Origin: a virus
Virus record (IMG/VR): IMGVR_UViG_3300025889_000121
Span: 1-61,938 of that record
Reading direction: 5' to 3' (one strand)
DNA: 61,938 bases
In this document: positions 1 to 61,938 of the stretch, in pieces
How the letters are laid out: each line of letters opens with the position of its first letter
How positions within the stretch are numbered: the first letter of the stretch is position 1
Notes under the pieces: generated by a model
Seen by the model: only the letters and a program-made list of their open reading frames with translations
What the model was told of the DNA's origin: nothing
The model's database searches: none
Position numbers and translations under genes: made by a program

Positions 1-172
1 TTTCTGTAATTAAATCTTTGCGAATACATCTGTAGCCGTTGTATTCTTTTTTACCCCTGTAATTTTTAATGTAGTGTATGTTTGCTTGAGTGCAGTTTTC
101 AAACGTGCCTCCAAATTTTTCATCGGGACCCAAATCACCTACTAAACTGATTATTAACACAAATTCCATCAT
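1..172 (-). CDS. Hypothetical protein, 5' part only (runs off the left edge)
   Basis: The reading frame opens at ATG 172, overlapping the stop of the zinc-ribbon gene upstream (ATGA overlap), and stays open to the window edge, giving 57 codons. The start MMEFVLIISLVGDLG is hydrophobic and could be a signal or anchor segment. The rest is polar with several aromatic residues and two cysteines. I do not recognise the family. The coupling and open frame support a real last gene of the leftward run; its C-terminus is outside the window. Confidence 0.55.
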   Translation of the reverse strand, partial: MMEFVLIISLVGDLGPDEKFGGTFENCTQANIHYIKNYRGKKEYNGYRCIRKDLITE

Positions 173-342
173 AGTTCTTTCCCACAAGACTCACAAAGAA
201 CAGGCTGACTCTCTGTCTTTTGCTGTTTATACCTACAATGCTTGCACCGTATTCCAAATATTCTATCATATCCGTCGTTAAATGCCTTGTTATCTGTGGG
301 TCTTTGTTTACTTCCTTTTCCTGCTTCATTATATATAGTCAT
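169..342 (-). CDS. Small zinc-ribbon protein (57 aa)
   Basis: It starts at ATG 342, overlapping the TAA of the oxygenase gene by one base (TAATG), and its stop overlaps the next start, so it is translationally coupled on both sides. The C-terminal half carries CKHC and CESC pairs, a four-cysteine zinc ribbon of the kind that binds nucleic acid or proteins. The N-terminal part contains GKGSKQRPTDNKAF and GYDRIFG, which I recall as a recurring signature of small phage proteins with no assigned function. The role is unknown. Confidence 0.7.
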   Translation of the reverse strand: MTIYNEAGKGSKQRPTDNKAFNDGYDRIFGIRCKHCRYKQQKTESQPVLCESCGKEL

Positions 343-962
343 TACCAAAAAGTCTCCAATTGTCCGTTTCTTCTAATTATGTGCCCTTGAAGAGTTATTC
401 TATATTCATTAGGCACAAACTCTTTTAGCCCTGCTATTCTATGAAGGGTAAGCCCATCATGTAGAATTAGTTCTTTTCTTTTGTATGGTAGATATTCTAT
501 TGTGTTTGCTTTAGTAATATATTCCATGCCACCACCTGACCTAGGCAAGTCTATGGCAACAGTGTAAGCATAAGCATCATCAATACCTGCACCTAAAGTC
601 ACATGTGGAAAGTCCTGGTGCCAATGCCCTGCTATATTTTTTTCTATAAATACTGGATCGCTTGGGAATATGTGGAAGCCTGGAATGGCTAAGTCTTCTG
701 TTAATACTACAGTCTCATCAAATATAAATGTTAAACTATCTAATAGTTTGCTGTATAGACCATAAAAGTTTTGAGCCAATAACTCATTTTGCCATTTAGA
801 TTCATCATAATATTCTTTTGTTTTACCATCTAAATATGCACTGCGGCCTAAAGTATAAAAAGGATACTCGTCAGAACGACTTATCCATAATTTAGTTAGC
901 TTATAAACTTTTTCTAAAATGTCTTTTATGTTTATATCTAAACTAATTTTTTTGTATTTCAC
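342..962 (-). CDS. 2-oxoglutarate/Fe(II)-dependent oxygenase
   Basis: The 206-residue protein shows the jelly-roll dioxygenase pattern: H115-x-D117 in GHWHQDFPHVTL, a distal His at H174 in LTLHRIAGL, and R188 in YRITLQGH as the likely 2-oxoglutarate anchor. Such enzymes use Fe(II), O2 and 2-oxoglutarate to hydroxylate proteins, nucleic acids or small molecules. The substrate is not evident. It lies in the early nucleic-acid metabolism run after a DUF1289-like gene (19-base overlap) and before a coupled zinc ribbon, so a nucleic-acid or host-protein substrate is possible. The iron triad is intact. Confidence 0.72.
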   Translation of the reverse strand: MKYKKISLDINIKDILEKVYKLTKLWISRSDEYPFYTLGRSAYLDGKTKEYYDESKWQNELLAQNFYGLYSKLLDSLTFIFDETVVLTEDLAIPGFHIFPSDPVFIEKNIAGHWHQDFPHVTLGAGIDDAYAYTVAIDLPRSGGGMEYITKANTIEYLPYKRKELILHDGLTLHRIAGLKEFVPNEYRITLQGHIIRRNGQLETFW

Positions 963-1131
963 TATATTTTCGTTTCCTCTCTTTTGCCATCTTTAGCAGT
1001 TCTTTTTTTGTTTGATCATCTAAGTATAGCCATTGTTCTAAATCGTCATAAGTTCTATAGCAAGATGTGCACATATTAACCCCATCAATGAGGGCGTATG
1101 AACATACTCCATTGCAAGAACTATCTACCAT
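943..1131 (-). CDS. DUF1289-like small cysteine protein
   Basis: CNGVC and CTSC followed by YRTYDDLEQW match the pattern of DUF1289 proteins, small cysteine-rich proteins thought to bind metal or an Fe-S cluster. I use ATG 1131 (62 aa) with AAAGAG upstream. A longer frame to a GTG at 1173 would begin inside a rho-independent terminator stem, which is unlikely. The 3' end overlaps the oxygenase start. Because a terminator lies just upstream, expression may depend on readthrough. The function is unknown. Confidence 0.65.
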   Translation of the reverse strand: MVDSSCNGVCSYALIDGVNMCTSCYRTYDDLEQWLYLDDQTKKELLKMAKERKRKYSEIQKN

Positions 1132-1159
1132 AATATCATACTCTTTTGTTAACTGTAAA

Positions 1160-1201
1160 GAAAAACGCACCACTAAAGGAAACTAGCAAAATGTGGTGCG
1201 T
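1160..1201 (-). terminator. Rho-independent terminator, leftward
   Basis: On the minus strand a 9-bp perfect stem (ACGCACCAC / GTGGTGCGT, arms at 1193-1201 and 1165-1173) is followed by TTTTTC. It lies after the HNH-like gene and before the DUF1289-like gene. It should end much of the transcript coming from the polymerase operon, while genes downstream have no obvious promoter of their own. Confidence 0.75.
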
Positions 1202-1236
1202 CTTAATGGCATGAATCGAGGGAGGATGCCCCATGC

Positions 1237-1527
1237 CTAGGCTTTTTTATTTTTATACTTTTTACCTACAACGTTTTTCTTTAAACTGCTGTCTTTGTTT
1301 CTTGGAAAAGAACTATTCTTATCAAAGTCTCTAACTCTTAAATTACTCATGGTGTTAGAGCCACCTTTACTTAAAGGTGTTTTGTGATCTACGGCTTTGC
1401 CGTCACCCTTTTTAACTTTGCCTAATCTTTCCATCATTCGTCTAGCTTTATTTCTAGCCACACGTTTTTTAATTTGATCAGGTTTGCTTTTATATTCTCT
1501 ATTTTCTTTTGCGTAATCTCGTGTCAT
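1237..1527 (-). CDS. HNH-like nuclease-related protein
   Basis: This 96-residue, lysine- and arginine-rich protein has an arginine-rich helix (RNKARRMMERLGKVKKGDG), then VDHKTPLSKGGSN and NLRVRD, which resembles the core of HNH endonucleases (DH...N spacing). It is widespread next to phage replication genes. No zinc cysteines are present. It may be an active nicking nuclease or only a DNA-binding relative. It is the last gene before the 1160-1201 terminator, and its ATG abuts the stop of the RecB-like gene. Confidence 0.6.
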   Translation of the reverse strand: MTRDYAKENREYKSKPDQIKKRVARNKARRMMERLGKVKKGDGKAVDHKTPLSKGGSNTMSNLRVRDFDKNSSFPRNKDSSLKKNVVGKKYKNKKA

Positions 1528-2198
1528 TATTTACCCCAATGCGGACATCCTTGAACAGGACAAAACTTTTTACATGCAAAGTTAGGTATAGGGTTAAACA
1601 CTTCCGTATCATAAGCAGTATCCATACGCTGTATTAACCTAGACCACTCTGCAAATATATCACTGATATTGGTATTATTATACTCCTGTTTTATTATATC
1701 TTTACACACTAAAAATATTAATCCTGCTTTTATTTTTTCTACTTCGGGAAAATGTTTAAATATAGCTAAACTAAGTAAACCAAGCTGTTTTGTATCTGCA
1801 TACTCACTGCTCTTTCCTGTTTTATAATCGATTATTGTAGCTAGTTTCTTGTCTTTGTCAAGTATCATTAAGTCTACTGCACCTCTCCACCAGACATTAT
1901 CATCAAAGAACCCACAAGGCTCTAATGTTTTTGTAAGGCCCAGTCTAAGTTCACAATGCTTTTCCCCTGGAATTTCTAATAGCTTGTCTATAATGCTTTG
2001 AAACTCCTTAAATTTTTCTGGCAGCGGAACTCCATCTCTTACGTATTCTTCCGCAGCTTTGTGAACTGCGTTACCATACAAGAAATGTTTTTGGTTAGGA
2101 TCTTGCTTTATGTCCTTAGCAACATACAAGTGATAATACTGCTTAGGGCACTTCTCAAAAGTTGTCGCACTTGAATACGACCATGTGTATTTAGCCAT
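1527..2198 (-). CDS. RecB/Cas4-like PD-(D/E)XK exonuclease
   Basis: Motifs of the PD-(D/E)XK superfamily appear in order: GNAVHKAAE (H46), RGAVDLM (D109), IIDYKTGK (D124, K126) and Q138. A cysteine at C17 (FEKCPKQYY) and a C-terminal cluster C209, C213, C218 (ACKKFCPVQGCPHWGK) form the four-cysteine arrangement that holds a 4Fe-4S cluster in Cas4/AddB-type nucleases. It is likely a 5'-3' DNA exonuclease in replication or recombination, or in host DNA degradation. It abuts the DNA polymerase gene (shared base at 2198) and should be co-transcribed with it. Confidence 0.8.
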   Translation of the reverse strand: MAKYTWSYSSATTFEKCPKQYYHLYVAKDIKQDPNQKHFLYGNAVHKAAEEYVRDGVPLPEKFKEFQSIIDKLLEIPGEKHCELRLGLTKTLEPCGFFDDNVWWRGAVDLMILDKDKKLATIIDYKTGKSSEYADTKQLGLLSLAIFKHFPEVEKIKAGLIFLVCKDIIKQEYNNTNISDIFAEWSRLIQRMDTAYDTEVFNPIPNFACKKFCPVQGCPHWGK

Positions 2199-4030
2199 TA
2201 TTTTGCATCCATATAGTTGTCCCCAACTCCTACTTCACAGTCGAGGGGTAAGTCGGAACACCATACTGGAGCCGTAGTCATGCACTCCTTGACGTATGAT
2301 ACGCAATTATCTACTTCATTTTCTTTGCATAACATTACAAGTTCATCGTGAACAGTCATAACTACAGGATACTTTTTAGATACTGCAACTAATTGCTCCC
2401 CAATTATGTCTCTGGCTAACGACTGAATGCAACGTTGAAAAGTTTTTGCTGGGTGTGTGTATTCAACTATTATGCTGTTGCCCATCTTCTTATCATATAC
2501 CCATGTTGCTCTACCATCTTCTGTTTCTATCTGTCTCAAGTTTGGCAAAGGCAATAGCATTTTATTAGGTTTTAGCATTCCTTGTTTTGAAATGCTTTCT
2601 ATTATTCTTTTGTTTCCCATACTATATTTCTTTCCTTTAGAAACAGCTTCTAACATCGATCCTGCTTCGTCCCAAGAATTAACTAGTAAAGGGTTGGATG
2701 CTCTATAGTTATAAACAATACCTTTAATCTCTTCTATATCTTTATCCACACCACCTTGAGTTAAGATAGCGTGCATTTTGTTAGCACCAACACCATAAAT
2801 ACCTGATAGATTAACAACTTTAAATATATAACGCAAGTCTTTGTCTACACTATCATAATCAATTCCCATAATTTCTGCTGCGGACATTTTGTATAAGTCA
2901 ACACCTTTGTTAATCAAATCTATCTTGTTGTAGTCTTGAGCAAACCAATAAGCAAGTCGTAATTCAATATTGCTCAAGTCTGATGCAACTATCTTGTGTC
3001 CTTCTGGAGCGCATATAGCTCTACGGAGCTCAGACATGCGGGGGAGATTTTGTAGATTGATTCCATCTACACCACTCCATCTATGTGATATAACTGCCCC
3101 AGAATATTTCAATGGAACAGGTAGGGTTCCCCTGTTTGCAATAGATATAAAGTTCTCTGTGCGTGTTTCTTCTATGGTTGATTTGTTTCCTATTCGTGCA
3201 GAGGCGAGGGTTTGTATATATGGATCTTCGTGTTCTAGCAGTGCTTTAAAACCTTCGTCTGTCTTAGCAAAAGCGTAGGTATCTTTCCCTGTGGTAGGGC
3301 TTTTTTTCATAGGGACTTTTACTTTCATAGATTTTAAAAGTTCTGCAAATTGAGGGTTACTCATTAGAACTTTTTTATCTACAGCAACGCTATCTAATAG
3401 TTCTTGTTTTCCTGTTTTTATCTTAGCTAAATGTTTTATAAGCAACGCTTTATTTATTTTTAGTTTAGGTTCAGAAAACATTCTTATAGTTAAGTCAATT
3501 AATTTTAATTCAGTAGATGTGAATCTATTGACTAATTGAAAAAACAAAGCGTAAGTTAATTCAACGTCATTCTTACAGTATTCACCGTATGCTTTTAGTT
3601 CATTATATTTAAAGGTTAATCTATGCTTACCTAACGCATCTAAAACTTCTGTTCCTTTTTCTCCCAAGTTATATAGACGTGCTAAGTTCTTAAGAGATAC
3701 AGACTCTGTTAGTCCGTGAATTATGATTCCCATACTCATGGTATCAAACAGGCCTTTTGGTTTTATGTCGAATATCCAACTTAAGATTGACGCATCAAAG
3801 CGCATGTTGTGCCCAAGCACAAACTTGTTTTCTAAATCATAACTATTGAGGAAGTCTTTTGTTTCTTGGTGAGTGCCTGTAAACCATACAGGTTCTTTAT
3901 CGGCTTGTTTTACAGAGACACCTATAACTTCAAATTGTGGATCTCTTATATATTCTTCTGTAGTGTATTTATTTAAGCCGTAGTTTTTATCGTAGTATGT
4001 TTCAAAGTCGATTGTTATTAAGTTCTTCAT
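2198..4030 (-). CDS. polA: DNA polymerase I-type (family A) with 3'-5' exonuclease
   Basis: The 610-residue protein has an N-terminal DEDDy proofreading domain (D8, E10 in TIDFETYY; D79 in HNMRFDA; Y151 and D155 in YCKND) and a C-terminal palm/fingers domain. Motif A is ASDLSNIELR (D351), motif B is RYIFKVVNLSGIYG (R400, K404, Y412) and motif C is TVHDEL (H561, D562, E563). There is no 5'-3' exonuclease domain. At the site equivalent to E. coli Phe762 it has Leu408, followed by Ser instead of Gly. It is the main replicative polymerase candidate here and works with the primase-helicase at 57229-60075. Confidence 0.95.
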   Translation of the reverse strand: MKNLITIDFETYYDKNYGLNKYTTEEYIRDPQFEVIGVSVKQADKEPVWFTGTHQETKDFLNSYDLENKFVLGHNMRFDASILSWIFDIKPKGLFDTMSMGIIIHGLTESVSLKNLARLYNLGEKGTEVLDALGKHRLTFKYNELKAYGEYCKNDVELTYALFFQLVNRFTSTELKLIDLTIRMFSEPKLKINKALLIKHLAKIKTGKQELLDSVAVDKKVLMSNPQFAELLKSMKVKVPMKKSPTTGKDTYAFAKTDEGFKALLEHEDPYIQTLASARIGNKSTIEETRTENFISIANRGTLPVPLKYSGAVISHRWSGVDGINLQNLPRMSELRRAICAPEGHKIVASDLSNIELRLAYWFAQDYNKIDLINKGVDLYKMSAAEIMGIDYDSVDKDLRYIFKVVNLSGIYGVGANKMHAILTQGGVDKDIEEIKGIVYNYRASNPLLVNSWDEAGSMLEAVSKGKKYSMGNKRIIESISKQGMLKPNKMLLPLPNLRQIETEDGRATWVYDKKMGNSIIVEYTHPAKTFQRCIQSLARDIIGEQLVAVSKKYPVVMTVHDELVMLCKENEVDNCVSYVKECMTTAPVWCSDLPLDCEVGVGDNYMDAK

Positions 4031-4193
4031 CTAGTCCTTTCTTTTCTTTTTTACAGTAGCCCTGCAAGTTATACTCTCCCATTTGATTTGTATAACCACA
4101 CCACCACTTACCTGCTTGGTTAAATTTTGCAGAGTCGCCACATTTATGACAAACTGCTTTCCCTACCCCCATATCTATATTCCCTTTCTTCAT
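4002..4193 (-). CDS. Small zinc-ribbon protein (63 aa)
   Basis: CHKC near residue 15 and later single cysteines (WWCGY, GYCKKE) suggest a zinc ribbon. The start at 4193 overlaps the stop of the upstream zinc-finger gene (ATGA), and the 3' end overlaps the polymerase start by 29 bases. An internal ATG at 4175-4173 is a possible alternative start. The function is unknown; coupling places it in the polymerase operon. Confidence 0.65.
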   Translation of the reverse strand: MKKGNIDMGVGKAVCHKCGDSAKFNQAGKWWCGYTNQMGEYNLQGYCKKEKKGLDEELNNNRL

Positions 4194-4390
4194 ACCTTGT
4201 TTGCATATAACTCATGATCATTACGACATTCAATGGAGCACCACCTCCTGTTGTCACTTTCTTGTATAGGTTCGCCACACCAAATGCACTTGTTTGTGTC
4301 ATTGGTAGGTATCTTTGTGTCAACAGATTTGAGAGTCTTTTCTAACTGTCTCTCAAGTTCGTCATTAGCAACATCAGCTTCGTCTACCAT
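4190..4390 (-). CDS. Small C4 zinc-finger protein (66 aa)
   Basis: CIWCGEPIQ and RWCSIECRND give two CxxC/CxxxC pairs about 12 residues apart. This is similar to the zinc finger of DksA/TraR-like proteins, but without their coiled coil. The N-terminal 30 residues are acidic. The start at 4390 lies 14 bases downstream of palindrome copy a (4405-4434), with GGGGT as a weak ribosome binding site. It is the first gene after that element, ahead of the polymerase. Confidence 0.68.
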   Translation of the reverse strand: MVDEADVANDELERQLEKTLKSVDTKIPTNDTNKCIWCGEPIQESDNRRWCSIECRNDHELYANKV

Positions 4391-4404
4391 CGGTCATACC
4401 CCAA

Positions 4405-4434
4405 GCACGTTTTCACAAAATTGTGAATTTGTGC
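4405..4434 (-). promoter_or_regulatory. 30-base leader palindrome, copy a
   Basis: Inner arms TTCACAA / TTGTGAA around a 2-base centre, outer arms GCAC / GTGC, extended by an A-T pair (4404/4435). It sits between DUF3310, whose stop codon it touches, and the zinc-finger gene at 4390. No separate promoter is visible, so it is intercistronic. Confidence 0.7.
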
Positions 4435-4658
4435 TACTTATCCCTAACTTTATTTCTTAGTTTTTGTAAGTAATAATCTGCTTTATCTAAATCTTCAACG
4501 CCGTTTTTTAAAGCAAATCTCCAAACGTATTTAATTACGTTAGCTACGCATACAGCAATGATACCAACAAGTCCTGTGGTTGCTGACTCAATAGCATCAA
4601 TACATTCTACCTTACCTTGAGTGTAATGAGAAGGCCTGTTTACGTTATCAGTTTTCAT
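4434..4658 (-). CDS. DUF3310 (SaV-like) protein
   Basis: VNRPSHYTQGKVECIDAIE at the start and VIKYVWRFALKNGVEDLDKADYYL later are the typical DUF3310 signature: a short phage protein sometimes called nucleotide kinase-like, without proven activity. Its length of 74 aa is normal for the family. The middle (GLVGIIAVCVAN) is more hydrophobic than usual. It overlaps the VRR-NUC gene by 11 bases, and its stop codon touches palindrome copy a. Confidence 0.8.
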   Translation of the reverse strand: MKTDNVNRPSHYTQGKVECIDAIESATTGLVGIIAVCVANVIKYVWRFALKNGVEDLDKADYYLQKLRNKVRDK

Positions 4659-4959
4659 TTATACGTTGCTTTCCTGTAACATAAAACTCTAGCATATCAA
4701 CATTTGTTTCATCAATCAATAGGGATATACCACCTTGGATAGATATTTCTCTGAGGTTTTTTTGTTGGAGGGCTGTGGGTTTGTTGCCGTTGGCTTTACA
4801 TTCTATGCCAATAAACTTTCCTTTGTAGCATGCAATAATGTCAGGAACACCTGCACGCATGTAGCCACTGGCGATGGGAAAAAAATAGTATGCACCGAGA
4901 CGTTTTAATTTCTCAACTGCTTTATTTTTAACCCACCGTTCAGTAACTTTTTTTACCAT
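4648..4959 (-). CDS. VRR-NUC domain nuclease
   Basis: This 103-residue protein is a stand-alone VRR-NUC fold: GVPDIIACYKGKFIGIECKA gives D40, E53 and K55 of the PD-(D/E)XK core, and LQQ at 64-66 provides the trailing Gln. Stand-alone phage VRR-NUC proteins have been linked to Holliday-junction or branched-DNA cleavage, so a role in resolving replication intermediates before packaging is likely. It sits six bases downstream of a hypothetical gene and overlaps DUF3310. Confidence 0.85.
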   Translation of the reverse strand: MVKKVTERWVKNKAVEKLKRLGAYYFFPIASGYMRAGVPDIIACYKGKFIGIECKANGNKPTALQQKNLREISIQGGISLLIDETNVDMLEFYVTGKQRINEN

Positions 4960-4964
4960 GTTAT

Positions 4965-5267
4965 CTAGGATAACATAGATTTTTGCTTTGCGATAGATTT
5001 TTGTATATCAATGTATTGATAAAGGTAAGCTATGTTTTTTGCTCTTTTGAGAATATCAAAAGCTTGCATCTTGCCATCAATTATTAATTTCAAATCTAGA
5101 TATTCTCTGTCTTTGTCATTCTCGATAACAAGATAAAAATCATTCTCACGCATACCAACACCTTTTACAATAACTCTCGGCTCAGCAAGTTTCAACAATG
5201 CAATCTTCTTTCGGTGCTCTTTTGGAATGTCTGCATTGTTTTCATCACTAGCGCGATATACTTTCAT
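4965..5267 (-). CDS. Hypothetical protein (100 aa)
   Basis: No family recognised. The protein is charged, with alternating strand-like segments (RVIVKGVGM, FYLVIEND, LKLIIDGKM) and a helical lysine-rich C-terminus. Its start overlaps the stop of the 281-aa gene (4 bases), so it belongs to the MoxR/VWA operon. No catalytic or metal motif is seen. Confidence 0.6.
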   Translation of the reverse strand: MKVYRASDENNADIPKEHRKKIALLKLAEPRVIVKGVGMRENDFYLVIENDKDREYLDLKLIIDGKMQAFDILKRAKNIAYLYQYIDIQKSIAKQKSMLS

Positions 5268-6109
5268 ATAAGCCCCATAATTTCGTTAACTTTGTTAGCT
5301 ACATGTTTACGTAAAAAATCATTCTCGCGTAAGTCTTGAGCATCTACACCAACAATAGCTTTTTCAAGTTCTTGACGAGCCGATTCTAATTTAGGATCTT
5401 TAGTAATGTTTAAGCTAGATAACAAACCTGTTAACTCTAGTGCATTAGTAACAAGGGTATCTCTAAATATTTTCTTATCTTCACCTTGCAATCTCTCAAG
5501 CATGTGTGCAAGTGTATCGTGCAATCTTGTCCATGCTGAATCCATAGCAAACTTAATCCTATCGTTGTATGCTTTTTCATACTGTTCTTTCAAGTCTTTT
5601 TTCATTTCGGTATTTATATTATCGAAATGATTAACCTCAGGAACAGGTAGAAACGTATACCCAATTTTGTATTTACTGCGTATTTCATCTGCTGCAGGGT
5701 ATTCACTTCTATCAAACAACGCACCTAGTTTGTATGCCATAGCATCTACAATCTTTGGATAGTTATTTATAAACTCATTGACGCGTTCTTGAAACAACTC
5801 TTGGTGTTCGTCCATTTGTTGTTTGTAATCAAAAAACTGTGTCATGGGCAACAAACGAATACCACCACTAGAAGACCATGGAAGTGTTTGTCTCATGTGG
5901 TAGTCCCTAATTTCACTAGCATGTTGCTGTATTTTTGCCAGTGCTTCAGACCCTGCCAGTAGGTGTTTGTTGTAGTTACCAGCTGAAGTTGTTGCACCTT
6001 TACTTACACTAACTTCTTTGGATACACCTTTATCTAGTTTTCTTGCAGTCCATAACGATATGTTAAGTTCAACAAGAACATTACTTGATGCAATATTTAT
6101 ATCACTCAT
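5264..6109 (-). CDS. DUF3150-like protein of the MoxR/VWA module
   Basis: The 281-aa protein is mostly helical with long charged stretches, starting with NVLVELNISLWTARKLDK. From memory this opening resembles DUF3150 proteins, which often sit beside MoxR ATPases and VWA proteins in phages. It starts overlapping the upstream DUF6878-like gene. It is probably a client or adaptor of the ATPase rather than an enzyme, as no catalytic motif is visible. The family call comes from memory and context. Confidence 0.6.
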   Translation of the reverse strand: MSDINIASSNVLVELNISLWTARKLDKGVSKEVSVSKGATTSAGNYNKHLLAGSEALAKIQQHASEIRDYHMRQTLPWSSSGGIRLLPMTQFFDYKQQMDEHQELFQERVNEFINNYPKIVDAMAYKLGALFDRSEYPAADEIRSKYKIGYTFLPVPEVNHFDNINTEMKKDLKEQYEKAYNDRIKFAMDSAWTRLHDTLAHMLERLQGEDKKIFRDTLVTNALELTGLLSSLNITKDPKLESARQELEKAIVGVDAQDLRENDFLRKHVANKVNEIMGLI

Positions 6110-6558
6110 GCTGTTACCCCCTCTCCTTTAAATATGTTTTCAAAATAATCAAAATCAAACTGCGTGTTTTCTACCTCTATATATCTTTGATTCATATCAA
6201 ATTCTACACAAATATCATCGATATTAGATATGTTAATGACTATTTCACCATAGCCACCATCGTTGTTATACCAATCAACACCTGTTTTATCTAGCATTTG
6301 GTAGCCTAAATCCTCAAGGGCGGCTTGCAAAGTTGTATCTTTAGGTTTGCCTGCGTCGTGATAATTTTCACTAGTCCACAAAATTGTAGTGATAGGTGTT
6401 GTTACATGCTTATCACTAGCGTCCATTAATGAAACAGAATCAATAGAGCCACTATCCCCTGCCCCTTCAAAAGTTATTACTATTTTTGCTACGTTGTGAA
6501 GCCGTAGCTGAGCAAACAACGAATCTATTTCTTTGTTTGTTACGATTGCTTTTTCCAT
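6106..6558 (-). CDS. DUF6878-like protein
   Basis: The 150-residue protein contains VDWYNNDGGYGEIVINI and CVEFDMNQRYIE, which resemble the conserved part of DUF6878 (WxNNxGGxG...DxNxRY). I know of no activity for that family. It is embedded between two coupled genes of the MoxR/VWA operon (overlap at 6106-6109, shared base at 6558), so it probably acts with that module. Confidence 0.62.
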   Translation of the reverse strand: MEKAIVTNKEIDSLFAQLRLHNVAKIVITFEGAGDSGSIDSVSLMDASDKHVTTPITTILWTSENYHDAGKPKDTTLQAALEDLGYQMLDKTGVDWYNNDGGYGEIVINISNIDDICVEFDMNQRYIEVENTQFDFDYFENIFKGEGVTA

Positions 6559-7208
6559 TATTTTTCCTCCCTATAACTAATTTTAAACTCGTTAATCTCT
6601 CTATTAATCATGCGATTAATAATTTGTAGGCCTTCGTTTTCAGGATGCATAGCCGTATAGCCCTTCTTAACAATTTTACTTAATCGTTTTTCCATATCTT
6701 CACGAACAGGATCAGCTTCAGGCAATTGATATCCATGAGCACCCACATGGGGTCTCACTCCTGTTTCAATTTCTAAAGTTACAGGCATATCAGGTGGCAA
6801 GTTTTTTATGTTATTAAGTTCTGCCAAATTTTCCTCTTGACGCGTTGCATCTATATAATACTTTTCCTTATCTAAAAGGGCTCGTAAACTTAGATACTGT
6901 TCTACTTCTGTCCATATAGGATGGCTTGCTTTATAATTTTTAAATGTATGAGTCATATAGTAGTCATCTCTAATATGTGGGTGAAACTCTGCTGCATATT
7001 TCTCCCATAACTCTCTAGATAAAAATTTAGTCATAACCTCACTATAACCCGTTGCACCTGTCTCATAATACTTTTTGATGTTCTTTAATTGAGCATCAGT
7101 TAAAGTTGTTACATCAATTACTCCTTCAAGTTTTTTCATGTGTTGCAAATGTTTTTCAGGAACGTGAACTCCCATTTTAGTCTCCTTCATATTTAATAGT
7201 TTTACCAT
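6558..7208 (-). CDS. Hypothetical protein (216 aa), MoxR/VWA operon
   Basis: No family recognised. The sequence is charged and helical, with no transmembrane segment and no cysteine pairs. A downstream ATG in GVHVPEKH context (MGVHVPEKH, residue 12) is an alternative start. The 5' end overlaps the 3' end of the VWA gene by 32 bases. That argues for the internal start, though the longer one also keeps the operon coupled. Confidence 0.6.
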   Translation of the reverse strand: MVKLLNMKETKMGVHVPEKHLQHMKKLEGVIDVTTLTDAQLKNIKKYYETGATGYSEVMTKFLSRELWEKYAAEFHPHIRDDYYMTHTFKNYKASHPIWTEVEQYLSLRALLDKEKYYIDATRQEENLAELNNIKNLPPDMPVTLEIETGVRPHVGAHGYQLPEADPVREDMEKRLSKIVKKGYTAMHPENEGLQIINRMINREINEFKISYREEK

Positions 7209-8325
7209 GTGGTGAAGTCAAGTCTGATGTCACCACCCATAATGTAGGGCAAGTCCAAACTCCACCCCAATCTTGTTCTACATAACCATCGGTGAAAACA
7301 ATGGTGGTCTCAGGTTTAAGTTTTTCACTACGTATATACTCATTGAGACAACCTACATGTGTTCCACCACCTCCACGTGGTTTAGTAGTTGCTTTCAGTC
7401 GTTGATACTCTCCCTCTTTGTATTGTTCCACACCTGCAACTTCGTGGTCCCAATACACAAGCACAACGCTTTTTGGTGTTACGTCTTCACATATAGATAC
7501 AATCTCAGACAAGAATAGATTTATTTCTTCTTGTCCAATAGAACCTGATGTGTCAACACCAATTACAATGTCACCTACGGATTCACCAATCATGGAAGGC
7601 ATGTATATATCTTGCGATACATATCTTCTATGTGGTTTGCGCCACGATGACTTGTCTTTTGATTTGCATATAGAGTTTACAAACTGCCTTAACTCTCTGC
7701 GCCAATCTACTTTCGGTTTTAAGAAGTCTGTCACCCCTCTTATTTGATTGCCTGCCATCTTGCCACGCAGGATTTCACCTTGTCGCAAGGCTTGATCGAT
7801 TTGCTCTTTGACTTTTTTAACTTCGTTATCATCAAGCGCCTCTGCTTCGTCAAACCCATGCTCATCAAGAACCACAGTTACACCATCGCTCTGTGGATTT
7901 TCTTTCTGCAATATGTCAAAGATTTGTTTGGTAGTCATGTTGTCAAACCTTTGGTCATACAAACCTGATTTAGGCATAGCTGCAATGTTTTCATCAGGGT
8001 CGGCATTTTTAATAGTAGCGTTAACTACATAATCAGCCGCCATGTTTGTAAGCATAGGGTTCTTCTTAAACAAATCTTTCCATATATGCATGTGTTGAAA
8101 TGCTTTGTGTATTGCCTCATGCAAGACAATAAAGTTTAGTTCTTTCGTTGGCAGTGTTTGTATCCAATCAGGATTGTAAGTTACATCTCTACCATTAGTT
8201 CCTGCTGTGGGAACTTTGTCAGAGAAATTAACATCACCGATAGACAACACACCAGAGAACAAACAAAACTCTTTGCTACGCATGATAGCAATGTGAGACT
8301 TTGTGACTCTATCTTGTGGTGTCAT
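7177..8325 (-). CDS. VWA-like protein with N-terminal putative zinc metallopeptidase (DUF2201-like)
   Basis: The N-terminal domain has FIVLHEAIHKAF, an HExxH zinc site (H69, E70, H73), with D98 in ADYVVN as a possible third ligand. The C-terminal von Willebrand A domain has an intact MIDAS: D258-x-S260-x-S262 in GVDTSGSIG, T322 in GGGGTHVG and D346 in FTDGY. This architecture matches DUF2201 proteins that pair with MoxR AAA+ ATPases. The pair is thought to remodel or load metal into target proteins. It starts overlapping a newly identified 53-aa gene, with the MoxR gene just upstream. Confidence 0.85.
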   Translation of the reverse strand: MTPQDRVTKSHIAIMRSKEFCLFSGVLSIGDVNFSDKVPTAGTNGRDVTYNPDWIQTLPTKELNFIVLHEAIHKAFQHMHIWKDLFKKNPMLTNMAADYVVNATIKNADPDENIAAMPKSGLYDQRFDNMTTKQIFDILQKENPQSDGVTVVLDEHGFDEAEALDDNEVKKVKEQIDQALRQGEILRGKMAGNQIRGVTDFLKPKVDWRRELRQFVNSICKSKDKSSWRKPHRRYVSQDIYMPSMIGESVGDIVIGVDTSGSIGQEEINLFLSEIVSICEDVTPKSVVLVYWDHEVAGVEQYKEGEYQRLKATTKPRGGGGTHVGCLNEYIRSEKLKPETTIVFTDGYVEQDWGGVWTCPTLWVVTSDLTSPHGKTIKYEGD

Positions 8326-8483
8326 TCTGCCTCCTCGACTTCAAAGTCTGAACCTGCTACGTTTTTGTGCTGTTGATATTGTTCTAGTGCAAACTCACAA
8401 GCTTGTAGCTTACTTGTAAATGTTTTAACAACTTTACCAACACCTGTTTTTTGATACTCAACCACTAAGTATTCTTTTTGCAT
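8322..8483 (-). CDS. Small protein (53 aa) between MoxR and VWA genes
   Basis: ATG 8483 is preceded by AGGAG at good spacing, and the TGA overlaps the VWA start (ATGA). The product begins MQKEYLVVEYQKTG and ends acidic (FEVEEAE); it looks like a small alpha/beta protein. No family recognised. Tight coupling on one side and an 11-base gap from MoxR on the other make it a real member of the module. Confidence 0.7.
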   Translation of the reverse strand: MQKEYLVVEYQKTGVGKVVKTFTSKLQACEFALEQYQQHKNVAGSDFEVEEAE

Positions 8484-8492
8484 GCTAATCTC

Positions 8493-9539
8493 CTAGAAGA
8501 ATTGTTTATTACGCATTGCCCAATCTACAAACTTCTTATTGGTCGCCGCGATAGGTTGTTTACTACCATTCATGATGTTGACTGCAAATAGTGCTTGCAT
8601 CTCCATAGGCAATCTTTCCATGTATGTTAGCCAAGGTTCAAAGTTCTCTTTCGTAATACCCATCAACTCACGCATGACAAGAATAACTTTAGCCGAAGGG
8701 TCGGAAGGAATGTTAGCTTTATCAGGTTGTTTGTATATTGATTCACGTGTAGGCAGTTCGTCAGCCAATGAGAAGAACGCAGCCATGTCTCTAGCAGCTG
8801 ATTCACCTATGGTGCCTGCAAGTGCAGCCATGGTTGTATCAACACCTAGTTCCTTACGTGCTTTGACAATATGTGAGGCCTTGTGCAAAGAACGTGGGGT
8901 AACAAATGCTTCTTGCTCTCTAGTTGGATCAAATATATACATGTTCTCTTTCTGAGATTTATCAAGATAACTAGCAAGACAATGTGGAAATTGTTTTACC
9001 CATGCAATAACTTCTGCTGACAAGTCATTACTGATTGCCCAATTAATCCATTCATCATCACTAGGATTGCGTAGATACACAGATGTGATTCTGTTCTTAG
9101 CATGTGCTTTGAGTGAATCGCCAACACCATCTGTCAACATGTTACCTGTTGAATAGACTATTGAGTCAGGGTGAAACTTAACTGAACCTAGTCTTCTCTC
9201 GAGCATGACTGGTAATAGCATGTTCTTGACTGGCTCACTTGCTTTAGTAATCTCGTCAAGCATGATGATTACAGGCTTACCATGATGTAGTTGAAATCGT
9301 TCGTTAGGGTAGAACGCTGTTGACTTTGTTTCATGATTCATTGCAGGCATAGCCAAGTCACCAAGGTCTAAATCTGCGCAATCAATGTATACAGGTATGT
9401 GGTCAGGATGTTTCTCTGCAAGAGTTTGCAGTATAGATGATTTACCAATTCCAGGCTGACCTTGCACGTGGATAGTGGTAGTAGTGCCAACGCTACTAAT
9501 TAGATTAGTTACGTCTGTTAGATTTACGGTTAGTTGCAT
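8493..9539 (-). CDS. MoxR-type AAA+ ATPase
   Basis: Walker A is GQPGIGKSS (G27-S35), Walker B is IIMLDE (D95, E96), a sensor-1-like Asn is in VYSTGNML (N133), and an ARLLERR-like LERRLG follows. The protein is 348 aa, normal for a single-domain MoxR. These ATPases act as chaperones, usually with a VWA partner, and such a gene lies directly downstream. Palindrome copy b (9563-9592) lies 23 bases before the start, with AAAGGAAA as the ribosome site. Its phage role is unknown; assembly or host takeover are both possible. Confidence 0.88.
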   Translation of the reverse strand: MQLTVNLTDVTNLISSVGTTTTIHVQGQPGIGKSSILQTLAEKHPDHIPVYIDCADLDLGDLAMPAMNHETKSTAFYPNERFQLHHGKPVIIMLDEITKASEPVKNMLLPVMLERRLGSVKFHPDSIVYSTGNMLTDGVGDSLKAHAKNRITSVYLRNPSDDEWINWAISNDLSAEVIAWVKQFPHCLASYLDKSQKENMYIFDPTREQEAFVTPRSLHKASHIVKARKELGVDTTMAALAGTIGESAARDMAAFFSLADELPTRESIYKQPDKANIPSDPSAKVILVMRELMGITKENFEPWLTYMERLPMEMQALFAVNIMNGSKQPIAATNKKFVDWAMRNKQFF

Positions 9540-9562
9540 TGTAGTTTCCTTTCATAATAAAT

Positions 9563-9592
9563 GCACGTTTTCACAAAATTGTGAATTTGTGC
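9563..9592 (-). promoter_or_regulatory. 30-base leader palindrome, copy b
   Basis: Same sequence as copies a and c over the 30 bases (inner TTCACAA / TTGTGAA, outer GCAC / GTGC). It begins one base after the stop codon of the 317-aa gene and ends 23 bases before the MoxR start, so it is intercistronic. Confidence 0.7.
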
Positions 9593-9593
9593 G

Positions 9594-10547
9594 TTAAACA
9601 ACTGGTTCAAGAACTGATAGCTGTCGACCTTTAAAGTCTCTATCTATCGCCTGTTGAAGTAAGTTCAAACTAGGTAATTTCCATACGTGACGAAACCAAT
9701 CATGCTGAGCATGTTTAGTTATAAAATGAAGCATAGTTTTATAATGACTTTCGTCTGTAGTTTGATCTTTTACATCAAACTTATATTTATCATATGTTTC
9801 ATCAGTAATTGTTGCATTTAGTAACGGATATGCAGACTCAACGTAATCATGTAAATCTTTTAGTTTTGTCTTACGCAAAGAATTAAGCAGTTTTCTGTTA
9901 ACTTTGTATTTTGTTGGTTGCACAAATTGCTCAACGTTTGTTGGTTTGCCTTCGTAATCAAACGCATAAGGAATATTGTCAGCAACATCAAACCAAGAGT
10001 GACCGTTAATCAAAGATGAGCCATCTATGTTTGACATGCGCGCTGTAAAGTTAAGTGGTTGCTCACAATCTTTTTCATTAAAACCTTCAGGAACATATTC
10101 ACGCCAAGGAATTGAATAAAATATTTTCTTGGTGAATCTTGTATAATAGTTCTCACCTCCCCTACTTCCTACTATGTGATATCTACTTAGCTTCATAGTA
10201 AAATGGTCTGGGTAATAAAATAAGTCGTTGCTTTTATCAAAAGATTTTTTAAGTTCGTTTTCAAAATCCCTTTCTTCGCCGACAGGATGTCGAACATCAT
10301 ATGGCGAGTTACGACTAAGCGAGTAATATGGGTATTCAGCATCGAAATATTTTGTAAGATATACACTGCCGTAATGTTTTGTTATCATATTTCTGCTTGA
10401 TTGAAACTGCATTATAATGTCTCTCTCTTCTTGTGGTTCGTGTCGAGTAAAGCTAATAGGGTCCATAAATTGCCATAGTGGCTCTAGTTTTTCATACTGC
10501 AAAATCTTTGGTTCAGTATTCCAGTTAATACTTAAATCAAATGTCAT
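9594..10547 (-). CDS. Hypothetical protein (317 aa), first gene of the MoxR operon
   Basis: No family recognised. It is rich in aromatic residues and histidine (for example HDWFRHVWKLPSL near the C-terminus), with no transmembrane segment and no clear catalytic motif. It is the first gene after the perfect promoter at 10649-10677 and palindrome copy c; the start has AAAGGAAA upstream. It probably belongs functionally with the downstream MoxR/VWA genes. Confidence 0.72.
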   Translation of the reverse strand: MTFDLSINWNTEPKILQYEKLEPLWQFMDPISFTRHEPQEERDIIMQFQSSRNMITKHYGSVYLTKYFDAEYPYYSLSRNSPYDVRHPVGEERDFENELKKSFDKSNDLFYYPDHFTMKLSRYHIVGSRGGENYYTRFTKKIFYSIPWREYVPEGFNEKDCEQPLNFTARMSNIDGSSLINGHSWFDVADNIPYAFDYEGKPTNVEQFVQPTKYKVNRKLLNSLRKTKLKDLHDYVESAYPLLNATITDETYDKYKFDVKDQTTDESHYKTMLHFITKHAQHDWFRHVWKLPSLNLLQQAIDRDFKGRQLSVLEPVV

Positions 10548-10573
10548 GATAGTTTCCTTTCATATTTTGTTAA

Positions 10574-10603
10574 GCACGTTTTCACAAAATTGTGAATTTG
10601 TGC
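10574..10603 (-). promoter_or_regulatory. 30-base leader palindrome, copy c
   Basis: Identical to copies a and b. It lies in the predicted untranslated leader, about 40 bases downstream of the expected transcription start and 26 bases upstream of the 10547 start codon. Confidence 0.72.
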
Positions 10604-10648
10604 AGGGTTAGATTGCGTTTGTATGGGATAGACTACCCCCATTCTTAT

Positions 10649-10677
10649 AGTATACACTATTTAGTTAACAATGTCAA
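10649..10677 (-). promoter_or_regulatory. Sigma70 promoter for the 317-aa / MoxR operon
   Basis: On the minus strand, TTGACA (10677-10672), a 17-base spacer and TATACT (10654-10649). The -35 box sits right after the stop codon of the 67-aa zinc-ribbon gene. Consensus match and spacing are near perfect. Confidence 0.85.
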
Positions 10678-10678
10678 G

Positions 10679-10882
10679 TCATTTAATTAGCCCTCCTTTA
10701 TTATTAATGCCTTTCAAATCATCAGGATTGGTGAACAACATGTAGTTAGATTTGTGCATTGGTGCTACACAATGTTTTACTTTGTTAGCTTCGTTCTCAC
10801 CACAAGATAAACAGGTCTTGTATCCTAACTTGTGTCTACCTGTAGGCACGTGTTCCCCACAATTTATACAAACGTAGTTCAT
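10679..10882 (-). CDS. Small zinc-ribbon protein (67 aa)
   Basis: CINCGEHVPTGRHKLGYKTC followed by LSCGE gives two CxxC pairs of a zinc ribbon. A DksA/TraR-like nucleic-acid or RNA polymerase contact is possible, but the coiled coil of DksA is missing. The start overlaps the stop of the 80-aa gene upstream (ATGA type). It is the last gene before promoter 10649-10677. Confidence 0.7.
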   Translation of the reverse strand: MNYVCINCGEHVPTGRHKLGYKTCLSCGENEANKVKHCVAPMHKSNYMLFTNPDDLKGINNKGGLIK

Positions 10883-11121
10883 GCGACCTCCTCCTTATAA
10901 AAATTTATAGGTTGTAGTTCACAGTAACATTTTGTGTTTCTAACAAGCCATGTAGAGCATTCACCAAAGTCACTTTCGTCTTGTTCTTCATAATGAGAAC
11001 AAGTTTGTTGGCTCTCATAATCATGTCCATGTGGGCATGGGTGTAACTCGGTTATTTCCCCTGAACATACCTTGCTAAACACATTTGCATGGTCTTCGTT
11101 TTTTAAATCTAAAAACATCAT
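10879..11121 (-). CDS. Hypothetical cysteine-rich protein (80 aa)
   Basis: The protein has seven cysteines (CSGEITELHPCPHGH, QTCSHYEE, ECSTW, KCYCEL) and several histidines, so metal binding is likely. The start at 11121 overlaps the preceding stop by four bases. No family recognised. Confidence 0.62.
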   Translation of the reverse strand: MMFLDLKNEDHANVFSKVCSGEITELHPCPHGHDYESQQTCSHYEEQDESDFGECSTWLVRNTKCYCELQPINFYKEEVA

Positions 11122-11360
11122 TCGTCTTCCTCCTTTTCTATCTCCTCTATTTCTATCAATGTTTCATAATCATTACAACTTAAATTTAATTCCTCATATT
11201 TGTCTATCTCTCTTGTTACTGCAAGTGGCGTATACTTAAATTCAATGCCACCTGATTCGATAGCTTTTTCAACATCTTCTTCGCTTTCAGCCTCAACAAT
11301 ATATTCAGAGGTTGCCCACAAAGTATATTCTTGCTCTACCAAAACTCTATATTTATTCAT
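11118..11360 (-). CDS. Small acidic protein, possibly DpnD/PcfM-like (80 aa)
   Basis: The opening KYRVLVEQEYTLWATSEYIV, followed by EAESEEDVEKAIESG, resembles the small DpnD/PcfM-like beta-alpha fold found on mobile elements. The C-terminus is a run of Glu and Ile. It is coupled to its neighbours on both sides by 4-base overlaps. The family call is weak. Confidence 0.6.
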   Translation of the reverse strand: MNKYRVLVEQEYTLWATSEYIVEAESEEDVEKAIESGGIEFKYTPLAVTREIDKYEELNLSCNDYETLIEIEEIEKEEDE

Positions 11361-11596
11361 TTCATTTCCTCCCCAAAGGTTGTGTCAATACATGCTTGAC
11401 CTGTTTTTAAATAGATATTACTGCCATACTCAGTGGCTTGAAAAGCTATACCTTTCTGACATACATAATCAGGTAGTAGTGGGTTAATCAGTGGTCCTAA
11501 TTCTTGCCACAAATATGTCACTCCCCACCCAATTAATATGCCCATGACTACACCTAAGAACATATCGCCATAACTTACTCCGTCTATTACTTTCAT
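11357..11596 (-). CDS. Small membrane protein (79 aa)
   Basis: One clear transmembrane helix near residues 12-31 (DMFLGVVMGILIGWGVTYLW), then a soluble tail with two cysteines (VCQKG, QACID). The start at 11596 shares a base with the stop of the 44-aa gene. The function is unknown; membrane location suggests host-envelope or superinfection effects, which is inference only. Confidence 0.65.
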   Translation of the reverse strand: MKVIDGVSYGDMFLGVVMGILIGWGVTYLWQELGPLINPLLPDYVCQKGIAFQATEYGSNIYLKTGQACIDTTFGEEMK

Positions 11597-11730
11597 TAGT
11601 GTTTCTCCTCAGTTACTTCGTGAACGATACTGACTATCCCATTATCGTCTAATGCTTCAACGATTTGGTCAAACCAATCTTTAGCTGTGTCGATACTATC
11701 CTCGACTATGACTAGAAATTTTCTATCCAT
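11596..11730 (-). CDS. Small acidic protein (44 aa)
   Basis: ATG 11730 is preceded by GGAGG nine bases upstream, and the TAA overlaps the next ATG (TAATG). The product starts MDRKFLVIVEDSID and looks like a compact alpha/beta fold. An in-frame ATG at 11754 would add eight residues. No family recognised. Confidence 0.65.
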   Translation of the reverse strand: MDRKFLVIVEDSIDTAKDWFDQIVEALDDNGIVSIVHEVTEEKH

Positions 11731-11763
11731 TTCAATTTTCCTCCGTTTTAACATATAACTCTC

Positions 11764-11931
11764 TTATAGTGTAGTTACCCATACAAGCATAGAAGCTGTT
11801 GTAAAACCAAGACCAAAACCTACGGCAAAAGATAGAATTATCTTGTCCCTAGCCTCGCGTGCATACTGCACCTTCCATAGCCAATTTTGTTTGGCACGTT
11901 TTGCTGATATATCTTCGTCAAATGTATACAT
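11764..11931 (-). CDS. Small membrane protein (55 aa)
   Basis: I use ATG 11931 with GGAGA upstream; the frame stays open further 5' but that part overlaps a terminator and another gene. A charged N-terminal half (REARDK) is followed by one C-terminal transmembrane helix (ILSFAVGFGLGFTTASMLVW). Positive-inside arrangement suggests an N-in, C-out topology. The function is unknown. Confidence 0.6.
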   Translation of the reverse strand: MYTFDEDISAKRAKQNWLWKVQYAREARDKIILSFAVGFGLGFTTASMLVWVTTL

Positions 11932-11944
11932 AGTTACTCTCCTT

Positions 11945-11967
11945 AAAAGAGGAGGCTTTCGCCCCCT
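11945..11967 (-). terminator. Rho-independent terminator with GAAA loop, leftward
   Basis: On the minus strand, GGGGGC, a GAAA tetraloop, GCCTCC (one G-T wobble), then TCTTTT. It follows the stop of the 74-aa gene directly. Downstream leftward genes have no clear promoter before 10677, so either readthrough or antitermination supplies them. Confidence 0.8.
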
Positions 11968-11971
11968 GTGA

Positions 11972-12196
11972 TTAAAAATCATTATCAAATTTAACTGATG
12001 CCTTAATTGTGTCTTCGATTGCCCAGTATAGTTTGTTACCATATTCGGTATCTCTTGTACCACCATATAGGCTATCAGGGTCGGGTTCGATACATCTAGA
12101 TTCAATACCTAACTCTGTTACAACACTCACAAAAACTTTGTGTGCGATATCGCAAATTTCTTCTAACTCTAACTTACATTGTTTTTCTACTTGCAT
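11972..12196 (-). CDS. Hypothetical protein (74 aa)
   Basis: I use ATG 12196 with GGAGA upstream. The frame continues 5' through palindrome copy d, which should be untranslated. The protein is acidic (MQVEKQCKLELEEICDIAHK...), with three cysteines and no recognised motif. It is the last gene before the 11945-11967 terminator. Confidence 0.62.
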   Translation of the reverse strand: MQVEKQCKLELEEICDIAHKVFVSVVTELGIESRCIEPDPDSLYGGTRDTEYGNKLYWAIEDTIKASVKFDNDF

Positions 12197-12214
12197 AATA
12201 GTCTCCTTGTATAT

Positions 12215-12244
12215 ACACGTTTTCACAAAATTGTGAATTTGTGT
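12215..12244 (-). promoter_or_regulatory. 30-base leader palindrome, copy d
   Basis: Same core as copies a-c, but the outer arms are ACAC / GTGT: both bases of the outermost pair have changed and pairing is kept. It begins one base after the stop of the 68-aa gene and ends 18 bases before the 12196 start. Confidence 0.7.
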
Positions 12245-12245
12245 G

Positions 12246-12452
12246 TTAAAAAAGTGGTTCTCCATGCTTTGCAGTAAACTCATCATTGAGTTCTTTCGCA
12301 GTCTTGATTACCACATCTAGCTTTACTACTTTTAAATCAGGTTTGTTTGCAACAAACCACCCAGCCTCACGTTTTGATCGAAATCTACGCAAGGGTATTG
12401 CATCGTCATCAACGACTATGTGTGTGAACGGATATAGTTCTTCACTTGACAC
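12246..12452 (-). CDS. Hypothetical protein (68 aa)
   Basis: A small protein with FRSKREAGWFVANKPDLKVVKL and a C-terminus of GEPLF. I recall similar small phage proteins with a KR-EAQWF / GE-LF pattern, but no function. The start overlaps the 122-aa gene by 11 bases. The stop is followed after one base by palindrome copy d. Confidence 0.6.
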   Translation of the reverse strand: MSSEELYPFTHIVVDDDAIPLRRFRSKREAGWFVANKPDLKVVKLDVVIKTAKELNDEFTAKHGEPLF

Positions 12453-12810
12453 GATGGATGAACCTACTTTTAATCTTAATCTTACCTTCGCTTAGAAGTT
12501 GGTCGAGTTTGTCGGTCGAGTAAAATGCTTCTTGCAACATACAAGGCTTCCTCCGTGTGTAGCGTAGTTGATCGCCTGTGGCTCGGTAACTAGACAATAT
12601 ATTCAGATTAACTAGGTAAGGGAGAATATGTGTAAGTTGTCTGTGTTGAAACCCCAAGCGTGTGGTAATATCAGTTGGTGACATATCTATATCATCGTCA
12701 CATAGTAACTCTAGTATCATGTCGCGAACTTTTGAAAAGCGTAGTTCGGTGCCATCTACCTTTTTATAGATATGGGTTAATACATTATCCTTATTTGGTA
12801 TGCGCATCAT
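12442..12810 (-). CDS. Putative winged-helix DNA-binding protein (122 aa)
   Basis: The segment FSKVRDMILELLCDDDIDMSPTDITTRLGFQHRQLTHILPYLVNLNILSSYR reads as helix, helix-turn-helix and a second helix followed by two strands, the winged-helix pattern of small transcription regulators. Lys- and Arg-rich ends would suit DNA binding. It is coupled to the 68-aa gene. It is a candidate regulator of the leftward operons, but the fold is inferred from pattern only. Confidence 0.6.
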   Translation of the reverse strand: MMRIPNKDNVLTHIYKKVDGTELRFSKVRDMILELLCDDDIDMSPTDITTRLGFQHRQLTHILPYLVNLNILSSYRATGDQLRYTRRKPCMLQEAFYSTDKLDQLLSEGKIKIKSRFIHRVK

Positions 12811-12813
12811 AAG

Positions 12814-13053
12814 TTAGTCCTCACAGTTACCATTTATACAGAACCTGTTACCAGACAATATTTCTTCTTCGAGTTTGTCCATAGCATCGCGTTCAGCTTT
12901 GTCAGGCTCACCCTTATGTCTGTCGACAAGTGAAAGTATTGCAACAGCCATTTCTTGTCTGCCGAAGCACATATCGTCAGCTGTAGGTTGGGCTAGTTCT
13001 TCGTTGCAATATATAACTATCTCATCGAGTATTTCGTTAGCTTTGTTACTCAT
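12814..13053 (-). CDS. Hypothetical protein (79 aa)
   Basis: I use ATG 13053, which overlaps the stop of the 59-aa gene (ATGA) and has AAGGAG ten bases upstream; a longer frame to 13098 lies inside that gene. The sequence is acidic and helical (MSNKANEILDEIVIYCNEEL...), ending in CINGNCED. No family recognised. Confidence 0.62.
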   Translation of the reverse strand: MSNKANEILDEIVIYCNEELAQPTADDMCFGRQEMAVAILSLVDRHKGEPDKAERDAMDKLEEEILSGNRFCINGNCED

Positions 13054-13229
13054 TCTAGGTCTACTCCTTTTTTGTTTATGTGCGTTACGCACGACCATGT
13101 GATAGTAGATAAGTCGTAATGTTTGGATAACATTTCTTCTATATCTGCATCAGAGTTGTTAATATGATGAAATGTAACTCGACCAATGCCGTCTATCACG
13201 ACTACTGATTTGCATGTTTCGGTGTTCAT
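13050..13229 (-). CDS. Hypothetical protein (59 aa)
   Basis: ATG 13229 overlaps the stop of the DUF6915-like gene and the TGA overlaps the next ATG, so this gene is coupled on both sides. The product has a strand-rich start (KSVVVIDGIGRVTFHHI) and no recognised motif. Double overlap and the lack of gaps on either side make it a likely real gene. Confidence 0.65.
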   Translation of the reverse strand: MNTETCKSVVVIDGIGRVTFHHINNSDADIEEMLSKHYDLSTITWSCVTHINKKGVDLE

Positions 13230-13573
13230 ACCATTTTCTCTTCAATGACATCGTAACCTCGAGACATCCAACTTTTAGGTGTTATGTTTCGGAACCAATC
13301 TGATACAGTAGGTATGATGCCACCACAGTCTTCTTTGACGTGTTGTTCGCCTATGTATCTGACAGGGACTTCTTTGCCGTCTGAATTAGTGATTGTAGTG
13401 CCGAACACACGCTCGCACTCAAATATACCTTGTGCGTGGTGACGTAGTGCTCTATGTCTGAAATCGGCAAATGTTTCTTTAGTAGCATCGAACCAATCAT
13501 GAATCGGTTGATAGTCTGTGGGTTTGCCGCCCCACTTTTTGACACTTGTTAGTGCGTGGTGATATGTGTGCAT
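13226..13573 (-). CDS. DUF6915-like protein (115 aa)
   Basis: The motifs YHHALTSVKKWGG, PIHDWFDATKETFADFRHRA, RHHAQGIFECERVFG and VRYIGEQHVKEDCGG match a conserved family I know as DUF6915. Its many invariant histidines suggest metal binding or catalysis, but no activity is known to me. I use ATG 13573 with GGAG upstream. It is the first gene after promoter 13665-13693 and palindrome copy e. Confidence 0.78.
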   Translation of the reverse strand: MHTYHHALTSVKKWGGKPTDYQPIHDWFDATKETFADFRHRALRHHAQGIFECERVFGTTITNSDGKEVPVRYIGEQHVKEDCGGIIPTVSDWFRNITPKSWMSRGYDVIEEKMV

Positions 13574-13590
13574 ATCGTTCTCCTCTCTGT

Positions 13591-13620
13591 CCACAAATTC
13601 ACAAAATTGTGAAAACGTGG
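13591..13620 (-). promoter_or_regulatory. 30-base leader palindrome, copy e (inverted orientation)
   Basis: Outer arms CCAC / GTGG with a further T-A pair (13590/13621), inner TTCACAA / TTGTGAA. The asymmetric parts run in the opposite direction from copies a-d. It lies about 40 bases after the predicted transcription start and 17 bases before the 13573 start codon. Confidence 0.7.
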
Positions 13621-13664
13621 AATGGTTAATAAATAAAAATGAGTTTCTTTTGCCCATTTCTATT

Positions 13665-13693
13665 ATTATACTACATCTAGCTGACAAAGTCAA
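13665..13693 (-). promoter_or_regulatory. Sigma70 promoter for the DUF6915-led operon
   Basis: On the minus strand, TTGACT (13693-13688), a 17-base spacer and TATAAT (13670-13665). It starts two bases from the stop codon of the 87-aa regulator and drives the 13573 operon through palindrome copy e. Confidence 0.85.
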
Positions 13694-13694
13694 G

Positions 13695-13958
13695 TTAGTT
13701 CCAGTCCTCTCGAAGCTGTTTTATATCTACGACGTTGTTAACTTCGTTAGCTTTGTCCTCATTCTTTTTCTCATGGCGCTTGAGCTCTATTAGAAATAGT
13801 TTCCATAGTCCTGCAGGCATAGGGAACTTGCCTTTCTCCCATCTCGCCCATGTCTCTCTTGACACACAAACGTAATGTGCACAATCAGCCTGTGATAATT
13901 TTGATCGCAGTCTTACATTCTTTATTTCGGATATGCTTGGGGTGTGATATAGGCTCAT
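13695..13958 (-). CDS. XRE-family helix-turn-helix regulator (87 aa)
   Basis: The HTH is LRSKLSQADCAHYVCVSRETWARWEKGKFPMP, with the recognition helix around RETWARWEKG. It is a short one-domain XRE protein with a charged C-terminal tail (KKNEDKANEVNNVVD). The start overlaps the stop of a second XRE gene (ATGA), so both are made from promoter 14199-14227. The two share the same layout (helix, HTH, G-x-x-PMP, W-x-LF) and are likely old duplicates. It is probably a repressor acting at the nearby 15-bp palindromes. Confidence 0.85.
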   Translation of the reverse strand: MSLYHTPSISEIKNVRLRSKLSQADCAHYVCVSRETWARWEKGKFPMPAGLWKLFLIELKRHEKKNEDKANEVNNVVDIKQLREDWN

Positions 13959-14173
13959 GACATCTTACCTTGTCTTGACTTTATCACCCTGCATTTAAGT
14001 TCAAATAGTTCCCAATATGCAAGTGGCATTGGTGTGTTTCCTCTCTCGTATCGTTGAAAAGTTCGGTTGCTAATGTGAAGCAAATTGCCTGCGTCTGTGG
14101 TTGACAGTTTTAAGTCTAGGCGCAAATCTTTTATTTCTTTTGGGGTGGGTGGTCGTAGTATTTTATCGGTCAT
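13955..14173 (-). CDS. XRE-family helix-turn-helix regulator (72 aa)
   Basis: The HTH is LRLDLKLSTTDAGNLLHISNRTFQRYERGNTPMP. I use ATG 14173, five bases after GGAG. The frame extends to a TTG at 14227, but that TTG is the -35 box of the promoter, so it is not a start. The product is a paralogue of the 87-aa regulator downstream. Its promoter carries a GCGACA-type operator in the spacer, so it probably represses itself. Confidence 0.85.
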   Translation of the reverse strand: MTDKILRPPTPKEIKDLRLDLKLSTTDAGNLLHISNRTFQRYERGNTPMPLAYWELFELKCRVIKSRQGKMS

Positions 14174-14198
14174 CATCTCTCCTTTAGCTTGGATATTT

Positions 14199-14227
14199 AG
14201 TATAGCAACGCGACAGATTGTCGTCAA
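14199..14227 (-). promoter_or_regulatory. Sigma70 promoter of the XRE pair, with operator in the spacer
   Basis: On the minus strand, TTGACG (14227-14222), a 17-base spacer and TATACT (14204-14199). The spacer holds most of a GCGACA-N3-TGTCGC palindrome (14210-14224), so a bound repressor would block polymerase directly. Confidence 0.88.
14210..14224. promoter_or_regulatory. Operator-like 15-bp palindrome, site 1
   Basis: GCGACAGATTGTCGT, one mismatch from a perfect dyad with GCGACA and TGTCGC arms. It lies between the -35 and -10 boxes of the XRE promoter. Confidence 0.75.
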
Positions 14228-14253
14228 TACAGGTAAGCAAAATTTATATAGAG

Positions 14254-14267
14254 GCGACAGATTGACT
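14254..14267. promoter_or_regulatory. Operator half site, site 2
   Basis: GCGACAGATTGACT: one intact arm, with the second degraded. The TTGACT within it could serve as a rightward -35 box for the 14305 frame, with TATTTA at 14285-14290. That would put the transcription start on top of the AGGAG, so a rightward promoter is doubtful. Confidence 0.45.
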
Positions 14268-14304
14268 AAATATATACGAGTATATATTTAATAGGAGATT
14301 TATT

Positions 14305-14505
14305 ATGCGTAAATGTGACACAGCGTTACAACACAGCGTTACAACACAGCGTCACACAATGAGACACAGTGTTGTGACGCAGCGTCACAGACAGATTGTC
14401 GCGATTGCTTATTTTTTAATCAGTTGCGACAGATTGTCGCTTTTTGTGTCGATGGACTGTAATATTACTAAGTGCTTGATTTATATACAATATTACGGGT
14501 TTTAA
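14305..14505 (+). CDS. Possible small divergent gene (66 aa) over repeated DNA
   Basis: ATG 14305 follows AGGAG (14293-14297) with seven bases between, the only good rightward ribosome site in this region. The product is rich in His, Arg, Thr and Gln (RHSVVTQRH) because it reads through 13-base repeats (CACAGCGTTACAA) and two operator sites. It could be a Cro-like or leader peptide opposite the XRE pair, or a chance frame over regulatory repeats. No family recognised. Confidence 0.35.
   Translation: MRKCDTALQHSVTTQRHTMRHSVVTQRHRQIVAIAYFLISCDRLSLFVSMDCNITKCLIYIQYYGF
14319..14388. repeat. 13-base tandem repeat and linked 15-bp palindrome
   Basis: CACAGCGTTACAA occurs at 14319-14331 and 14332-14344, with a variant at 14345-14357 (period 13). 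It is followed at 14374-14388 by the perfect dyad GTGACGC-A-GCGTCAC. This is a different palindrome from the GCGACA class, so it may be the site of the second XRE regulator. Confidence 0.6.
14390..14440. promoter_or_regulatory. Operator-like palindromes, sites 3 and 4
   Basis: Site 3 is GACAGATTGTCGC at 14390-14402, lacking its first two bases. Site 4 is a perfect GCGACAGATTGTCGC at 14426-14440. Confidence 0.65.
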
Positions 14506-14808
14506 CTTCGTTAGCTTTGTTATATTATTACAGGGTAAGTTATTGATTTATAAGTAATATTACAGGTTTACAATGCCGTGTTTTGTATTCTTACAGCGTA
14601 AGTTATTGATTTTACAGTAATATTACATTATTACAGGTGTTTCAGCATAACTGCACTGCGCAGAGTAGATAAACGAAGCTAACAAAATAAAAAACAGTAT
14701 ATTTTTATACCTCCGTATACTATTTTTAACTGTAATAATGTAATAATGTAATAATACCCTAAATTATATATATAAAACATGCACTTATAATATTACAGGT
14801 AATATTAC
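14459..14808. other. Iteron-rich AT-rich region, putative replication origin
   Basis: The 10-bp palindrome GTAATATTAC occurs at 14459-14468, 14554-14563, 14617-14626 and 14799-14808, with partial copies between. Two 37-base direct repeats (14528-14564 and 14591-14627, four differences, 63 bases apart) contain it. TGTAATAA is repeated three times in tandem at 14731-14754. There is no credible gene. Clustered iterons in AT-rich noncoding DNA beside regulators fit a replication origin, but no DnaA box or initiator gene was identified. Confidence 0.5.
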
Positions 14809-14837
14809 GGACAAAGTCAAGCGTAATAATACAAAAT

Positions 14838-14852
14838 GCGACAATCTGTCGC
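14838..14852. promoter_or_regulatory. Operator-like palindrome, site 5
   Basis: Perfect GCGACAATCTGTCGC, the reverse complement of site 4. It sits at the far edge of the origin-like region, so the GCGACA sites bracket it. Confidence 0.65.
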
Positions 14853-14904
14853 CTGCCTTGTATAGTTTGATCAACGCAGTTTACGAAGTTCTTTCGCTGT
14901 GCGA

Positions 14905-14948
14905 CGGTCATAGGTCGGTCATAACCTAACGGTCATGACCTCGGTCAT
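14905..14948. repeat. Four CGGTCAT repeats
   Basis: CGGTCAT begins at 14905, 14916, 14930 and 14942 in the same direction, spaced 11, 14 and 12 bases. The third copy is part of the palindrome GGTCATGACC. The near-helical spacing suggests cooperative protein binding. Confidence 0.45.
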
Positions 14949-14965
14949 CAAAAAAATTTTGGGCG

Positions 14966-14991
14966 AAAAAAAAGGGGGGAAAAATCCCCCC
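14966..14991 (-). terminator. Rho-independent terminator, leftward
   Basis: On the minus strand, GGGGGGA, a TTTT loop, TCCCCCC, then eight T. It ends the transcript of the isolated 203-aa gene before it enters the origin-like region. Confidence 0.88.
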
Positions 14992-15010
14992 TAATTTTGA
15001 GAAAAGAGAA

Positions 15011-15622
15011 TTATTGTAAATTCTCTTTTTTGATAAACGCTAGTATTTTGGTTGCATTTTTTACAGCGTTTTCATTTTTGCTATTGAGCAATTTATTCAA
15101 TAAATCTTTGGTAGATTTAATGAAATCGCTATTATTTTCCTTAGCAATTTTCTCTTTTTCTTTTTTTCTAGCAGTTAAAACTTTGGTGATTTCATTCATG
15201 GTTTTACTATCTTGAGCAGAAATTAAATTTTGCTTCAAATCTGCATCAGAAATTTTACCATATTTTTCTGCCATAACTTTTTTAACTTCATCACGTCTAT
15301 TTTGCTCTGCTTGAGCTTTTTCAGTACGTGGCTTAACGTAACCTTCAGATTTAGCGAACTTCATAAAATCGCCCCAAAGATTTTGAGCATAGCCCATAGA
15401 GAAGCCTTTACCCAATTTCATACCATCAAGTACATGCTGTTGGACTGCATTAAAATGCTCTAATGAATTTTCATTAGTGAATAGCACCTGTAGAATTTCA
15501 TCATGTGCCTTGTCAACATCATTAACACCCTGCCAAATTATACTGCCTTGAGTGGCAAGTTTTTCGATAATGTCCTGAGTTAATACTGCAATAACATTAC
15601 TAGCTTTTTTTGAATTTTCCAT
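15011..15622 (-). CDS. Hypothetical protein (203 aa), single-gene transcription unit
   Basis: No family recognised. It is lysine-rich and helical, with a charged middle (RKKEKEKIAKENN) that may be coiled, and no cysteine pairs or transmembrane segments. It has its own consensus promoter (15722-15750), palindrome copy f in the leader, an AAGGA ribosome site and a strong terminator (14966-14991). Strong isolated expression suggests an early, abundant DNA- or RNA-binding or host-takeover protein. This is inference. Confidence 0.75.
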   Translation of the reverse strand: MENSKKASNVIAVLTQDIIEKLATQGSIIWQGVNDVDKAHDEILQVLFTNENSLEHFNAVQQHVLDGMKLGKGFSMGYAQNLWGDFMKFAKSEGYVKPRTEKAQAEQNRRDEVKKVMAEKYGKISDADLKQNLISAQDSKTMNEITKVLTARKKEKEKIAKENNSDFIKSTKDLLNKLLNSKNENAVKNATKILAFIKKENLQ

Positions 15623-15656
15623 TTTTTAGTTTCCTTATTAAAGTTTTTTAAATTTT

Positions 15657-15686
15657 CCACATTTTCAGAAATTTATGAATTCGTGG
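15657..15686 (-). promoter_or_regulatory. 30-base leader palindrome, copy f (diverged)
   Basis: Outer arms CCAC / GTGG, extended by two T-A pairs. The core TTTCAGAAATTTATGAA has lost parts of the inner arm but keeps the exact 30-base length. It lies 34 bases before the 15622 start, between promoter and ribosome site, as with copies c and e. Confidence 0.6.
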
Positions 15687-15721
15687 AACTAGTGATTGAT
15701 TAATTAATCAACCATATGAGT

Positions 15722-15750
15722 ATTATCTTATATTTGATTGACAATGTCAA
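15722..15750 (-). promoter_or_regulatory. Sigma70 promoter of the 203-aa gene
   Basis: On the minus strand, TTGACA (15750-15745), a 17-base spacer and GATAAT (15727-15722). The start codon is about 95 bases downstream. Confidence 0.83.
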
Positions 15751-16070
15751 TCTATCTCAACCCTACCCATAGGGTATCGCCACGGTCACGCGCGGGACTC
15801 CTGGCTGGGGCGCTTACACTTTAATCTGCACAAATAATTACAAAATTTTTAAAAATCAACTGACCCCCACCCCCCTCTTATGCAAACACCCCCCGTCAAT
15901 GGTACCTTTACCTCCAGGTTATTTTTAAATATATATTTTTTCTGCAACTAACCTTTTATAAATCAACAACTTAATCTAAAAAATTCATACCACTGGCCAG
16001 TGCTATGTAAAAACAAATGCGAATGAGTCTCGCTACCACATGAAATAAAAAAGATAGCTACAATACGGGA

Positions 16071-16139
16071 ATGAATATACATGAACTTATTATTGGACTT
16101 TTCTGCCTTTGGGTGTTTTGCCTATCAATGGTTGCATAA
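16071..16139 (+). CDS. Possible 22-aa hydrophobic peptide
   Basis: ATG 16071 to TAA 16139 encodes a peptide with a single hydrophobic segment (LIIGLFCLWVFCLSMV). ACGGGA lies directly before the ATG, which is too close for a good ribosome site, and the 3' end overlaps the -35 box of the terminase promoter. It may be chance. Confidence 0.2.
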   Translation: MNIHELIIGLFCLWVFCLSMVA

Positions 16140-16160
16140 AATAAATAATTGCGTTATATT
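16132..16160 (+). promoter_or_regulatory. Putative sigma70 promoter for the structural block
   Basis: TTGCAT (16132-16137), a 17-base spacer and TATATT (16155-16160), with the terminase small subunit start 32 bases after the -10 box. This is a good but not perfect match. Confidence 0.55.
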
Positions 16161-16192
16161 AGCAGCAACAACGTTATATAGACGCAAAAACT

Positions 16193-16774
16193 ATGCCTAT
16201 TTTAGTCACACCAGAGACGGGTTATCCGCTTCCTGACGATTTTGACGCGGAAACTCCCACGACTTTTAAAAAGAAAGTTGAGATTGCATCTAAAACGGCA
16301 AAAGTTTTAGAAGATGCGGGGGCTGAAATACCTACAAGCACACAAGAACGCATAGAAGCTGAAGATTTATTTAAAGCTTTTACAGATCCAGAACAAAAAA
16401 CCTCACTAAATGCTATAACAAAGAAAGCATTAGAGACTCCAGCCACAGTTCAACACCTATATAAACTGCTAAACGACTACGACCATCAAGTTGTAGAGGA
16501 AGCCGTGCAGTTACGTAGGTTTGTAACTAACAAATTAATAGAAGATGCCGACCATCCTGACGCAAGACACCGACTAAAAGCACTTGAGCTGCTTGGTAAG
16601 GTTTCTGATGTTGGGCTATTCAGTGAAAAAACAGAAGTTGTAGTTAAAAACGCCGCTCCTGAAGATTTAGAAAACCAAATCAAGAGTAAATTATTTAAAC
16701 TTATAGGTACTGGGCGTACAATAGACGCTTCGTTTGAAGATTTGGGTACTATTTCTGAAGAAGACGAAGAATGA
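16193..16774 (+). CDS. terS: Terminase small subunit
   Basis: The 193-residue acidic and helical protein sits directly before the large terminase, with its stop overlapping that start (ATGA). The sequence LLNDYDHQVVEEAVQLRRFVTNKLIEDADHPDARHRLKALELLGKVSDVGLFSEK matches small-subunit-like proteins in related phages (DNA recognition and oligomerisation). It is likely to bind packaging sites on viral DNA and start cutting with TerL. The assignment rests on position and this pattern. Confidence 0.75.
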   Translation: MPILVTPETGYPLPDDFDAETPTTFKKKVEIASKTAKVLEDAGAEIPTSTQERIEAEDLFKAFTDPEQKTSLNAITKKALETPATVQHLYKLLNDYDHQVVEEAVQLRRFVTNKLIEDADHPDARHRLKALELLGKVSDVGLFSEKTEVVVKNAAPEDLENQIKSKLFKLIGTGRTIDASFEDLGTISEEDEE

Positions 16775-18315
16775 GCATAGATATTAGGGGGGTATCCACA
16801 CAAGAACTACAGCTTGCGCTAAGTAAAGTAGGTTCACTTCCTAAAAGTGAACAGATTGAACTGCATAAAATGTTAGAAAAGCTAGAAGAGCTGCAGAAGA
16901 TAGAAAAAAGCCAGACAACTTTTCTAGATTTTGTTAAAAATGTCTATCCTGGGTATAAGGTGGGCCCGCATCATGAAAAATTGGCGAAAATCTTTGAGGA
17001 CGTGGCTAACGGAGTTAAAAAAAGAGTCATTGTCAACATCGCACCAAGACACGGCAAGTCAGAACTCATCTCTTACCTGGCGCCAGCGTGGTTTTTGGGT
17101 AAGTATCCTGAAAAGAAAGTTATTATGGCCTCTCACACGGCGGATCTTGCGGTTAATTTTGGTCGTCGAGTCAGAAATTTGGTGGGTTCAGACGCTTATA
17201 AGGACATCTTCCCTGGGGTTTCATTGCAGGCTGATAGCAAGTCAGCATCGCGTTGGGGTACGAATTATAATGGCGAGTATTTTGCTATTGGTGTTGGTGG
17301 TGCTTTGGCTGGTCGTGGTGCAGATTTATTCATCATCGATGATCCACATTCAGAACAAGACGCCAAACTTGGAAAACCAGAAGTCTTCTTACCAGCATGG
17401 GAGTGGTTTCAATCAGGCCCTATACAGAGGCTCATGCCAGGAGGTGCTATTATTGTCGTTATGACACGTTGGTCAAAACTAGATCTAACAGGTCAAATAG
17501 TTAACCAAATGGTAAAGAATGAAGAGGTTGACGAATGGGAAGTTGTTGAATTTCCAGCAATAATAGATAATCAGTCAGGAGAAGAAACAGCACTGTGGCC
17601 AGAGTTTTGGCCGCTAGAGGAACTAAAGGCTAAGAAAGCCGCACTAGATGTTAGGTATTGGAATGCACAATATATGCAGAATCCAACCTCAGAGGAGGGT
17701 GCGCTTATAAAAAGGGAGTGGTGGCAGATATGGGAGAAGGAGAAACCGCCATCTTGTGAGTTTATAATCATGGCGTTAGACGCGGCGCAAGAAGCTAATA
17801 CTCGAGCTGACTTCAATGCGTTAACTACGTGGGGTGTATTTTTTAACGAAGAAACAGATAATTATAATATAATATTACTTGATGCAATAAAACAGAGAAT
17901 GGAATTCCCAGAGTTAAAGCAACTTTGCATCGAAGAATATAAAGAATGGGAACCCGATGCTTTTATTGTTGAAAAGAAATCTAATGGGGCTGCACTCTAC
18001 CAAGAGTTCAGAAGGATGGGTATACCCGTCGGCGAATTTACACCGGGTAAAGGGCAAGACAAGATTAGCCGCGTTAACTCCGTTAGTGATCTTTTTAACA
18101 GTGGCATAGTTTGGGCTCCTGACAGAAGATGGGCAAAAGAAGTTATTGAAGAATGTAACGACTTTCCATCTGGTGCTAATGATGACTTAGTTGACTCAAC
18201 GACATTGGCGCTGGCTAGGTTTAGACAAGGTGGATTTATTAGATTACCTTCTGATGAAGAGGACGATATTCAATATTTTAGAAGCGCAAGTCAAAAAAGG
18301 CACTATGCAATTTAA
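16771..18315 (+). CDS. terL: Terminase large subunit
   Basis: The ATPase domain has a Walker A-like NIAPRHGKSE (residues 89-98), a motif VIMASHTADLA and Walker B DLFIIDDPH (D190, D191). The RNase H-like nuclease domain has D337 in MALDAAQEA and the late acidic pair in NDDLVDSTT (D471, D472, D475). At 514 aa it has full length for the family. It is the motor that translocates DNA through the portal, which is the next gene, and cuts the concatemer. Confidence 0.93.
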   Translation: MSIDIRGVSTQELQLALSKVGSLPKSEQIELHKMLEKLEELQKIEKSQTTFLDFVKNVYPGYKVGPHHEKLAKIFEDVANGVKKRVIVNIAPRHGKSELISYLAPAWFLGKYPEKKVIMASHTADLAVNFGRRVRNLVGSDAYKDIFPGVSLQADSKSASRWGTNYNGEYFAIGVGGALAGRGADLFIIDDPHSEQDAKLGKPEVFLPAWEWFQSGPIQRLMPGGAIIVVMTRWSKLDLTGQIVNQMVKNEEVDEWEVVEFPAIIDNQSGEETALWPEFWPLEELKAKKAALDVRYWNAQYMQNPTSEEGALIKREWWQIWEKEKPPSCEFIIMALDAAQEANTRADFNALTTWGVFFNEETDNYNIILLDAIKQRMEFPELKQLCIEEYKEWEPDAFIVEKKSNGAALYQEFRRMGIPVGEFTPGKGQDKISRVNSVSDLFNSGIVWAPDRRWAKEVIEECNDFPSGANDDLVDSTTLALARFRQGGFIRLPSDEEDDIQYFRSASQKRHYAI

Positions 18316-18324
18316 GGAAAAATT

Positions 18325-20784
18325 ATGGCACAAGATATAAATAATGTAGATAAAGGGTTGTACGCTGCTCCTCAAGGTATGGAAGAGTTGGCAGAAATGG
18401 AACCTGATTTAGAAATTGAAATAGAAGACCCAGAAGAAGTTACTATACGGGCAGGGGGTATGGAGATTGAAATTGATCCTGATCGAATGGCAGATGATGA
18501 GTTTAATAAAAACTTAGCTGAAGACATCGATGAAGCTGATTTAGAAAATCTAGCAAGTGATCTTATTGAAGATTATGAAGGTGATGTAAGTTCTCGTAAA
18601 GATTGGCTAGATACATATGTTGACGGTTTAGAGTTGTTAGGATTAAAACTAGAAGACAGATCTGAACCGTGGGAAGGTGCATGCAATGTATACCATCCAT
18701 TAATGACAGAAGCTCTTGTCAAATTCCAAGCGGAGACTATGACAGAAACATTCCCCGCTGCAGGCCCAGTCAAAACACAAATTATAGGTAAAGAAACTCC
18801 AGAGAATAAAGAAGCCGCTGCTCGTGTTCAAGAGAACATGAACTTTCAACTTACAGATCGTATGGTTGAGTACAGACCTGAACATGAAAGAATGTTGTGG
18901 GGTTTAGGTTTAGCAGGTAACGCATTTAAAAAAGTTTATTATGATCTAAGCTTAGAGCGACAAGTCGCTATGTACGTTCCAGCTGAAGACATCGTAGTGC
19001 CATACGGTGCTTCAGACTTGGAATCTGCAGAGCGTGTTACTCATGTTATGCGTAAGACACAGAATGAGTTACGCAAACTACAAGTAGGTGGGTTTTACTT
19101 AGATATTGATTTAGGTGAACCTACTTATGACTTAGATGAAGTAGAAAAACGTATTGCAGAGAAGATGGGTTTTAGCGCAAGCACTGATAGTCGCTGGAAG
19201 ATTCTTGAGATGCATGTTGATCTTGATTTAGAAGGTTATGAAGATAAAAAAGATGGTAAGCCTACAGGTATTGCTTTACCTTATGTTGTAACCATTGAAA
19301 AATCTACATCAACTATTTTAGCAATTAGACGTAACTGGAATCCTGATGATGATACTAAACAGAAGCGTCAACACTTTGTGCATTATGGATATGTGCCAGG
19401 ATTTGGTTTTTACTGTTTTGGTTTAATTCATTTAATAGGCGCGTTTGCAAAATCAGGCACAATGATATTACGACAATTGGTAGACGCGGGTACATTATCT
19501 AATCTCCCAGGTGGTTTTAAATCTAGAGGTCTGCGTATTAAAGGTGATGATACTCCAATTTCACCAGCAGAGTTCCGTGATGTTGATGTTCCTTCTGGAA
19601 CTATCCGAGATAATATTTTACCGCTCCCTTATAAAGAACCTTCACAAGTTCTTAATCAATTAATGAATCAGATTATTGAAGAAGGTAGACGCTTTGCTTC
19701 AGCAGCTGATTTAAAAGTTTCAGATATGTCGTCTCAAGCACCTGTTGGTACAACACTTGCTATTTTAGAACGTACACTAAAAGTAATGTCTGCAGTACAA
19801 GCTCGCATTCATTATGCAATGAAGCAAGAATTTAAATTGCTTAAAACTATCATAAAAGACTATACCCCTGCAGACTACTCATACGAGCCAGCAACAGGTT
19901 CAAGAGAAGCTAAACGTGGTGATTATGATATGGTTGAAGTTATTCCTGTATCTGATCCTAATGCTGCAACAATGTCGCAGAAAGTTGTGCAATACCAAGC
20001 TGTTATGCAACTAGCACAACAAAACCCAGACATTTATGACAGAGTAGAACTAAATAGACAGATGTTAAATGTTCTTGGTGTTAAGAACGCAGAAAAACTT
20101 ATACCTAATCAAGAAGACATGAAACCAGCAGACCCTGTTTCAGAAAATATGAACATATTAAATAATAAACCTGTCAAAGCTTTCATTTATCAAGATCATG
20201 ATGCTCATTTACAAGTGCATTTAAACTTTATGAATGATCCTAAAATAAGAGCGCTAGTTGGACAAAGCCCTAATGCTCAAGTAGTTCAAGGAGCTGTCGA
20301 AGCTCATATAGCAGAACACTTAGCCTTTGAATATAGACGTCAGATTGAAGAACAACTAGGTGCTGATTTACCACAACCTAATGAAATAATGCCAGAAGAA
20401 CTTGAGCTCAATATATCTAGGCTTGCTGCTCAAGCTAGTGCCAAGTTGCTACAAAAAGATCAAGCTGAAATGGCTCAACAACAAGCTCAACAACAGCAAC
20501 AAGATCCGCTTATTCAAATGCAACAAAAAGAATTACAACTTAAAGAGCTTGAAATTCAAGGGCGTAATCAAAAACTTCAGGCTGATACAGCAATTGATCA
20601 AGCTAAACTTGAACTTGAGAAAATGCGTATGGATTCTCAAGAACGTATTGCTGGAGCTAAAATTGGCGTTGAAGCACAAAAACAAAAAGCAGAGATTGCA
20701 TCTAAAGAGTTTTTAGAAGGAACTAAATTAGGTGTTCAAGCTGTTCAAAATAAAGAGATGCAACAATCTACGAAAGGGGAATAG
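18325..20784 (+). CDS. Portal protein (head-tail connector)
   Basis: The 819-residue protein follows the large terminase after nine bases. Features fitting P22-type portals are the sequence around YVDGLELLGLKLEDRSEPWEGACNVYHPLMTEALVKFQAE near residues 95-135, and a very long glutamine-rich C-terminal helix (AQQQAQQQQQDP; EKMRMDSQERIAGAKIG) that would form a barrel. The dodecamer would sit at the packaging vertex. The acidic N-terminus of about 70 residues is typical of this group. Confidence 0.9.
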   Translation: MAQDINNVDKGLYAAPQGMEELAEMEPDLEIEIEDPEEVTIRAGGMEIEIDPDRMADDEFNKNLAEDIDEADLENLASDLIEDYEGDVSSRKDWLDTYVDGLELLGLKLEDRSEPWEGACNVYHPLMTEALVKFQAETMTETFPAAGPVKTQIIGKETPENKEAAARVQENMNFQLTDRMVEYRPEHERMLWGLGLAGNAFKKVYYDLSLERQVAMYVPAEDIVVPYGASDLESAERVTHVMRKTQNELRKLQVGGFYLDIDLGEPTYDLDEVEKRIAEKMGFSASTDSRWKILEMHVDLDLEGYEDKKDGKPTGIALPYVVTIEKSTSTILAIRRNWNPDDDTKQKRQHFVHYGYVPGFGFYCFGLIHLIGAFAKSGTMILRQLVDAGTLSNLPGGFKSRGLRIKGDDTPISPAEFRDVDVPSGTIRDNILPLPYKEPSQVLNQLMNQIIEEGRRFASAADLKVSDMSSQAPVGTTLAILERTLKVMSAVQARIHYAMKQEFKLLKTIIKDYTPADYSYEPATGSREAKRGDYDMVEVIPVSDPNAATMSQKVVQYQAVMQLAQQNPDIYDRVELNRQMLNVLGVKNAEKLIPNQEDMKPADPVSENMNILNNKPVKAFIYQDHDAHLQVHLNFMNDPKIRALVGQSPNAQVVQGAVEAHIAEHLAFEYRRQIEEQLGADLPQPNEIMPEELELNISRLAAQASAKLLQKDQAEMAQQQAQQQQQDPLIQMQQKELQLKELEIQGRNQKLQADTAIDQAKLELEKMRMDSQERIAGAKIGVEAQKQKAEIASKEFLEGTKLGVQAVQNKEMQQSTKGE

Positions 20785-20982
20785 ATGAATGTAGAAGAAT
20801 TCAAAGTTATTAGACAAAAAATTGCAGAAGAACGCTCTATTTTTGTTGATGACTTAGCAACTGGCAGAGCTGACACACATGCAGGCTATATGCACTCTTG
20901 TGGTGTCATTAAAGGCTTTGACATAATCGACGGGTTGATTGCAGACCTGCAAAAAAATATAGAAAGGGACAACGATGAGTGA
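20785..20982 (+). CDS. Hypothetical protein (65 aa)
   Basis: It begins directly after the portal stop, with AAAGGGGA as ribosome site inside the portal end. The short helical protein (FKVIRQKIAEERSIFVDDL...) has a central HAGYMHSCGVIKG segment and resembles small head-region proteins of unknown role. Its stop overlaps the GroES-like start by eight bases. Confidence 0.65.
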   Translation: MNVEEFKVIRQKIAEERSIFVDDLATGRADTHAGYMHSCGVIKGFDIIDGLIADLQKNIERDNDE

Positions 20983-21403
20983 AATCGCAACACTTAAAAA
21001 AGATATTGTCACGCTTGACGGCAAACCAATTAGTAGTAAAAAGGAGGAAGCTCCTGCAGAAGAACAAAAACCCACTCAATTACCTGAAGTCAAAGGCTAT
21101 CGCATTTTATGTGCGGTTCCTGTCGTAGATGAAAAGTACCAAAGTGGAATACTTAAATCAGACAAAACTAAAAACATAGAAGAACATTCAACTGTTGTTT
21201 TGTTTGTAATTAAATTGGGAAATATGGCTTATGCAGATAAGGATAGATTTCCAACAGGGCCCTGGTGTAAAGAAGGAGACTTTGTAATCACTAGAGCATA
21301 TTCTGGAACTCGTATCAAAATACATGGTAAAGAGTTTCGCATTATAAACGATGATACCGTAGAAGCAGTAGTAGACGATCCTCGTGGATATGAAAGAGCG
21401 TAA
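20975..21403 (+). CDS. GroES-like co-chaperonin
   Basis: After a 40-residue polar N-terminus, GYRILCAVPVVDEKYQSGILKSD resembles the GroES core (RVLV.P...SGI). It is followed by a mobile-loop-like stretch, GDFVITRAYSGTRIKIHGKEFRIINDDTVEAVVDD, which matches the C-terminal beta roof of the fold. Phages encode such proteins to help the host GroEL fold the capsid protein. Its position two to five genes before the capsid fits that role. Confidence 0.82.
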   Translation: MSEIATLKKDIVTLDGKPISSKKEEAPAEEQKPTQLPEVKGYRILCAVPVVDEKYQSGILKSDKTKNIEEHSTVVLFVIKLGNMAYADKDRFPTGPWCKEGDFVITRAYSGTRIKIHGKEFRIINDDTVEAVVDDPRGYERA

Positions 21404-21938
21404 AAGGTATTCAGAATTTAGTGAATATGAAAAAAGGCTCTCAAGAGCTAGAAGTAAAAAATATTATTATAAGCATAAAGAAAAAATAAATGCTAAACAC
21501 AGAGCAACTCCTGTGTCAGACAAACAAAAACTGGCTAAACAAAAATGGGAGAAAACTGAAAAAGGCAGACTTTATAGAGCTTATGTAAGAATTAAACGAA
21601 AGACACTTTTAAATAATTTAACTGAGTTGGATGAGTTTTGTTTAAAAGAAGCATATCGTTTGTGTAAACTGCGAGAAAAACAAACGAAAATAAAATGGGA
21701 AATAGACCATATAGTTCCTGTTTCAAAAGGTGGTACTAATAAGTATCACAATATACAAGTTGTTCCTGCAGTTTGGAACAGACGCAAATATAACTTAAAC
21801 ACTAGTCTTTGGATTAGTGCAAATCAAGGAGATATGAGATGGCAGAAATCATTAACGAGATTCCTGACGAGCTTAAGGATGAAGACGAAAGTCAAGAAAT
21901 TGAGCTTAAGGATGAAGGAAAAGAGCCTGAAGAAGTAG
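21390..21938 (+). CDS. HNH endonuclease (probable homing endonuclease)
   Basis: IKWEIDHIVPVSKGGTNKYHNIQVV...NRRK is a complete HNH core (DH, N, N-x-x-K), preceded by a basic YYYKHKEKINAKHR region. A GTG at 21384 is an alternative start; I use ATG 21390. The last 33 codons (from 21839) overlap the scaffold gene in another frame, giving a lysine-rich tail unlikely to be functional. It is wedged between GroES and scaffold, so it looks like a free-standing invader of the head cluster. Confidence 0.8.
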   Translation: MKERKRYSEFSEYEKRLSRARSKKYYYKHKEKINAKHRATPVSDKQKLAKQKWEKTEKGRLYRAYVRIKRKTLLNNLTELDEFCLKEAYRLCKLREKQTKIKWEIDHIVPVSKGGTNKYHNIQVVPAVWNRRKYNLNTSLWISANQGDMRWQKSLTRFLTSLRMKTKVKKLSLRMKEKSLKK

Positions 21939-22882
21939 AAGTCGAGGCTAAAGAAAAATCTAAAAAAGAAGTTAAGCCTAAACAAGAAGAACTAGATTTT
22001 GATATTGAGATAGAGGACGATACACCTCCTCAAGACAGAAATAGAGAACCTCTTCCTGAAAATATAAAAGAAGAGCTAGAAGCTGACGATTTAGAAGACT
22101 ATTCTGAAAGAGTTAAAAACAGAATGGCTCAACTAAAAAAAGCTTGGCACGATGAAAGACGTGCTAAAGAAGCTGAAACTCGTGAAAGAGAAGAAGCTTT
22201 TAAAATGGCTCAACGTTATATGGAAGAAAATAAAAAGCTTAAAAAGACTCTTTCAACTGGAGAAGAAGATTATCTTAAAACTCTTAGAGAAAAGTATGAG
22301 TCTGATTTAGCTGTTGCTAAAAAAGAATATAGAGAAGCTTATGATTCTGGCGATGCTGACAGAATGATGGAAGCTCAAGATAAATTATCTGAGGCACAAT
22401 TTAAGTTACACAACGCTAACGGAATGAAACCTCAATATTCCTCTTTACAAGAGGAAGAAAATAGTGTACAAATACAAGAAAATACTAATCAGCAAAATTC
22501 GTTTAAACCGGATCAAAAAGCATTAAGCTGGCAACAGAAAAATGTGTGGTTTGGTAAAGATGAAGAAATGACTAGCTTAGCGCTAGGGCTGCATGAAAAG
22601 CTTGTTAGATCAGGAGTTAATCCTGCTTCTGACGAATACTATCGTCGTATAGATGAAACGATGCATAAACGCTTCCCAGAATATTTCGGGGATGATACTG
22701 AATCGATTGGGGAAGAAAAACCTCAACGCAAACCCTCAACTGTTGTTGCTCCAGCAACGCGGTCAACTGGTCCTAAAAAAATCAGGTTGACTAAGACACA
22801 GTTAGCTTTAGCAAAGAAATTCAAGCTAACTCCAGAGCAATATGCACGCGAATTAATTAAAACGGAGAACGCAAATGGTTAA
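21839..22882 (+). CDS. Scaffolding protein
   Basis: The 347-residue, strongly acidic N-terminus (ELKDEDESQEIELKDEGKEPEE) is followed by a long coiled region (KKAWHDERRAKEAETREREEAFK; MAQRYMEENKKLKKTL) and a basic C-terminal helix (KKIRLTKTQLALAKKFKLTPEQY) that would bind the capsid. It is the usual scaffold position, two genes before decoration and capsid. ATG 21839 has GGAG upstream. Confidence 0.85.
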   Translation: MAEIINEIPDELKDEDESQEIELKDEGKEPEEVEVEAKEKSKKEVKPKQEELDFDIEIEDDTPPQDRNREPLPENIKEELEADDLEDYSERVKNRMAQLKKAWHDERRAKEAETREREEAFKMAQRYMEENKKLKKTLSTGEEDYLKTLREKYESDLAVAKKEYREAYDSGDADRMMEAQDKLSEAQFKLHNANGMKPQYSSLQEEENSVQIQENTNQQNSFKPDQKALSWQQKNVWFGKDEEMTSLALGLHEKLVRSGVNPASDEYYRRIDETMHKRFPEYFGDDTESIGEEKPQRKPSTVVAPATRSTGPKKIRLTKTQLALAKKFKLTPEQYARELIKTENANG

Positions 22883-23321
22883 AAGACAAGATAGAGAACT
22901 AGAAGTACGTGAAGAAACTGAAGTTCGTAATAAACAATGGGCTCCCCCATCATTGCTACCTGAAGTTAAAAAACAACCAGGCTGGGCATATAGATGGATT
23001 AGGATCTCACTTGCTAACGATGCTGATAACCTAAATGTGTCTACCCGTATGCGTGAAGGCTGGGAACCTGTGAAACATTCAGATCACCCAGAAGTAAATA
23101 TACCGGCAAATCCTGATTCAAGATTTAAAGATGCAATTGAAATCGGTGGTTTGCTACTTTGTAAAATGCCTCAAGAAATGGTAGATCAGAGAAATGCTTA
23201 TTATCAACAAAAAGCTAAGGATCAAGAAACAGCTGTTGATAATAACTTAATGAGACAGAATGATCCTAGAATGCCTTTGTTCTCTGATAAAAAATCTACT
23301 ACTTCTTTTGGAAAAGGTTAA
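22875..23321 (+). CDS. Head-region structural or assembly protein (148 aa)
   Basis: The protein has WAPPSLLPEVKKQPGWAYRWIRISL and TRMREGWEPVKHSDHPE, then a C-terminus rich in Gln and Lys. I recall this type in many related phages between scaffold and capsid, without a known role. It overlaps the scaffold end by eight bases. It may be a minor head protein. Confidence 0.65.
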   Translation: MVKRQDRELEVREETEVRNKQWAPPSLLPEVKKQPGWAYRWIRISLANDADNLNVSTRMREGWEPVKHSDHPEVNIPANPDSRFKDAIEIGGLLLCKMPQEMVDQRNAYYQQKAKDQETAVDNNLMRQNDPRMPLFSDKKSTTSFGKG

Positions 23322-23346
23322 AAATATTCTTTAAGGAGAAAATATT

Positions 23347-23937
23347 ATGGCAGCTTACGGATTAAAACCTGTACAGCGTGTTGATGGTATGCCCTATGCG
23401 GGCGCAACCAGGCTATATAAAATTGACCCTGCTGGTGAAGCAACTAACTTGTTCTATGGACAGGTTGTTAACATCGGCGCGGACGGTTATATTGCTTTAG
23501 CAACAGCCACTGGTGCAGACGCTACTACGAACAACTTAGGTGGTTCAGGCGTTGGTGCTATTGGTGTTTTTGTTGGTTGTGAATATGTCAACGCACAGGG
23601 TCAAGTTATATACGACCAATATTATCCATCAGGCACTGCTAATGGTGGTGACATTGTGGCGTATGTTGTAGATGACCCAAATGCATTATTTCAAGCAGAA
23701 TTAGATGAGACTGCTACGCAAACAATGGTTGGTACTAACACCACTTTTGCTACAGCGCAAACTACTTCTACTGGTTCTACCACTACTGGTGTATCTAACT
23801 CTCAGTTAGACGCAACAGTTGCTACTACAGCTAAAGCATTTAAAATTGTTGCTCTAGCTCCAGATGTATCAACTGCAGCAGTGTTAGTTAAGTTTAACCC
23901 AAGTTTCCATCGCTTCACAAGTGATGCTGGCTTATAA
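23347..23937 (+). CDS. Head decoration-like structural protein (196 aa)
   Basis: The protein is rich in Gly, Thr and Ala with many short strands, and begins AAYGLKPVQRVDGMPYAG. It lies directly before the capsid gene with a strong AAGGAG site. The position and composition match phage head decoration/stabilising proteins. The lack of charged stretches fits a surface beta protein. Confidence 0.72.
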   Translation: MAAYGLKPVQRVDGMPYAGATRLYKIDPAGEATNLFYGQVVNIGADGYIALATATGADATTNNLGGSGVGAIGVFVGCEYVNAQGQVIYDQYYPSGTANGGDIVAYVVDDPNALFQAELDETATQTMVGTNTTFATAQTTSTGSTTTGVSNSQLDATVATTAKAFKIVALAPDVSTAAVLVKFNPSFHRFTSDAGL

Positions 23938-23949
23938 GGAGAATAAATC

Positions 23950-24861
23950 ATGGCAATTTCAAGAGCGCAGTTATTAAAAGAATTGCTCCCTGGCCTTAAT
24001 GCTTTATTCGGAATGGAATACCAGCGTTATGGCGAAGAGCACAAAGAGATCTACGAGTCTGAAACTTCAGAAAGATCCTTTGAAGAAGAAACAAAACTAT
24101 CAGGCTTTGGTAATGCACCTGTTAAAGGAGAAGGTTCTGCCATCTCTTATGACAATGCTCAAGAAGCTTGGACAGCTAGATACAACCACGAAACCATTGC
24201 TTTAGGTTTCTCACTAACAGAAGAAGCTGTTGAAGATAACCTCTACGACACTTTATCTGCTCGTTACACTAAAGCATTAGCACGTTCAATGGCTAACACT
24301 AAACAAGTGAAAGCTGCTAACGTTCTTAACAACGGTTTTAGTGGTAGTTATGTAGGTGGTGATGGCAAAGCTTTATTTGCTACAGATCACCCTCTAGTAA
24401 ATGGTGGTACTAACAGTAATACACAGGCAGTTGCTGCCGACTTAAACGAAACTTCATTAGAAAATGCTGTGATTCAAATCGCAGGATGGACAGATGAAAG
24501 AGGTTTATTAATTGCTGCTAAACCACGTAAATTAGTAATCCCACCAAACTTGCAATTCGTTGCAACTCGTTTATTAGATACTGAACAACGTGTCGGTACT
24601 GCTGATAACGACATCAACGCGATCAAGTCAAATGGTGCGATTCCAGAAGGCTATGCTATCAATCATTTCTTGACTGATACAGATGGATACTTCTTAACAA
24701 CCGATGTACCTAATGGTATGAAACATTTTGTTCGTACTCCATTAACTACATCAATGGACGGCGACTTCGACACAGGTAACGTACGTTACAAAGCTCGTGA
24801 GCGTTATTCATTTGGTTGGTCAGATCCCCTCGGCATGTGGGGCTCTCAAGGTGCTGCTTAA
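23950..24861 (+). CDS. Major capsid protein (Mu gpT-like)
   Basis: The 303-residue protein resembles the Mu-like gpT capsid group: QLLKELLPGLNALFGMEY at the start, the ARYNHETIALGFSLTEEAVEDN region, KPRKLVIPPNLQFVATRLL and the end WSDPLGMWGSQGAA. It should take the HK97 fold. It is followed by a strong terminator (24883-24913), so the head operon ends here and the gene is likely the most abundant product. Confidence 0.9.
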   Translation: MAISRAQLLKELLPGLNALFGMEYQRYGEEHKEIYESETSERSFEEETKLSGFGNAPVKGEGSAISYDNAQEAWTARYNHETIALGFSLTEEAVEDNLYDTLSARYTKALARSMANTKQVKAANVLNNGFSGSYVGGDGKALFATDHPLVNGGTNSNTQAVAADLNETSLENAVIQIAGWTDERGLLIAAKPRKLVIPPNLQFVATRLLDTEQRVGTADNDINAIKSNGAIPEGYAINHFLTDTDGYFLTTDVPNGMKHFVRTPLTTSMDGDFDTGNVRYKARERYSFGWSDPLGMWGSQGAA

Positions 24862-24882
24862 TTTGTAAGCGCACTCCTCCTG

Positions 24883-24913
24883 AAAAACCCAGCTCCCTCT
24901 CGGCTGGGTTTTT
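24883..24913 (+). terminator. Rho-independent terminator after the capsid gene
   Basis: An 11-bp stem AAAAACCCAGC / GCTGGGTTTTT with a nine-base loop, ending in the T run. Confidence 0.93.
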
Positions 24914-24980
24914 CTTTACCTAAAACTCATACATTTCATTAGATACTTTAATACTATCCTTTGTTACTATACGTCTAACT

Positions 24981-24996
24981 GTATTACATGTAATAC
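24981..24996. promoter_or_regulatory. Perfect 16-bp palindrome before pqqA
   Basis: GTATTACATGTAATAC lies 14 bases before the AGGAG of the pqqA-like gene. It could be an operator or a leader hairpin. No convincing consensus promoter was found in 24914-25010. Confidence 0.5.
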
Positions 24997-25022
24997 AGAA
25001 TCTAAACTTAAGGAGAAACATT

Positions 25023-25094
25023 ATGTGGACTAAACCAGCAGCTACAGAAATGAGATTTGGCTTTGAAGTAACTATGTACGTATGCAACAAGTAA
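25023..25094 (+). CDS. pqqA: PqqA, pyrroloquinoline quinone precursor peptide (23 aa)
   Basis: The 23-residue product begins MWTKPA and carries [10 protein letters not shown], the hallmark of PqqA (W-x-K-P-A ... R-x-G-[FL]-E-V-T-[ML]-Y). E15 and Y19, in E-x-x-x-Y spacing, are the residues that the radical SAM enzyme PqqE, with the carrier PqqD, links to build PQQ. The length equals the bacterial peptide. AGGAG at 25011-25015 gives optimal spacing. No pqqB, C, D or E is in the window, so the phage would feed a host pathway. The gene sits between two terminators, apart from the structural operons. Confidence 0.92.
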
Positions 25095-25127
25095 GTATAT
25101 AATTTAAAAACTTATTATCTATTCGGT

Positions 25128-25155
25128 ACGGTGGCTAGGAAACAGCCTGAACCGT
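25128..25155 (+). other. Hairpin downstream of pqqA
   Basis: ACGGT-GGCT, a seven-base loop, AGCC, a three-base bulge, ACCGT: a nine-pair stem with one bulge in the untranslated 3' part of the pqqA transcript. It may protect the short mRNA. The function is unknown. Confidence 0.45.
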
Positions 25156-25188
25156 TTAAAAGGGGTAATATTTTAAAAGCACCACATT

Positions 25189-25211
25189 AAGAGGCCTAGC
25201 GCCTCTTTTTT
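25189..25211 (+). terminator. Rho-independent terminator of the pqqA cassette
   Basis: AAGAGGC, loop CTAGC, GCCTCTT followed by more T. It closes a transcription unit of about 200 bases that contains only the pqqA-like gene. Confidence 0.9.
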
Positions 25212-25230
25212 GTTGTATAATTACATGAAA

Positions 25231-25306
25231 TAGCGTATGATTTTATTTATCTGGGAACATCCAGCTTATCAGACTGCCCCAGCAGACGCATACACGACGG
25301 ATAAGC
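25231..25306 (+). ncRNA. Structured leader RNA candidate with possible pseudoknot
   Basis: Within 76 bases there are two short hairpins, CTGG/CCAG (25251-25264) and CTGC/GCAG with a CCCA loop (25274-25285). There is also a 7-bp pair GCTTATC / GATAAGC (25264-25270 with 25300-25306) and a crossing 5-bp pair GTATG / CATAC (25235-25239 with 25289-25293). It lies 24 bases before the 25331 start and downstream of a Mu gpT-like capsid gene. I recall a published RNA motif named Mu-gpT-DE for that setting, but could not compare sequences. Confidence 0.45.
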
Positions 25307-25330
25307 TTAACTTTGTATGGAGAAATCAAA

Positions 25331-25807
25331 ATGTCAAGTACAACCTTTTCAGGTCCAGTCACATCCACAGCTGGCTTTAATGGACCAGTCGTAGTAGATA
25401 ATACAACTCTTAACACAGGTGCTGCAGTTACAACAACACTTACTCGTGCTCAATCAGGTACTCTTTTTACTGTTGATGGTACAGGTGATATTGTTGTTAA
25501 TATGCCAGCTCTAAGCACAGATAACCCAGGTACAACCTATGAATTCTTTGTTACTACAGCAGTAGGTGCTGGTACAACAGTAACATTTGTATTACCAGGT
25601 TCAGCAGTATCTAATTTCTACGGTGCTTTATCTCTTATGGGTGGCACAGCTGCTAACCCAGCAAGTGACGTTGCAGGCGATACATTAACTTTAGTAAACT
25701 CAACAGCAGTTAATGCAAGAGTTAAACTAACATGTATCACTGATGATGGTGCTAACTCTACATGGAAAGCTGAAACACTTTCTACACCACTCGCAACTAT
25801 TGCTTAA
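25331..25807 (+). CDS. Structural beta-protein (158 aa)
   Basis: I use ATG 25331 (SSTTFSGPVTSTAGFNGPVVV) with GGAGA upstream; the frame extends six codons further 5'. The protein is rich in Thr, Val, Gly and Ala with repeating strands, typical of phage head or fibre-associated proteins. No charged catalytic motif. It is the first gene after the structured leader. Confidence 0.75.
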   Translation: MSSTTFSGPVTSTAGFNGPVVVDNTTLNTGAAVTTTLTRAQSGTLFTVDGTGDIVVNMPALSTDNPGTTYEFFVTTAVGAGTTVTFVLPGSAVSNFYGALSLMGGTAANPASDVAGDTLTLVNSTAVNARVKLTCITDDGANSTWKAETLSTPLATIA

Positions 25808-25820
25808 TTAGGAGGCTAAC

Positions 25821-26105
25821 ATGGCACAACAAACCGATGTAAAAGCCGCCACGCAAACTGGGGCAACAGGTACTCCTGTAGGACATCGTGCCAGAGTGAA
25901 GAGTATTCATTATCGTTCAACTGGTACCGCAGGTACTATCGTTCTAAAAGACGGTGGTTCTGGCGGCGCAACTAAGTTAACAGTGAATACTCCAGCCGTG
26001 GTAAGTAGTAACGATGTATTTATTCCAGGTGAGGGAATATTGTTTGAAACTGATGTCTATTGCGCATTAACCAATGCAGACGCAGTGACAATATTCTACG
26101 GTTAA
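25821..26105 (+). CDS. Structural beta-protein (94 aa)
   Basis: The protein (GTPVGHRARVKSIHYRSTGTAGTIVLKDGG) has many short strands and Gly turns, as in small virion decoration proteins. An AGGAGG-type ribosome site precedes it. No enzyme motif. Confidence 0.7.
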   Translation: MAQQTDVKAATQTGATGTPVGHRARVKSIHYRSTGTAGTIVLKDGGSGGATKLTVNTPAVVSSNDVFIPGEGILFETDVYCALTNADAVTIFYG

Positions 26106-26107
26106 TC

Positions 26108-26212
26108 ATGGAAGAAGAACCTGACAAGTCTTTGGAAAAAGAAAGTGAAAAATGCGAAGAAAAGCGTGAAGAACTAAAAAGACTGTGGGAAGCTCTAGGA
26201 GATTGCGTATAA
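26108..26212 (+). CDS. Small acidic helical peptide (34 aa)
   Basis: ATG 26108 begins three bases after the previous stop, and the frame ends directly at the next ATG. The product is almost all Glu, Lys and Leu with two cysteines, a likely single helix. No family recognised. Confidence 0.5.
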   Translation: MEEEPDKSLEKESEKCEEKREELKRLWEALGDCV

Positions 26213-26509
26213 ATGGCAACGACTAAGAAAAAGGGAATGGGGATTAAAACTTCTGTAAAGTCGGGTAACTTTCGCCCGACTAAGCAGGGTGCAGGTATGA
26301 CGAAGAAAGGTGTCGCAGCCTATCGTCGTGCTAATCCTGGTTCTAAATTACAAACCGCTGTTACAGGAAATCCAAAAAAAGGTTCTAAAGATGCTAAACG
26401 ACGTAAGTCGTTCTGTGCTCGTTCTGCAGGTCAAATGAAAGATTTTCCAAAAGCAGCAAAAGACCCTAATTCAAGATTACGTCAAGCGCGTAGAAGGTGG
26501 AAATGTTAA
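26213..26509 (+). CDS. DUF6321-like basic protein (98 aa)
   Basis: GAGMTKKGVAAYRRANPGSKLQTAVT, AKRRKSFCARSAGQMKDF and the C-terminal SRLRQARRRWKC match a conserved phage family that I recall as DUF6321. It is highly basic and could bind DNA inside the head. AGGAG upstream fits the start. Confidence 0.75.
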   Translation: MATTKKKGMGIKTSVKSGNFRPTKQGAGMTKKGVAAYRRANPGSKLQTAVTGNPKKGSKDAKRRKSFCARSAGQMKDFPKAAKDPNSRLRQARRRWKC

Positions 26510-26510
26510 A

Positions 26511-26732
26511 ATGGAAAAAGTGCAAGAAGCTGTAGCAGTTCATTCAGCGGAGATAGATCATATGAAACGTGATATAGATCACATTATGGTAAAAGTTGAT
26601 AAGATGGATACCAAAATAGATAATATTGAAAAAGTGCTGTCTGAGCTTAGTGGAGGTAAGAAAGTCGCTATGTATATGTTCAGCGGATTTGCTGCTGCTA
26701 TAGCATTTATAGCCGGGTACTGGATGAAATAA
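26511..26732 (+). CDS. Coiled-coil membrane protein, XhlA-like (73 aa)
   Basis: An N-terminal heptad region (IDHMKRDIDHIMVKVDKMDTKIDNIEKVLSEL) is followed by one transmembrane helix (MYMFSGFAAAIAFIAGYWM). This resembles haemolysin XhlA-type proteins, which sit in the host membrane and sometimes aid lysis. The lysis cassette proper is elsewhere (42634-43596), so its role is open. Confidence 0.68.
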   Translation: MEKVQEAVAVHSAEIDHMKRDIDHIMVKVDKMDTKIDNIEKVLSELSGGKKVAMYMFSGFAAAIAFIAGYWMK

Positions 26733-26733
26733 T

Positions 26734-26895
26734 ATGTTTAAATTTTTAAAAGAACTCTTTGTATGCAAACCAGAAGTAGCTGTTCAAACTGAAGAAGAAC
26801 CTGTAAAACCTGTGCAAGGCAAAAAGTTTGATGCTAAGAAACACAGAGAATACATTAAAGCTTTAGAAAGAGAACGCGATGCCGGCAAAAAGTAA
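26734..26895 (+). CDS. Small basic protein (53 aa)
   Basis: ATG 26734 begins directly after the previous stop. An N-terminal hydrophobic stretch (FKFLKELFVC) is followed by a charged helix (KKHREYIKALERERD). It overlaps the next gene by 17 bases. No family recognised. Confidence 0.55.
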   Translation: MFKFLKELFVCKPEVAVQTEEEPVKPVQGKKFDAKKHREYIKALERERDAGKK

Positions 26896-27013
26896 AAAGC
26901 AAAAAAAGTTTATGCAAGCCGTGGCTAATAATCCTAAGTTTGCTAAGAAGGTAGGCGTACCACAAAAGGTAGGCAAAGAATTTACTAAAAAGAAAAAGAC
27001 TAGGAGAAAATAA
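26879..27013 (+). CDS. DUF3008-like small basic protein (44 aa)
   Basis: MPAKSKKQKKFMQAVANNPKFAKKVGVPQKVGKEF has the pattern of DUF3008 proteins (S..Q..FM...P..AKK.GVP..V...F), small basic phage proteins of unknown role. It ends directly at the next ATG. Confidence 0.7.
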   Translation: MPAKSKKQKKFMQAVANNPKFAKKVGVPQKVGKEFTKKKKTRRK

Positions 27014-27463
27014 ATGGGTAGTTCAACAAAGCAGCAAAAAGATGATCAAGTTATGGATGCTAAAACAAAAAAAGCAGCTGAAGACGTTAAGAAAAGAGAC
27101 ACAGAAGAAAATAGAAGTTTTAGAGAAAGTATACTTAACGCAATTACGCCGGAATTTTTAAAAACGCAAAAGAAAAAAAATAAAGATTTGGAAGATGCGG
27201 CAAAAGAGTTGCGCTGTGGTGGTCGGGTTCATAAAAAAGCTGAAGGCGGTATGCTAAAAACACCAGACAATCCAGGCTTAAAAAAATTACCTGAAAGTGT
27301 TCGTAATAATATGGGGTATATGAAAAAAGGCGGTAAAGTTAAAAAGGGTTATCATCGTATGCCAGATGGGAAAGTTATGAAAGATTCAGCTCATAAAAAA
27401 CAATCTAAGTGTAAACGTGATGGCATTTGTGTTCGTGGTAAAACAAAAGGAAGGATGGTGTAA
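27014..27463 (+). CDS. Basic protein with C-terminal DGIC-xxG-xTKGR motif (149 aa)
   Basis: The N-terminal helix is charged, the middle has a Cys (LRCGGRV) and repeated KKGG motifs, and the C-terminus ends CKRDGICVRGKTKGRMV. The next protein ends with the same signature. The role is unknown; I recall such tails in related marine phages. Confidence 0.65.
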   Translation: MGSSTKQQKDDQVMDAKTKKAAEDVKKRDTEENRSFRESILNAITPEFLKTQKKKNKDLEDAAKELRCGGRVHKKAEGGMLKTPDNPGLKKLPESVRNNMGYMKKGGKVKKGYHRMPDGKVMKDSAHKKQSKCKRDGICVRGKTKGRMV

Positions 27464-27465
27464 TT

Positions 27466-27825
27466 ATGGCTGATCCAGATAAAAAAGAAAAAAAGTCTTT
27501 ATCAGAAAGAATAAAAGACGCACAAAACGCTAAAGAAACTTTTGCTAGTGGATATGAACGTGGAGTTCGTTCTGGACTTAAAGGCCCTTTTAAAAGAAAA
27601 TTAGATGAGCTTCTAACTGAAGCATTACCTGGATATGTTAAAGAAGGGAAAGGGCATAAAGGGTATGAAAAAGGCGTAGAAGATGCTGCAAAAGCTAGAG
27701 AATATAAAGAAAAAGAAAAGAAAAAATATGGCGGTAAAATTAAAATGAAACGCGGCGGTTCAGTAAAAGCACATCGTGGTGATGGTATCTGTAAAAAAGG
27801 TAGAACAAAAGGACGCTTCATATGA
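27466..27825 (+). CDS. Basic protein with the same C-terminal motif (119 aa)
   Basis: A lysine-rich helical protein ending HRGDGICKKGRTKGRFI, matching the tail of its neighbour. MKRGGSVKAH before that is also shared with the following gene (KKGGSVKDA). It is probably a virion-associated DNA-binding protein. Its stop overlaps the next start. Confidence 0.65.
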   Translation: MADPDKKEKKSLSERIKDAQNAKETFASGYERGVRSGLKGPFKRKLDELLTEALPGYVKEGKGHKGYEKGVEDAAKAREYKEKEKKKYGGKIKMKRGGSVKAHRGDGICKKGRTKGRFI

Positions 27826-27989
27826 TGGCCTGTCGTGGCATGGGTAAAATTAAAAAGCCCGTTGCTCTTAAAAAAGGTGGCTCAGTTAAAGATGCTTGCT
27901 ACAAAAAAGTAAAAGCTCAGTATAAGGTATTTCCTAGCGCTTATGCTTCAGGAGCTATTGCTAAGTGTAGAAAAAACAGAGGAAAATAA
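27822..27989 (+). CDS. Small basic protein (55 aa)
   Basis: ATG 27822 overlaps the previous stop and the TAA overlaps the next ATG (TAATG). CRGMGKIKKPVALKKGGSVKDACYKKV and VFPSAYASGAIAKCRK match a recurring small phage protein type. No function known to me. Confidence 0.65.
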   Translation: MMACRGMGKIKKPVALKKGGSVKDACYKKVKAQYKVFPSAYASGAIAKCRKNRGK

Positions 27990-28267
27990 TGGCAGTTCGC
28001 AAGACAGCTAAAGGCGCTGCACTTAAACGCTGGTTCAAAGAAGAATGGAAAGATGTAAGAACCGGTAAAGCCTGTGGTCGCAGTAAAGGAGAGTCTCGAG
28101 GTACTCCCTATTGTAGACCTAGCAAACGTGTGTCTAATAAGACTCCTAAAACATCAGGAGAGATGACCACCGCAGAGAAACGTTCGCGAATAGCGCAAAA
28201 GAAAAGCTTGGGGCAACCTGCAGGTAAACCCCGTAGAGTTGCGTCTCTTAAACGAAAAAAGAAATAG
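27989..28267 (+). CDS. DUF5872-like basic protein (92 aa)
   Basis: KRWFKEEWKDVRTGKACGR followed by GTPYCRPSKRVS is the typical DUF5872 signature, found in many viruses of algae and bacteria. The function is unknown; its strong positive charge suggests nucleic-acid contact. Start at TAATG overlap. Confidence 0.78.
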   Translation: MAVRKTAKGAALKRWFKEEWKDVRTGKACGRSKGESRGTPYCRPSKRVSNKTPKTSGEMTTAEKRSRIAQKKSLGQPAGKPRRVASLKRKKK

Positions 28268-28276
28268 GAGATTATT

Positions 28277-28393
28277 ATGGAATGGAATTGGGAACACTGG
28301 GCAGCGTTAGTTGTCTGGACATGGGTTTGGGAAAAATGGGTTTCTCATCACTGGCATGACGTATGGGGATGGATGACAAGCTGGTGGCACTAA
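28277..28393 (+). CDS. Tryptophan-rich peptide (38 aa)
   Basis: ATG 28277 follows AGGAG at seven bases. The product has 12 tryptophans and four histidines in 38 residues (WNWEHW, VVWTWVWEKW, VWGWM, WWH). Trp recurs about every 2-5 residues, which could put it along one face of a helix at a membrane surface. No family recognised. It could be a membrane-active peptide, or its translation could act as a tryptophan-sensing leader for the next genes. Confidence 0.6.
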   Translation: MEWNWEHWAALVVWTWVWEKWVSHHWHDVWGWMTSWWH

Positions 28394-28406
28394 TTAAATA
28401 GTTTCA

Positions 28407-28598
28407 ATGAACAAGAAAGATTTTATAACTTATTTAATTATTGTTTTTATTACAGCAGTGCTTTGGTATGCTGTAGAAACAAGAGCAAACGTTTTTTTAA
28501 AAAACGAACCTATATACATAACAGGTGATTCATGTGGTGGAAGAATGTATACAGACTGGCCCTGCATGAATCATGCTGGTTGTATAAAATTAGGATAA
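28407..28598 (+). CDS. Small membrane-anchored protein with cysteines (63 aa)
   Basis: An N-terminal transmembrane or signal segment (FITYLIIVFITAVLWYAV) is followed by a polar region with three cysteines (DSCGG, PCMNHAGC). The ribosome site is weak. It may be anchored in the host inner membrane with its tail in the periplasm. Confidence 0.6.
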   Translation: MNKKDFITYLIIVFITAVLWYAVETRANVFLKNEPIYITGDSCGGRMYTDWPCMNHAGCIKLG

Positions 28599-28602
28599 TA
28601 AT

Positions 28603-29283
28603 ATGGCAACTTCAGGAACAACAACATTTAATCCAGATCTCAACGAGATTGTAGAAGAAGCATTTGAAAGATGTGGTGCTGAACTTAGAACTGGATATGA
28701 CTTAAGAACTGCAAGACGCAGTTTAAATTTGCTTACAGCAGAGTGGGCAAACAGAGGCGTTAATCTTTGGACAATCGAAGAAGGCACAGTTAGTTTAGTC
28801 TCGGGTACTGCAACTTATAATCTACCTACTGACACCATTGATATTATTGAACAAGTTATTAGGACAGGTTCAGGTACTACTCAAAACGATATTAATATTA
28901 ATCGAATCTCAGCTCCTACATGGGGATTAATTCCAAATAAAAATAGCACAGGCAAACCAATACAGGTGTGGGTAAACAGACAAGTAACTCAACCTACTAT
29001 TAATGTATGGCCTGTACCTGATACAAACAATTACACGTTTGTGTATTGGAAACTAAAAAGATTAGATGATGCAGGTAACGGTGTTAATACGCAAGAAATA
29101 CCATTTAGGTTTTACCCTTGTTTAGTTGCAGGATTAGCGTATTATTTAAGTTTAAAAATACCAGGTGCAGTAGATAGAATGCAAATGTTAAAACAAGAGT
29201 ATGAAGAACAATGGATGTTAGCATCTACTGAAGATAGAGAAAAAGCTGATTTAAGACTCGCACCTAGGTATCAGCATATATAG
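28603..29283 (+). CDS. Tail adaptor / tail tubular A-like protein (226 aa)
   Basis: PDLNEIVEEAFERCGAELRTGYDLRTARRSLNLLTAEWANRGVNLW is the helical core of head-tail adaptors in podoviruses; strand-rich regions follow (TYNLPTDTIDIIEQV), then YYLSLKIPG. It would bind the portal ring. A related adaptor is encoded at 29832. Confidence 0.75.
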   Translation: MATSGTTTFNPDLNEIVEEAFERCGAELRTGYDLRTARRSLNLLTAEWANRGVNLWTIEEGTVSLVSGTATYNLPTDTIDIIEQVIRTGSGTTQNDININRISAPTWGLIPNKNSTGKPIQVWVNRQVTQPTINVWPVPDTNNYTFVYWKLKRLDDAGNGVNTQEIPFRFYPCLVAGLAYYLSLKIPGAVDRMQMLKQEYEEQWMLASTEDREKADLRLAPRYQHI

Positions 29284-29291
29284 GGGCAAAC

Positions 29292-29645
29292 ATGGGTAGA
29301 CGATATACCTCTGGCAAACATGCAATCGCAGATTGTGATAGATGTGGGTTTCAATATAAATTAAAAGAGTTAAAGTCTTTATATGTTAGAACTACAGATA
29401 CTCACATAAAAGTTTGTAAAAATTGTTGGGAACCAGATCACCCACAAAATATGCAGGGTATGTATCCTGTTGATGATCCGCAGGCAGTGCAAGATCCAAG
29501 ACCTGATACAAATTTAGTGGATTCGCGTAACTATCAGTGGGGTTGGGATCCAGTAGGACTTAATAATTCATTGCAATTAACAGGACTAGAAGATAATTTA
29601 GAAGCGACAGGGGCAATAGGAACTGTTACAGTAACAACTACTTAG
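29292..29645 (+). CDS. Zinc-ribbon virion-region protein (117 aa)
   Basis: CDRCGFQYKLKELK and VCKNCWEPDHPQ form a four-cysteine zinc ribbon; a DPRPD motif and a Thr-rich tail follow. I recall this pattern in head-tail regions of many environmental phages. It may be a minor virion or assembly protein. Confidence 0.72.
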   Translation: MGRRYTSGKHAIADCDRCGFQYKLKELKSLYVRTTDTHIKVCKNCWEPDHPQNMQGMYPVDDPQAVQDPRPDTNLVDSRNYQWGWDPVGLNNSLQLTGLEDNLEATGAIGTVTVTTT

Positions 29646-29654
29646 GAGTATAAT

Positions 29655-29822
29655 ATGAACAACGATAGAAAAGGATGTAAACCAAGTTATAAACAGCCTC
29701 AACCAGGACCCGCAGTTAATTCAAATGGCTATCCTGAAAAGGATGTCAAAACATCTGGTGTTAAAATCAGAGGTACAGGCGCTGCTACAAAAGGTACAAT
29801 GGCTCGTGGGCCTATGGCATAA
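29655..29822 (+). CDS. Small protein with GTGAATKG-MARGPMA end (55 aa)
   Basis: ATG 29655 has AGGAG upstream. The C-terminus VKIRGTGAATKGTMARGPMA is a well-conserved tail in small proteins of related phages, as I recall. The function is unknown. Confidence 0.65.
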   Translation: MNNDRKGCKPSYKQPQPGPAVNSNGYPEKDVKTSGVKIRGTGAATKGTMARGPMA

Positions 29823-29831
29823 GGATAAACA

Positions 29832-30476
29832 ATGGCGGCTTTAACATATGCACAACTCGTAGCTGAAGTACAAAGCTATACTGAGAACCAGTTTAGTACA
29901 ACTGATATTGATACGTTTATTAAACAAGCGGAAGAACGCATTTATAATACAGTGCAGATTCCAGACTTACGACGTAATCAAGTAGGCACAACGACAACAG
30001 GTAATAAATATTTAACTACGCCTTCTGATTGGCTTGCAACTTATAGTTTAGCTGTGATTGATAGCAACAATGAATACACTTATCTTTTAAATAAAGATGT
30101 TAATTTTATAAGGGAATCTTTTCCTGATACGGACGCTGCTTTTTATGGGAAACCTAAATACTATGGTATTTTCGATGATAACACATTTATTCTCGGGCCT
30201 ACGCCAGACGATAATTATACTGTTGAGCTGCACTTTTTTTATTATCCCCCTTCTATTGTTACTGCTGGGACTACTTGGCTTGGGAACAATTTTAGTAGTG
30301 CTTTACTATATGGAACTCTTTTGGAAGCGGCTACTTACATGAAAGAAGAAGCTGATATTTTAGCTAATTATAATCAACGTTATACAGATGCTTTATCAAT
30401 GCTTAAACAACTAGGCGATGGTAAAGACAGAACAGATGCATATAGAACTGGACAGGCTCGATACCCTGTTCAATAA
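29832..30476 (+). CDS. Second tail adaptor-like protein (214 aa)
   Basis: The protein has a helical N-terminus (LTYAQLVAEVQSYTENQFSTTDIDTFIKQAEERIY) and a strand-rich middle, ending in helices (EAATYMKEEADILANYNQRYTDAL). This is the pattern of phage adaptor proteins that fill the neck below the portal. Confidence 0.75.
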   Translation: MAALTYAQLVAEVQSYTENQFSTTDIDTFIKQAEERIYNTVQIPDLRRNQVGTTTTGNKYLTTPSDWLATYSLAVIDSNNEYTYLLNKDVNFIRESFPDTDAAFYGKPKYYGIFDDNTFILGPTPDDNYTVELHFFYYPPSIVTAGTTWLGNNFSSALLYGTLLEAATYMKEEADILANYNQRYTDALSMLKQLGDGKDRTDAYRTGQARYPVQ

Positions 30477-30488
30477 GAAAGGAGAGGT

Positions 30489-30764
30489 ATGAATATTGAT
30501 GGATTAATGAATTATGAAGTACATACAACGCATGGTCGAGGCCATACGCCCGAAGAAATAGCAGAGTTTGCATTAAGCAAAATCATGTATGTAAGTAAAG
30601 ATGCAAACCCTTTAATTAGGGATCAAGCAGAAGCTTTTAGAGACTATATCAGAAAGGTTTTGGTAGAAGCTCTAAAATCAGCGGTAGAGTCTGACCGCGT
30701 AACATTAGCGAATAGATTGCGAGAAGCAGGACATTCAGAAATAATTAAACTATTGGAGAATTAA
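30489..30764 (+). CDS. Hypothetical protein (91 aa)
   Basis: The protein is helical: HTPEEIAEFALSKIMYVSKDANPLIRDQAEAFRDYIRKVLVEALKSAVESDR. I recall this type in neck regions of related phages. No catalytic motif. AAGGAGAGG upstream supports the start. Confidence 0.65.
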   Translation: MNIDGLMNYEVHTTHGRGHTPEEIAEFALSKIMYVSKDANPLIRDQAEAFRDYIRKVLVEALKSAVESDRVTLANRLREAGHSEIIKLLEN

Positions 30765-30765
30765 A

Positions 30766-31260
30766 ATGGCAATTTCACAAGCAATGTGTACGTCGTTTAA
30801 AGTGGATATCTTAAGTGGGGGACACAACTTTAATACGACCAATAGAGCTTTAAGTTCTAACACACAAGATACATTTAAAATAGCTTTGTATACATCGTCA
30901 GCAACATTAGGTGATAGTACAACAGCATATACAGCCCCATCAGATGGCACAGCAGATCCTACAGATACTAATGAAGTTACAAGTACAGGTACAAACTACA
31001 CTACAGGCGGTAATACACTTACTGTTGGTACAATACCTCAGTCTAGTTCAACAACAGCTTTTCTAGGATTTAGTAATACGTCATGGTCTAGTGCAACTAT
31101 TACAGCACGAGGAGCATTAATTTATAACTCTTCTAATAGTAATAAATCTGTAGCAGTTTTAGACTTTGGTGGAGACAAAACATCAACATCGGGAACATTT
31201 ACAATTAACTTCCCAACTGCTGATGCTACAAGCGCTATTATTAGAATAACTGCTCCATAA
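30766..31260 (+). CDS. Structural beta-protein (164 aa)
   Basis: The protein is rich in Thr, Ser and Gly (TFKIALYTSSATLGDSTTAY, GALIYNSSNSNKSVAVLDFGG), typical of tail or fibre-related proteins. It begins directly after the previous stop. No known enzyme motif. Confidence 0.7.
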   Translation: MAISQAMCTSFKVDILSGGHNFNTTNRALSSNTQDTFKIALYTSSATLGDSTTAYTAPSDGTADPTDTNEVTSTGTNYTTGGNTLTVGTIPQSSSTTAFLGFSNTSWSSATITARGALIYNSSNSNKSVAVLDFGGDKTSTSGTFTINFPTADATSAIIRITAP

Positions 31261-31272
31261 TAGGAGGTTAAT

Positions 31273-31788
31273 ATGGCTCTTGTTTTAAAAGACAGAGTAA
31301 AAGAGACCACAACTTCGACTGGTACTACTACCATTACGCTTGCTGGCGCCGTTACAGATTTTCAATCTTTTTCAGCCATAGGCGACGGTAATACTACGTA
31401 TTACACGATAGCTCTATCAAATGGAGATGAGTGGGAAGTAGGTCTAGGTCAATATACGGCATCAGGTACTACTTTATCTCGTGATACAGTCCTAGCTTCC
31501 TCTAACTCTGGTAGTTTAGTTAATTTTTCTGCGGGCACTAAAGATGTTTTTTGTGTGTATCCTGCAGGTAAATCCGTGTATTCTGATAGCAACGGAGATG
31601 TTGATGTGTCTGGTGAAATCACTGGACAAGAAATGACAGCTTCAAACGGATTATTTGTTAATAATAAAACAGTAGGCTCAGACTATACAATTCCTACTGG
31701 ATATAATGCAACGAGCACAGGCCCCATGACTGTAACTTCAGGCGTTACAGTTACCATTCCAACAGGATCAAGATGGCTGGTGCTCTAA
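31273..31788 (+). CDS. Fibre-related structural protein (171 aa)
   Basis: ALVLKDRVKETTTSTGTTTITLAGAV at the start and a strand-rich C-terminus resemble short fibre-attachment proteins common in phages. AGGAGG-type site upstream; it ends directly at the next ATG. It may link the repeat protein downstream to the tail. Confidence 0.72.
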   Translation: MALVLKDRVKETTTSTGTTTITLAGAVTDFQSFSAIGDGNTTYYTIALSNGDEWEVGLGQYTASGTTLSRDTVLASSNSGSLVNFSAGTKDVFCVYPAGKSVYSDSNGDVDVSGEITGQEMTASNGLFVNNKTVGSDYTIPTGYNATSTGPMTVTSGVTVTIPTGSRWLVL

Positions 31789-32900
31789 ATGTTTTCAGAC
31801 AGCCCTTTTTCTAGTGCCCCGTTTTCCTCACTAGGGGGAACATCAGTTGAGGTCGCTGTTACTGGCGTTACGGCTGAAGGTGTATTAGGAGAAGAAACAG
31901 TATCTGCTGGTGCTATTGTAGCGGTTACCGGCGTTACGGCTGAAGGTGTATTAGATAGTGTAACTATAACAGCAAGTGCTACTGTAAGTGTCACCGGAGT
32001 GACCGCTGAAGGCACACTTGGCGAAGAGACAGTCACAGGTGATGCAAGCGTCACTTTAACTGGAGTAACTGCCGAAGGTGTTATTGATGATGTAACCATC
32101 ACTGGCGATGCAAGCGTCACTTTAACTGGAGTAACTGCCGAAGGTGTTATTGATGATGTAACCATCACTGGCGATGCAAGCGTCACTTTAACTGGAGTAA
32201 CTGCCGAAGGTGTACTAGGCGATGTAGAAGTAGAAGTTGGTATTCCTGTAACAGGAGTTACTGCTGAAGGTGATATAGGCACAGCCACTGTTTCTGGTAG
32301 TGCTACTGTAAGTGTTACTGGAGTAACTGCTGAAGGCACACTAGGCGAAGAGACTATTTCTGGTGGGGCTACTGTAGATGTTACTGGCGTTACAGCTGAA
32401 GGCGTTATTGATGATGTAACCATAACAGCAGGCGCTACTGTAGATGTTACCGGCGTTACAGCTGAAGGAACCCTAGGCGAAGAAACTGTTTCTGGTGATG
32501 CTACTGTAAGTGTTACTGGAGTTACTGCTGAAGGCGTTATCGATGATGTAACCATAACAGCAGGCGCTACTGTAAGTGTCACTGGAGTTACAGCTGAAGG
32601 CACACTCGGTGAAGAGACAGTCACAGGGGATGCAAGTGTAACTTTAACAGGAGTTACAGCTGAAGGTGATGTAGGTGATGTAACAGTAGAAGTAATAACT
32701 ACTGTAGATGTTACAGGCGTTACAGCTGAAGGCACACTTGGCGAAGAGACAGTCACAGGTGATGCAAGTGTAACTTTAACAGGGGTTACAGCTGAAGGTG
32801 TTCTTGGTGAAGAAACAGTTACCGGCGATGCTATTGTAAGTGTTACTGAAGTAACTGCTAGTGGTGTTATAGGAACTGTATCCGTAACCAGTAATGCTAT
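31789..32900. repeat. 66-base tandem repeat array
   Basis: Units of 66 bases (one of 60), 15 clear plus degenerate ends, encode the rod. Conservation at DNA level is highest between neighbouring units, a sign of recent duplication. Confidence 0.75.
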
Positions 32901-33072
32901 CGTAAATGTTACAGGTGTTGTTGGGGTAGTTAATTTAAATACAGTGTTAGTGTGGACTGATATTGACGATAGCCAAAGTGCTGGATGGGTTGATATTAAT
33001 GACTCACAAACAAACAGCTGGTCAGATGTGAATACGTCACAAACACCAAACTGGCTAGATATAGCCGCATAA
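31789..33072 (+). CDS. Repeat protein with 22-residue units (427 aa)
   Basis: About 15 copies of T-G-V-T-A-E-G at a 22-residue period (66 bases) form a regular strand-rich rod. Two units (32041-32106 and 32107-32172) are identical in DNA. The C-terminus switches to a different short repeat (DIDDSQSAGWVDINDSQTNSW). It is likely an extended tail or head fibre. Unit number could vary by slippage or recombination. Confidence 0.75.
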   Translation: MFSDSPFSSAPFSSLGGTSVEVAVTGVTAEGVLGEETVSAGAIVAVTGVTAEGVLDSVTITASATVSVTGVTAEGTLGEETVTGDASVTLTGVTAEGVIDDVTITGDASVTLTGVTAEGVIDDVTITGDASVTLTGVTAEGVLGDVEVEVGIPVTGVTAEGDIGTATVSGSATVSVTGVTAEGTLGEETISGGATVDVTGVTAEGVIDDVTITAGATVDVTGVTAEGTLGEETVSGDATVSVTGVTAEGVIDDVTITAGATVSVTGVTAEGTLGEETVTGDASVTLTGVTAEGDVGDVTVEVITTVDVTGVTAEGTLGEETVTGDASVTLTGVTAEGVLGEETVTGDAIVSVTEVTASGVIGTVSVTSNAIVNVTGVVGVVNLNTVLVWTDIDDSQSAGWVDINDSQTNSWSDVNTSQTPNWLDIAA

Positions 33073-33081
33073 GGAGATAAT

Positions 33082-33285
33082 ATGATAGTAGAAGCAAAAA
33101 CTTTAGAAGACGGAACCGTCGTTAATAAATATGAAACTTATTTAGAGTGTGCAAATTGTAGTATGGAAGTTGATGCAGAAGAATATAATTCTGGTACATG
33201 TTCTGATTGTGGAGAACCTTGGAATGAAAAAAAACACATTACAGTCTATGTAACGAGTCTTCCAATGGGCGGAGAATCAAGTTAA
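33082..33285 (+). CDS. Small zinc-ribbon protein (67 aa)
   Basis: CANCSMEVDAEEYNSGTCSDCG gives two CxxC pairs. The rest is polar. It sits between two fibre genes, and a role in assembly is unproven. Confidence 0.62.
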   Translation: MIVEAKTLEDGTVVNKYETYLECANCSMEVDAEEYNSGTCSDCGEPWNEKKHITVYVTSLPMGGESS

Positions 33286-33311
33286 AATAATGATAATTAA
33301 AGGATTAAATT

Positions 33312-34457
33312 ATGCCTAGTACTTATTCAAATTTAAAAATAGAACTTGTTGCTACAGGAGAACAGTCCGGTACCTGGGGTACGACTACAAATACTAACTT
33401 AGGTACGGCAGTTGAAGAAGCTATTACAGGCTCTGCTAACGTTGCATTCTCAAGTGGTGATGTCACTATTTCTTTATCAAATACCAATGCCTCTCAAACA
33501 GCACGAAACTTACGACTTAATTTAACAGGCACGTCAGGCGGTGCTAGAGTTCTTACTGTTCCAGCAATTGAAAAACAATACATAGTTAATAATGGTCTTG
33601 CTGATGCTTGTACAGTTAAAAACTCAACAGGTACAGGGATTGCTGTTCCAGCAGGTAAAACAATGGTGTTATTTAATGATGGCACTAATGTTGTTGATGC
33701 CACAACACACTTATCTTCTTTAACTTTATCAACTGATTTAGCTGTAGCGGATGGTGGTACCGGTGCTTCTGATGCAGCGACTGCTAGAACTAATTTAGGT
33801 TTAGGCACGATGGCCACACAAAACGGTACTTCCGTTTCTATTTCTGGTGGATCTGCTACTGGGCTATCTAATTTAACCACTACAAACTTTACTGCTTCAG
33901 GCACAGCAACCTCATCAGGTACACTAGCAGTCACTGGAGGACTTACATTAGATGGTGCAGCGGGTACAGCAGGACAGTTTTTAACCTCAGCAGGAGCAGG
34001 CAATACTCCTACATGGACTACACTAACGGCATTTGTATCTGGCATGATTATGTTGTGGTCAGGTTCTACAGGAACTATACCTAGTGGTTGGGCATTGTGT
34101 GATGGAACAAGTGGCACTCCTGATTTAAGAGATAGATTTGTAGTAGGTGCAGGTAGCACTTATGCAGTAGATGCAACAGGTGGTAGTGCAGATGCTATTA
34201 CTGTTAGCCATACGCATACATTAACTGATTCTGGACATACTCATGGTGCTGGTAGTTATCAAATTAATACAGGTGGTGATGCTGCTCAAAATTCAACTAA
34301 TGGAGCTGTATTTAGGAGTACTATTCAAACAGCAACGTCAGTCACGGGAACGTCAGCTTCCGCAACAACTGGCATAAGTATTGCTTCAGCAGGCTCTAGT
34401 GGGACTAATGCTAATTTACCTCCTTACTATGCTCTTGCATACATAATGAAGACTTAA
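33312..34457 (+). CDS. Tail collar fibre protein (381 aa)
   Basis: The N-terminus (SNLKIELVATGEQSGTWGTTTNTNLGTAVEEAI) is typical of fibre attachment. The C-terminus has the phage tail collar pattern: MIMLWSGSTGTIPSGWALCDGTSGTPDLRDRFVVGAG, then histidines (SHTHTLTDSGHTHGAG) that bind iron in related fibres. It is likely an adsorption fibre. Confidence 0.85.
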   Translation: MPSTYSNLKIELVATGEQSGTWGTTTNTNLGTAVEEAITGSANVAFSSGDVTISLSNTNASQTARNLRLNLTGTSGGARVLTVPAIEKQYIVNNGLADACTVKNSTGTGIAVPAGKTMVLFNDGTNVVDATTHLSSLTLSTDLAVADGGTGASDAATARTNLGLGTMATQNGTSVSISGGSATGLSNLTTTNFTASGTATSSGTLAVTGGLTLDGAAGTAGQFLTSAGAGNTPTWTTLTAFVSGMIMLWSGSTGTIPSGWALCDGTSGTPDLRDRFVVGAGSTYAVDATGGSADAITVSHTHTLTDSGHTHGAGSYQINTGGDAAQNSTNGAVFRSTIQTATSVTGTSASATTGISIASAGSSGTNANLPPYYALAYIMKT

Positions 34458-34458
34458 T

Positions 34459-34539
34459 ATGCCTACACAACGATTACAATTTACAGATTGGCTACCAGAC
34501 CAGCCTGCTAATGTAGGCTCACTGAATGATGGAGCGTAA
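34459..34539 (+). pseudogene. Remnant of a virion protein gene (26 codons)
   Basis: MPTQRLQFTDWLPDQPANVG is the usual start of a large beta-propeller-like virion protein in related phages, as I recall. Here the frame stops after 26 codons and the next fibre gene begins five bases later. It is probably the 5' stump of a gene lost when the fibre genes expanded. Confidence 0.5.
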
Positions 34540-34543
34540 CTAA

Positions 34544-36925
34544 ATGGCAATTACAATTAATGCTTTAACAACAGGGATAGGCGGACTAGAAACTACAGCC
34601 GATGCAAGCGGATCGTTTTCGTTTCAATCAGACGGCACTACGATAGCCACTGTAACTTCTTCTGGTTTTAGTGTTACCGGCACATTTGATGCTGGAAGCC
34701 TTCAAGTAGGTGGTTCTGATGTTGTTGTAGATACTGATATAGGATCAACAGTTCAAGCTTATGATGCAGGTTTAACAAGTATTGCAGGACTTACAACCGC
34801 CGCAAATAAAATGATTTATGCAACTGCGTCAGATACGTATGCAGTAACAGATTTAACCGCTGCTGGGCGAGCTATATTAGATGATGCAGATGCTGCAGCA
34901 CAAAGAACAACATTAGGTTTAGGAACTGCAGCCACTACAGCTTCTACAGATTATGCGACTGCTGCTCAAGGTTCATTAGCAGATTCTGCCTTACAATCTA
35001 GTGACATTGGTTCTACTGTTCAAGCTTATGATGCTGATCTAACTACACTCGCTGGACTATCGTCAGCCGATGGAAACTTTATTGTCGGAAGTGCTACCGG
35101 TTGGGTTGTTGAAAGTGGAGCTACAGCTAGAACATCATTAGGTTTAGGAACTGCAGCAACTACCGCATCTACCGACTACGCTACAGCCGCTCAAGGATCA
35201 ACTGCTGATTCAGCTCTACAACCTGGAGATATAGGTTCAACCGTACAGGCATACGATGCAGACTTAACAACGCTTGGTGGTTTATCTTCAGCAGATGGAA
35301 ACTTCATAGTAGGGAGTGCTACTGGTTGGGTAGTAGAATCAGGTGCAACCGCTAGAACATCATTAGGGTTAGGCACAGCTGCCACTACAGCTTCTACTGA
35401 CTACGCTACAGCCGCTCAAGGTTCATTAGCAGACTCTGCCTTACAATCTAGTGACATTGGCTCAACAGTTCAAGCATACGATGCCGATACAACCAAAAAC
35501 GATGTGGCTAATACATTCACTGCTAATCAAACGATTAATGCTGACCTCACTGTAGACACAAATACGCTTTATGTAGACTCTGCTAATAATAATGTAGGTA
35601 TTGGTACGAGTAGTCCTAGTGCTCCTTTAACTATACAAAGAAATGGAACAACAATATCAGGTATAGATGCTTCTACAGCATTAAGTCTACAATCCACTGG
35701 AGCGTCTGGAAGTAGTACTCATTTAAATATATTATCTGGGTCTACTGGGTCTACTGGGCAGTCAGTAATAACATTTGGAGACGCTGATGACCCAGACATT
35801 ACCGCTATTCGACACAGAAATGCAGATAATTCTTTAGCATTTGAAACTAATAGCACAGAAGCAATGCGTATCACCTCTACTGGTAATGTAGGTATTGGTA
35901 CTAGTAGTCCTAATGCTCCTTTAAGCGTAGCTTATTCAAATAATACTGCTAACCCACAATTAGATATTGATGTTGGATTAACTGTTAGCAATCTTGGTAC
36001 TAGTGGTATAGCAGCTTTAAAATTAAGTGATTTAAATGGTTCTCTTGTTTGGGGTGATGGTAGTGCTGGTGGAGGATACTTAACATTTAGAGATAGAAAT
36101 GCAAGTGCAGAACGCATGCGTATCGACTCTAGTGGTAATGTAGGTATTGGTACAAGTAGTCCTAGTACAGCATTAGAAGTTAGTGGTACAGTTACGGCAA
36201 CAGCATTCAGTGGTGATGGTTCTGGTTTAACAGGTATTAGTGCTGGGGGTGGTTTTTCTAATGTGGATATTATTACTGCTTCTGGAACTTGGACTAATCC
36301 TGGTTCTGTTACTAAGGTTAAGGTTACTGTTGTCGGTGGGGGCGGGGCGGGTGCATCTGCTTATGGCGCTCCTGGTGATGTTTCTAATGGTGGCGGTGGC
36401 GGTGCTGGCGGTCACGCCATAGAATATATAAATATTCCTACATCACCCGTTCCTGTTACTATTGGGGCAGGTGGCACAACAGCCCCAATTCCTTATCCTA
36501 GTCCTTGGCTAGGAACTCCAGGCAGCACTTCTTCTTTTGGTGCTTATTGTTCTGCTACTGGCGGTGTTCGTGGAACGCAGTCAACTCCAGCTACAACTGA
36601 AGGTATTGGTGGAGAGGGTGGTACTGGATCAGGTGGATTATTAAATTTTACAGGACGACCAGGTCATCCAGGATATAGTAGTCCTGGCCCTACTCCCACG
36701 TCATTAACTGGTATTGGAGCTGGTGGGGCAAGTATATTTGGCGGTTATTCCACTCCAAATAGTAATCAAGGTCTGAATGGCAACAAATTCGGCCCTGCTT
36801 ATTTATATAATGGTTCACCTGGTGGCCTTTATGGTAATGGTGGTAAAGCCAATGGTTCACCTAGACCTACTGCGGGCTCATACCCTACTGCTGGCGCACC
36901 AGGAGTAATATTAGTAGAATATTAA
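34544..36925 (+). CDS. Tail fibre 1 with glycine-rich tip (793 aa)
   Basis: Repeats such as GSTVQAYDADLTTLAGLSS and GLGTAATTASTDYATAAQG occur two to four times (DNA around 34740, 35000, 35230 and 35450). Several VGIGTSSP units follow. The C-terminal 200 residues are a glycine-rich domain (FSNVDIITASGTWTNPGS..., then Gly-rich loops), which I recall as the variable receptor-binding tip. It is one of three related fibres. Confidence 0.85.
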   Translation: MAITINALTTGIGGLETTADASGSFSFQSDGTTIATVTSSGFSVTGTFDAGSLQVGGSDVVVDTDIGSTVQAYDAGLTSIAGLTTAANKMIYATASDTYAVTDLTAAGRAILDDADAAAQRTTLGLGTAATTASTDYATAAQGSLADSALQSSDIGSTVQAYDADLTTLAGLSSADGNFIVGSATGWVVESGATARTSLGLGTAATTASTDYATAAQGSTADSALQPGDIGSTVQAYDADLTTLGGLSSADGNFIVGSATGWVVESGATARTSLGLGTAATTASTDYATAAQGSLADSALQSSDIGSTVQAYDADTTKNDVANTFTANQTINADLTVDTNTLYVDSANNNVGIGTSSPSAPLTIQRNGTTISGIDASTALSLQSTGASGSSTHLNILSGSTGSTGQSVITFGDADDPDITAIRHRNADNSLAFETNSTEAMRITSTGNVGIGTSSPNAPLSVAYSNNTANPQLDIDVGLTVSNLGTSGIAALKLSDLNGSLVWGDGSAGGGYLTFRDRNASAERMRIDSSGNVGIGTSSPSTALEVSGTVTATAFSGDGSGLTGISAGGGFSNVDIITASGTWTNPGSVTKVKVTVVGGGGAGASAYGAPGDVSNGGGGGAGGHAIEYINIPTSPVPVTIGAGGTTAPIPYPSPWLGTPGSTSSFGAYCSATGGVRGTQSTPATTEGIGGEGGTGSGGLLNFTGRPGHPGYSSPGPTPTSLTGIGAGGASIFGGYSTPNSNQGLNGNKFGPAYLYNGSPGGLYGNGGKANGSPRPTAGSYPTAGAPGVILVEY

Positions 36926-36940
36926 TTTTAGGAGCAATAA

Positions 36941-37222
36941 ATGAAAGCATTAATTGATACAACATGTATAAACAACGTTAGTTGGGTAACTGCGTGGACA
37001 TGGAATGCAGAAACACAAGAATATGATCCTACCTACAGTACAATAGAAGACACTCAACGTGTCGCAGAAGTAGTTGCAGATGATGCTACTTTTGAAGTAT
37101 ATCAAACATTAATATGGGTAGATTGTGCAGATGATTGTGTAGCAGATGAGTGGTATTATAAAGATGGGGTTTGTTATATAAAACCAGCTAGTGAACCTAT
37201 GCCAGACAGCCCACCAGAATAA
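36941..37222 (+). CDS. Fibre-partner small protein 1 (93 aa)
   Basis: The Trp-rich protein (TCINNVSWVTAWTWNAET) ends MPDSPPE. It directly follows fibre 1, with GGAG upstream. The protein after fibre 2 ends in the same SPPE, suggesting a partner that assembles or caps the fibre. No known family. Confidence 0.65.
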   Translation: MKALIDTTCINNVSWVTAWTWNAETQEYDPTYSTIEDTQRVAEVVADDATFEVYQTLIWVDCADDCVADEWYYKDGVCYIKPASEPMPDSPPE

Positions 37223-37256
37223 AAAGTTTTATTAACTGCTTAAAAAGGAGAAAAAA

Positions 37257-37490
37257 ATGGCAGAAGACAAAAAAACAACCATCACAATAGATGGTGAAGA
37301 TCATATATTAGAAAATATGACAGTAGAACAGCAAACAGTGCTTAACCACGTTGCTGATTTAGAAAAGAAAATTAAAGGGACTAGGTTTAACTTAGACCAA
37401 CTAACAGTAGGAAAAGATGCTTTTATTAAAATGTTAAAACAATCATTAGCAGAAACAAAAGAAAAAGCAAAAGAACCTGCTAAAACTTAG
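37257..37490 (+). CDS. DUF6447-like protein (77 aa)
   Basis: KTTITIDGEDHILENMTVEQQTVLNHVADLEKKIKGTRFNLDQL is a short strand start followed by a helix, a pattern I recall in cyanophage-type DUF6447 proteins near fibres. The function is unknown. Confidence 0.65.
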   Translation: MAEDKKTTITIDGEDHILENMTVEQQTVLNHVADLEKKIKGTRFNLDQLTVGKDAFIKMLKQSLAETKEKAKEPAKT

Positions 37491-37499
37491 GAGACTTAA

Positions 37500-39536
37500 A
37501 TGGCAGTATCACTCAACGGCGACGGAACCATAACCGGGTTATCTACGTTAAGCTCAGTAACTATTACTGGCTTGACAAGTCTTACTACGACTGATTTAAC
37601 CGCGGATACCACTACGCTCGTCGTTGACTCTGCTAATAACAAAGTAGGTATTGGTACTGCATCTCCAAGCACAACACTTCAAGTTGTTGGTACGGCAACA
37701 GCTACAGCATTTAGTGGGCCTCTCACAGGCAACGTTACAGGCGATGTATCTGGTAATGCGGGTACCGTTACTAATGGAGTTTATACAACTGATATAGGAT
37801 CAACAGTACAAGCCTATGATGCAGACCTAACTACACTTGCTGGATTATCATCTGCAGACAGTAATTTTATCGTAGGAAGCGCAACAGGTTGGGTTGTTGA
37901 AAGTGGAGCTACAGCCAGAACCAGTTTGGGTTTAGGCACAGCTGCCACTACAGCTTCTACTGACTACGCTACAGCCGCTCAAGGTTCATTAGCAGACTCT
38001 GCAGTACAACCAAGTGATAATATATCAGACCTTACTAATGATTCTGGCTATATTACAGGCAATCAAACAATTACATTATCAGGTGACGCATCAGGTTCTG
38101 GTACAACTGCAATTACTGTTACAGTAGCAGACAATTCACACAATCATACTTCTGCTAACATATCTGATGCAACTAATGCAAATACTGCAAGTACTATTGT
38201 TAAGCGTGATGCTTCAGGTAACTTTAGTGCAGGAACAATTACCGCAGCACTATCAGGTAATGCAACTACATCAAGTTCAACCACAGGCTCGTCTGCATCA
38301 TGTACAGGCAATGCAGCGACTGCTACAACATTACAAACAGGAAGAACTATTGCACTTACAGGTGATGTAACAGGTACATCTGGCACATTTAATGGTAGTG
38401 CAAACTTATCTTTTGCTACTAATATTGCAGCCAATGCAGTTGGAGCTAGTGAACTTAATGTATCTGGTAACGGTACAGCAGGGCAGGCTTTAACATCAGA
38501 TGGTGACGGTACAATGACATGGGCTGATGTAGGCGGAGCAGCGTATGATACCCCAACAACGTCTACTGGTTATTTTGATGTACCGTCTGGTACAACAGCA
38601 CAAAGACCAGTAAGTCCATCAACTGGCATGATTAGATATAACACTACTGAATCTGAAGTGGAAACATACAGAGCAGGTAGTTGGCAACCATTCACAGTTG
38701 GTCCATATGTTGTTCCAACAGATTATTTAGTATTAGGTGGTGGCGGCGGTGGCGGAGGTAGAGGTGCAGGTGGTGGCGGCGGTGCAGGTGGAAATGAAGA
38801 GGGGTCATTAAATTTATTTCCTGGAACTGTATATACAGCTACTATTGCTGCTGGTGGAGCTGGAAGCACTAGTTATTCCGTAAAGGGTGGAACTGGAGGA
38901 ACAACTACATTTTCAGGAACTGGAATTACAACTATAACACAAGCAGGAGGTGGTGGAGGTAGCGGTACTCTTTCACCATTTACAGGGGATAATGGGGCAT
39001 CTGGTGGTGGTGGGTCAGGTTCTACTGCTGGTGGTCAAGGCAATGGTAGTGCTGGTGGTTTTGGAGGAACAGGAACTTCTGGAGTAGGGTTTGCTGGTGG
39101 TCGTGGTTGGGGTAGTTCTTATCAACCTGCTGGCGGAGGTGGTGGTGGAAAAACATCTGCTGGGTCAGATTCAGCTTATGCTGCTGGTGGAAATGGAGGA
39201 GCATCATTTAATAGTTCAATAACAGGAACTAGTATTGCTTATTGCGGTGGTGGTGGTGGAGCTAGTTGGAACGCTGGAACTGGAGGAACAAATGGTGGCG
39301 GTGGAGCAACAAATGGAACAACAGGGGCAAGTGCTTCTCATGCGACAGCAAATAGAGGCTCTGGCGGCGGCGGTGGTGGACAGAACGGTAACGGAGGAAA
39401 TGGTAGCTCTGGAGTAGTAATATTAAGTGTTCCTACCGCTAAATACACAGGAACTACAACAGGGAGCCCTACAGTTACTACATCAGGTGCTAACACTATA
39501 ATTAAATTTACATCATCAGGAACTTATACAGCTTAA
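37500..39536 (+). CDS. Tail fibre 2 with glycine-rich tip (678 aa)
   Basis: It shares the GSTVQAYDADLTTLAGLSS and GLGTAATTASTDYATAAQG blocks with fibres 1 and 3, then has its own middle. From about residue 410 comes a very glycine-rich tip (YLVLGGGGGGGGRGAGGGG). The stem is shared and the tip differs, as expected for alternative receptor-binding proteins. Confidence 0.85.
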   Translation: MAVSLNGDGTITGLSTLSSVTITGLTSLTTTDLTADTTTLVVDSANNKVGIGTASPSTTLQVVGTATATAFSGPLTGNVTGDVSGNAGTVTNGVYTTDIGSTVQAYDADLTTLAGLSSADSNFIVGSATGWVVESGATARTSLGLGTAATTASTDYATAAQGSLADSAVQPSDNISDLTNDSGYITGNQTITLSGDASGSGTTAITVTVADNSHNHTSANISDATNANTASTIVKRDASGNFSAGTITAALSGNATTSSSTTGSSASCTGNAATATTLQTGRTIALTGDVTGTSGTFNGSANLSFATNIAANAVGASELNVSGNGTAGQALTSDGDGTMTWADVGGAAYDTPTTSTGYFDVPSGTTAQRPVSPSTGMIRYNTTESEVETYRAGSWQPFTVGPYVVPTDYLVLGGGGGGGGRGAGGGGGAGGNEEGSLNLFPGTVYTATIAAGGAGSTSYSVKGGTGGTTTFSGTGITTITQAGGGGGSGTLSPFTGDNGASGGGGSGSTAGGQGNGSAGGFGGTGTSGVGFAGGRGWGSSYQPAGGGGGGKTSAGSDSAYAAGGNGGASFNSSITGTSIAYCGGGGGASWNAGTGGTNGGGGATNGTTGASASHATANRGSGGGGGGQNGNGGNGSSGVVILSVPTAKYTGTTTGSPTVTTSGANTIIKFTSSGTYTA

Positions 39537-39547
39537 GGAGAATATAT

Positions 39548-39904
39548 ATGTCACACTACGCAAAAGTAAATAACGGATTAGTAGAACAGGTCATAGTCGC
39601 TGAAGCAGACTTCTTTGAAACCTTCGTAGACTCTAGTCCAGGCGAATGGATACAAACATCTTACAATACACATGGTAATCAACATCCAGAAGGCAGACCA
39701 CTACGAGGTAATTATGCTGGTATTGGTTATACCTATGACGCAACTAACGATGTATTCTACGCACCACAACCTTATCCATCATGGACACTAAATGAAACTA
39801 CATGGACATGGGAAGCTCCTGTGCCTATGCCAACAGATGAAAAGATATACACATGGGATGAAGATATAACTAACTGGGTAGAAGCAGACAGCCCACCAGA
39901 ATAA
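39548..39904 (+). CDS. Fibre-partner small protein 2 (118 aa)
   Basis: AKVNNGLVEQVIVAEADFFETF and GYTYDATNDVFYAPQPYPSW match a family common next to cyanophage fibres, as I recall. The end VEADSPPE matches fibre partner 1. It directly follows fibre 2. Confidence 0.72.
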   Translation: MSHYAKVNNGLVEQVIVAEADFFETFVDSSPGEWIQTSYNTHGNQHPEGRPLRGNYAGIGYTYDATNDVFYAPQPYPSWTLNETTWTWEAPVPMPTDEKIYTWDEDITNWVEADSPPE

Positions 39905-39920
39905 TAAATAGGAGTAACAA

Positions 39921-41456
39921 ATGAGTTCAATAGTTATAGCAGGCGATACCAGCGGAACCATAACCCTCTCTGCACCCGCAGTTGCAGGGTCTAATACCAT
40001 ATCGCTTCCAGCAGTCACCGGCACAATCTTAACAACGGCCTACACAGGTGCAGTTACATTTGATGGTGACTTTACTGTTGATACTAATACACTTCATGTT
40101 GACTCTACTAACAACCGAGTAGGTATTGGCAAAACAAACCCAACAACAGCACTTGATGTAGTAGGCACAGTCACTGCTACAGCGTTTGCAGGGGCATTAA
40201 CAGGTAATGTAACAGGCGATGTATCAGGTAACGCAGGAACTGTAACAAACGGAGTTTATACTACTAATATAGGTTCAACAGTTCAAGCTTATGATGCTGA
40301 TCTAACTACACTCGCTGGACTATCGTCAGCTGATGGGAACTTTATTGTTGGTAGTGCTACCGGTTGGGTTGTGGAGTCAGGCGCCACTGCAAGAACTAGT
40401 TTAGGGTTAGGCACAGCTGCTACTACAGCTTCTACAGATTATGCAACTGCTGCTCAAGGAACAACTGCTGATTCAGCATTGCAACCAGGAGACAACATAT
40501 CAACACTCACCAATAATTCAGGTTTTATTACAGGCAATGAAACTGTTACACTTTCAGGCGATGTTACAGGTTCAGGCACAACATCTATTACAACTACACT
40601 AGGTACAGTTGCTGTGAGCAAGGGTGGCACAGGTCAAACATCATATACTAATGGGCAACTTCTTATTGGTAACACTACTGGCAATACATTAACTAAAGCT
40701 ACACTAACTGCTGGCTCAGGTATAGCAGTTACTAATGGTGCAGGTTCAATTACTATCGCTTCTACTGGCGGCGGTGGATTCTCTAATATGGATGTTATAA
40801 CTTCTACTAGCACATGGACTAATCCTGGTTCTGTAACTAAAGTAAAAGTTACTGTTGTTGGCGCAGGTGGTGGTGGGGCACATGGTTACCCTGCTGGAGG
40901 AATTAATGGCGGCGGCGGCGGCGGTGGTGGTGGCACCGCTATTGAGGTTTTAACTATACCTACTTCACCTGTTCCAGTTACTATTGGTGCAGGAGGACAA
41001 GGAGGTAATCTTTATCCTGATGCAACTTGTCCAGGAGCTGCTGGTGGAACTTCATCATTTGGTGCTTATTGTTCTGCTACTGGTGGTGGAGGTGGTTCTG
41101 GGTCACCTAGTCCTTTCGCTGCTGGCGGCGCTGGAGGAGCTGGTTCTGGAGGCACAATTAACCTTACAGGTGGGGTCGGTGGATATGGAAGACCTCCTTA
41201 TGTAGGACCCCTTCAAATGGTTGTAAAAGGAAAAGGAGGGGCTTCTTACTTTGGTGAAAACCAAGGAATAGGAGGAGAAAACATTATGGTAAAAACACCA
41301 GCTAGCGGTACAGGTCTGCCTACTGCTGATGCTATAGGACAAGTAGGCTCAAATTATGGTAATGGAGGTTCATGTAATATGTATGGGGTTGGAAATCCAA
41401 CTCCAGCGCCAAATAGAGGTAACGGAGCAGCAGGTGTAGTGATAGTAGAATACTAA
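39921..41456 (+). CDS. Tail fibre 3 with glycine-rich tip (511 aa)
   Basis: The start SSIVIAGDTSGTITLSAPAV is a common fibre start, followed by the shared stem blocks (40260-40470 nearly identical in DNA to fibre 1) and the FSNMDVITSTSTWTNPGSVTKVKVTVVG glycine-rich tip, which is related to that of fibre 1. The distinct tip segments suggest a separate specificity. Confidence 0.85.
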   Translation: MSSIVIAGDTSGTITLSAPAVAGSNTISLPAVTGTILTTAYTGAVTFDGDFTVDTNTLHVDSTNNRVGIGKTNPTTALDVVGTVTATAFAGALTGNVTGDVSGNAGTVTNGVYTTNIGSTVQAYDADLTTLAGLSSADGNFIVGSATGWVVESGATARTSLGLGTAATTASTDYATAAQGTTADSALQPGDNISTLTNNSGFITGNETVTLSGDVTGSGTTSITTTLGTVAVSKGGTGQTSYTNGQLLIGNTTGNTLTKATLTAGSGIAVTNGAGSITIASTGGGGFSNMDVITSTSTWTNPGSVTKVKVTVVGAGGGGAHGYPAGGINGGGGGGGGGTAIEVLTIPTSPVPVTIGAGGQGGNLYPDATCPGAAGGTSSFGAYCSATGGGGGSGSPSPFAAGGAGGAGSGGTINLTGGVGGYGRPPYVGPLQMVVKGKGGASYFGENQGIGGENIMVKTPASGTGLPTADAIGQVGSNYGNGGSCNMYGVGNPTPAPNRGNGAAGVVIVEY

Positions 41457-41458
41457 AC

Positions 41459-41488
41459 GTACCTGAACCAGCAAATCCACCAGAATAA
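41459..41488 (+). pseudogene. Remnant of a third fibre-partner gene
   Basis: In the gap after fibre 3, ten codons encode VPEPANPPE and a stop, the same ending (PPE, stop) as the partner genes at 36941 and 39548. The rest of that gene is absent. It is consistent with a third fibre-partner cassette that lost its 5' part by deletion. Confidence 0.4.
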
Positions 41489-41503
41489 TTAGAAAGGGAA
41501 AAA

Positions 41504-42625
41504 TTGACACACACAGCCGGGGTATTTAAAGAGAAGAAGTATATTCACCTAAAAGATTTTTTAGATGATCAGAATTGTGCAGAGCTGACACAAATACTAA
41601 AGCAAGCTGTTAAGGATGGCTTAACAGAAAAAGATAGTCAATGTCCAAAGTCACAAGCCGTGCATGGGCATCAAACATTTGACAAGTTATTAGAAGATTT
41701 ATTACCTCACTTTGAAATGGCAAGTGGACTCAAGTTATTACCCACTTATTCGTACGCTAGGTTGTATGCTCCAGGTGAGGAATTAAAAAAGCATACTGAT
41801 CGACCAGCTTGTGAGATTAGTGCAACAGTTACGCTAGGCTTTGATGGTAAGGTATGGCCTATCTTTATGGATGGGCATGCAGTCAATATGAAAGTAGGCG
41901 ACGCTGTTTTATATCGTGGACAAGAAGTAGAGCATTGGCGTGGTGAATACACTCAAGGTGAATGGCAAGCACAAGTATTCTTACATTATGTAGATGCTAA
42001 TGGGTCACACAAAGATGAGAAGTATGATGGTAGAGAAGCATTAGGTAAGCCTAAAGCACATCAACAAACTCAGCGTGTATTAACAGATTGTGCTGTATTT
42101 GAATCACATCTAACCACATCATTCTGTCAGAATATGATTACTGAATACAGTAAAGAAGAACATGACAAACTTGACCCTGTTATTGGTGGTAGTGGAGATG
42201 AAGGCACAGTTGATAAAGATATACGTGATGTTAAGCGTTTGATGTTGCCACAGAACCAAGGCATTGGCGGCATACTAACCTCAACCGCACTTAATGCTAA
42301 TCACTATTGGTGGCAATATAACATTACACATAGTAATCAAACAGAGTTTTTAATGTATGAACCAGACGGACATTACAATCCGCACGTTGATACATTTCAC
42401 ATGCACACCGATGAGACTAGGAAACTTACGGCTTTGGCTTTTTTGAATGATGATTTTGAAGGTGGAAAATTTTTTCTCAATGTAGGGGGAACACCATTTT
42501 ATCCTCCACAACAAGCTGGAACTGTGCTAGTATTTCCTTCATACATGGTGCATGGCGTAGAGCCAGTAACAAAAGGGGTTAGATATTCTGTGGTGACATG
42601 GATGGTAGGACCTTATTTTAAATAG
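41504..42625 (+). CDS. Tandem 2-oxoglutarate/Fe(II) oxygenase (373 aa)
   Basis: Domain 1 (about 75-165) has H97-x-D99 in KKHTDRPACEIS and H144 in VEHWRGEY. Domain 2 (about 275-373), prolyl 4-hydroxylase-like, has H294-x-D296 in NPHVDTFHM, H350 in YMVHGVEP and R360 in GVRYSVV. It begins at a TTG at 41504 with AAAGGGA upstream. Its place right after the glycine-rich fibres suggests it may hydroxylate fibre residues, in the way that collagen is modified. That is inference. Confidence 0.8.
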   Translation: MTHTAGVFKEKKYIHLKDFLDDQNCAELTQILKQAVKDGLTEKDSQCPKSQAVHGHQTFDKLLEDLLPHFEMASGLKLLPTYSYARLYAPGEELKKHTDRPACEISATVTLGFDGKVWPIFMDGHAVNMKVGDAVLYRGQEVEHWRGEYTQGEWQAQVFLHYVDANGSHKDEKYDGREALGKPKAHQQTQRVLTDCAVFESHLTTSFCQNMITEYSKEEHDKLDPVIGGSGDEGTVDKDIRDVKRLMLPQNQGIGGILTSTALNANHYWWQYNITHSNQTEFLMYEPDGHYNPHVDTFHMHTDETRKLTALAFLNDDFEGGKFFLNVGGTPFYPPQQAGTVLVFPSYMVHGVEPVTKGVRYSVVTWMVGPYFK

Positions 42626-42633
42626 GAGAAACT

Positions 42634-43119
42634 ATGTTAAGTATTTTATCGGCGATATTAGGGTTTGCTACATCGGGATTACCTAGTGTATTAGATTTTT
42701 TTAAGCAAAAGGGTGACCAAAAACATGAACGTGAGATGGCAGAAATTGAAATGCGGAGAGCTATGGAATTGGCTAAAGCAGGTTATGCCTCACAAGAAAA
42801 AATTGAAGAACTTAAAACTGACCAAGTCGAGATGGACACGTACGCTCAAGAGCGACTCGCGCTTTACAAGCATGATGAAAAACTCTCGAACGGCGCGTCT
42901 CCTTGGGTTATTAATCTCCGTGCTAGTGTTCGCCCCATTATCACCTATATTTTTATTGCTCTTCTCTTATTTGTTGATATTACCGGAATGATTTGGGCGA
43001 TAAAAAGTGGAACAGATTTTGTAACTGCAATGAACATTGTATTCAGTGAAGAAGAAATGGCTATCGTAGCTTCTATCATAGGCTTCTGGTTTGGAAGCAG
43101 AACGTGGGAAAAGAAATAA
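42634..43119 (+). CDS. Holin, three-helix type (161 aa)
   Basis: The N-terminal hydrophobic segment (LSILSAILGFATSGLPSVLDF), a long charged helix (HEREMAEIEMRRAMELAKAG) and two late transmembrane helices (PIITYIFIALLLFVDITGMIWAI; MAIVASIIGFWFGS) match the GTA-type 3TM holin family. It precedes the endolysin by nine bases. It should open the inner membrane and let the lysozyme out. Confidence 0.85.
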   Translation: MLSILSAILGFATSGLPSVLDFFKQKGDQKHEREMAEIEMRRAMELAKAGYASQEKIEELKTDQVEMDTYAQERLALYKHDEKLSNGASPWVINLRASVRPIITYIFIALLLFVDITGMIWAIKSGTDFVTAMNIVFSEEEMAIVASIIGFWFGSRTWEKK

Positions 43120-43128
43120 GGATGATTG

Positions 43129-43596
43129 ATGAAAACATCGGAGGAAGGAATTGCGCTTATCAAAGCCTTTGAAGGCGTTGTTAAAAAACCTTACAGGTGC
43201 CCTGCAGGGTATTGGACTGTCGGTGTTGGTCATCTTATCACTCGTGATTTTGAGCTCCCTGATAGTTGGAATCGCTCAATGGGAGACGATGAAATCAATG
43301 ATTTACTACGAAAAGACTTATTAAAATTTGAAAATGGAGTACTTCGTTTGTTACATCCTGTGCAACCAAGTCAATCTGAGTTTGATGCTCTTGTCAGTTT
43401 TAGCTTTAATCTTGGTTTGGGGACATTTCAGCGATCAACGGTGCGGTCAGCTTTTAAACGTGGTGATAAAAAGAGGGCTGGAGAAGTTCTTTTAAAATAC
43501 CGTAGAGCTGGAGGCCGTATACTAAAAGGTCTTATTAGAAGACGATTTGCAGAACATGCACTATTAATGCGAGAAAATAAAGATGCCTTTAACTAA
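43129..43596 (+). CDS. Endolysin, T4-type lysozyme (GH24)
   Basis: The catalytic pattern E15-x8-C24-x5-T30 (KAFEGVVKKPYRCPAGYWTVGVGH) fits the GH24 E-x8-[DC]-x5-T motif, here with Cys in the Asp position. I use ATG 43129 with AAGGA upstream; the frame opens three bases earlier at TTG. There is no signal peptide, so it needs the holin just before. It cleaves peptidoglycan glycan chains. Confidence 0.9.
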   Translation: MKTSEEGIALIKAFEGVVKKPYRCPAGYWTVGVGHLITRDFELPDSWNRSMGDDEINDLLRKDLLKFENGVLRLLHPVQPSQSEFDALVSFSFNLGLGTFQRSTVRSAFKRGDKKRAGEVLLKYRRAGGRILKGLIRRRFAEHALLMRENKDAFN

Positions 43597-45547
43597 ATTA
43601 ATATTTCAACCAGGAATCAACAAGGATAAAACTAATTACTCACAAGAAGGTGGTTGGTATGCATGCGATAAGATTCGCTTTCGTCAAGGCTTTCCAGAAA
43701 AGATAGGCGGTTGGGAAGTTCAAAACTTTAACCAATACGTTGGTGATGGGCGCAGTTTATATTCTTATAATACACTCACAGGCGATAGCATATTTGGTAT
43801 TGGTACTAACTTAAAAATGCATGTAGCTGCGGGTACGACAGTTTATGATGTAACACCTATTAGAGCTACATTAACGACACCTACAACAGATAATTGCTTT
43901 CAAACAGATGGCTCAACTACAACAGTCACTGTTAATATTACAGGACATGGCGCTGTTGATGGTGACTATGTAACTTTTAGTGGTGCGACAGGCCCTGTAG
44001 GTGGTGTACCTGCAAGTGAACTTAACGCTGAACATGTAATAACTTATGTTGATGCAAATACATTTACCATTACAGTAACAACTGCGTCTACCTCTGTTGT
44101 AGCTGCGGGGGGTGGTACAGCGATTAGTGCAGCGTTTCAATGGAATACAGGTTATGGTGTTGCTACACTAGGTTATGGTTGGGGTACAGGTACTTGGGGT
44201 AGAGGTACATGGGGTTCAGGTTCGACACTACCTATTTATTTACAGCCACGAACAATATTCCAAGATAATTTTAATAATGATTTAATCTTTAATGTTAAAG
44301 GTTCTTTTATATACTACTGGGTTTACAATAATAGTTTTAGTAATCGAGCAGTAAAATTAAGTTCTATAGCAGGAGCAGTAGCTGTTCCACAACAAGTTAA
44401 CTTAATATTATTTGCACCAACAGGTCATTTGTTTGCTATGGGTTGTACTGAGTATGATGCTGGAGCTGCTTCTCCTGACTATTTAGGTAACTATGACCCA
44501 CTTATGATTCGTTGGTCTAATGTAGATGCAACGGTAGGTCCTGAACCTGAAAAATGGCAACCGACGGCTACCAATACTGCAGGCTTTTTACGGATTAAAT
44601 CGGGTTCTGAAATTATTGCAGCAATTAATACCCGACAAGAAACCCTAGTATGGACAGACTATTCACTAACTTCTATTCAGTTTTTAGGTACACAAGAAGT
44701 GTTTGGCTTGCAAGAATTATCTGCATCTATCAGTATTATGGGCCCTAAAGTTGTAGCAGAAGCAAATAACATGGTGTTCTGGATGGGTAACGATAAGTTC
44801 TTTGTTTACTCTGGTCGTGTAGATACATTGCCTTGTACACTCAAACGTCATGTATTTGACAATATTACAAGAGAACAAGCAAGTATTTTCTTTGCGGGCA
44901 CAAACCGTGAATTTAACGAAGTTGTTTGGTTCTATATGTCGGGTAATTCTGGTGTTACAGATATTGATAGTTATGTTATTTACAATTATCAAGACCAAAT
45001 TTGGTATTATGGCTCATTAGAGCGTACAGCATGGATTGATGCTACGATTGCTGACCACCCAACAGGACTTAATGATGGATGGATGTATAGTCATGAAAAA
45101 GGTAATGACGACGGGCAACCATTGGGCGCTGCACCTGTAGGTATTAGTGCTTATATTCAGTCTGCTGATATAGATATTGGTGATGGCGATCAGTTTATGT
45201 TAACACGTCGTATTATTCCAGATGTTGACTTTACTGATTCTGATTTAAATAACTCTGTGACAGGCGCTGTTTTAACACCTGAAGCTACCATTACAGTAGG
45301 GGTTAGAAACTTCCCAGGTGCTACAGCAGCTACAACAGATGTAGCGGGTTCTACACTAGCAAGAGATGTTGTAACTGCGACTGCTCCTGCGACATCAACT
45401 GCGATTATTGACCAGTATACTAACCAAGTTTTTGTTAGGGCACGGGGTCGACAAATGAATTTTAAAATTGAAAGTGATGGTATAGGTGTGCAGTGGCAGT
45501 TAGGTATGCCAAGAGTTGATGCAAGGCCTGATGGTAGGAGGGGCTAA
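43583..45547 (+). CDS. Tail protein, hub or nozzle-like (654 aa)
   Basis: LTKLIFQPGINKDKTNYSQEGGWYACDKIRFRQGFPEKIGGWEV at the start is a widespread signature of podovirus tail structural proteins. The rest is strand-rich with repeated aromatic turns (WGTGTWGRGTWGSGS), a likely beta-propeller. It overlaps the endolysin end by 14 bases. It is a candidate tail hub or nozzle protein. Confidence 0.75.
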   Translation: MPLTKLIFQPGINKDKTNYSQEGGWYACDKIRFRQGFPEKIGGWEVQNFNQYVGDGRSLYSYNTLTGDSIFGIGTNLKMHVAAGTTVYDVTPIRATLTTPTTDNCFQTDGSTTTVTVNITGHGAVDGDYVTFSGATGPVGGVPASELNAEHVITYVDANTFTITVTTASTSVVAAGGGTAISAAFQWNTGYGVATLGYGWGTGTWGRGTWGSGSTLPIYLQPRTIFQDNFNNDLIFNVKGSFIYYWVYNNSFSNRAVKLSSIAGAVAVPQQVNLILFAPTGHLFAMGCTEYDAGAASPDYLGNYDPLMIRWSNVDATVGPEPEKWQPTATNTAGFLRIKSGSEIIAAINTRQETLVWTDYSLTSIQFLGTQEVFGLQELSASISIMGPKVVAEANNMVFWMGNDKFFVYSGRVDTLPCTLKRHVFDNITREQASIFFAGTNREFNEVVWFYMSGNSGVTDIDSYVIYNYQDQIWYYGSLERTAWIDATIADHPTGLNDGWMYSHEKGNDDGQPLGAAPVGISAYIQSADIDIGDGDQFMLTRRIIPDVDFTDSDLNNSVTGAVLTPEATITVGVRNFPGATAATTDVAGSTLARDVVTATAPATSTAIIDQYTNQVFVRARGRQMNFKIESDGIGVQWQLGMPRVDARPDGRRG

Positions 45548-46212
45548 TGTCTCATCAGAATATCCCCAAGGCGCCTAACTTAGTATTAACTGAGCCTGAA
45601 TATAATATACAGAATGAGTCGCAGTTTAGAAACCAATTGCGTTTGTATTTTAACCAGCTTGATGATACTAACCAGACATTATATGGCGGTGTAGGTGGGT
45701 ATCATCTTAACTTCCCTCACATCTCAGCCTATAGCGCGTCAGACTTGTATGCAACGGCAGATAATACAGCGACTAAAGTAGTGTGGTCAGCAGCGGATGA
45801 TGTGCAAGGGTTTACCTTAAATGCTAATAATACAGCTACCCCAGACCATAACGGTACATACAAGATTGAGTATAGCCTACAAGCGGTTAATACAGATAAT
45901 ACATCGGCGCATGATATAGTGTTTTGGATGCAGATTGATGGAGTTGATTTAGCAAACAGTGCGACCAAGTTTACAATAATTGCAGCTAAAAGTGCAGCTA
46001 ATCCCTCATACCAAACATTAGCAGGGTTTATAACATGGGAAGCTACTGCAGGAGAAGAAGTCGCACTTTTCTGGGCAACTGAGAAAGCTTATTCAACATC
46101 AGGCCCAGTTAATGGAGTTTATTTAGAATATGAAGCAGCCCAATCGTCACCTTATGCACGCCCAGCAATACCGTCTGCATATGGCCTAATACAATATATT
46201 GGGCGAGATTAA
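45547..46212 (+). CDS. Virion beta-protein (221 aa)
   Basis: A helical N-terminal region (NESQFRNQLRLYFNQLDDTNQTL) is followed by a jelly-roll-like domain (VVWSAADDVQGFTLNANNTATPDHNGTYKIEYSLQ, then DIVFWMQIDGVDL). The pattern resembles C1q/TNF-like heads of phage appendages. It starts at a one-base overlap with the tail protein. Confidence 0.7.
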   Translation: MSHQNIPKAPNLVLTEPEYNIQNESQFRNQLRLYFNQLDDTNQTLYGGVGGYHLNFPHISAYSASDLYATADNTATKVVWSAADDVQGFTLNANNTATPDHNGTYKIEYSLQAVNTDNTSAHDIVFWMQIDGVDLANSATKFTIIAAKSAANPSYQTLAGFITWEATAGEEVALFWATEKAYSTSGPVNGVYLEYEAAQSSPYARPAIPSAYGLIQYIGRD

Positions 46213-46214
46213 GG

Positions 46215-46243
46215 TTTATACGTAACACATTTAATGGTATTAT
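46215..46243 (+). promoter_or_regulatory. Weak promoter candidate before the internal virion genes
   Basis: TTTATA (46215-46220), a 17-base spacer and TATTAT (46238-46243) in one of the few gaps in this block (46213-46267). The -35 match is poor. Confidence 0.3.
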
Positions 46244-46267
46244 ACAACTTATATTAATGGATAAAAT

Positions 46268-47707
46268 ATGAACAATCTTCTAACAGCACAAGACCTAGCA
46301 CAACAAGGTAGATATGGTGATACTACGTTAGTTCATATGAACCCACAAGAGGTTCAAGGACTACAAAGTTTAGCTTTAGCTAACGGAACAACAATGACTA
46401 GGAACCCTAATACTGGTATGCCAGAAGCGTTTAGCTTAGGTGGTGCACTAGGTAGTCTTATCCCTATGGGCGTTGGAGCTGCGTTAACTCCGTTCACAGG
46501 ACCATTAGGTGCAGGTTTATTAGTAGGTGGCTTATCATATGCTATGACAGGAGATTTAGGTACAGGCATAATGTCAGGATTAGGTGCTTATGGAGGTGGA
46601 AGTTTAGCCGATACTTTTTCTAAAACAGGTCAAGCAGCGGCAATTACAGGATCAACCAATGCTGAATTAAACAAAGAAGCCTTATCAGGATTAACTGCAA
46701 AGCAAGCTACATCAGGTGCTGCTCCAGGGTATGGTGGGTATGATCCATTTACTCAAGCAATGTCAGGAAAAGCAGCGGGCTCTTTACCAGCGCTAACAAC
46801 AAACAGTGGTTTTTTAGCACAAAATCCAGTAGCTACGGCTAACTTAGGCACAAAAGCAACTCCAAAAATTTTACAAGGAGAATCTTTTGGAGATAAATTT
46901 ACTAGAATGGGACAAAACTCTCAAGACTATTTTGGTGATGTTGGTAGAGGTGTAAGCGATTTATTTGATACCAAAGCTTTAACTGATGTTGAAGGCTTAA
47001 CACCAGAAATGGAAAATATTAGAAAAGGCACTTCAGGTTATCAAAGATTTTTAAATGCTGGTGGTAGTGGTATGCAACTAGCTTCTGTCCCTGCAAGCGC
47101 TGTTATGGGTGGTCTAGAAGAAAAAGATATTTATGGAGAACCATTAGTAATTCCACCAGATAGAAGATTTTATGGTCCATATGGACAACTTAATTTAAGT
47201 GGTCCAACAGGGTTAAGATTACCAATGTATGCTAAAGAAGGTGGAGCAGTTAAAGGATATAAAGGTGGCGGTGGATTAGGGCTTAAAGGTCTTATGAATT
47301 CAGGAAACACACAGGGTACCATGACAAACACTTCTACAGGCGAAGTTACTGATATGTCAGGACAGTCTGTGTTAGATATGTTAAAACAAGCAGGCATTGT
47401 ACGATACGCTGATGGAGGTATGGCTAATTTAACACCAGATCAAGGTAAAATGTTAAATGGTATGGGTGATGGCGTATCAGATGATATACCTGCTAATATA
47501 GAAGGTGAACAAGAAGCTGCTTTATCAGATGGTGAATTTATTGTGCCAGCTAGAATAGTTTCTGAACTAGGCAATGGTTCATCAGATGCTGGCGCTGAAA
47601 AACTATATGCAATGATTGATAGAATTCAAGGTGCTAGAAAACAAACAATAGGTACTAATAAGGAATACGCTAAAGACACAAATGCGGAAAGGTACTTGCC
47701 TGCTTGA
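46268..47707 (+). CDS. Virion-associated protein (479 aa)
   Basis: Glycine-rich hydrophobic segments near residues 58-115 (GALGSLIPMGVGAALTPFTGPLGAGLLVGGLSYAM) suggest membrane insertion. Later come KEGGAVKGYKGGGG and EQEAALSDGEFIVPARIVSELGNGSSDAGAEKLYAMIDRI, seen in internal virion proteins of related phages. It may be ejected with DNA. Confidence 0.68.
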   Translation: MNNLLTAQDLAQQGRYGDTTLVHMNPQEVQGLQSLALANGTTMTRNPNTGMPEAFSLGGALGSLIPMGVGAALTPFTGPLGAGLLVGGLSYAMTGDLGTGIMSGLGAYGGGSLADTFSKTGQAAAITGSTNAELNKEALSGLTAKQATSGAAPGYGGYDPFTQAMSGKAAGSLPALTTNSGFLAQNPVATANLGTKATPKILQGESFGDKFTRMGQNSQDYFGDVGRGVSDLFDTKALTDVEGLTPEMENIRKGTSGYQRFLNAGGSGMQLASVPASAVMGGLEEKDIYGEPLVIPPDRRFYGPYGQLNLSGPTGLRLPMYAKEGGAVKGYKGGGGLGLKGLMNSGNTQGTMTNTSTGEVTDMSGQSVLDMLKQAGIVRYADGGMANLTPDQGKMLNGMGDGVSDDIPANIEGEQEAALSDGEFIVPARIVSELGNGSSDAGAEKLYAMIDRIQGARKQTIGTNKEYAKDTNAERYLPA

Positions 47708-48126
47708 TTGACACAACGATTGTTCCAAAGGAACATATAAAAATTATTTGGCATCAAATAAAAGAATATGCAGAAAAGTGTGCCAAGTATACTTACGGTA
47801 GATATACCGCAGATGATATATTAGAAGGTCTTTTAACTAAAGATCAACAGTTGTGGGTGCCTTTTAATGTAATTACTAAAGAAATTATAGGGTTTTGGGT
47901 AACAGAAGTAGTAGAGTACCCACAAATGAATGTGCTAGTTTTGCATTTTGTAGGAGGTAAAGACTTTCCTAGTTGGACAGAAAAAGGGTTTCCTAAACTA
48001 CAAAAGTTTGCAAAAGAAGCAGGGTGTAAAATTATGGAGTCTTATGGCAGACCAGGTTGGGAAGTTATGTGGAAAGACCATGGATATAAAAAACGTTTCG
48101 TGTTTTACGAATTACCAGTGGAGTAA
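47704..48126 (+). CDS. GNAT-like internal virion protein A-type (140 aa)
   Basis: It starts at TTG 47704, overlapping the previous stop. The sequence IIGFWVTEVVEYPQMNVLVLHFVGG...LQKFAKEAGCKIMESYGRPGWEVMWKDHGYKKRFVFYELP has the strand-helix order of GNAT folds, as in T7 gp13, which also sits before the big internal virion proteins. No clear acetyl-CoA loop, so it may be structural only. Confidence 0.62.
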   Translation: MIDTTIVPKEHIKIIWHQIKEYAEKCAKYTYGRYTADDILEGLLTKDQQLWVPFNVITKEIIGFWVTEVVEYPQMNVLVLHFVGGKDFPSWTEKGFPKLQKFAKEAGCKIMESYGRPGWEVMWKDHGYKKRFVFYELPVE

Positions 48127-48132
48127 ATTATT

Positions 48133-49293
48133 ATGATGTTTCATAAATTATTGTGGAATATATGTACAGGCTTTCAAGAGTTCTTTACATTTTATAAAGG
48201 CAAAGGCGGTGGTGGCGGAGGCTCACAGCAGACCACTTCGTATTCTACCAACTTACCTGAATATGCAAAGCCATTTTATGAAGAACTATTAAAACAATCT
48301 GGTAAAGAAGTATATAAAACTGACGCTTCTGGTAACGTTATTGGGGTACAAGATTATACTCCTTATACTGGTGATCGTGTAGCTGCATTTACACCAGAAC
48401 AATTAACAGTTCAAAAAGAAGTATCAGGCATGACCACTCCAGGTCAATTTGGTACTGCTACATCTCAATTAGGCACTGTTAGTGGCTTAGGGGGCACAGC
48501 AGCGGCTAGAGGGCTTGGTTTAGGTTTAGGCTATACTCCAGGTACTATTACTCCGTCAACAGTATCCACAGGCACATTTGATACCGCTGCAGCTAAAGCT
48601 TATATGGATCCATATACTCAAGCTGTTATTGATGTTCAGAAAAAAGAAGCATTAAGACAAGCTGGTATAGCCAAAGCAGGTTCTACTATGGGTGCTATTG
48701 GTCGAGGTACTTTTGGTGGTGCTAGACAAGCTCTTATGCAATCAGAAGCTGATAGAAATACACAAGACTTATTAGATAGAATACAAGCAGAAGGCGCTAC
48801 TAAAGCATTTACACAAGCACAACAAGCTTTTCAAGCTGACCAAGCACGACAATTACAAGCAGGTATGACCAATCAACAAGCCGGTTTACAGGCCTCTCAA
48901 TTAGGTCAACAAGCTCAACAGTTCCAAGCAGGGCTAGGTAAAGATATAGGTCTAGCTGGGCTACAAACAGGTCTAGAAGGCGCTAAAGCTATGGGTGCAT
49001 TAGGTGCTACAGAACAATTAGCTAACCTTGAAAGACTTAAAGCACAGGCGGCATCAGGTGCAGAACAACAAGCTTATCAACAAGAGATTGATAATATTAA
49101 ATACCAAAACTTTATGGAAGAACAAGACTACGCTCGCAAACTACTCGAGTATCAATCAAACGTTCTTCGTGGTACCGCAGGTGCATTAGGTTCTACACAA
49201 GTTGCTTATGCTCCAGCTCCTAGCTTTGCATCACAGATTGGTGGTCTAGGTTTAGCAGGGCTTGGTCTATACGGTTTAATGAATAAAGGATAA
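48133..49293 (+). CDS. Internal virion protein, Ala/Gln-rich (386 aa)
   Basis: After KGKGGGGGGSQQ a Gly/Thr part is followed by a long Ala-Gln helix (AFTQAQQAFQADQARQLQAGMTNQQAG...) and a hydrophobic C-terminus (IGGLGLAGLGLYGLMN). This is the composition of internal pilot proteins that form a channel during DNA ejection. ATG 48133 and 48136 are both possible starts. Confidence 0.68.
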   Translation: MMFHKLLWNICTGFQEFFTFYKGKGGGGGGSQQTTSYSTNLPEYAKPFYEELLKQSGKEVYKTDASGNVIGVQDYTPYTGDRVAAFTPEQLTVQKEVSGMTTPGQFGTATSQLGTVSGLGGTAAARGLGLGLGYTPGTITPSTVSTGTFDTAAAKAYMDPYTQAVIDVQKKEALRQAGIAKAGSTMGAIGRGTFGGARQALMQSEADRNTQDLLDRIQAEGATKAFTQAQQAFQADQARQLQAGMTNQQAGLQASQLGQQAQQFQAGLGKDIGLAGLQTGLEGAKAMGALGATEQLANLERLKAQAASGAEQQAYQQEIDNIKYQNFMEEQDYARKLLEYQSNVLRGTAGALGSTQVAYAPAPSFASQIGGLGLAGLGLYGLMNKG

Positions 49294-49298
49294 CTATT

Positions 49299-51062
49299 AT
49301 GATTGGGATTAGTGGATTAATTGCTGATAAAAATTTTAGGAAAATTACTGACCCTGATATAGTTAATATATTACAGGATCTAAAAAATCTGCCTGATAAT
49401 GTGCTTATGGGTTATGCACAAAACCCAAACGATCCTAAACAAACATATGCATTAAGTGTGTTGGTGTCTAGAAAAAATGCTAAAGATGAAGCAGCAACAC
49501 AACCACAATCTACTGTAAAAGATGATGTTATAGCTAGCATATCAGAACCACCAAAAGGTTTAAACACTTTAGCTTCAAATCAACCTGCTCCTCAAGGTAT
49601 AGGCGCTCCAGGCCCTACTCCTCAACAATTAACACAAGCAGGGGGTGTAACTAGACTAGTTTCAAACGTAGGTCGTAATTATGCAGGAGGAGGTATTGTA
49701 GCTTTTGCTGGTGAGGGTGGCAGTTTAGTAGATAGGGCTTTTGGGGTAAAAGATTCTTTTCAATTAAAACCAAATCAAACACCTTTTAATGTTATACCAA
49801 CTGCTAACAATAGCAAAACTATGCTTGATTATTATGAAAAGCAATTAGGTGCACTACAACAAGCTAAAAAATCTGGACTTCCTGGTGTAGTAATGGGTTC
49901 AGGAGAACTAGAAGCTACTGAAATGTTGCTTAAGAAAAGAATAGATGACATTAAAAAAAGCTCTGCTTTTAAAGATTTAGAATTAAATAAAGAAGCTGCT
50001 TTAGATCAGGCTGATTTAGGAGATGTTGATAAACAAGGTTCTATGACAGCTCCAGAAGACTATTTAAGTAAATCTACAGATGAAATTGTAAATACAAAAG
50101 ATTTATTACAACAAGCTGATAGAAATATTGATCAAGCTAAAATAGATGCTGAAAGAGAAGCTAATGAAAAAATAGCAGAAGAGCAAGCTAGAGATGCTAT
50201 GAAGAAAGAATATTCTGATAAGATAACTACTAACATACAAGACTTTATTAAAGATGCAGATGAAATGAAAAGCAATAAAGTTCTTACAAATCATTTATCA
50301 GATATTAAAAACATTTATAAAGAACAAGGTATTGATGAATCTATCTTTGGTCAAGTTGACACAATGAACAAAGAAGCAAAAGAAAGGATAACTAAAGATA
50401 GATTTGTTGCAAGCGATCTAGCTTTAATTGAAGCAGGTTTATTGGTAGCTTCAGGAGAATCGCCTAATGCTTTAAGTAACTTAGGTAAAGCTGCTCCAGC
50501 AGTACAAAACTATATTAAGAATATTCAAAGTCTTCGTGGTGAAGAAAGAGATCTAGCTAAAATGGAATTAATGGTTGCATCTGCTAAGACTGCTATGAAA
50601 CAAGGCATGGTAGACAAAGCTATGAGTTTATATAGTCAGCAAGAAACTATTAACAAAGGCATTGATATGGCTAAACTAAACAATAAACAACAAGCCAGAC
50701 GTGATGAAATTACAACACTTGCTAATATGGATATGCAAAAGATTAAAGAATCCGCTGCGTATAAACAAGCTATGGAAATATTAGAAAAACAAGAATCTGG
50801 CAAAGACACAAGACTTGAAAAAGATATAGAAGGCAGAAAAGAAATTGCAAAAATAAGCGCTAGTAAATCAGGGAACCTTGATGAAAAAACTTTATTTAAA
50901 GCAAGAGCCGATGCTTCTACTGAATGGGACAAAAATCTTCTATTACAAAAGCAATACCCTATTAAACAAGATTATATAAACTCTGTAGTAGGCTCAGCTT
51001 ACGGAGCTCCTACAAGCGCAACAAACCAAAGTAGTGGTACTATATTTGATGTAGATTATTAG
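49299..51062 (+). CDS. Internal virion protein (587 aa)
   Basis: The protein is helical and charged: disordered N-terminal segment, a GGGIVAFAGEGG motif near residues 128-140, then long coiled stretches (AEREANEKIAEEQARDAMKKEY). It sits between two other internal virion proteins. No catalytic motif seen. It is likely part of the ejected internal core. Confidence 0.68.
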   Translation: MIGISGLIADKNFRKITDPDIVNILQDLKNLPDNVLMGYAQNPNDPKQTYALSVLVSRKNAKDEAATQPQSTVKDDVIASISEPPKGLNTLASNQPAPQGIGAPGPTPQQLTQAGGVTRLVSNVGRNYAGGGIVAFAGEGGSLVDRAFGVKDSFQLKPNQTPFNVIPTANNSKTMLDYYEKQLGALQQAKKSGLPGVVMGSGELEATEMLLKKRIDDIKKSSAFKDLELNKEAALDQADLGDVDKQGSMTAPEDYLSKSTDEIVNTKDLLQQADRNIDQAKIDAEREANEKIAEEQARDAMKKEYSDKITTNIQDFIKDADEMKSNKVLTNHLSDIKNIYKEQGIDESIFGQVDTMNKEAKERITKDRFVASDLALIEAGLLVASGESPNALSNLGKAAPAVQNYIKNIQSLRGEERDLAKMELMVASAKTAMKQGMVDKAMSLYSQQETINKGIDMAKLNNKQQARRDEITTLANMDMQKIKESAAYKQAMEILEKQESGKDTRLEKDIEGRKEIAKISASKSGNLDEKTLFKARADASTEWDKNLLLQKQYPIKQDYINSVVGSAYGAPTSATNQSSGTIFDVDY

Positions 51063-51071
51063 GCGGTTTAA

Positions 51072-54000
51072 ATGCCATACTCAATATTAACTAAAGACGG
51101 TATACGAATAAACAATATACCAGATGATGTCCCTAAAGACGCGGAAGAGCTAAAAGAAAGAGTAGCAAAAGCTCGAGAAGAACGTCAATATCAAGAAGAA
51201 TTAAAACAAACAGAAACTGCTGGAACAATCGAGTCTTTAATAGGATCAACTAAAAGATATGTATCTTCTATGGGCACAGCTCTTGATGTAGGTGACACCG
51301 CTGAAGAAGCTGCCTTACAAGGTATAGAACGCCAACAAGATATAGCAAAAGATTACCGTCCTGGTATTGATATATCTCGTATAGGCAAACGCTATGAAAA
51401 AGAAGGTTTATTTTCCGCTGCTAAAGAAACATTATCCCAAGTCCTCCCTGCTACAGCTGAACAAGTTCCTATATTAACTTCAATGGGCGTAGGTGCCGCT
51501 GCAGGCAGCCCATTTGGCCCTTTAGGTATGTTAGCTGGATCATTAATAGCTCCTTTCTTAAGTTATGTTGGTTCCAACATGGAAAGAAGAGCATCTGAAC
51601 AACTTGCTGAAGGTGAAGAAGTAGACATAAGTAGAGGAAAAGCTGCTTTAACAGCAGTTGGTCAATCCGCTGCTGAACGTCTTTCTTTAGGTATGTCTGG
51701 TTTAAGTAGAGCTATAGGTATTAATGTTTTAGGTAGAGAAGTTGCTAAAGACGCAGTAAAAGATAGCATGAGTATGGCTATAACAAAAGGCGTTGGTAGG
51801 TATGCTTTAGCTGAAGTACCAACAGAAATAGCCCAACAAGCTATGGAAAGAGCTTATGCAGGACTAGATGTAACAGGCGAAGAGGCTATGAAAGAATATG
51901 GTGAGGTTGCTGCCGCTACTTTACTATCAAGCCCACTAGGTGCTTTTTCAGGATACAAAGGAGAAAGTCTAAATAGAAAAGAAATAAATAGCAGAGAGCT
52001 TGAAGAAAAAGCTAATTTAGCTGCTATTAGAGAGAATGCTGAAAGAGTAAAAAGAGAAGAAATAAAAAAACAAACAACAGAAAAGACTATTTATTCACTT
52101 CAAGAAAGTATAAATGATACTATGGAAGTATCCACTAAAGGGTTAGAATACTTTATAGAAACTAGTGACATTAAAAAGCAAATAAAACCTTTTGAAGATA
52201 GATTAGAAGTTTTAAAAGAAAAAGCTGATAACGCCGCTGCAGATATGAATGCTAGAGCAGTTAAAGACTATCAAACTCAAATGCTAAAGATCAGTACAAA
52301 TATTACTGAAAAAATTAACAAGTTTAAAGATTTAAAATTAGAAGATATACAAAAACAAACAAATAGAGCTATAAAAGGTAGGGAGTTTATAGCAAACGAA
52401 ATACAAGCTGCTAAAGACTTAAAAGCAGAAGTAGATATGCAGACAAAAACACCAGGCATAGCTACTGATACTTTATTAAGAAACTTTATAGGCTTGCAAC
52501 GCAGATCTAAAACATACAAAGAACTCCTAGGTAAGGATTTAAAAAACCCAGAAGTCTTTCAAAGCATGGTTAATATATTTAATGAATATGAACCTAACAT
52601 TAGACAAGGTAATTATGGTATATTTTTAACCAATCTTACCGATTACATGGAGAAAAATTATGGACAAGAAATGGCAAGTATCTATGCTGGAGAGCGCGAT
52701 GTTATACTTAACAGATCCAAATTACAACCCACCGAAGGAAATAAAGCAGTTAACAGACGTGGAACTACTGGGGATACAGGTGATGTTAGAAAGATTGATG
52801 ACGGAAAGAGAGAAGGCAACCTTACACTAGAACAAGAATCTAAAACACTATTAGATGCTCTTGATAAAAGAAAAACCGCACAAGAAACAGAAACCAATCC
52901 TGATTTTATAGAAGACGCTAAAGATGATGAAGTGTTTCTTACTAAAATGTTGGACCGGTTTTCTTCTAAAACACTCAAAAAATTACCTAAAAACTTAGGA
53001 AAAACTAATGAAAGACGGCTTGCTGGCATTGTTGCTGAGTGGGTTGGCGAGACTAAAAATAATCCTGAAGCATTACAAGACCCAGACACATTAAAACAAT
53101 ACAACGCTGCTGTTAAGCTTATTCAAACTTATGAGCCTAATTTAGCAAAAGGCATGAAGCTTTCTGAAATAACTTTAAAAGAACAACCGGCTACACAAAA
53201 AGAACAACTAGCTACAACACAAGAATTAATTCATGAACCTTATAGCGAAACAACCAATTTATCTGAATTTGAAGATTTAAAAAATCCAGACCTTAAATCA
53301 GTTGAAGAATTATTAGCTGAAGTAGATATTTTATATGAACAGTTAGAAGCAGCTAGAGATAAAATTAAAGGGCAAAAAAGACCTAGAGCAAAAAACTTAC
53401 AGGCAATCAACAAAATTGAAGGTGAGATGACAGATTCTGCGATGCGATGGCGTGTTGGTCAAAGAACTGGAGACCCTTATAACATCACCCCAACTAAATT
53501 AGGGACCTTATTTAATAGTTTTTTATTTGCTCCTAGTAAATACTCTAGAGATAACTTACAAAATCATATTAATGAACTTAAAAAACGTTCAGGCCCGTCT
53601 ACAGACGAATATCAAGAGTTTAATTCATTACCTGCAGATCCTGAATTAATTAGGACTGTAACGTTAGGCAATAAAACTTTACCTCAAGCTATTAATACAG
53701 TATTACGAGCTAAAAAAGATTTAAATCCATATGAAAAATACATTTTACAAAAAATAGCAGCGACTCCAAACATAGGAAATGTTAGAGTTAAAGAAGGCGT
53801 ACAAAGAGATGTAGGAAAAGCATATAGAGGATCTTTTTCTAGTCTTACTAATACTATAGGTTTAGAACCAAACGCTGCTAATATAATTACTATTATGCAT
53901 GAGGGTGTGCATGCGGCAACTGTTAGAGAAATAAGTAAACATTTAACTAAGAATGATAAAGTAATTAATAATTCTGTGTTAGGGCAAGATTTACTTAATA

Positions 54001-57000
54001 TGTTTAACACAGCTAAAGAAGCTGACATAGATAATGAGTATAGTGCTGCTTTCCAAAACGTTAGAGAGTTTGTTGCATACGGTTTGACAGATCAAGATTT
54101 TCAAAAGTTTTTAGCTAATACTCGCTCAGTTAACGTAGTTGAGTCTCGTATATCTAACATGTGGAATGACTTCGTTAACTTCGTTAAGAAACTTCTTAAG
54201 ATGGATGACATATCAAATACTGTTCTTAACGATTTGTTAACTGTTACGCCAGACCTATTCCAAGGACCCAATCCTACGCTTGTAGGGCCTACTGCTGGCA
54301 CAGAAACATACTATCAAGAAGCTGCACCAACAAACCCACTTGATCCCCCTAAACGAAATAGCACAGGCTTTTTCCAAGGCATGATGAATCAAATTACTAC
54401 ACCACATATACCAGAAAGCAGTGTAGCGGGTAAATTCTTAAAAGCTAGAGTAAAACTAGCTAACTTTGGTGGTGCTTTACAAGAAAGACTGCAGGATGAA
54501 GCAGGTGATATGGTGTTCTTAGGTGATCAAGCAAGAGCAGATATACTACTTGATCAAGCACTACACGCTACAGCAATTGCTGGACAAGCTGCTGAAACAG
54601 GTTTTGTAAGTTTTAATAGGTTTGGTTTTGCAGAGGTTACACCGGATGATAACAATATGAGTAGTATATTTAATACTATTGCTCAGTTAGCCAAAACATA
54701 TGGTGAACAAGAAGCACAAGATATGACACATAGATTTTTAGTCGCTAACAGGTTTTTAGGAGAAGAAGCAGCTAATAGAGAAAGACAAAGAATGGCAGAT
54801 GATGCTATAGATCAAGCAGAATATTTACTTAAAAATCAAAAAATAGAAAGAGATGCTAAACGTAGAGCTAAAGCGTTAAAAAGAAAAGCTCGAGCTTTAG
54901 AAAAAGATATTACAAAAATAACACCTGAACAACTTGCTGCATCAGAAGAAGTAATTAATCAGCTTGGTAATATAGAAGAGCTTCAACAAATAAAAGCTAT
55001 AAACTATAAAATGAATATTCAACATATTAATGTATTAGAAGAAGCTGGAGTATATAGCCAAGCACAAGCAGATAAATATAGAAACACAGCAGAGTGGTAT
55101 GTTCCTGTGTTTAGGGCGCTAGATGAAAATGATCCTGCAACAAAAGAATATTTTAGAGGCTTTGCAGATTTAGGTAGAGAGTTTGAATTTAAAGGGTCTG
55201 AAAAACAAGTTTCAAATGTTTTAGAAAACATGCTTAAAAAACATTTTTGGTCTGTCAACGCAGCTATTAGAAATCACGCAAACATAAAAGCAGCCAAAGC
55301 TGTAGCTTTAACAGACGAAAATGATGAGCTTGTTACTTATCGAAGATTAGCTTCTGTACCAAAAGATAAACAAGACAAAGCTACTTCTGTTTATATTGAT
55401 GGTGAGCAAGTATGGGTGATTCATGAAGATCCTTATTTTGCAATGGCTATTGAAGGTTCAGAAGTTCCTATTGACGATATGGGTAAATATGCTAGTTTCT
55501 TTAGTAAAACATTTAGATTAGGTATTACAGCAAACCCTATATTCCAAGCATATCAAGTGTTTAATGATGCAATAAGCTCTGCTTTATTTTCTGGTGTTAA
55601 AAATCCATTTAGATTAGCACTTAGAGTTTTAAATAGTTATAAAGAAGCATCTTTAAATCCTGACGATCCCATATTAAAAAGAATGGCTCAATTTGGGATT
55701 GTTGGTGGGTTCTATGGTTATGATAATAGAGATATAACTAAAGATTTACGAATTAGATACAAAATGCAAGATGACACTCTTGTAAATAAAATGTTAAGAG
55801 GGACCGATAAATTTGCTGCCAACTCAGACGTTGCTCAACGTAGAGCTTTATTTGAACAAACATTGTTAGAAACCGGTGGTGTAAGACAAGCAGATGGAAA
55901 CATTATAGGTGGTAACGAAGTTCTAGCTATTAATAGAGCTATGAACATTATTAACTGGCAACGTAGAGGTCAAAGCGGCACAATAAGATGGCTTGCACAT
56001 TTAGTTCCTTTTTTAAACGCTTATATACAAGGTATGGATGTAGTAGTTCAATCAATACGAGGAAGAAATATTGCGGGTGTTGAAAAAGCTAAAGCATTTA
56101 ATTTATTTATGGGCACAGCTTTTAAATTAATGGCAATGAACCTATTGTATACAATGGCTATGAATGGCTCTGATGATGAAGATGAGTATGAATCTATTGA
56201 TGATAGACAAAAACTAAGAAACTACTTTATTCCTGGAACTGACTTTAAGTTACCTATTCGAGCTGAGTTAGCTTTGTTAACTAAAGTTATACCTGAATTA
56301 ACTTACAATATAGTAGTAAGAGAAGGCACTGAGAATGAGTATGATGCTACAAAAATTAAAAAAGCTTTGTGGAACTCAATAACCGATGCCGCTTTAGGCC
56401 CTAATTTATTACCACAAATAATTAGACCCGCTGCAGAAGTAACGCTTAATTATGACTTCTTTAGAGATAGACCTATTGTAGGGTTAGGGTACCAAAAACT
56501 AGATAGCGAATTACAATACAATGAGTACACTTCTGAGCTTGCTAAAATATTAGGAGAGTTTGGAGTGTCTCCATTAAAAACAGATCATTTTATTAAAGGC
56601 ACTTTTGGTACCATGGGTAGTATGGCTTTATATATTCTTGATGGAGTTGCAAATCAATTGTTTGATTTGAAGAGACCCGCTACTCCTGTAGACAGAATAC
56701 CTATTGTTAGCCCTATATTAAGAAGCAAAGAAGGACAAGATTTTATTAATGACTTTTATGATTTATTAGAAACGTCTCAATCATTGACAACAAATGTAAA
56801 CAAGCTTGTTGCTCTTGGTGATGTTGAAGGGGCAATGAAAAAAATAGAAGATAACGAAAAGCTTTATATGATGAAAGACACTATTAATAGTATAAATAAT
56901 CAAATAAGCAAACTAAGAGACTATAGAAAAATGATTGTTTCATCAGATATGACTTCTGGAGAAAAACAAAAAGAACTTGAAGATGTTAGAAAAATGACTA

Positions 57001-57050
57001 ATGAGTTATTAAGAAATATAGCACAAGTTAGATTGCTGTCAGGACTATAG
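51072..57050 (+). CDS. Giant internal virion protein with zincin site and LPD38-like domain (1992 aa)
   Basis: A hydrophobic segment near residues 135-175 (GVGAAAGSPFGPLGMLAGSLIAPFLSYVG) may insert in membrane. A metallopeptidase motif IMHEGVHAATV gives H943, E944, H947, with E999 (VREFVAYGL) as a possible third ligand. Around residues 1615-1720, NIINWQRRGQSG...LVPFLNAYIQGMDVV matches the large polyvalent protein LPD38 domain, as I recall. It should be packaged in the head and ejected, where the protease could act on host proteins or the cell wall. Confidence 0.8.
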   Translation: MPYSILTKDGIRINNIPDDVPKDAEELKERVAKAREERQYQEELKQTETAGTIESLIGSTKRYVSSMGTALDVGDTAEEAALQGIERQQDIAKDYRPGIDISRIGKRYEKEGLFSAAKETLSQVLPATAEQVPILTSMGVGAAAGSPFGPLGMLAGSLIAPFLSYVGSNMERRASEQLAEGEEVDISRGKAALTAVGQSAAERLSLGMSGLSRAIGINVLGREVAKDAVKDSMSMAITKGVGRYALAEVPTEIAQQAMERAYAGLDVTGEEAMKEYGEVAAATLLSSPLGAFSGYKGESLNRKEINSRELEEKANLAAIRENAERVKREEIKKQTTEKTIYSLQESINDTMEVSTKGLEYFIETSDIKKQIKPFEDRLEVLKEKADNAAADMNARAVKDYQTQMLKISTNITEKINKFKDLKLEDIQKQTNRAIKGREFIANEIQAAKDLKAEVDMQTKTPGIATDTLLRNFIGLQRRSKTYKELLGKDLKNPEVFQSMVNIFNEYEPNIRQGNYGIFLTNLTDYMEKNYGQEMASIYAGERDVILNRSKLQPTEGNKAVNRRGTTGDTGDVRKIDDGKREGNLTLEQESKTLLDALDKRKTAQETETNPDFIEDAKDDEVFLTKMLDRFSSKTLKKLPKNLGKTNERRLAGIVAEWVGETKNNPEALQDPDTLKQYNAAVKLIQTYEPNLAKGMKLSEITLKEQPATQKEQLATTQELIHEPYSETTNLSEFEDLKNPDLKSVEELLAEVDILYEQLEAARDKIKGQKRPRAKNLQAINKIEGEMTDSAMRWRVGQRTGDPYNITPTKLGTLFNSFLFAPSKYSRDNLQNHINELKKRSGPSTDEYQEFNSLPADPELIRTVTLGNKTLPQAINTVLRAKKDLNPYEKYILQKIAATPNIGNVRVKEGVQRDVGKAYRGSFSSLTNTIGLEPNAANIITIMHEGVHAATVREISKHLTKNDKVINNSVLGQDLLNMFNTAKEADIDNEYSAAFQNVREFVAYGLTDQDFQKFLANTRSVNVVESRISNMWNDFVNFVKKLLKMDDISNTVLNDLLTVTPDLFQGPNPTLVGPTAGTETYYQEAAPTNPLDPPKRNSTGFFQGMMNQITTPHIPESSVAGKFLKARVKLANFGGALQERLQDEAGDMVFLGDQARADILLDQALHATAIAGQAAETGFVSFNRFGFAEVTPDDNNMSSIFNTIAQLAKTYGEQEAQDMTHRFLVANRFLGEEAANRERQRMADDAIDQAEYLLKNQKIERDAKRRAKALKRKARALEKDITKITPEQLAASEEVINQLGNIEELQQIKAINYKMNIQHINVLEEAGVYSQAQADKYRNTAEWYVPVFRALDENDPATKEYFRGFADLGREFEFKGSEKQVSNVLENMLKKHFWSVNAAIRNHANIKAAKAVALTDENDELVTYRRLASVPKDKQDKATSVYIDGEQVWVIHEDPYFAMAIEGSEVPIDDMGKYASFFSKTFRLGITANPIFQAYQVFNDAISSALFSGVKNPFRLALRVLNSYKEASLNPDDPILKRMAQFGIVGGFYGYDNRDITKDLRIRYKMQDDTLVNKMLRGTDKFAANSDVAQRRALFEQTLLETGGVRQADGNIIGGNEVLAINRAMNIINWQRRGQSGTIRWLAHLVPFLNAYIQGMDVVVQSIRGRNIAGVEKAKAFNLFMGTAFKLMAMNLLYTMAMNGSDDEDEYESIDDRQKLRNYFIPGTDFKLPIRAELALLTKVIPELTYNIVVREGTENEYDATKIKKALWNSITDAALGPNLLPQIIRPAAEVTLNYDFFRDRPIVGLGYQKLDSELQYNEYTSELAKILGEFGVSPLKTDHFIKGTFGTMGSMALYILDGVANQLFDLKRPATPVDRIPIVSPILRSKEGQDFINDFYDLLETSQSLTTNVNKLVALGDVEGAMKKIEDNEKLYMMKDTINSINNQISKLRDYRKMIVSSDMTSGEKQKELEDVRKMTNELLRNIAQVRLLSGL

Positions 57051-57239
57051 TCTCCACACTCTTACACCCTGTATATCGTTTTCTATAACCACTTTCATAG
57101 CACAATCAAATTCTAATCTTTCTGCTTCTTTTAGAATAGCTTTTCTCGCTGCTTCTATATCTACAGCAGGTATAAATATAGATGTGCCTGGTTTAAAATT
57201 AGGCCAATCTATTTCGTAATCAGTACCATTAGTTAACAT
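57045..57239 (-). CDS. Small conserved protein (64 aa)
   Basis: PGTSIFIPAVDIEAARKAILKEAERL and the end VVIENDIQGVRVWRL match a recurring small protein next to phage primases, as I recall, with no known role. It overlaps the primase gene by 11 bases, and its stop overlaps the end of the convergent giant gene. No terminator separates the two convergent blocks. Confidence 0.68.
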   Translation of the reverse strand: MLTNGTDYEIDWPNFKPGTSIFIPAVDIEAARKAILKEAERLEFDCAMKVVIENDIQGVRVWRL

Positions 57240-60075
57240 TTATAGGCATATCCATATTTAAATTTTGTGGTTGTAACTCTTCAAAATTCGTTGAGTCAAT
57301 CCATAAACATCTCACACTAGGACCACTTATATCTAATCCTTTATGTAAGACTTTAGGATGACTAGATTGTTTAATCGCTTTGCTTTCTTTTAATCCTTTT
57401 ACAAAATCTGTGTATTCTACTTGTTTTTCTTTTAAATAATCTCGCATTACAGCAACAGGTATGTATATAGTTTTAGTATCAGGTTCTGATCTTACTTTTA
57501 AACCTAGTGTGGGTTTGTGTATTGGTAGTTCTTGTATGCCCGCTCTATTATCTGCCGCATTGTTTATTACCAAAGTATAGGGTCGATTCGCTAGTAAGAA
57601 GTTACCTAGAGTTTCAATAGCATCAAAGTCTCTTTCTATTACTTCTTGTTTGTTCTTTTTGTATTCTTTAGCCATAGCTTCGTATACAGGTTCTATAGGT
57701 ATATTATGTATGCCTAATTTTTTAGCAATTATAGCACCTAAGAAAACTGCTGCAAATAACACAGAAAACTTTCTATCAGGACTAGGAATTTTAAACTCTT
57801 TATCTATTTTCTTTTGCAGTTCACCTAAACTCTTTTTAATTTGGTCAACGTTTTGTATAAGATATTGAGAATATACTTCGCCTGCATGCCCATAGTTTTC
57901 TATAAACAAACTTGTGTATTCATCTGCTTCTTCTTTTGTATACACAGTATCCATATCAATTGTCATTTGAAAGAACCTTGCAATATCACCACTAGCTTTT
58001 GCTCGTCTAGCTAATGTAACTGTTCTAAAGTCAGTGTTACTAGATACAACCAATATTAAGTTAAATGTTGTATCGTTTACCCTTTCTTTGTTAGCTCCTC
58101 CACTACCTAGTCTATTCTTTCCACGGCCTGTTGCAACAAACTTTAGCAATTCATGTAAGTTGTCCGGTTGTAGATTAGTCATTTCATCTACTGTTGTTGG
58201 TAAGTTATTCATATACCCTAATCTATTAACAATAGAGTTTTCAGTATCACCCCATAAGTTTATTAGTTTGGCGCCTATATCAGGGTTGCCTATAACACTT
58301 GTAATTGCTTGTAATATAGACGTTTTACCTTGACCAGATTCAGGATTATATAAGTTAACTACTGCAGATTTTTCTTTTTGTTTAAAGAAAGGCATTAAGA
58401 AAGAACCAAAAGCACAGAAGAAAGCAAATGCTCGTAGCTCCATGCCAGGTTTTTCATACATTGAAATACCTTTTTTCCAAAGTTCGTAGCTACCTTTTTT
58501 AGATAAAGTGCTATTAAATTCTTTTGTGTCTTCTGATACAGGCACATATTTAATACCAAAAGCACTGATTTCTCTATTACCAATAAGTATTTTGTTTTTT
58601 ATATCCCCTACATTCCAACCATATTGCTTATACATTTCAGAAGCTTTCTTAGTTTTTTGTTGGTTTTTAATGCAAGATATTATGTATTCAGTTAATAAAC
58701 TTATTCTTTTAGCGTTCTCTACTATGCCTGCGTCAACTAAAATTTGTTTAGCTTTATCAGGAGACAGAAGATCAGAAGTTCTAGCTATAAACTCTCTAAC
58801 CCCATCGTGTGGTAAATGTAATTTAAACCATGCGCTTTCGCCTGATGCTGCATCGTGTAATCTTTCTACTAAATAAAAGTCATGTTCATATATTAATAAC
58901 CCATCTTCATCATCTTCATCAACGTTTCGGTATACACCGCCATTTTTGCCCCTAAAATAAGGGTATGGGTAGTCAGGTATATGATATGTTACCTTTTCTT
59001 TTAACTCTTCACTAACGGCCTCTACAGCGTTTTCAGCGCCCTTTGCTCTAGCTATTATCCTTCCTAGTTGTATTGGGGTATTAATTTTGCCTTTGTGTTT
59101 GCAGTTTTTACACCCTTCAGGACGTAATGATTCAAATTGTTTACATGTGTGCGGAGCAGGTATTTGCTCTGCTTTGTCTACAGTTTTTTGGTAATCATAG
59201 TCAATATGACGTTTAGATATTGTGTGTATAGCTATTTCTCTATCTTCACAAAAATTAGCTATAGATAATCCTGATCGCCATAAGGGTTCTTCAACTGTAG
59301 TTTGATTGAGCATTATGTGCTCTAGTTGAGGACAGCCTTCTTTAGCTATAATCTTGTCAATTATCTTTTTGAATTTTGCTGAGTGATTACCTAAAATAGC
59401 TTTAGTTGCAGGATCTAAATCTCTTCTAGGTTTCTTTTGTGTTACAACATCTATAGGTATTAGATTAACTAAGTCATCAAATGCATACTGTTTACTAACA
59501 TTTAATACAGCAACATCTTTTGGGTTGTTAATATCTTTAAAGTTCTTTGTAGCAGGCACACGGAGTATTCTTGAAGTATCAGCTGTGCATGCATGATCAG
59601 CATGAAGCTTATGCTTTATGCACAAAAACTTAAACCCCTCTGCAACAGGTTTCCAAATCTCTTTGTCTACAGCCTCCATAAAAGGCCAATAGCAATGGAC
59701 GCCGTTGCCTGAGTCTACTATTGTAGGTTCAGGTAAATTGGTAGCATCTGTGAACGCTCTAAGCGCAACTAAAGCAGCATCTTTAGTTTTGTAGTCTTTA
59801 TACTTTCTTTTCTTTTCATCAAAGCCACAATCAATATCTAGCCATAGACATTTCTGTTCTTTAGCGTTAGCTGATTGTCTGTTTGCATTAGATAACCAAG
59901 TTGACATCGTGAAATATACATCTTGGTTATCCTTAAGAAAATTATTGACAACTGCGTTAGCTTTGTTCAATGTATCAACAAACTTAGGCTGAACTATGTT
60001 TTGTTGATCTTTTCCTACTATGCAATAATACCCGCTGTCAGGTAGTATGTGTTTTAAAAATTCTAATGATTGCAT
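57229..60075 (-). CDS. Primase-helicase with AEP primase and SF3-like ATPase (948 aa)
   Basis: The N-terminal AEP/RepB-like primase has CLWLDIDCG (D80, D82) and SGNGVHCYW (H127). A zinc segment (CKQFESLRPEGCKNCKHKG) follows. The C-terminal DUF927-like ATPase has Walker A ESGQGKTS (G583-K584-T585) and Walker B TVDEMT (D630, E631). I use ATG 60075; the open frame begins at a GTG just before. It should prime and unwind at the phage fork with the family A polymerase. Confidence 0.85.
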   Translation of the reverse strand: MQSLEFLKHILPDSGYYCIVGKDQQNIVQPKFVDTLNKANAVVNNFLKDNQDVYFTMSTWLSNANRQSANAKEQKCLWLDIDCGFDEKKRKYKDYKTKDAALVALRAFTDATNLPEPTIVDSGNGVHCYWPFMEAVDKEIWKPVAEGFKFLCIKHKLHADHACTADTSRILRVPATKNFKDINNPKDVAVLNVSKQYAFDDLVNLIPIDVVTQKKPRRDLDPATKAILGNHSAKFKKIIDKIIAKEGCPQLEHIMLNQTTVEEPLWRSGLSIANFCEDREIAIHTISKRHIDYDYQKTVDKAEQIPAPHTCKQFESLRPEGCKNCKHKGKINTPIQLGRIIARAKGAENAVEAVSEELKEKVTYHIPDYPYPYFRGKNGGVYRNVDEDDEDGLLIYEHDFYLVERLHDAASGESAWFKLHLPHDGVREFIARTSDLLSPDKAKQILVDAGIVENAKRISLLTEYIISCIKNQQKTKKASEMYKQYGWNVGDIKNKILIGNREISAFGIKYVPVSEDTKEFNSTLSKKGSYELWKKGISMYEKPGMELRAFAFFCAFGSFLMPFFKQKEKSAVVNLYNPESGQGKTSILQAITSVIGNPDIGAKLINLWGDTENSIVNRLGYMNNLPTTVDEMTNLQPDNLHELLKFVATGRGKNRLGSGGANKERVNDTTFNLILVVSSNTDFRTVTLARRAKASGDIARFFQMTIDMDTVYTKEEADEYTSLFIENYGHAGEVYSQYLIQNVDQIKKSLGELQKKIDKEFKIPSPDRKFSVLFAAVFLGAIIAKKLGIHNIPIEPVYEAMAKEYKKNKQEVIERDFDAIETLGNFLLANRPYTLVINNAADNRAGIQELPIHKPTLGLKVRSEPDTKTIYIPVAVMRDYLKEKQVEYTDFVKGLKESKAIKQSSHPKVLHKGLDISGPSVRCLWIDSTNFEELQPQNLNMDMPINVN

Positions 60076-60087
60076 CACCTTCTCACA

Positions 60088-60318
60088 TTATAAAGTTTCA
60101 ATTTCTTGAATTAGCTGTGTAACTAAATCCTCCTTGTTTTTTGCAGGCTTTGATTTACCTGTAAACCAATCATAGATGGCTTGTCGAGAAATCTTTAACC
60201 TTTCAGCTAGCTTTATAACGGAATACTTCTTTTGTATACATACAGCACCTAGTTTTACACCTAAACTAGGCTCTGCACTTTGGTTAGCTTCTATTACAAT
60301 TTGTGAATATCCTCTCAT
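60088..60318 (-). CDS. XRE-type DNA-binding protein (76 aa)
   Basis: The HTH is SVIKLAERLKISRQAIYDWFTGKSKP. I use ATG 60318, four bases after AGGGGG; the frame extends to a TTG at 60336 inside the previous gene. It differs from the two XRE regulators at 13695-14173. Its place directly before the primase suggests an origin- or operon-binding role. Confidence 0.75.
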   Translation of the reverse strand: MRGYSQIVIEANQSAEPSLGVKLGAVCIQKKYSVIKLAERLKISRQAIYDWFTGKSKPAKNKEDLVTQLIQEIETL

Positions 60319-60326
60319 ACTACCCC

Positions 60327-61229
60327 CTATTGCCAATCAGAAACTAGGTCATCTAAACTAAGATCGCCTGTATCAGCTTTAGGTGGTTCAGCTTTAGGCT
60401 CCTCTGCTTTTGCAGGGGCAGGTTCAGGTTTTGTTTCTGCTTTAGGTGGTTCAGCTTCTTCAATTTGAGGAGCAGCGGGTGGTTGCTTAGTAAAAGCATC
60501 GCCCTCTTCCTCATCATTGTTTGTGCTTACAGTTAATGTAATTGCTCTTTTTGCATCATCAGAATTACTTTTTTCTGTGCATAATGCATACTCTTCATCA
60601 TTTAAAACTCTGATAGGTTTAAAACCTACTTTTGTGCTAGATGAATCCATGTCAAAAGACATACGAGAAACTACAGACATAAGGTTTTGTCCATTTGCTC
60701 TAACGTAATCTGTGTATTCGTGTAGTGGTTTACGTTCAGCAGAGCCATTACCAAAGATTGATTGTGCAGGTAGTGTTACTTGAAATACATCACCATGCAA
60801 ATCATCTGCTCTAACTACTGCAATACGTCTACTAAATCTACAAGCTTTAGTTCCGTTAGGACCAGAACCTTTTACATTTTTTGGACACTCGGCACATGTC
60901 GAAGATTGCGGACTGTTAACTGTAGGATCAGGTTTTACGCTGTCTTGAGTCCAACAAGCAGGTGGTGAAAGCTTTTCGCCTGGCTTGTATTCTCCTGCAA
61001 AATACATTCTGTGGACGCTTGGTGATGCGTTCACAATAACAACATCTAAATGTCTTGCATCAGATTTGTCGATCTCTTTACCATTCACCATTAGTCTAAA
61101 TACATTATTACGTATAGATATACGTTTAGATGTAATTGAACTGCCAGTGATGTTTTTAGTAAAGCCATCATCTCTTGGTCCAGTAGTAGCTACTGCACCA
61201 CTTTGAAATATATCTACTTCGGTGTTCAT
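60327..61229 (-). CDS. Putative single-stranded DNA-binding protein (300 aa)
   Basis: A strand-rich core with a four-cysteine zinc site (CWTQ, CAECPKN, KACRF) is followed by a Pro/Ala/Glu linker (PKAETKPEPAPAKAEEPK) and an acidic end (GDLSLDDLVSDWQ). That tail is typical of SSB-like proteins, which use it to recruit partners. The neighbouring primase-helicase and helicase support a fork role. The family match is from pattern only. Confidence 0.68.
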   Translation of the reverse strand: MNTEVDIFQSGAVATTGPRDDGFTKNITGSSITSKRISIRNNVFRLMVNGKEIDKSDARHLDVVIVNASPSVHRMYFAGEYKPGEKLSPPACWTQDSVKPDPTVNSPQSSTCAECPKNVKGSGPNGTKACRFSRRIAVVRADDLHGDVFQVTLPAQSIFGNGSAERKPLHEYTDYVRANGQNLMSVVSRMSFDMDSSSTKVGFKPIRVLNDEEYALCTEKSNSDDAKRAITLTVSTNNDEEEGDAFTKQPPAAPQIEEAEPPKAETKPEPAPAKAEEPKAEPPKADTGDLSLDDLVSDWQ

Positions 61230-61636
61230 ACGTTCTCCTTCTTAGTGTTTTTGCGTATAGCGACTGTATATTCGCTCGTTGACTGTAAGCCAGGGGGCAG
61301 TAAATCAGGATTATCTGATATAAACTCTTTTACATTACCTTGGCAAAGTCGTTTTTCCATTAACTCTAATGCGTTGTGTTGCTTTAAAAAATCATACATA
61401 CTAGGCCAATCATTAGTCCAGTATCTTGTTTTTAAAGATCTAGTTAATGTTCCAACAGTGGTTTTAATACTTGATACGTTAAGACGTTCACAAACATCAT
61501 TCAATGCGTTTTGAACTTGTGCTCTCTTTTCTTTGATTTCTTTAATCTCAGATTCTAACGTAGCTATCTTCTCTCGCATATTGATGTCTGCTTGCATCAA
61601 ACGTTCAAGCTTGTTATCGTCTTCGTTTAAATCCAT
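61226..61636 (-). CDS. Conserved phage protein with coiled coil (136 aa)
   Basis: The N-terminus is a coiled coil (LMQADINMREKIATLESEIKEIKEKRAQVQ). The C-terminal half (LTRSLKTRYWTNDWPSMYDFLKQHNALELMEKRLCQGNVKEFI...PDLLPPGL) belongs to a family common beside SSB genes in environmental phages, as I recall. Its stop overlaps the SSB-like start. GGAGA precedes the ATG. The function is unknown. Confidence 0.72.
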   Translation of the reverse strand: MDLNEDDNKLERLMQADINMREKIATLESEIKEIKEKRAQVQNALNDVCERLNVSSIKTTVGTLTRSLKTRYWTNDWPSMYDFLKQHNALELMEKRLCQGNVKEFISDNPDLLPPGLQSTSEYTVAIRKNTKKENV

Positions 61637-61667
61637 TGCCTCTCCTTAAAATACTTGGACATTTAAT

Positions 61668-61694
61668 ATTATAACCAAATATTAACTCTGTCAA
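61668..61694 (-). promoter_or_regulatory. Sigma70 promoter for the replication operon
   Basis: On the minus strand, TTGACA (61694-61689) and TATAAT (61673-61668) with a 15-base spacer; a TAATAT two bases on gives 17. It lies between the helicase stop and the 61636 start. It has no copy of the 30-base palindrome, unlike the promoters at 10649, 13665 and 15722. Confidence 0.7.
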
Positions 61695-61697
61695 GTA

Positions 61698-61938
61698 TTA
61701 TATTCCTAATTCTTCTTTAAACAAATCAATAAGCTTATCGTGGTTTTTTATTTTTGATCTTAAATACTGATACAAACGTTTTTCGTTTTCTGATCCTTGT
61801 AAGTTTACAACGGTCATCGGATTCTTTTGTCCTGCTCTATCAATCCTAGCACAACATTGAATATAAGTTTCTACTGATGTGACAGGTGTCCAAAATACAA
61901 CTACGTTAGCTGCGTGTAGTGTAATACCATGAGACGCA
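61698..61938 (-). CDS. SNF2-type helicase, C-terminal part (runs off the right edge)
   Basis: The last 79 residues include SHGITLHAANVVVFW and motif VI QCCARIDRAGQKN, then VVNLQGSENEKRLYQYL, typical of SNF2/SF2 helicases. The ATPase domain lies outside the window. It is likely a fork-remodelling helicase of the replication operon. Confidence 0.85.
   Translation of the reverse strand, partial: ASHGITLHAANVVVFWTPVTSVETYIQCCARIDRAGQKNPMTVVNLQGSENEKRLYQYLRSKIKNHDKLIDLFKEELGI

Follow-up and report, generated by a model that had tools for sequence, protein, structure and literature searches.

Phage-borne pqqA genes: apparent maintenance of the PQQ supply in methanol-eating bacteria by the phages that infect them

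Introduction

A glutamate and a tyrosine residue of the small peptide PqqA are the source of PQQ. One PqqA is consumed for every PQQ formed, and the proteins PqqB to PqqE act catalytically. In the Methylophilaceae, both XoxF and the genes for PQQ biosynthesis belong to the core genome (PMC4109929). A connection with phages was published in 2020, when PqqA was described in the Lake Baikal methylophage population VP_266, which is T4-like and, like VP_139, carries a methanol dehydrogenase (Coutinho et al., 2020, PMC7678222). Viral pqqA, pqqD and pqqE are also listed in a 2026 sediment study (PMC13188868).

The subject of this work is a pqqA gene in a 61,938-bp IMG/VR virus record, which is termed the window in the following. 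It differs from the host pqqABCDE pathway in being phage-encoded and in standing alone beside a capsid gene, without pqqBCDE. Just as in VP_266, the phage-encoded peptide is predicted to serve Methylophilaceae. However, VP_266 is a T4-like phage with methanol dehydrogenase, whereas the window phage is of the HTVC023P/SU10 type and no dehydrogenase was found in it. Furthermore, the Lake Baikal study covers one population, whereas the gene is found here in phages in culture as well as on at least 169 contigs. The phage PqqA described in an earlier note on this DNA is thus not without precedent, as such a gene had already been published. Its generality, on the other hand, was not found in the literature consulted and appears to be unreported: several unrelated types of cultured methylophages, many independent captures and carriage of the precursor only.

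Identification of the PqqA peptide

The earlier note had described a frame of 24 codons, preceded by AGGAG at suitable spacing, that encodes a 23-residue peptide with E15 and Y19 spaced as E-x-x-x-Y. Translation and the upstream sequence bear out every one of these features. Assignment to the PqqA family is likewise upheld by profile searches with the window peptide. Pfam PF08042 (PqqA) is matched over model positions 1-19 of 19 (E = 6.3e-11) and the NCBIfam equivalog TIGR02107 over the full model (E = 5.8e-12), and the scores given in Table 1 are well over the respective cut-offs of 21.1 bits and 20. Since they amount to about twice these values, the gene was counted as genuine pqqA. The peptide thus exceeds the curated cut-offs and contains both the Glu and the Tyr, three residues apart, and the ribosome-binding site together with dN/dS ratios of 0.04-0.11 suggests a small, probably translated gene selected at the level of its peptide. 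No other PqqA match is present within the whole record (E = 4.1e-11 for the window frame), and a degenerate PqqA codon pattern was matched once in the window and in none of 100 shuffles. A chance match as the explanation is ruled out by the HMM scores and the shuffles. Comparison of the window peptide with solved structures gave no match. The window frame is a real PqqA gene.

The peptide has the features of the Methylophilaceae type, namely the common length, W2 and P5, R11, the stretch G13-F14-E15-V16-T17-x-Y19 and a C-terminal NK or NR. It is one residue off common host peptides, with K23 in place of R in those ending in VCNR, or C21 in place of M in those ending in VMNK.

Genomic setting of the cassette

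The window phage is of freshwater type and encodes terminase, portal, capsid, DNA polymerase, primase/helicase, endolysin and an SU10-type adaptor; with this gene content, the record is no piece of a host chromosome. Its size is close to that of the related phages HTVC023P and MinM2, which comprise 60,878 and 65,014 bp. pqqA lies inside the phage genome with phage genes on both sides. The capsid protein is 58-70% identical to those of MinM2, HTVC023P, DSL-LC04 and CRP-901, and HTVC023P, DSL-LC04 and MinM2 share the capsid and the order of head genes with the window phage. In these three phages, however, the cement or head gene follows directly, about 105-155 nt after the capsid gene, and pqqA is absent, whereas in the window pqqA separates the capsid gene from the next head gene, with a terminator hairpin on each side (Table 1). 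As relatives lack the cassette and terminators flank it, pqqA is an insertion and apparently a self-contained transcription unit. A PHROG search with the next head gene gave no match. Directly 3' of a homologous capsid gene, pqqA was also found in 20 other phage loci, most of them with terminators on both sides.

Table 1. Features of the pqqA cassette and its surroundings in the window
Feature	Position	Strand	Evidence or remark
Major capsid protein gene, directly 5' of the pqqA cassette	23950-24861	+	PHROG 371 major head protein, E 8e-23
Capsid-gene terminator, hairpin and U-rich tail	24882-24914	+	13-bp stem, -19.8 kcal/mol, equalled by 0/200 shuffles
20-bp perfect palindrome CTGTATTACATGTAATACAG, 5' of the pqqA ribosome-binding site	24979-24998	+	sequence; candidate 5' hairpin or operator
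Ribosome-binding site AGGAG, 7 nt 5' of ATG	25011-25015	+	sequence; similar sites in most phage homologues
pqqA, 23-residue PQQ precursor peptide	25023-25094	+	PF08042 42.4 bits, TIGR02107 45.1 bits
pqqA terminator AAGAGGCCTAGCGCCTCTT + TTTT	25189-25212	+	fold z -2.9
Leader RNA of the next head gene, conserved three-helix interleaved pseudoknot	25251-25319	+	covariation, 0/500 shuffles
Next head gene	25331-25807	+	by position homologue of DSL-LC04 cement protein

A scan for sigma-70 promoters upstream of the window pqqA yielded nothing above chance. Inverted repeats of at least 7 bp occur upstream of pqqA in 38% of 167 phage loci, as opposed to 9% both in mononucleotide shuffles and at the host copies. 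They vary in sequence but are similar in position, lying about 20 nt upstream of the start and often 15-30 nt before the ATG. These repeats, including the palindrome in the window, are candidates for an mRNA hairpin or an operator.

Distribution among viral contigs and cultured phages

Degenerate DNA scans revealed pqqA on at least 169 distinct IMG/VR contigs, on which the immediate neighbours fall into roughly 65 upstream and 83 downstream categories, approximate figures that stem from simple ORF calling. Immediate neighbours were used for grouping because clustering of the loci by shared proteins produced one giant component, chained through mosaic genes. Within the family of the window phage, pqqA occupies two different sites. 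One directly follows the capsid gene; the other, used in L012 and L016, follows the homologue of window gene 26213-26509, and the copies at the latter site encode a peptide type different from that of the window. Two sites and two peptide types within one phage family indicate repeated independent gains. Other peptide types are encoded by the phage pqqA genes of L003, L009, L012, L016, L017, L092 and L109, which suggests that these phages infect PQQ producers not belonging to the Methylophilaceae.

Contamination with host DNA was considered as a source of the viral loci and rejected: at a threshold of at least 50% identity over at least 60% of the ORF, 155 of the 169 have no protein in common with bacterial pqqA loci, and for 12 of the remaining 14 the match is to L236. 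This contig, placed in a Flavobacteriaceae MAG, encodes the exact PqqA peptide of the window together with proteins common to the 12 viral loci and is apparently a mis-binned phage contig. None of the viral pqqA loci resembles bacterial pqqA neighbourhoods; the lone "bacterial" exception, L236, itself looks like phage. Matches to pqqA on plasmids were ordinary chromosomal or megaplasmid genes of lower identity.

When the 23-residue peptide was compared by tblastn with 50,697 phage records, 12 records matched. Nine of them are cultured phages of Methylophilales/Methylophilaceae (Venkman, P19250A, MEP301, MEP401, MEP402 and four Melnitz phages), which cover at least four unrelated phage types; the remaining three are a phage from Manatee Spring and two contigs that carry the label Acinetobacter phage. 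In the cultured carriers pqqA is likewise a small stand-alone gene, its peptide being 73-91% identical, but their genomes are unrelated to that of the window phage and the insertion sites differ. Nine is the number of cultured phages returned by this search, and MEP431-434, EXVC038S, HIM624-A and phiMB624-A, which are listed in the taxonomy, were not among the matches, so that the statement does not extend to every cultured methylophage. One of the Acinetobacter-labelled matches, L127 (CAKLQF020000010.1, Acinetobacter phage MD-2021a), was inspected. It consists of chromosomal sequence containing the complete pqqABCDE operon; the label is apparently wrong, and the match in effect served as a positive control.

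The expectation that the gene is easily missed by gene callers proved justified, as pqqA is not annotated as such in any of the nine cultured phages. Five have no feature at its position and the Melnitz phages have hypothetical proteins only, the one at the pqqA site of Melnitz-1 being on the opposite strand. In the papers on MEP301, Melnitz and Venkman, pqqA goes unmentioned (PMC8024684, PMC9004378, PMC8163748). With its mere 24 codons, the gene was probably overlooked because of its size. Judged by their terminases, the nearest relatives of Venkman are SAR11 phages and those of MEP402 are phages of Roseobacter-type hosts, Vibrio and Pseudomonas; none of these relatives on other hosts was among the 12 tblastn records. 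The gene therefore tracks the host and not the phage lineage.

Conservation, selection and hosts

The prediction that E15 and Y19 are conserved in related phages was borne out. Among the matches listed, both residues are kept in 121 of 121 phage copies, window included, although they had been left free in the scan concerned. A separate search based solely on the capsid protein found pqqA in 6 of 80 loci of close capsid relatives, again with E15 and Y19 in all six. In this set, pqqA scores were either 108-126 or at most 20, with nothing intermediate and no decayed copies. The presence of the cassette in only 6 of the 80 loci makes it dispensable in the wider phage family, and its presence is probably host-dependent. 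At positions not fixed by the first scan dN/dS is 0.11, and a value of 0.04 was obtained for the capsid-linked set; judged by these ratios, pqqA is under purifying selection. Among the matches listed, the commonest phage PqqA peptide is the commonest host peptide.

In a scan that represented each species of bacteria and archaea by a single genome, the peptide type of the window was found almost solely in Methylophilaceae among the matches listed. The 30 Methylophilaceae genomes contain 1-12 copies of pqqA (median 4), and PqqE with full score is present in 29 of them, usually as a single copy. These counts agree with an earlier report of 3-12 pqqA copies as opposed to single copies of the other pqq genes (PMC4109929). 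A host gene related to the phage pqqA is thus present in the Methylophilaceae, the presumed hosts of the window phage. The best matches of the tail-fibre gene at 31273-31788 are the Manatee Spring pqqA phage (62%) and the OM43 phage Venkman (59%); those of a second tail protein are cyanophages. As the tail evidence is mixed, the host assignment is graded as probable and not as certain: peptide type, tail-fibre match and GC suggest that the window phage probably infects a methylotroph of the Methylophilaceae.

Proposed function and alternative explanations

Based on comparative sequence evidence, we consider it very likely that the window carries a genuine pqqA gained by a phage whose host is a methylotroph of the Methylophilaceae type and that this gene serves to re-supply the component of the PQQ pathway that is consumed stoichiometrically. 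As depicted by this model, the phage would produce PqqA during infection, host PqqD and PqqE would cross-link Glu15 to Tyr19, and PqqF/G, PqqB and PqqC would complete PQQ. The cofactor would be raised or maintained, the periplasmic methanol dehydrogenases XoxF and MxaF would stay active, and energy and carbon would become available for phage production. Carriage of pqqA alone could be explained by the peptide being used one-for-one and the enzymes being catalytic and persisting after host expression falls; once host gene expression declines, the peptide should be the first component to be exhausted. Since the hosts meet a high demand for PQQ with extra pqqA copies, a phage copy would extend their dosage strategy. 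PMC9851590 and PMC7936290 cite prior work according to which cell extract converts added purified PqqA to PQQ, and over-expression of pqqA alone raises PQQ in Gluconobacter. A search of 51 virus records (the window and 50 others) revealed no PqqE over the cut-off, and no PQQ dehydrogenase (TIGR03075) was found in 50 virus records; as many of these records are fragments, the absence of the two proteins is not absolute. Transfer of a complete pqqABCDE operon to the phage finds no counterpart in these data, as PqqE over the cut-off is lacking. The proposal of the earlier note that precursor is supplied to a host with pqqBCDE is retained as the best reading, with a peptide type encoded by Methylophilaceae, 29 of 30 of which have full-score PqqE, and with cultured carriers infecting Methylophilales.

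The same note had also considered recruitment of the peptide for another role. A short RiPP-type substrate could indeed turn into an inhibitor by loss of Glu15 or Tyr19, and the phage peptide might then act as a decoy that occupies PqqD/PqqE and shuts off PQQ synthesis, or be modified for other use. Both reactive residues are, however, retained in 121 of 121 (among the matches listed) and in 6 of 6 phage copies, and the most frequent phage peptides among the matches listed are letter-for-letter identical to host peptides. A decoy with the same letters as the host peptide is implausible, so that we regard this explanation as highly unlikely and the other role as disfavoured. It is just as hard to believe that pqqA is a functionless host fragment carried passively. 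Many small pqqA genes are scattered in the host genomes and would be easily picked up, but passive carriage is at odds with dN/dS ratios of 0.04-0.11, the absence of decayed copies among the capsid relatives, the ribosome-binding sites, the terminators that flank pqqA on either side in most loci linked to the capsid gene, the recurrence of independent gains, with two sites used within a single phage family, and the confinement to methylophages in a search of over 50,000 phage records.

PQQ could also be raised for a purpose besides methanol oxidation, for example for another PQQ dehydrogenase or for redox protection. The phage copies of other host types (L003, L012, L016, L017, L092 and L109) are in line with this, as their hosts need not be methylotrophs. 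We nevertheless consider it improbable, since XoxF and PQQ biosynthesis genes are part of the Methylophilaceae core genome (PMC4109929) and methylophage contigs encoding methanol dehydrogenase have been published (PMC7678222). Supply of precursor for methanol oxidation is the preferred reading. On a broader scale, pqqA is likely to be a general, host-tracking hallmark of methylotroph phages, captured often by unrelated lineages as a stand-alone cassette that brings the substrate rather than the enzymes.

As a rule, the auxiliary genes of phages code for enzymes. In the present case, the phages seem to provide a ribosomal substrate peptide that is spent with each cofactor molecule, and the oxidation of methanol in lakes and coastal seas would thereby be tied directly to infection by phages. 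The unannotated pqqA genes in nine cultured phages make the proposal testable at once with existing strains. If it is true, a small-ORF search for pqqA could serve as a simple sequence marker that flags methylophages in metagenomes.

A pseudoknot RNA adjoining the cassette and a further observation

The leader of the next head gene is a conserved pseudoknot of three interleaved helices: H1 (CYRGG/CCYRG) crosses H2 (8 bp), which in turn crosses H3 (6 bp), around the core GACUG-N-CCYRG-CAGACG, and the element ends at the ribosome-binding site of the gene that follows the capsid gene. Across 21 distinct sequences, the share of paired cells is 98.7%, compared with 72.4% in shuffles and 33-41% upon sliding, figures in which helix 3 is favoured as its 3' strand was placed by complementarity. 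Sixteen of 19 pairs change on both sides, and helix 2, taken at fixed offsets, covaries in all of its eight pairs. At the thresholds set by Rfam, no family was matched anywhere in the window, and matches near pqqA were at chance level only; the pseudoknot is without a family there. It adjoins pqqA yet occurs with and without it and is no part of pqqA function. The same structure is present in L020, L046, L102, L116, L131, L137, L144, L145, L311, L345, L354, L361, L385 and others, and it may be a cis-regulatory RNA of a new kind that belongs to a phage head gene.

Finally, the records OQ594354.1, OL906435.1 and PP438419.1 state differing cyanobacterial hosts, and all three have a length of 65,014 bp and identical match scores. 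They may represent one phage, perhaps that of a contaminating bacterium.
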